Source: Oscillospiraceae bacterium (GTDB taxonomy: Bacteria; Bacillota_A; Clostridia; Oscillospirales; Ruminococcaceae). From it: a DNA stretch of 5,863 nt. The translations under genes and the position numbers were made by a program. The notes beneath the pieces were generated by a model, which had not been told where the DNA came from, did no database searches, and worked only from the letters and a program-made list of their open reading frames with translations. The stretch covers positions 1 through 5,863 of the forward strand of contig CAAFWX010000263.1 of the NCBI GenBank assembly GCA_900766795.1, given 5' to 3'. Of the stretch, positions 1 to 5,863 are shown piece by piece. Numbering within the stretch: position 1 is the stretch's first letter; each line of letters begins with the position of its first letter.

Positions 1-2
1 AC

Positions 3-461
3 GAGGTGTTCCCTGAAGCCAAATACCAGCGCTGCACAGTACATTTTTACCGCAACGTTTTCTCGGCAACTCCCCGAAACAGAATGCGTGAAGTGACCCG
101 AATGCTGAAAGCAATACACGCTCAGGAAAGCAAGGAAGCTGCACGCAAAAAGGCAAAGGACGTTGTGGAGCAGCTTCGCGCAATGAAACTAAAAGAAGCC
201 GCCAAAAAGGTTGAGGACGGCATTGAAGAAATGCTGACATATATGGATTTCCCGTCGCAGCACTGGATTAAGATACGCACCAATAATGTCATTGAGCGAA
301 TGAATAGGGAGATACGGCGCCGAACAAGAGTAGTCGGAGCCTTTCCTGATGGCAATTCCGCCTTAATGCTCGTATGCGCAAGGCTGCGTTATGTCGCGGG
401 AAAAGACTGGGGTTCTAAGCGTTACCTGTGCATGAAATGTATGGATTACGCTTCTGAATAA
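3..461 (+). CDS. IS256-family transposase, C-terminal fragment (5' end outside window)
   Basis: This is the C-terminal 152 residues of a DDE transposase of the IS256 (mutator) family, which excises and inserts the element that encodes it. The reading frame is open from the first complete codon at position 3, so the true start and the two catalytic aspartates lie upstream; full-length members have about 400 residues. Visible family hallmarks are the motif RCTVHFYRN near residues 10-18, a Lys/Glu/Ala-rich helical stretch, and the block RTNNVIERMNREIRRRT near residues 92-106. The Glu encoded at 294-296 is in the position expected for the third catalytic acidic residue. The conserved segment VVGAFPDGNSALMLV follows. 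The end, after WGSKRY, seems slightly shorter than in some relatives. No frameshift or internal stop is visible, so the enzyme may be intact. Family assignment is very secure; activity is unknown. Confidence 0.93.
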   Translation, partial: EVFPEAKYQRCTVHFYRNVFSATPRNRMREVTRMLKAIHAQESKEAARKKAKDVVEQLRAMKLKEAAKKVEDGIEEMLTYMDFPSQHWIKIRTNNVIERMNREIRRRTRVVGAFPDGNSALMLVCARLRYVAGKDWGSKRYLCMKCMDYASE

Positions 462-486
462 TGACATTCTATGCTTGTTACTAAAA

Positions 487-524
487 TTCTATAGGGAAAT
501 TTGCGAATAATACTTGACATTACC
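487..524 (+). repeat. Probable right inverted repeat of the IS256-family element
   Basis: The segment from TTCTATAGGG to TTGACATTACC lies 25 bp after the transposase stop and resembles IS256-family ends, where the terminal repeat sits shortly downstream of the gene. TGACATT occurs twice (462-468 and 515-521) and ATTCTAT twice (466-472 and 486-492), possibly as subterminal repeats. The mate repeat is outside the window, so the exact limits are inferred. Confidence 0.5.
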
Positions 525-560
525 ATATCCTCTCCGAGTACATTCGGGGAGGATATTTTT
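525..560 (+). terminator. Rho-independent terminator immediately outside the IS end
   Basis: Positions 525-536 pair with 545-556 over 12 bp, with one G-U pair at 533:548. The loop is the 8 nt at 537-544, followed by four T at 557-560. No host gene lies between it and the IS end, so it most likely terminated a gene now separated from it by the insertion. It could also end the transposase transcript. Confidence 0.8.
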
Positions 561-794
561 GCGCGGATTTCTGTAAAAGGTCCGAGGGATTAATGTTGGC
601 GGGCTTTGGGGGATGGAATAATTGTTCTGCAACAGAAGCTATGCGACGTAGGAGGCGGTAAAAAAGTTGTTGCGACCGAGGATATGTTATGTCACTTCTC
701 ACAGTGCGTATATGTTCCTGCCGATATAAACTATTATGTTCGGAATTTTCGCGGAAGTACGCCAGAAATAATTCGGATAAAAACCGCAGTAATA
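561..794. other. Gene-poor interval between IS-flanking terminator and hpt promoter
   Basis: I see no convincing gene here. A 76-codon ORF on the + strand (606-836) and a 60-codon ORF on the - strand (520-702) have no recognisable domain. The first runs through the hpt promoter and the second crosses the terminator and the IS end, which argues against both. An imperfect inverted repeat near 741-776 lacks a T-tract. Two weak PurBox-like sites are described separately. Confidence 0.6.
735..780 (-). promoter_or_regulatory. Possible pair of PurBox-like sites upstream of the hpt promoter
   Basis: Read on the - strand, 747-735 (AATTCCGAACATA) matches the Gram-positive PurR PurBox consensus AWWWCCGAACWWT at 12 of 13 positions, and 780-768 matches at 11 of 13. 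They are 33 bp apart in the same orientation, about 55 and 90 bp upstream of the predicted start of transcription. The best-known Bacillus arrangement is an inverted pair, so this layout is atypical. AT-rich consensus matches can arise by chance, so this is tentative. Confidence 0.27.
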
Positions 795-823
795 TTGATT
801 TTATATGAAATTTGTGTTACAAT
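795..823 (+). promoter_or_regulatory. Sigma-A promoter of the hpt-permease operon
   Basis: The -35 box is TTGATT (795-800) and the -10 box TACAAT (818-823), with a 17-bp spacer and a TG at 815-816 forming an extended -10. Transcription should begin near 830, giving a leader of only about 25 nt before hpt. That leaves no room for a purine riboswitch downstream of the start. Confidence 0.8.
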
Positions 824-854
824 TAAGGTAAAATAGAAAAAGGAGCTGTCGGAA

Positions 855-1409
855 ATGGAAATTGCAAGCATTGAAGAATACAACAGAAAGATAAAGCGGG
901 TGCTTATTACCAAGGAGGAGATAGACGAGGCGCTCGATAAAGCTGCCGAGCAGATAAACGCAATGTACGACGGACGCCCCGTGCTGCTTGTCAGCATTTT
1001 GAAAGGCGCTTTCGTATTCATGGCGGACCTTTGCCGCAGAGTGACCGTTCCCTGCGAGGTAGGCTTTATGTGCGCCAAGAGCTATTACAACGGCACGGTT
1101 TCTTCTGGCAAGGTGGATATCACCATGGACTTGAAGCAGGACATAAGCCGCTATCATGTTGTTATCGCGGAGGATATCGTCGATACGGGCAGAACCCTGA
1201 AAGACGTGGTGCAGCTTCTCAAAGAGCGCGGACCTGTTTCCCTGACGGTGATAACGCTGCTGGACAAGCCCTCGTGCAGAAAGGTGGATTTTGTGCCCGA
1301 TACGGCGCTGTTCACTGTTCCCGACTGCTTTGTGATAGGCTACGGTCTGGATTGCGGCGAGTATTACAGAAATCTTCCTTACATAGCGGAATACGATAAG
1401 GAGGGATAA
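855..1409 (+). CDS. hpt: Hypoxanthine-guanine phosphoribosyltransferase
   Basis: This cytoplasmic purine salvage enzyme transfers phosphoribose from PRPP to hypoxanthine or guanine, giving IMP or GMP plus pyrophosphate. The 184 residues match the usual bacterial length (about 180). Visible motifs in order are the LKG turn at 49-51 that contacts pyrophosphate, the PRPP loop VVIAEDIVDTGRTL at 102-115 with E106/D107 and the probable general base D110, K138 in LLDKPS expected to recognise the purine O6, F159 stacking on the base, D166 as a metal ligand, and R172 in the closing segment YYRNLPYIA. All key residues are present. The ATG at 855 is chosen because AGGAG (841-845) lies 9 nt upstream and a good promoter precedes it. 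The stop is 4 bp before a purine permease start, and that gene's ribosome binding site overlaps the end of hpt, so the two are co-transcribed and probably translationally coupled. Function is very secure; preference between hypoxanthine and guanine is not readable. Confidence 0.96.
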   Translation: MEIASIEEYNRKIKRVLITKEEIDEALDKAAEQINAMYDGRPVLLVSILKGAFVFMADLCRRVTVPCEVGFMCAKSYYNGTVSSGKVDITMDLKQDISRYHVVIAEDIVDTGRTLKDVVQLLKERGPVSLTVITLLDKPSCRKVDFVPDTALFTVPDCFVIGYGLDCGEYYRNLPYIAEYDKEG

Positions 1410-1413
1410 GCGT

Positions 1414-2778
1414 ATGCTTGAAAAGCTGTTTAAACTTAAGGCGAACAAAACCGACGTCAAAACCGAAATCACTGCGGGAATAACCACGTTCATGACAATG
1501 GCGTATATTCTCGCGGTGAATCCGAGCATTCTCGGCGACGCAGGCATGGATCCCACCGCTGTGCTTCTTGCAACCTGCATTGCGTCGTTTATTGGTACTG
1601 CCTGCATGGCGTTTATGGCAAATCTACCGTTTGCGCTGTCCGCGGGAATGGGACTTAACGCATTCTTCGCCTATACAGTGGTGCTGGGCTTTGGATACCC
1701 GTGGCAGGTTGCGCTGCTTGCGGTGCTGGTTGAGGGAGTTGTCTTTATTGTGCTGTCGCTGACAAATGTTCGCGAAGCCATCTTCAACGCCATACCGTTT
1801 TCGCTGAAAACCGCCGTGTCTGTGGGTATTGGACTTTTCATCGCATTTATCGGTCTTCAGAATGCAGGGCTTTCCGTGGGCAATTCCGGCACACTTGTAT
1901 CTATCGTCAGCTTCACCGACAATTTCCAGACTACGGGCATTTGTGCACTGCTTGCCGTAATCGGTACGCTCGCCACGGCAATACTTTATATGAAAAATGT
2001 CAAAGGCTCCATTCTGATTGGCATTCTCGGAACATGGGTGCTTGGAATGCTGTGCCAGCTTGTGGGAATCTATGTCCCCGACCCCGAAAACGGCTTCTAC
2101 ACCCTTTTCCCGTCTTTTGCCATGACGGATTTCACAAAGCTTGGCGAAACAGTCGGGCAGTGCTTCAATGTTGATTTCAGCAAGGTTGGTATCTTCAACT
2201 TTATCGTAATCGTGTTCTCGTTTCTTTTTGTGGATTTGTTCGACACGCTGGGAACTCTCATCGGAGTGAGCGCAAAGGCAAATATGCTTGACGAAAACGG
2301 CAGGCTTCCCAATATTAAGCCCGCGCTTATGGCGGACGCCGTTGCCACCACCTCGGGAGCGCTGCTCGGAACATCAACCACCACCACTTTCGTTGAGTCG
2401 TCCGCAGGCGTTGCAGCAGGCGGAAGAACGGGTCTTACCGCTCTCACCACGGCGGTTTTGTTCCTTGTTTCCATGTTGTTTGCGCCGGTGTTTACGGCGA
2501 TTCCCTCCTTTGCAACAGCGCCCGCGCTGATTATCGTAGGCTTTTTGATGTTCAGCAGCGTGACGCAGATAAAGCTCACAAGCGAAAACTACGCGACGGC
2601 TATCCCCGCGTATCTCTGCATTATCGCAATGCCGCTGTTTTACAGCATTTCCGAGGGAATTTCCATCGGCGTTATCTCCTATGTCATCATCAATCTGGCG
2701 TGCGGGAATGCGAAGAAAATCAATCCGATTATGTATGTGCTGGCGGTTCTGTTCGTGCTGAAATATGTGTTCCTGTGA
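1414..2778 (+). CDS. pbuG: NCS2/AzgA-PbuG-type purine base permease (hypoxanthine/guanine)
   Basis: A 454-residue polytopic membrane protein of the AzgA/PbuG branch of the nucleobase-cation symporter-2 family, the usual length for the group. It is expected to bring hypoxanthine, guanine or adenine into the cell with protons. The N-terminus KTDVKTEITAGITTFMTMAYILAVNP (15-37) is typical of the branch. Further hallmarks are the SAGMGLNAFFAY segment (76-87), the acidic FDTLGTLIG motif (276-284) in the substrate-binding region, and the Thr-rich ALLGTSTTTTFVESSAG stretch (316-332) followed by GGRTGLTAL. Long hydrophobic runs throughout fit about 12-14 membrane segments. The ATG at 1414 is preceded by AAGGAGGG (1398-1405) inside the end of hpt. 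Pairing with hpt couples uptake to immediate phosphoribosylation. Exact specificity among purines is inferred, so the symbol is approximate. No convincing terminator follows the stop codon. Confidence 0.92.
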   Translation: MLEKLFKLKANKTDVKTEITAGITTFMTMAYILAVNPSILGDAGMDPTAVLLATCIASFIGTACMAFMANLPFALSAGMGLNAFFAYTVVLGFGYPWQVALLAVLVEGVVFIVLSLTNVREAIFNAIPFSLKTAVSVGIGLFIAFIGLQNAGLSVGNSGTLVSIVSFTDNFQTTGICALLAVIGTLATAILYMKNVKGSILIGILGTWVLGMLCQLVGIYVPDPENGFYTLFPSFAMTDFTKLGETVGQCFNVDFSKVGIFNFIVIVFSFLFVDLFDTLGTLIGVSAKANMLDENGRLPNIKPALMADAVATTSGALLGTSTTTTFVESSAGVAAGGRTGLTALTTAVLFLVSMLFAPVFTAIPSFATAPALIIVGFLMFSSVTQIKLTSENYATAIPAYLCIIAMPLFYSISEGISIGVISYVIINLACGNAKKINPIMYVLAVLFVLKYVFL

Positions 2779-2809
2779 TAGCCCGACCTGTATCCGTAAA
2801 GATTCGGGA

Positions 2810-2838
2810 TTGACAGAAGAAAGGGTTTGTGCTATATT
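2810..2838 (+). promoter_or_regulatory. Sigma-A promoter of the ABC-F gene
   Basis: A perfect TTGACA (2810-2815) and TATATT (2833-2838) are separated by 17 bp, with a TGC directly before the -10 (extended -10). The start site should be near 2845, only about 65 bp after the permease stop, which leaves a long leader of about 285 nt before the ABC-F start codon. Confidence 0.88.
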
Positions 2839-2843
2839 ATTCG

Positions 2844-2896
2844 CAGAACTTTTGTTCTGACTTTTCCGCAAAAAGCGTAACGGCTTTCTTCGCGGA
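2844..2896 (+). other. Two hairpins at the 5' end of the ABC-F leader RNA
   Basis: CAGAAC (2844-2849) pairs perfectly with GTTCTG (2854-2859) around a TTTT loop, right at the predicted transcript start. A second, interrupted stem pairs 2865-2869 with 2892-2896 and 2872-2876 with 2883-2887. A hairpin at the extreme 5' end may stabilise the transcript; that role is inferred. Confidence 0.55.
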
Positions 2897-2924
2897 GATT
2901 AACAATAAGATTTGAGGTGAAAAG

Positions 2925-2945
2925 ATGCGTAAGATTTCCTGCTAA
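2925..2945 (+). CDS. Six-codon leader peptide (MRKISC) of the ABC-F attenuator
   Basis: A very short upstream ORF encodes Met-Arg-Lys-Ile-Ser-Cys followed by TAA. It is preceded by GAGGTGA (2914-2920), a seven-base match to the 16S rRNA 3' end, with GAGG ending 7 nt before the ATG, so it should be translated efficiently. Its last three sense codons (2934-2942) also form the 5' strand of a 9-bp stem with 2998-3006. A ribosome held anywhere on this ORF by a drug would therefore cover that strand and change how the leader folds. Tiny leader peptides upstream of a conditional terminator are a known arrangement for antibiotic-resistance ABC-F genes such as Bacillus vmlR and Listeria lmo0919. Its role is inferred from position; the peptide itself has no recognised family. 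Confidence 0.72.
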   Translation: MRKISC

Positions 2946-3006
2946 GTTTTTTGGGGCATACAAAAGGGCGGTGATACCGTCTGTTTTGTCGTGCCATGCA
3001 GGAAAT
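2934..3006 (+). promoter_or_regulatory. Anti-antiterminator-type hairpin of the ABC-F leader
   Basis: ATTTCCTGC (2934-2942, inside the leader peptide) pairs perfectly with GCAGGAAAT (2998-3006). Nested inside are GGCA/TGCC (2955-2958 with 2992-2995), ACAAAA/TTTTGT (2960-2965 with 2984-2989) and CGGT/ACCG (2969-2972 with 2976-2979). The result is one long hairpin expected when the leader peptide is not occupied by a stalled ribosome. Competing pairings exist, so it is plausibly one arm of a switch. Confidence 0.65.
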
Positions 3007-3033
3007 ATTACGGTCTTTTCGCTTTTGTATTAA

Positions 3034-3070
3034 GCTTAGGGGACGGGTGTAATTTGCCCTGCCTCAAAGC
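3034..3070 (+). other. Imperfect hairpin between leader switch and leader terminator
   Basis: GCTT (3034-3037) pairs with AAGC (3067-3070), and G-rich 3039-3048 pairs imperfectly with 3056-3065, around a loop near 3049-3055. It carries another CCTGC (3058-3062), so it could compete for the GCAGG at 2998-3002. Its role is unknown. Confidence 0.4.
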
Positions 3071-3083
3071 CTTCCGAATCGTG

Positions 3084-3111
3084 AGCCGCAGTATATCCTG
3101 CGGCTATTTTT
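3084..3111 (+). terminator. Leader (attenuator) terminator upstream of the ABC-F gene
   Basis: AGCCGCAG (3084-3091) pairs perfectly with CTGCGGCT (3098-3105) around a 6-nt loop. An A follows, then five T (3107-3111). It lies between the promoter and the ABC-F ribosome binding site, only 20 bp before the start codon, so it must be bypassed for expression. This is the expected design of a transcription attenuator. It may also stop read-through from the purine operon. Confidence 0.85.
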
Positions 3112-3130
3112 ATTTTCGGGAGGTAAATTT

Positions 3131-4618
3131 ATGTCTGTAATTAATATTGAAAATCTGACTTTTGCATACGACGGCAGTGCCGATAATATCTTTGAAAACG
3201 TGAGCTTTCGTATCGACACCGACTGGAAGCTGGGCTTCACCGGAAGAAACGGCAGGGGGAAAACCACGTTTATGAAGCTGCTGATGGGGGAGTATGAATA
3301 CCGCGGCAGAATCACCTCAAGCGTGGAGTTTGAGTATTTCCCGTTTGCCGTGCCGGGCGAGGGAATACTTGTGGCGCAGCTTGCCGAGGAGATTTGCCCA
3401 AACGCCGAAAGCTGGGAGCTTGTGCGGGAGCTGTCGCTTTTGCAGGTGGAGGACGGCGTGCTGTACCGCCCGTTTTCGGAGCTTTCGGGCGGCGAGAAAA
3501 CCAAGGTCATGCTTGCGATGATGTTCCTGCGGGACAATTGCTTTATGCTGATTGACGAGCCGACAAATCACCTTGACAGCACGGGCAGGGAAATCGTCAG
3601 CCGCTATCTGAAAAGCAAAAAGGGCTTTATCCTGATTTCCCACGACCGCGCCGTGCTGGACGAATGCACCGACCACACTCTCTCAATCAACAGAACGAAC
3701 ATCGAGATTGAGCACGGGAACTACTCGTCGTGGGAGAAAAACAAGGCGGCAAGGGATAATTTCGAGGCAGTGCAGAACGAGCGGCTGAAAAGGGAGATAA
3801 AACAGCTCGAAACCGCCGCGCGGCTTGCTGCGGAGCATTCCGACAGGATTGAGCGCACCAAAATCGGATTTGACCCGACAAAGACAGAAAAGTCCATTTC
3901 AAGACGCGCTTCGGTCGCGAGAAAATCCAAAAAGCTGATGAACCGCTCTAAAGCCATGGAAACCAGAATTGAAGCGGACATCGAAAAGAAAACGGGACTG
4001 CTGAAAAACATCGAAAGCGCCGCCTCACTGAAGCTTCCTGTTCTGAAATTCCACAGTGCAAAGCTGCTGAGCTTTAGAAATCTTTCTGTTTTCTACGATG
4101 ACAGGACTGTTTGCAGCGGTGTTACGTTTGACATAAGCGAGGGGGATATTCTGGCGCTTTCGGGGAAAAACGGCTGCGGCAAAACCAGTATCATAAGGCT
4201 CATTTGCGGCGAGGATATTCCCCACACGGGCGAAATAATCATGAACAGGCAGCTTATCATATCCCGCATTTCGCAGGATTTCACAGGGCTTTCGGGGAAC
4301 CTTTCGGACTTTGCGGCACAGCGCGGCTTTGACGAAAGTCTTTTCAAGGCGATACTGCGCAAGCTGGATTTCTCGCGGGAGCAGTTTGAAAAGCCTATCT
4401 CGGATTTCAGCGATGGTCAGAAAAAGAAGGTGATGATTGCCGCAAGCCTTTGCACGCCCGCGCACCTGTACATCTGGGACGAGCCGCTGAATTATCTCGA
4501 CGTCTATTCCCGCAGACAGCTTGAGGAGCTGATTTTAAGCTGCAAGCCGTCAATGCTGATTGTTGAGCATGACAGAGCTTTTTTAGAAGCAGTGAACGCG
4601 CAGCGATTTGTTTTCTAA
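3131..4618 (+). CDS. Antibiotic-resistance-type ABC-F protein (Lsa/Vga/VmlR-like ribosomal protection factor)
   Basis: A soluble cytoplasmic protein with two ABC ATPase domains and no membrane segments. ABC-F factors of this type bind the ribosomal E site and reach towards the peptidyl transferase centre to dislodge bound drugs. The 495 residues match Lsa-type proteins (about 490-500). NBD1 has Walker A GRNGRGKTT (38-46), signature LSGGEKTKV (118-126), Walker B FMLIDEPTNHLD (138-149) and the switch His in LISHDR (H171). A charged helical linker, the tRNA-contacting region, spans about 200-300. NBD2 has Walker A GKNGCGKTS (345-353), a degenerate signature FSDGQ (426-430), Walker B with WDEPLNYLD (449-457), and VEHD (478-481). 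The EPLNYLD variant is characteristic of the Lsa/Vga branch. GGGAGG (3118-3123) supports the ATG. Likely spectrum, by family only, is lincosamides, pleuromutilins and streptogramin A. Expression appears controlled by the leader attenuator. The family is secure; the resistance phenotype is inferred, and housekeeping ABC-F function is less likely. Confidence 0.9.
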   Translation: MSVINIENLTFAYDGSADNIFENVSFRIDTDWKLGFTGRNGRGKTTFMKLLMGEYEYRGRITSSVEFEYFPFAVPGEGILVAQLAEEICPNAESWELVRELSLLQVEDGVLYRPFSELSGGEKTKVMLAMMFLRDNCFMLIDEPTNHLDSTGREIVSRYLKSKKGFILISHDRAVLDECTDHTLSINRTNIEIEHGNYSSWEKNKAARDNFEAVQNERLKREIKQLETAARLAAEHSDRIERTKIGFDPTKTEKSISRRASVARKSKKLMNRSKAMETRIEADIEKKTGLLKNIESAASLKLPVLKFHSAKLLSFRNLSVFYDDRTVCSGVTFDISEGDILALSGKNGCGKTSIIRLICGEDIPHTGEIIMNRQLIISRISQDFTGLSGNLSDFAAQRGFDESLFKAILRKLDFSREQFEKPISDFSDGQKKKVMIAASLCTPAHLYIWDEPLNYLDVYSRRQLEELILSCKPSMLIVEHDRAFLEAVNAQRFVF

Positions 4619-4629
4619 TAAGTTATCCA

Positions 4630-4661
4630 ACGCTCCCGCCGGTTAATGCGGGGGCGTTTTT
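4630..4661 (+). terminator. Rho-independent terminator of the ABC-F gene
   Basis: Positions 4630-4639 pair with 4648-4657 over 10 bp (one G-U at 4634:4653), with an 8-nt loop (4640-4647) and a run of five T (4657-4661). It begins 12 bp after the ABC-F stop codon and separates this unit from the following operon. Confidence 0.9.
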
Positions 4662-4692
4662 CGCGTTTTTAAAAAAATTTTCATTTACCCTA

Positions 4693-4721
4693 TTGACAAA
4701 AACTGTACTACATGCTATAAT
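4693..4721 (+). promoter_or_regulatory. Near-consensus promoter of the gntR-ABC operon
   Basis: Consensus TTGACA (4693-4698) and TATAAT (4716-4721) with a 17-bp spacer and a TGC extended -10 (4713-4715). Such a strong promoter would need repression, which fits the operators overlapping it. The start site should be near 4728. Confidence 0.92.
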
Positions 4722-4748
4722 ACAGCTGTACTAATCGAAGTAATACAG
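4703..4748 (+). promoter_or_regulatory. Two abutting 23-bp palindromic operators, probable GntR/YtrA-type binding sites
   Basis: The pattern CTGTACTA-N7-TAATACAG occurs twice with no gap, at 4703-4725 and 4726-4748. Within each copy the 8-bp arms are inverted repeats with a single mismatch, as expected for a dimeric repressor. The first copy contains the -10 box and the second covers the predicted start site. The arms are identical between copies while the 7-bp centres differ, so the arms look selected. Binding by the adjacent repressor is inferred from position. Confidence 0.85.
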
Positions 4749-4772
4749 TTAATACATAGAGAGGAGGATTGT

Positions 4773-5147
4773 ATGTTTGAAATTAGTTTATCGGGAAAGG
4801 CGCCGATTTACGAGCAGATTTTTAACGGAATCTCGGGTCTTATCTCCAGCGGAAGAATGTCGCCGGGGGAAAAGCTTCCCGCGGTGCGCGAGGTGGCAAA
4901 AATGCTTGGAATCAACCCGAACACGGTTCAGAAAGCCTATTTTCTGCTGGAGCAGGCGGGGCTGATATACTCCGTTCCCGCAAAGGGCAGCTATGTCTGC
5001 GAAAACGAAACCGCTTCTGCGGCGCTGCGGAAAAAGGCGCTGGACGACCTGCGCGAGCAAATCTGCGCGGCGGCAGCGGCAGGAGTGAGCGAGAGCGAAG
5101 CGGCGGCGCTTCTTCATCAGATATACAGCCAAGATAAAAGGGGGTAA
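4773..5147 (+). CDS. GntR-family transcriptional regulator, YtrA subfamily
   Basis: A 124-residue DNA-binding protein with an N-terminal winged helix-turn-helix (about 10-77) and a short helical C-terminus of about 45 residues. That layout marks the YtrA subfamily, whose members lack a large ligand domain. Typical sequence is PIYEQI near the start, ISSGRMSPGEKLPAVREVAKMLGINPNTVQKAY (24-56), with the recognition helix near NPNTVQKAYFLLE, and the wing LIYSVPAKGSYV (64-75). The C-terminus is Ala-rich (AAAAAG) and probably mediates dimerisation. The ATG follows GAGGAGG (4761-4767) by 5 nt. It is the first gene of an operon with an ABC ATPase whose start lies 4 bp beyond its stop. The operon's promoter carries two palindromic operators, so autorepression is likely. 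YtrA-type regulators commonly control adjacent ABC transporters, several linked to cell-envelope stress. The inducer here is unknown. Confidence 0.93.
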   Translation: MFEISLSGKAPIYEQIFNGISGLISSGRMSPGEKLPAVREVAKMLGINPNTVQKAYFLLEQAGLIYSVPAKGSYVCENETASAALRKKALDDLREQICAAAAAGVSESEAAALLHQIYSQDKRG

Positions 5148-5151
5148 ATAT

Positions 5152-5863
5152 ATGATAGAGTTACGAAATGTATATTTGAGCTTCGGCGAGGAAAAGCCTA
5201 ACGCGCTTTCCGATGTGTCCATCAGCATTCCCGAGGGAAGCGCCTATGGGCTTCTTGGCTCAAACGGCGCGGGAAAATCCACCATACTCCGTGTGCTTGC
5301 GGGAATATACAAGCCCGACACGGGAATTGCGGAAATCGACGGGCAGACCATATACGACAACAGCCGTATCAAGGAGCGGGTATTCCTTGTGGGCGACGAA
5401 ACGGCACAGTTTAACGGCATGACGGTAAACGAAATGCGCGCCTTTTACAAGTCGTTTTATCACAGCTTTGACGAAACGCTTTTCAATAAACTGCTTGACA
5501 CCGTGAAGCTGCCTTCGGACAGAAAGCTCATGAAGTTTTCAAAGGGCATGAAAAGGCAGGCGGCGGTGATTTGCGCAATTGCCTGCAAGACGCCCTATCT
5601 GCTTCTTGACGAGGCGTTTGACGGGCTTGACCCCACCATGCGAAATATCGTCAAGCAAATGCTGATTGACGCAATGCTTGACAGCGGGCTTACCGTGGTT
5701 TTCTCGTCGCACAACCTGAGGGAGATGGACGAATTTTGCGACAGGGTAGGGCTTTTGCATGACGGAAAGGTCGTGTTTGACAGAGAGATTGACTGCGTAA
5801 AGGGCGATATTGTGAAGATTCAGGCGGCTTTCGACAGAGAGGTAACGGAGAATGATTTCCCCA
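5152..5863 (+). CDS. ABC transporter ATP-binding protein (YtrB/CcmA-type), 3' end outside window
   Basis: The N-terminal 237 residues of an ABC transporter nucleotide-binding subunit; the frame is still open at the window end. It has Walker A GSNGAGKST (36-44), signature-type FSKGM (129-133), Walker B with D-loop YLLLDEAFDGLDP (149-161) and the switch His in SSHNLRE (H187). The Q-loop region reads FLVGDETAQF (78-87), with Asp-Glu where Gln is usual. The ATG at 5152 follows a GGGGG ribosome binding site (5140-5144) with a 7-nt gap and lies 4 bp after the gntR stop. It should energise export or import by a separate membrane subunit, which I expect just downstream. Control is probably by the upstream GntR repressor. 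Closest known arrangement: ytrA-ytrB-like operons of Firmicutes. The substrate cannot be told from this sequence. Confidence 0.93.
   Translation, partial: MIELRNVYLSFGEEKPNALSDVSISIPEGSAYGLLGSNGAGKSTILRVLAGIYKPDTGIAEIDGQTIYDNSRIKERVFLVGDETAQFNGMTVNEMRAFYKSFYHSFDETLFNKLLDTVKLPSDRKLMKFSKGMKRQAAVICAIACKTPYLLLDEAFDGLDPTMRNIVKQMLIDAMLDSGLTVVFSSHNLREMDEFCDRVGLLHDGKVVFDREIDCVKGDIVKIQAAFDREVTENDFP

What the first reader, a model, noticed from the sequence alone, without database searches (positions are those of the whole stretch)
2844..3130. Drug-sensing transcription attenuator with a six-codon uORF controls an ABC-F gene
Seen: promoter, strong Shine-Dalgarno, uORF MRKISC-stop, a 9-bp perfect stem using the uORF's last three codons (2934-2942) with 2998-3006, and a textbook terminator (3084-3111) 20 bp before the ABC-F ATG. 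The released strand GCAGGA (2998-3003) can instead pair with TCCTGC (3096-3101), the 3' half of the terminator. CCTGC occurs three times (2938, 3058, 3097) against one GCAGG, which is the signature of competing pairings. Inference: a ribosome stalled on the uORF by a peptidyl-transferase drug frees 2998-3006 and lets transcription continue. The exact uORF and fold may be undescribed.
Basis: partly seen in the sequence, partly recalled or inferred. Interest (0 to 1): 0.75.

Follow-up and report, generated by a model that had tools for sequence, protein, structure and literature searches.

The report
Ribosome-sensing RNA switch before ABC-F gene
The stretch before a probable antibiotic-resistance gene looks like an RNA switch that keeps the gene from being copied unless a ribosome jams at the start of a tiny upstream reading frame; the same switch recurs in many other bacteria, in some groups with that frame shrunk to a bare start and stop.

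Summary
Observation confirmed: 2844-3130 holds promoter, SD, uORF MRKISC, terminator and three competing strands.

The leader is conserved and the strands covary. Searched RNA-first, it lay before an ABC-F gene in 82 of 90 loci, 74 of 74 at E<=1e-3. Start codon and RNA strands are kept; the peptide is not: uORFs run from six or more codons down to three, two or a bare start-stop (74 of 89 Paenibacillales leaders, by a model biased to them; 6 of 14 Bacilli leaders by an unbiased one). In 14 of 90 Paenibacillales loci it precedes cfr.

The mechanism class (vmlR, cplR) is known; the sequence family has no Rfam match. Most likely it reports ribosomes held at initiation by peptidyl-transferase drugs. 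Drug response, termination and uORF translation are untested.

The parts
2810..2838 (+). promoter, TTGACA-17-TATATT with TG before the -10
   Evidence: 11 of 12 consensus matches; promoter-like sequences stand before the uORF in relatives (by eye)
2845..2898 (+). two extra 5' hairpins (2845-2858 and 2863-2898) between promoter and uORF SD
   Evidence: folds; not seen by eye in the close relatives printed, whose -10 lies nearer to the SD
2914..2919 (+). Shine-Dalgarno GAGGTG of the uORF
   Evidence: sequence; SD-like sequence at the same place in relatives
2925..2945 (+). uORF MRKISC-stop
   Evidence: start codon kept, peptide and length not
2934..2942 (+). U strand: anti-antiterminator 5' arm inside the uORF (extended arm 2915-2942)
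   Evidence: 9-bp perfect helix with 2998-3006; 4 of 9 pairs with changes on both sides in 22 cores
2955..2995 (+). inner hairpin between U and A strands
   Evidence: MFE structure
2998..3014 (+). A strand: pairs either with SD and uORF (anti-antiterminator, to 3024) or with the terminator (antiterminator)
   Evidence: duplex energies and pair probabilities; three-strand covariation
3069..3078 (+). anti-SD strand that pairs with 3115-3124 and hides the ABC-F SD
   Evidence: MFE; SD closed in the free fold of the window and 12 close relatives (P unpaired 0.25 or less)
3084..3112 (+). intrinsic terminator: stem 3084-3105, tail ATTTTTA 3106-3112
   Evidence: terminator-like hairpins in relatives
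3085..3101 (+). T strand: antiterminator partner of 2998-3014 (15 of 17 paired)
3117..3123 (+). ABC-F SD CGGGAGG
   Evidence: sequence
3131..4618 (+). ABC-F ATPase, 495 aa, Lsa-like
   Evidence: NCBIfam ribo_prot_ABC_F 454.6 bits (cutoff 380); ABCF_Lsa_all 672.3 bits, under its cutoff of 750

Best explanation
2844-3112 is a ribosome-sensing transcription attenuator of the Lsa-like ABC-F gene. Without stress, ribosomes start at the uORF AUG, finish and leave; 2915-2942 then pairs with 2998-3024, and the terminator 3084-3112 forms and stops RNA polymerase. When a peptidyl-transferase inhibitor such as a lincosamide, pleuromutilin or streptogramin A holds a ribosome at or just after the AUG, its footprint covers both the SD strand and the U strand, frees 2998-3014, and that strand captures 3085-3101 before the terminator hairpin can close, so the ABC-F gene is transcribed. 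The signal is ribosome position at initiation; the peptide matters little or not at all. Shown by comparison and computation: the elements, their conservation, covariation, gene linkage and the in-silico switch. Inferred: drug identity, arrest, termination, induction.
For:: free leader P(anti-antiterminator) 0.97, P(terminator) 0.99; ribosome on AUG P(terminator) 0.23, P(antiterminator) 0.76; codons 2-3 about 0.5 each; codons 5-6 terminator 0.85 and 0.97; of 209 distinct leader cores, 207 form the terminator when free; a ribosome on the AUG drops it below 0.5 in 130 of 207 (69 of 81 start-stop, 13 of 26 two- or three-codon, 48 of 100 longer uORFs), against 51 of 207 for a footprint at +3 to +33, 1 of 207 when the inner hairpin is masked, 2 of 207 when the A strand is masked as well and 2 of 207 when it is shuffled., 41 leaders: 28 against 0 in each of four controls. 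RNA-first loci before an ABC-F gene: 82 of 90, 14 of 15, 74 of 90. Covariation. uORF length changed repeatedly while the strands persist: at least 20 long/not-long changes on a 190-protein FastTree, 11 forced by well-supported branches. Experimental precedents: PMC9226507 (abstract and two sections), PMC10201436 and PMC12421871 (passages): drug arrest at the start codon or on a three-codon uORF goes with induction of ABC-F genes.
Against: No experiment. The equilibrium switch fails in 77 of 207 distinct leaders, 52 of 100 with longer uORFs, and is weaker with a narrower footprint (mean P(terminator) 0.51 against 0.32 in 41 leaders; window 0.57 against 0.06). In the full-length window transcript the terminator stem plus the anti-SD helix wins even with a ribosome on the AUG, so the ABC-F SD stays closed in the model; the switch must act co-transcriptionally and translation may need a further step. 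The host genome is not held. Many leaders are close relatives, and the strands were chosen as best complements, which favours pairing.
Confidence: 0.8

Rival explanations
1. Arrest depends on the nascent peptide: MRKISC is a drug-dependent stalling peptide, as in macrolide leaders such as ermCL or the msrD leader (recalled).
For: Arg at position 2 is the commonest (44 of 102 uORFs of five or more codons). In vmlR the uORF sequence affects induction: MRK is less efficient than MIN (PMC9226507, section read).
Against: Residues 2 and 3 vary widely (R, I, Y, K, F, D, L ...; N, K, I, T, S, F ...); the FSC/ISC end is the pairing strand, and leaders that stop before it keep the strand; a six-codon peptide hardly enters the exit tunnel (general knowledge).
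Confidence: 0.08
2. Mainly a translational attenuator: the anti-SD helix 3069-3078 with 3115-3124 controls the ABC-F start, and the terminator is secondary.
For: The SD is closed in the free fold of all 13 close leaders folded; cplR and vmlR use both layers (PMC10201436, PMC9226507).
Against: A T-run follows the stem and three strands covary around it; a stalled ribosome does not open the SD in the window's model (0.06 to 0.00; among the 12 relatives the largest opening is 0.06 to 0.41, L006).
Confidence: 0.12
3. A riboswitch, or a sensor of another translation stress (starvation, initiation defects), rather than of peptidyl-transferase drugs.
For: Drug response is untested; vmlR is also induced by ribosome assembly defects (PMC9226507 abstract).
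Against: No Rfam family matches; the best conserved parts are a ribosome binding site, a start codon and pairing strands, with a variable inner loop; the genes behind it are ABC-F ribosomal-protection-like or cfr.
Confidence: 0.1
4. Ordinary terminator of the upstream hpt-permease operon with chance pairings.
For: A terminator lies between two genes; the upstream permease ends at 2778.
Against: A good promoter lies between permease and terminator; the leader recurs before ABC-F genes in genomes of other families and classes; chance pairings in 3 of 2000 shuffles.
Confidence: 0.02

Closest known systems
Bacillus subtilis vmlR leader (PMC9226507; abstract and two sections read)
   Same: Short uORF inside an anti-antiterminator stem, antiterminator against terminator, partly hidden SD of the ABC-F gene; VmlR protects from pleuromutilins, lincosamides and streptogramin A
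   Different: vmlR uORF is MIN, its SD lies in a single-stranded region before the first stem, and RNA polymerase pausing is shown; here the SD is buried in the stem, the uORF is MRKISC, and pausing was not tested
Clostridioides difficile cplR leader (PMC10201436, passages)
   Same: Transcription plus translation attenuation with a tiny uORF MR[I/M] before an ABC-F gene
   Different: CplR is another ABC-F subfamily (NCBIfam CplR scores 196.6 bits here against a cutoff of 780); the gene's SD is in the terminator stem there, in a helix flanking the terminator here
lsa(A) leader of Enterococcus (uORF consensus MAGN, PMC10201436 passages) and plasmid lsa(B), lsa(E)
   Same: Lsa-type protein downstream (lsa(B), lsa(E) proteins 52-54% identical to the window's)
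   Different: Published uORF differs; the one lsa(B) and one lsa(E) plasmid copy examined have no match to either model of this leader at E<=0.1
Streptomyces are5sc and tiaA leaders (PMC12421871, passages)
   Same: Toeprints show lincosamide, pleuromutilin and streptogramin A arrest at the uORF start codon, the step proposed here
   Different: Actinobacterial ARE5 genes with uORFs MLV and MVGDDDISG; sequence relation not tested

Membership tests
Ribosome-mediated transcription attenuators of ARE-ABCF genes | Short uORF with SD upstream of an ABC-F ribosomal-protection gene | tested here: met
   resistance activity of the protein itself not tested
Ribosome-mediated transcription attenuators of ARE-ABCF genes | Anti-antiterminator that overlaps the uORF, conserved by covariation | tested here: met
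   93.4% of cells paired, 4 of 9 pairs changed on both sides, covariation score above all 500 shuffles
Ribosome-mediated transcription attenuators of ARE-ABCF genes | Antiterminator and intrinsic terminator mutually exclusive, switched by a ribosome on the uORF | tested here: met
   in silico only: window yes (footprint -15 to +15); 130 of 207 distinct leaders
Ribosome-mediated transcription attenuators of ARE-ABCF genes | Antibiotic-dependent arrest on the uORF and induction | not testable with these tools
   needs toeprint and reporter
Lsa family ABC-F proteins (ARE3) | Score above NCBIfam curated cutoff for ABCF_Lsa_all | tested here: not met
   672.3 bits against 750; its best family, and above the cutoff of the general ribo_prot_ABC_F model; so Lsa-like, not filed as Lsa
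Any Rfam RNA family | Covariance-model match to the leader | tested here: not met
   window up to E 1: four matches under their gathering scores, none in the leader; nine relatives up to E 0.1: none
vmlR, cplR or lsa(A) leader by descent | Sequence homology of the leaders | not tested
   the published leaders were not fetched; only one plasmid lsa(B) and one lsa(E) copy were compared

The most novel reading that the evidence does not exclude
The window belongs to a widespread leader RNA family of Clostridia and Bacilli that reads ribosome occupancy at a start codon and little else. In Paenibacillales its uORF is usually only a start codon followed at once by a stop (ATG-TAA, ATG-TAG, ATG-TGA, even GTG-TAG), so the sensor never makes a peptide bond and would detect drug block of the initiating (or fMet-releasing) ribosome. 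The same module has been taken over by cfr, the 23S rRNA A2503 methyltransferase gene, after loss of the ABC-F gene.
Probability: 0.5. Interest if true: 0.72.

Novelty: new variant of a known kind. Interest (0 to 1): 0.52.

Why it matters
It gives a concrete, testable sequence rule for how ABC-F (and some cfr) genes may be switched on in many Firmicutes, and it separates two ideas that are easily mixed: drug-specific peptide arrest and simple occupancy of the start codon. Natural start-stop uORFs would be the minimal form of a ribosome sensor; at six bases they are below the default 9-nt minimum of uORF4u, the uORF finder used for cplR, vmlR, vmlR2 and lsa(A) (PMC10219788 and PMC10201436, passages), so they may have been overlooked.

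Tried and rejected
RNAalifold on 22 cores recovered only the 9-bp U:A helix, so R1 is mostly a sequence model; it also scores the reverse strand of some true sites (E up to about 6e-4 to 1; L168). Of the 52 protein-first relatives 12 were left out of the fold sets: no upstream DNA, no leader, or not recognised (L020, L022, L026, L028, L029, L039-L042, L045, L050, L052); L026 was later found by R1. Of 90 RNA-first loci, eight (L131, L136, L138, L139, L141, L143, L144, L145; E 0.0012 to 0.0091) have no ABC-F gene and are taken as false. In the Bacilli class 15 of 17 listed rows were examined (the others: L059, already known, and the reverse strand of L155); L167 (E 4.2e-4) is taken as false. L247 and L248 have neither ABC-F nor cfr. 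Of 227 loci taken as leaders 13 were not parsed for a uORF: six not located by my script, five without an accepted ATG/GTG plus SD (L068 and L113 mislocated by the script; L106 looks like a TTG start; L090 has an SD that the pattern missed; L247), two with only long frames (L127, L132).

A conserved stop after the start codon is weaker evidence than it looks: of the four triplets that keep the pairing with UUAC there, three (TAA, TAG, TGA) are stops and one (TGG) is not, so pairing alone could keep it. The start codon is better evidence: 89 of 90 Paenibacillales leaders have ATG or GTG with an SD-like 4-mer near the expected place. The spacing from that 4-mer to the start is mostly 11-14 nt in start-stop leaders against mostly 7-9 in longer uORFs, so initiation there could be weak. 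In L222, L223, L224, L231, L234 and L235 an upstream ATG gives MRIM-stop (MGIM-stop in L232), and in some others (L019, L021, L023, L025, L038) an in-frame codon at the SD itself would give MKRIM-stop. L164 can also be read as an eight-codon uORF. R2 was built from 16 leaders, 11 or 12 of them start-stop, so the share 74 of 89 is biased; with R1, built without them, six of 14 Bacilli leaders are start-stop.

Literature: (open PMC library only; for only the listed part of the matching papers was seen) listed no paper that by title or abstract start describes this leader, start-stop uORFs before ABC-F genes, or cfr behind such a leader. Subscription papers, such as the 2016 Term-seq paper (recalled, not seen), could not be searched, so 'not in print' is not claimed.

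Full report
What is there. The window looks Ruminococcus-like: in genome contigs the ABC-F protein is nearest to Ruminococcus and Oscillospiraceae metagenome genomes (81-84% identity in L001-L009); an unnamed protein is 90% identical (P0002); no own genome is held. Order: IS256-type transposase 3' part, hpt, a permease, the leader, the ABC-F gene, a GntR-type regulator, an ABC ATPase ('permease' is my reading, NCBIfam gave no match for it). The ABC-F protein is closest to the Lsa model (672.3 bits, cutoff 750) and passes the general ribosomal-protection model (454.6, cutoff 380).

The fold. Free, the leader forms a long stem in which SD and uORF (2915-2942) pair with 2998-3024, and the terminator 3084-3105. 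The strand 2998-3014 can instead pair with 3085-3101: six pairs, a mismatch, five pairs, a mismatch, four pairs, -18.2 kcal/mol against -13.9 for the terminator hairpin. So the antiterminator takes up both arms and the loop of the terminator. With a ribosome footprint on the AUG (-15 to +15), P(terminator) falls from 0.99 to 0.23 and P(antiterminator) rises to 0.76; with codons 2 or 3 in the P site the two are about even; with codons 5 or 6 the terminator returns (0.85, 0.97). My reading of the cause: once a ribosome has moved on, the SD strand GAGGUGAAAAG is free to hold CUUUUC of the A strand. With a shorter 5' end the same calculation gives 0.06 for the AUG, and 0.57 with a narrower footprint of -12 to +12, so the result depends on footprint size.

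Conservation. Fifty-two relatives were fetched by protein. Forty of them and the window, 41 leaders, had a recognisable uORF and a terminator-like hairpin. In 38 of the 41 the strand that pairs best with the uORF is also the one that pairs best with the terminator's 3' part (not L012, L030, L049; read). In the 41, a footprint on the AUG takes P(terminator) below 0.5 in 28; masking the inner hairpin, masking the spacer, masking the A strand together with the AUG, or shuffling the A strand does so in 0 of 41 each. A covariance model R1 from 22 leaders was then used without any protein information. Matches: 57 of 247 genomes of the family of G001 at E<=0.01, 36 of 391 of its class at E<=1e-3, 16 of 299 of the class of G005 at E<=1e-3. 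G001 and G005 are the genomes of L001 (Ruminococcus) and L015 (Paenibacillus); group names are inferred from that. All 90 new loci were examined: 82 have an ABC-F homologue behind the match, including all 74 with E<=1e-3 and 8 of the 16 weaker ones. In the class of G005, 14 of 15 examined. Three of these ABC-F genes are only 24-27% identical to the window's (L125, L146, L147) and are not Lsa-like, so the leader is not confined to one ABC-F subfamily.

Covariation. In A3 (22 leaders) the U:A helix is paired in 93.4% of cells, with double-sided changes in 4 of 9 pairs and a covariation score (0.234) above all 500 shuffles and all slid versions. In A4 (16 Bacilli-type leaders) 4 of 27 pairs have double-sided changes, and the score is reached by 4 of 500 shuffles. 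Of 214 parsed leaders 207 could be anchored and 203 have both helices scored as good; in these the bases at U, A position 4 and T are T-A-T in 145, C-G-C in 34, with T-G-C in 14 and T-G-T in 6; among 89 distinct triads cognate strands pair better on average than in any of 500 swaps, for both helices. Caveat: A and T positions were picked as best complements, and relatives are not independent.

The uORF. Of 227 loci taken as leaders 214 were parsed, 209 of them distinct. In Clostridia and kin 85 of 104 uORFs have 4-8 codons and 19 have 2-3. Where the uORF is long its end mostly reads SC because it is the pairing strand; residues 2 and 3 vary widely. Where it is short (such as MK, MR, MRN, MRK, ME, MDN) the strand lies behind the stop codon and is in most cases kept. 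In Bacilli the extreme is a start codon followed directly by a stop. With R1, which held no such sequence, six of 14 Bacilli leaders are of this kind. With R2, built from 16 Bacilli-type leaders, 138 of 246 genomes of the order of G007 (the genome of L019, Paenibacillus planticolens) match at E<=1e-3, with up to five matches in a genome, some of which may be reverse-strand scores. I fetched 90 of the matches listed there, from strong to weak (the list is itself cut): 89 were parsed, 74 start-stop (52 ATG-TAA, 14 ATG-TAG, 3 ATG-TGA, 5 GTG-TAG), 3 with two or three codons, 12 longer. On a FastTree of 190 ABC-F proteins the long/not-long state changes at least 20 times, 11 of them forced by well-supported branches, and start-stop at least 17 times, 6 forced. 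So the peptide looks dispensable and the start codon does not. Across 209 distinct leaders the AUG footprint takes the terminator below 0.5 in 130 of the 207 that form it (69 of 81 start-stop, 13 of 26 short, 48 of 100 long), a footprint at +3 to +33 in 51, the inner mask in 1, A-strand masking in 2, A-strand shuffling in 2. That 77 of 207 do not switch in this simple equilibrium model is a real weakness.

Other genes behind the leader. Of the 90 Paenibacillales loci, 74 have an ABC-F gene, 14 precede cfr, 2 neither. Cfr identity: the full-length L186 protein scores 638.6 bits on TIGR04432 (cutoff 550); three others, cut by the locus end, score 510-513 on it and above the cutoff on PRK14453; the remaining ten were identified by 73-96% identity to the L186 protein. 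Scraps of an ABC-F gene lie between leader and cfr at E<1e-3 in L186, L203 and L235, and weakly in L219 and L228; in the other nine none was clear. The simplest history is a leader that first served an ABC-F gene which was then lost, leaving cfr behind it; whether transcription really runs on into cfr, roughly 450-600 bases after the leader match begins, was not tested.

Against a simple story. In the complete window transcript, the terminator stem is flanked by an outer helix (3069-3078 with 3115-3124) that hides the ABC-F SD; with a ribosome on the AUG this state still wins at equilibrium and the SD stays closed (P unpaired 0.00). The SD is closed in the free fold of the window and 12 close relatives (P unpaired 0.25 or less), mostly with partner strands that match its changes (by eye), and in none of the 13 does the stalled ribosome open it beyond 0.41. 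Hence the switch must work while RNA polymerase is at the terminator, and a second, translational layer is likely, as published for vmlR and cplR.

Comparison with known systems. Works like: vmlR (PMC9226507; abstract and the sections on the leader and on the uORF read), cplR and the lsa(A) uORF (PMC10201436; passages), are5sc/tiaA (PMC12421871; passages), where toeprints place lincosamide and pleuromutilin arrest at the uORF start codon; hflXr of Listeria is a further attenuator of this kind with a 14-aa frame (PMC6310831; passages). The window meets the architectural features of that kind. It has no Rfam match. One plasmid-borne copy each of lsa(B) and lsa(E), and the copies in L262-L264, lack it by R1 and R2, while a Paenibacillus urinalis plasmid copy (L259) has it with ATG-TGA. 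Descent from the vmlR or cplR leaders was not tested. The window copy itself is a new member of a known kind; the family that it opens contains a variant, the start-stop uORF, that my searches of the open literature did not bring up. That a stop codon in the A site of an initiating ribosome would still allow peptidyl-transferase drugs to hold it is plausible from classical fMet-release assays (recalled, no call).

Noticed in passing
L186, L196, L203, L204, L219, L224, L225, L228, L231, L232, L234, L235, L241, L242: The same leader stands before cfr (23S rRNA A2503 methyltransferase), with clear ABC-F remnants between them in three and weak ones in two.
   Followed up: partly
window 2845-2898: Two extra hairpins between promoter and uORF SD that the close relatives printed seem to lack.
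   Followed up: no
window 3069-3124: Anti-SD helix around the terminator that hides the ABC-F SD; the SD is closed in the free fold of 12 close relatives too.
   Followed up: partly
L125, L146: Remote ABC-F proteins (24-25% identity; 260 and 242 bits on ribo_prot_ABC_F, cutoff 380, both cut by the locus end) behind leaders with uORF MRK; possibly another ABC-F group.
   Followed up: partly
window 3-461: 3' part of an IS256-family transposase gene (135.6 bits, cutoff 150).
   Followed up: no
window 4631-4661: GC-rich inverted repeat with T-run just after the ABC-F gene, probably its terminator (read by eye).
   Followed up: no
L225, L232, L234 and other cfr loci, between leader and cfr: A second short frame beginning MFEVV(N/D) or similar lies between leader and cfr, perhaps another leader peptide; a similar stretch precedes the ABC-F gene of L022, where the main leader was not found.
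   Followed up: no
L260 (lsa(B)) and L262, upstream of the ABC-F gene: A different leader-like stretch, with its own short frame, precedes lsa(B) and the Priestia megaterium homologue, and the two resemble each other (by eye).
   Followed up: no
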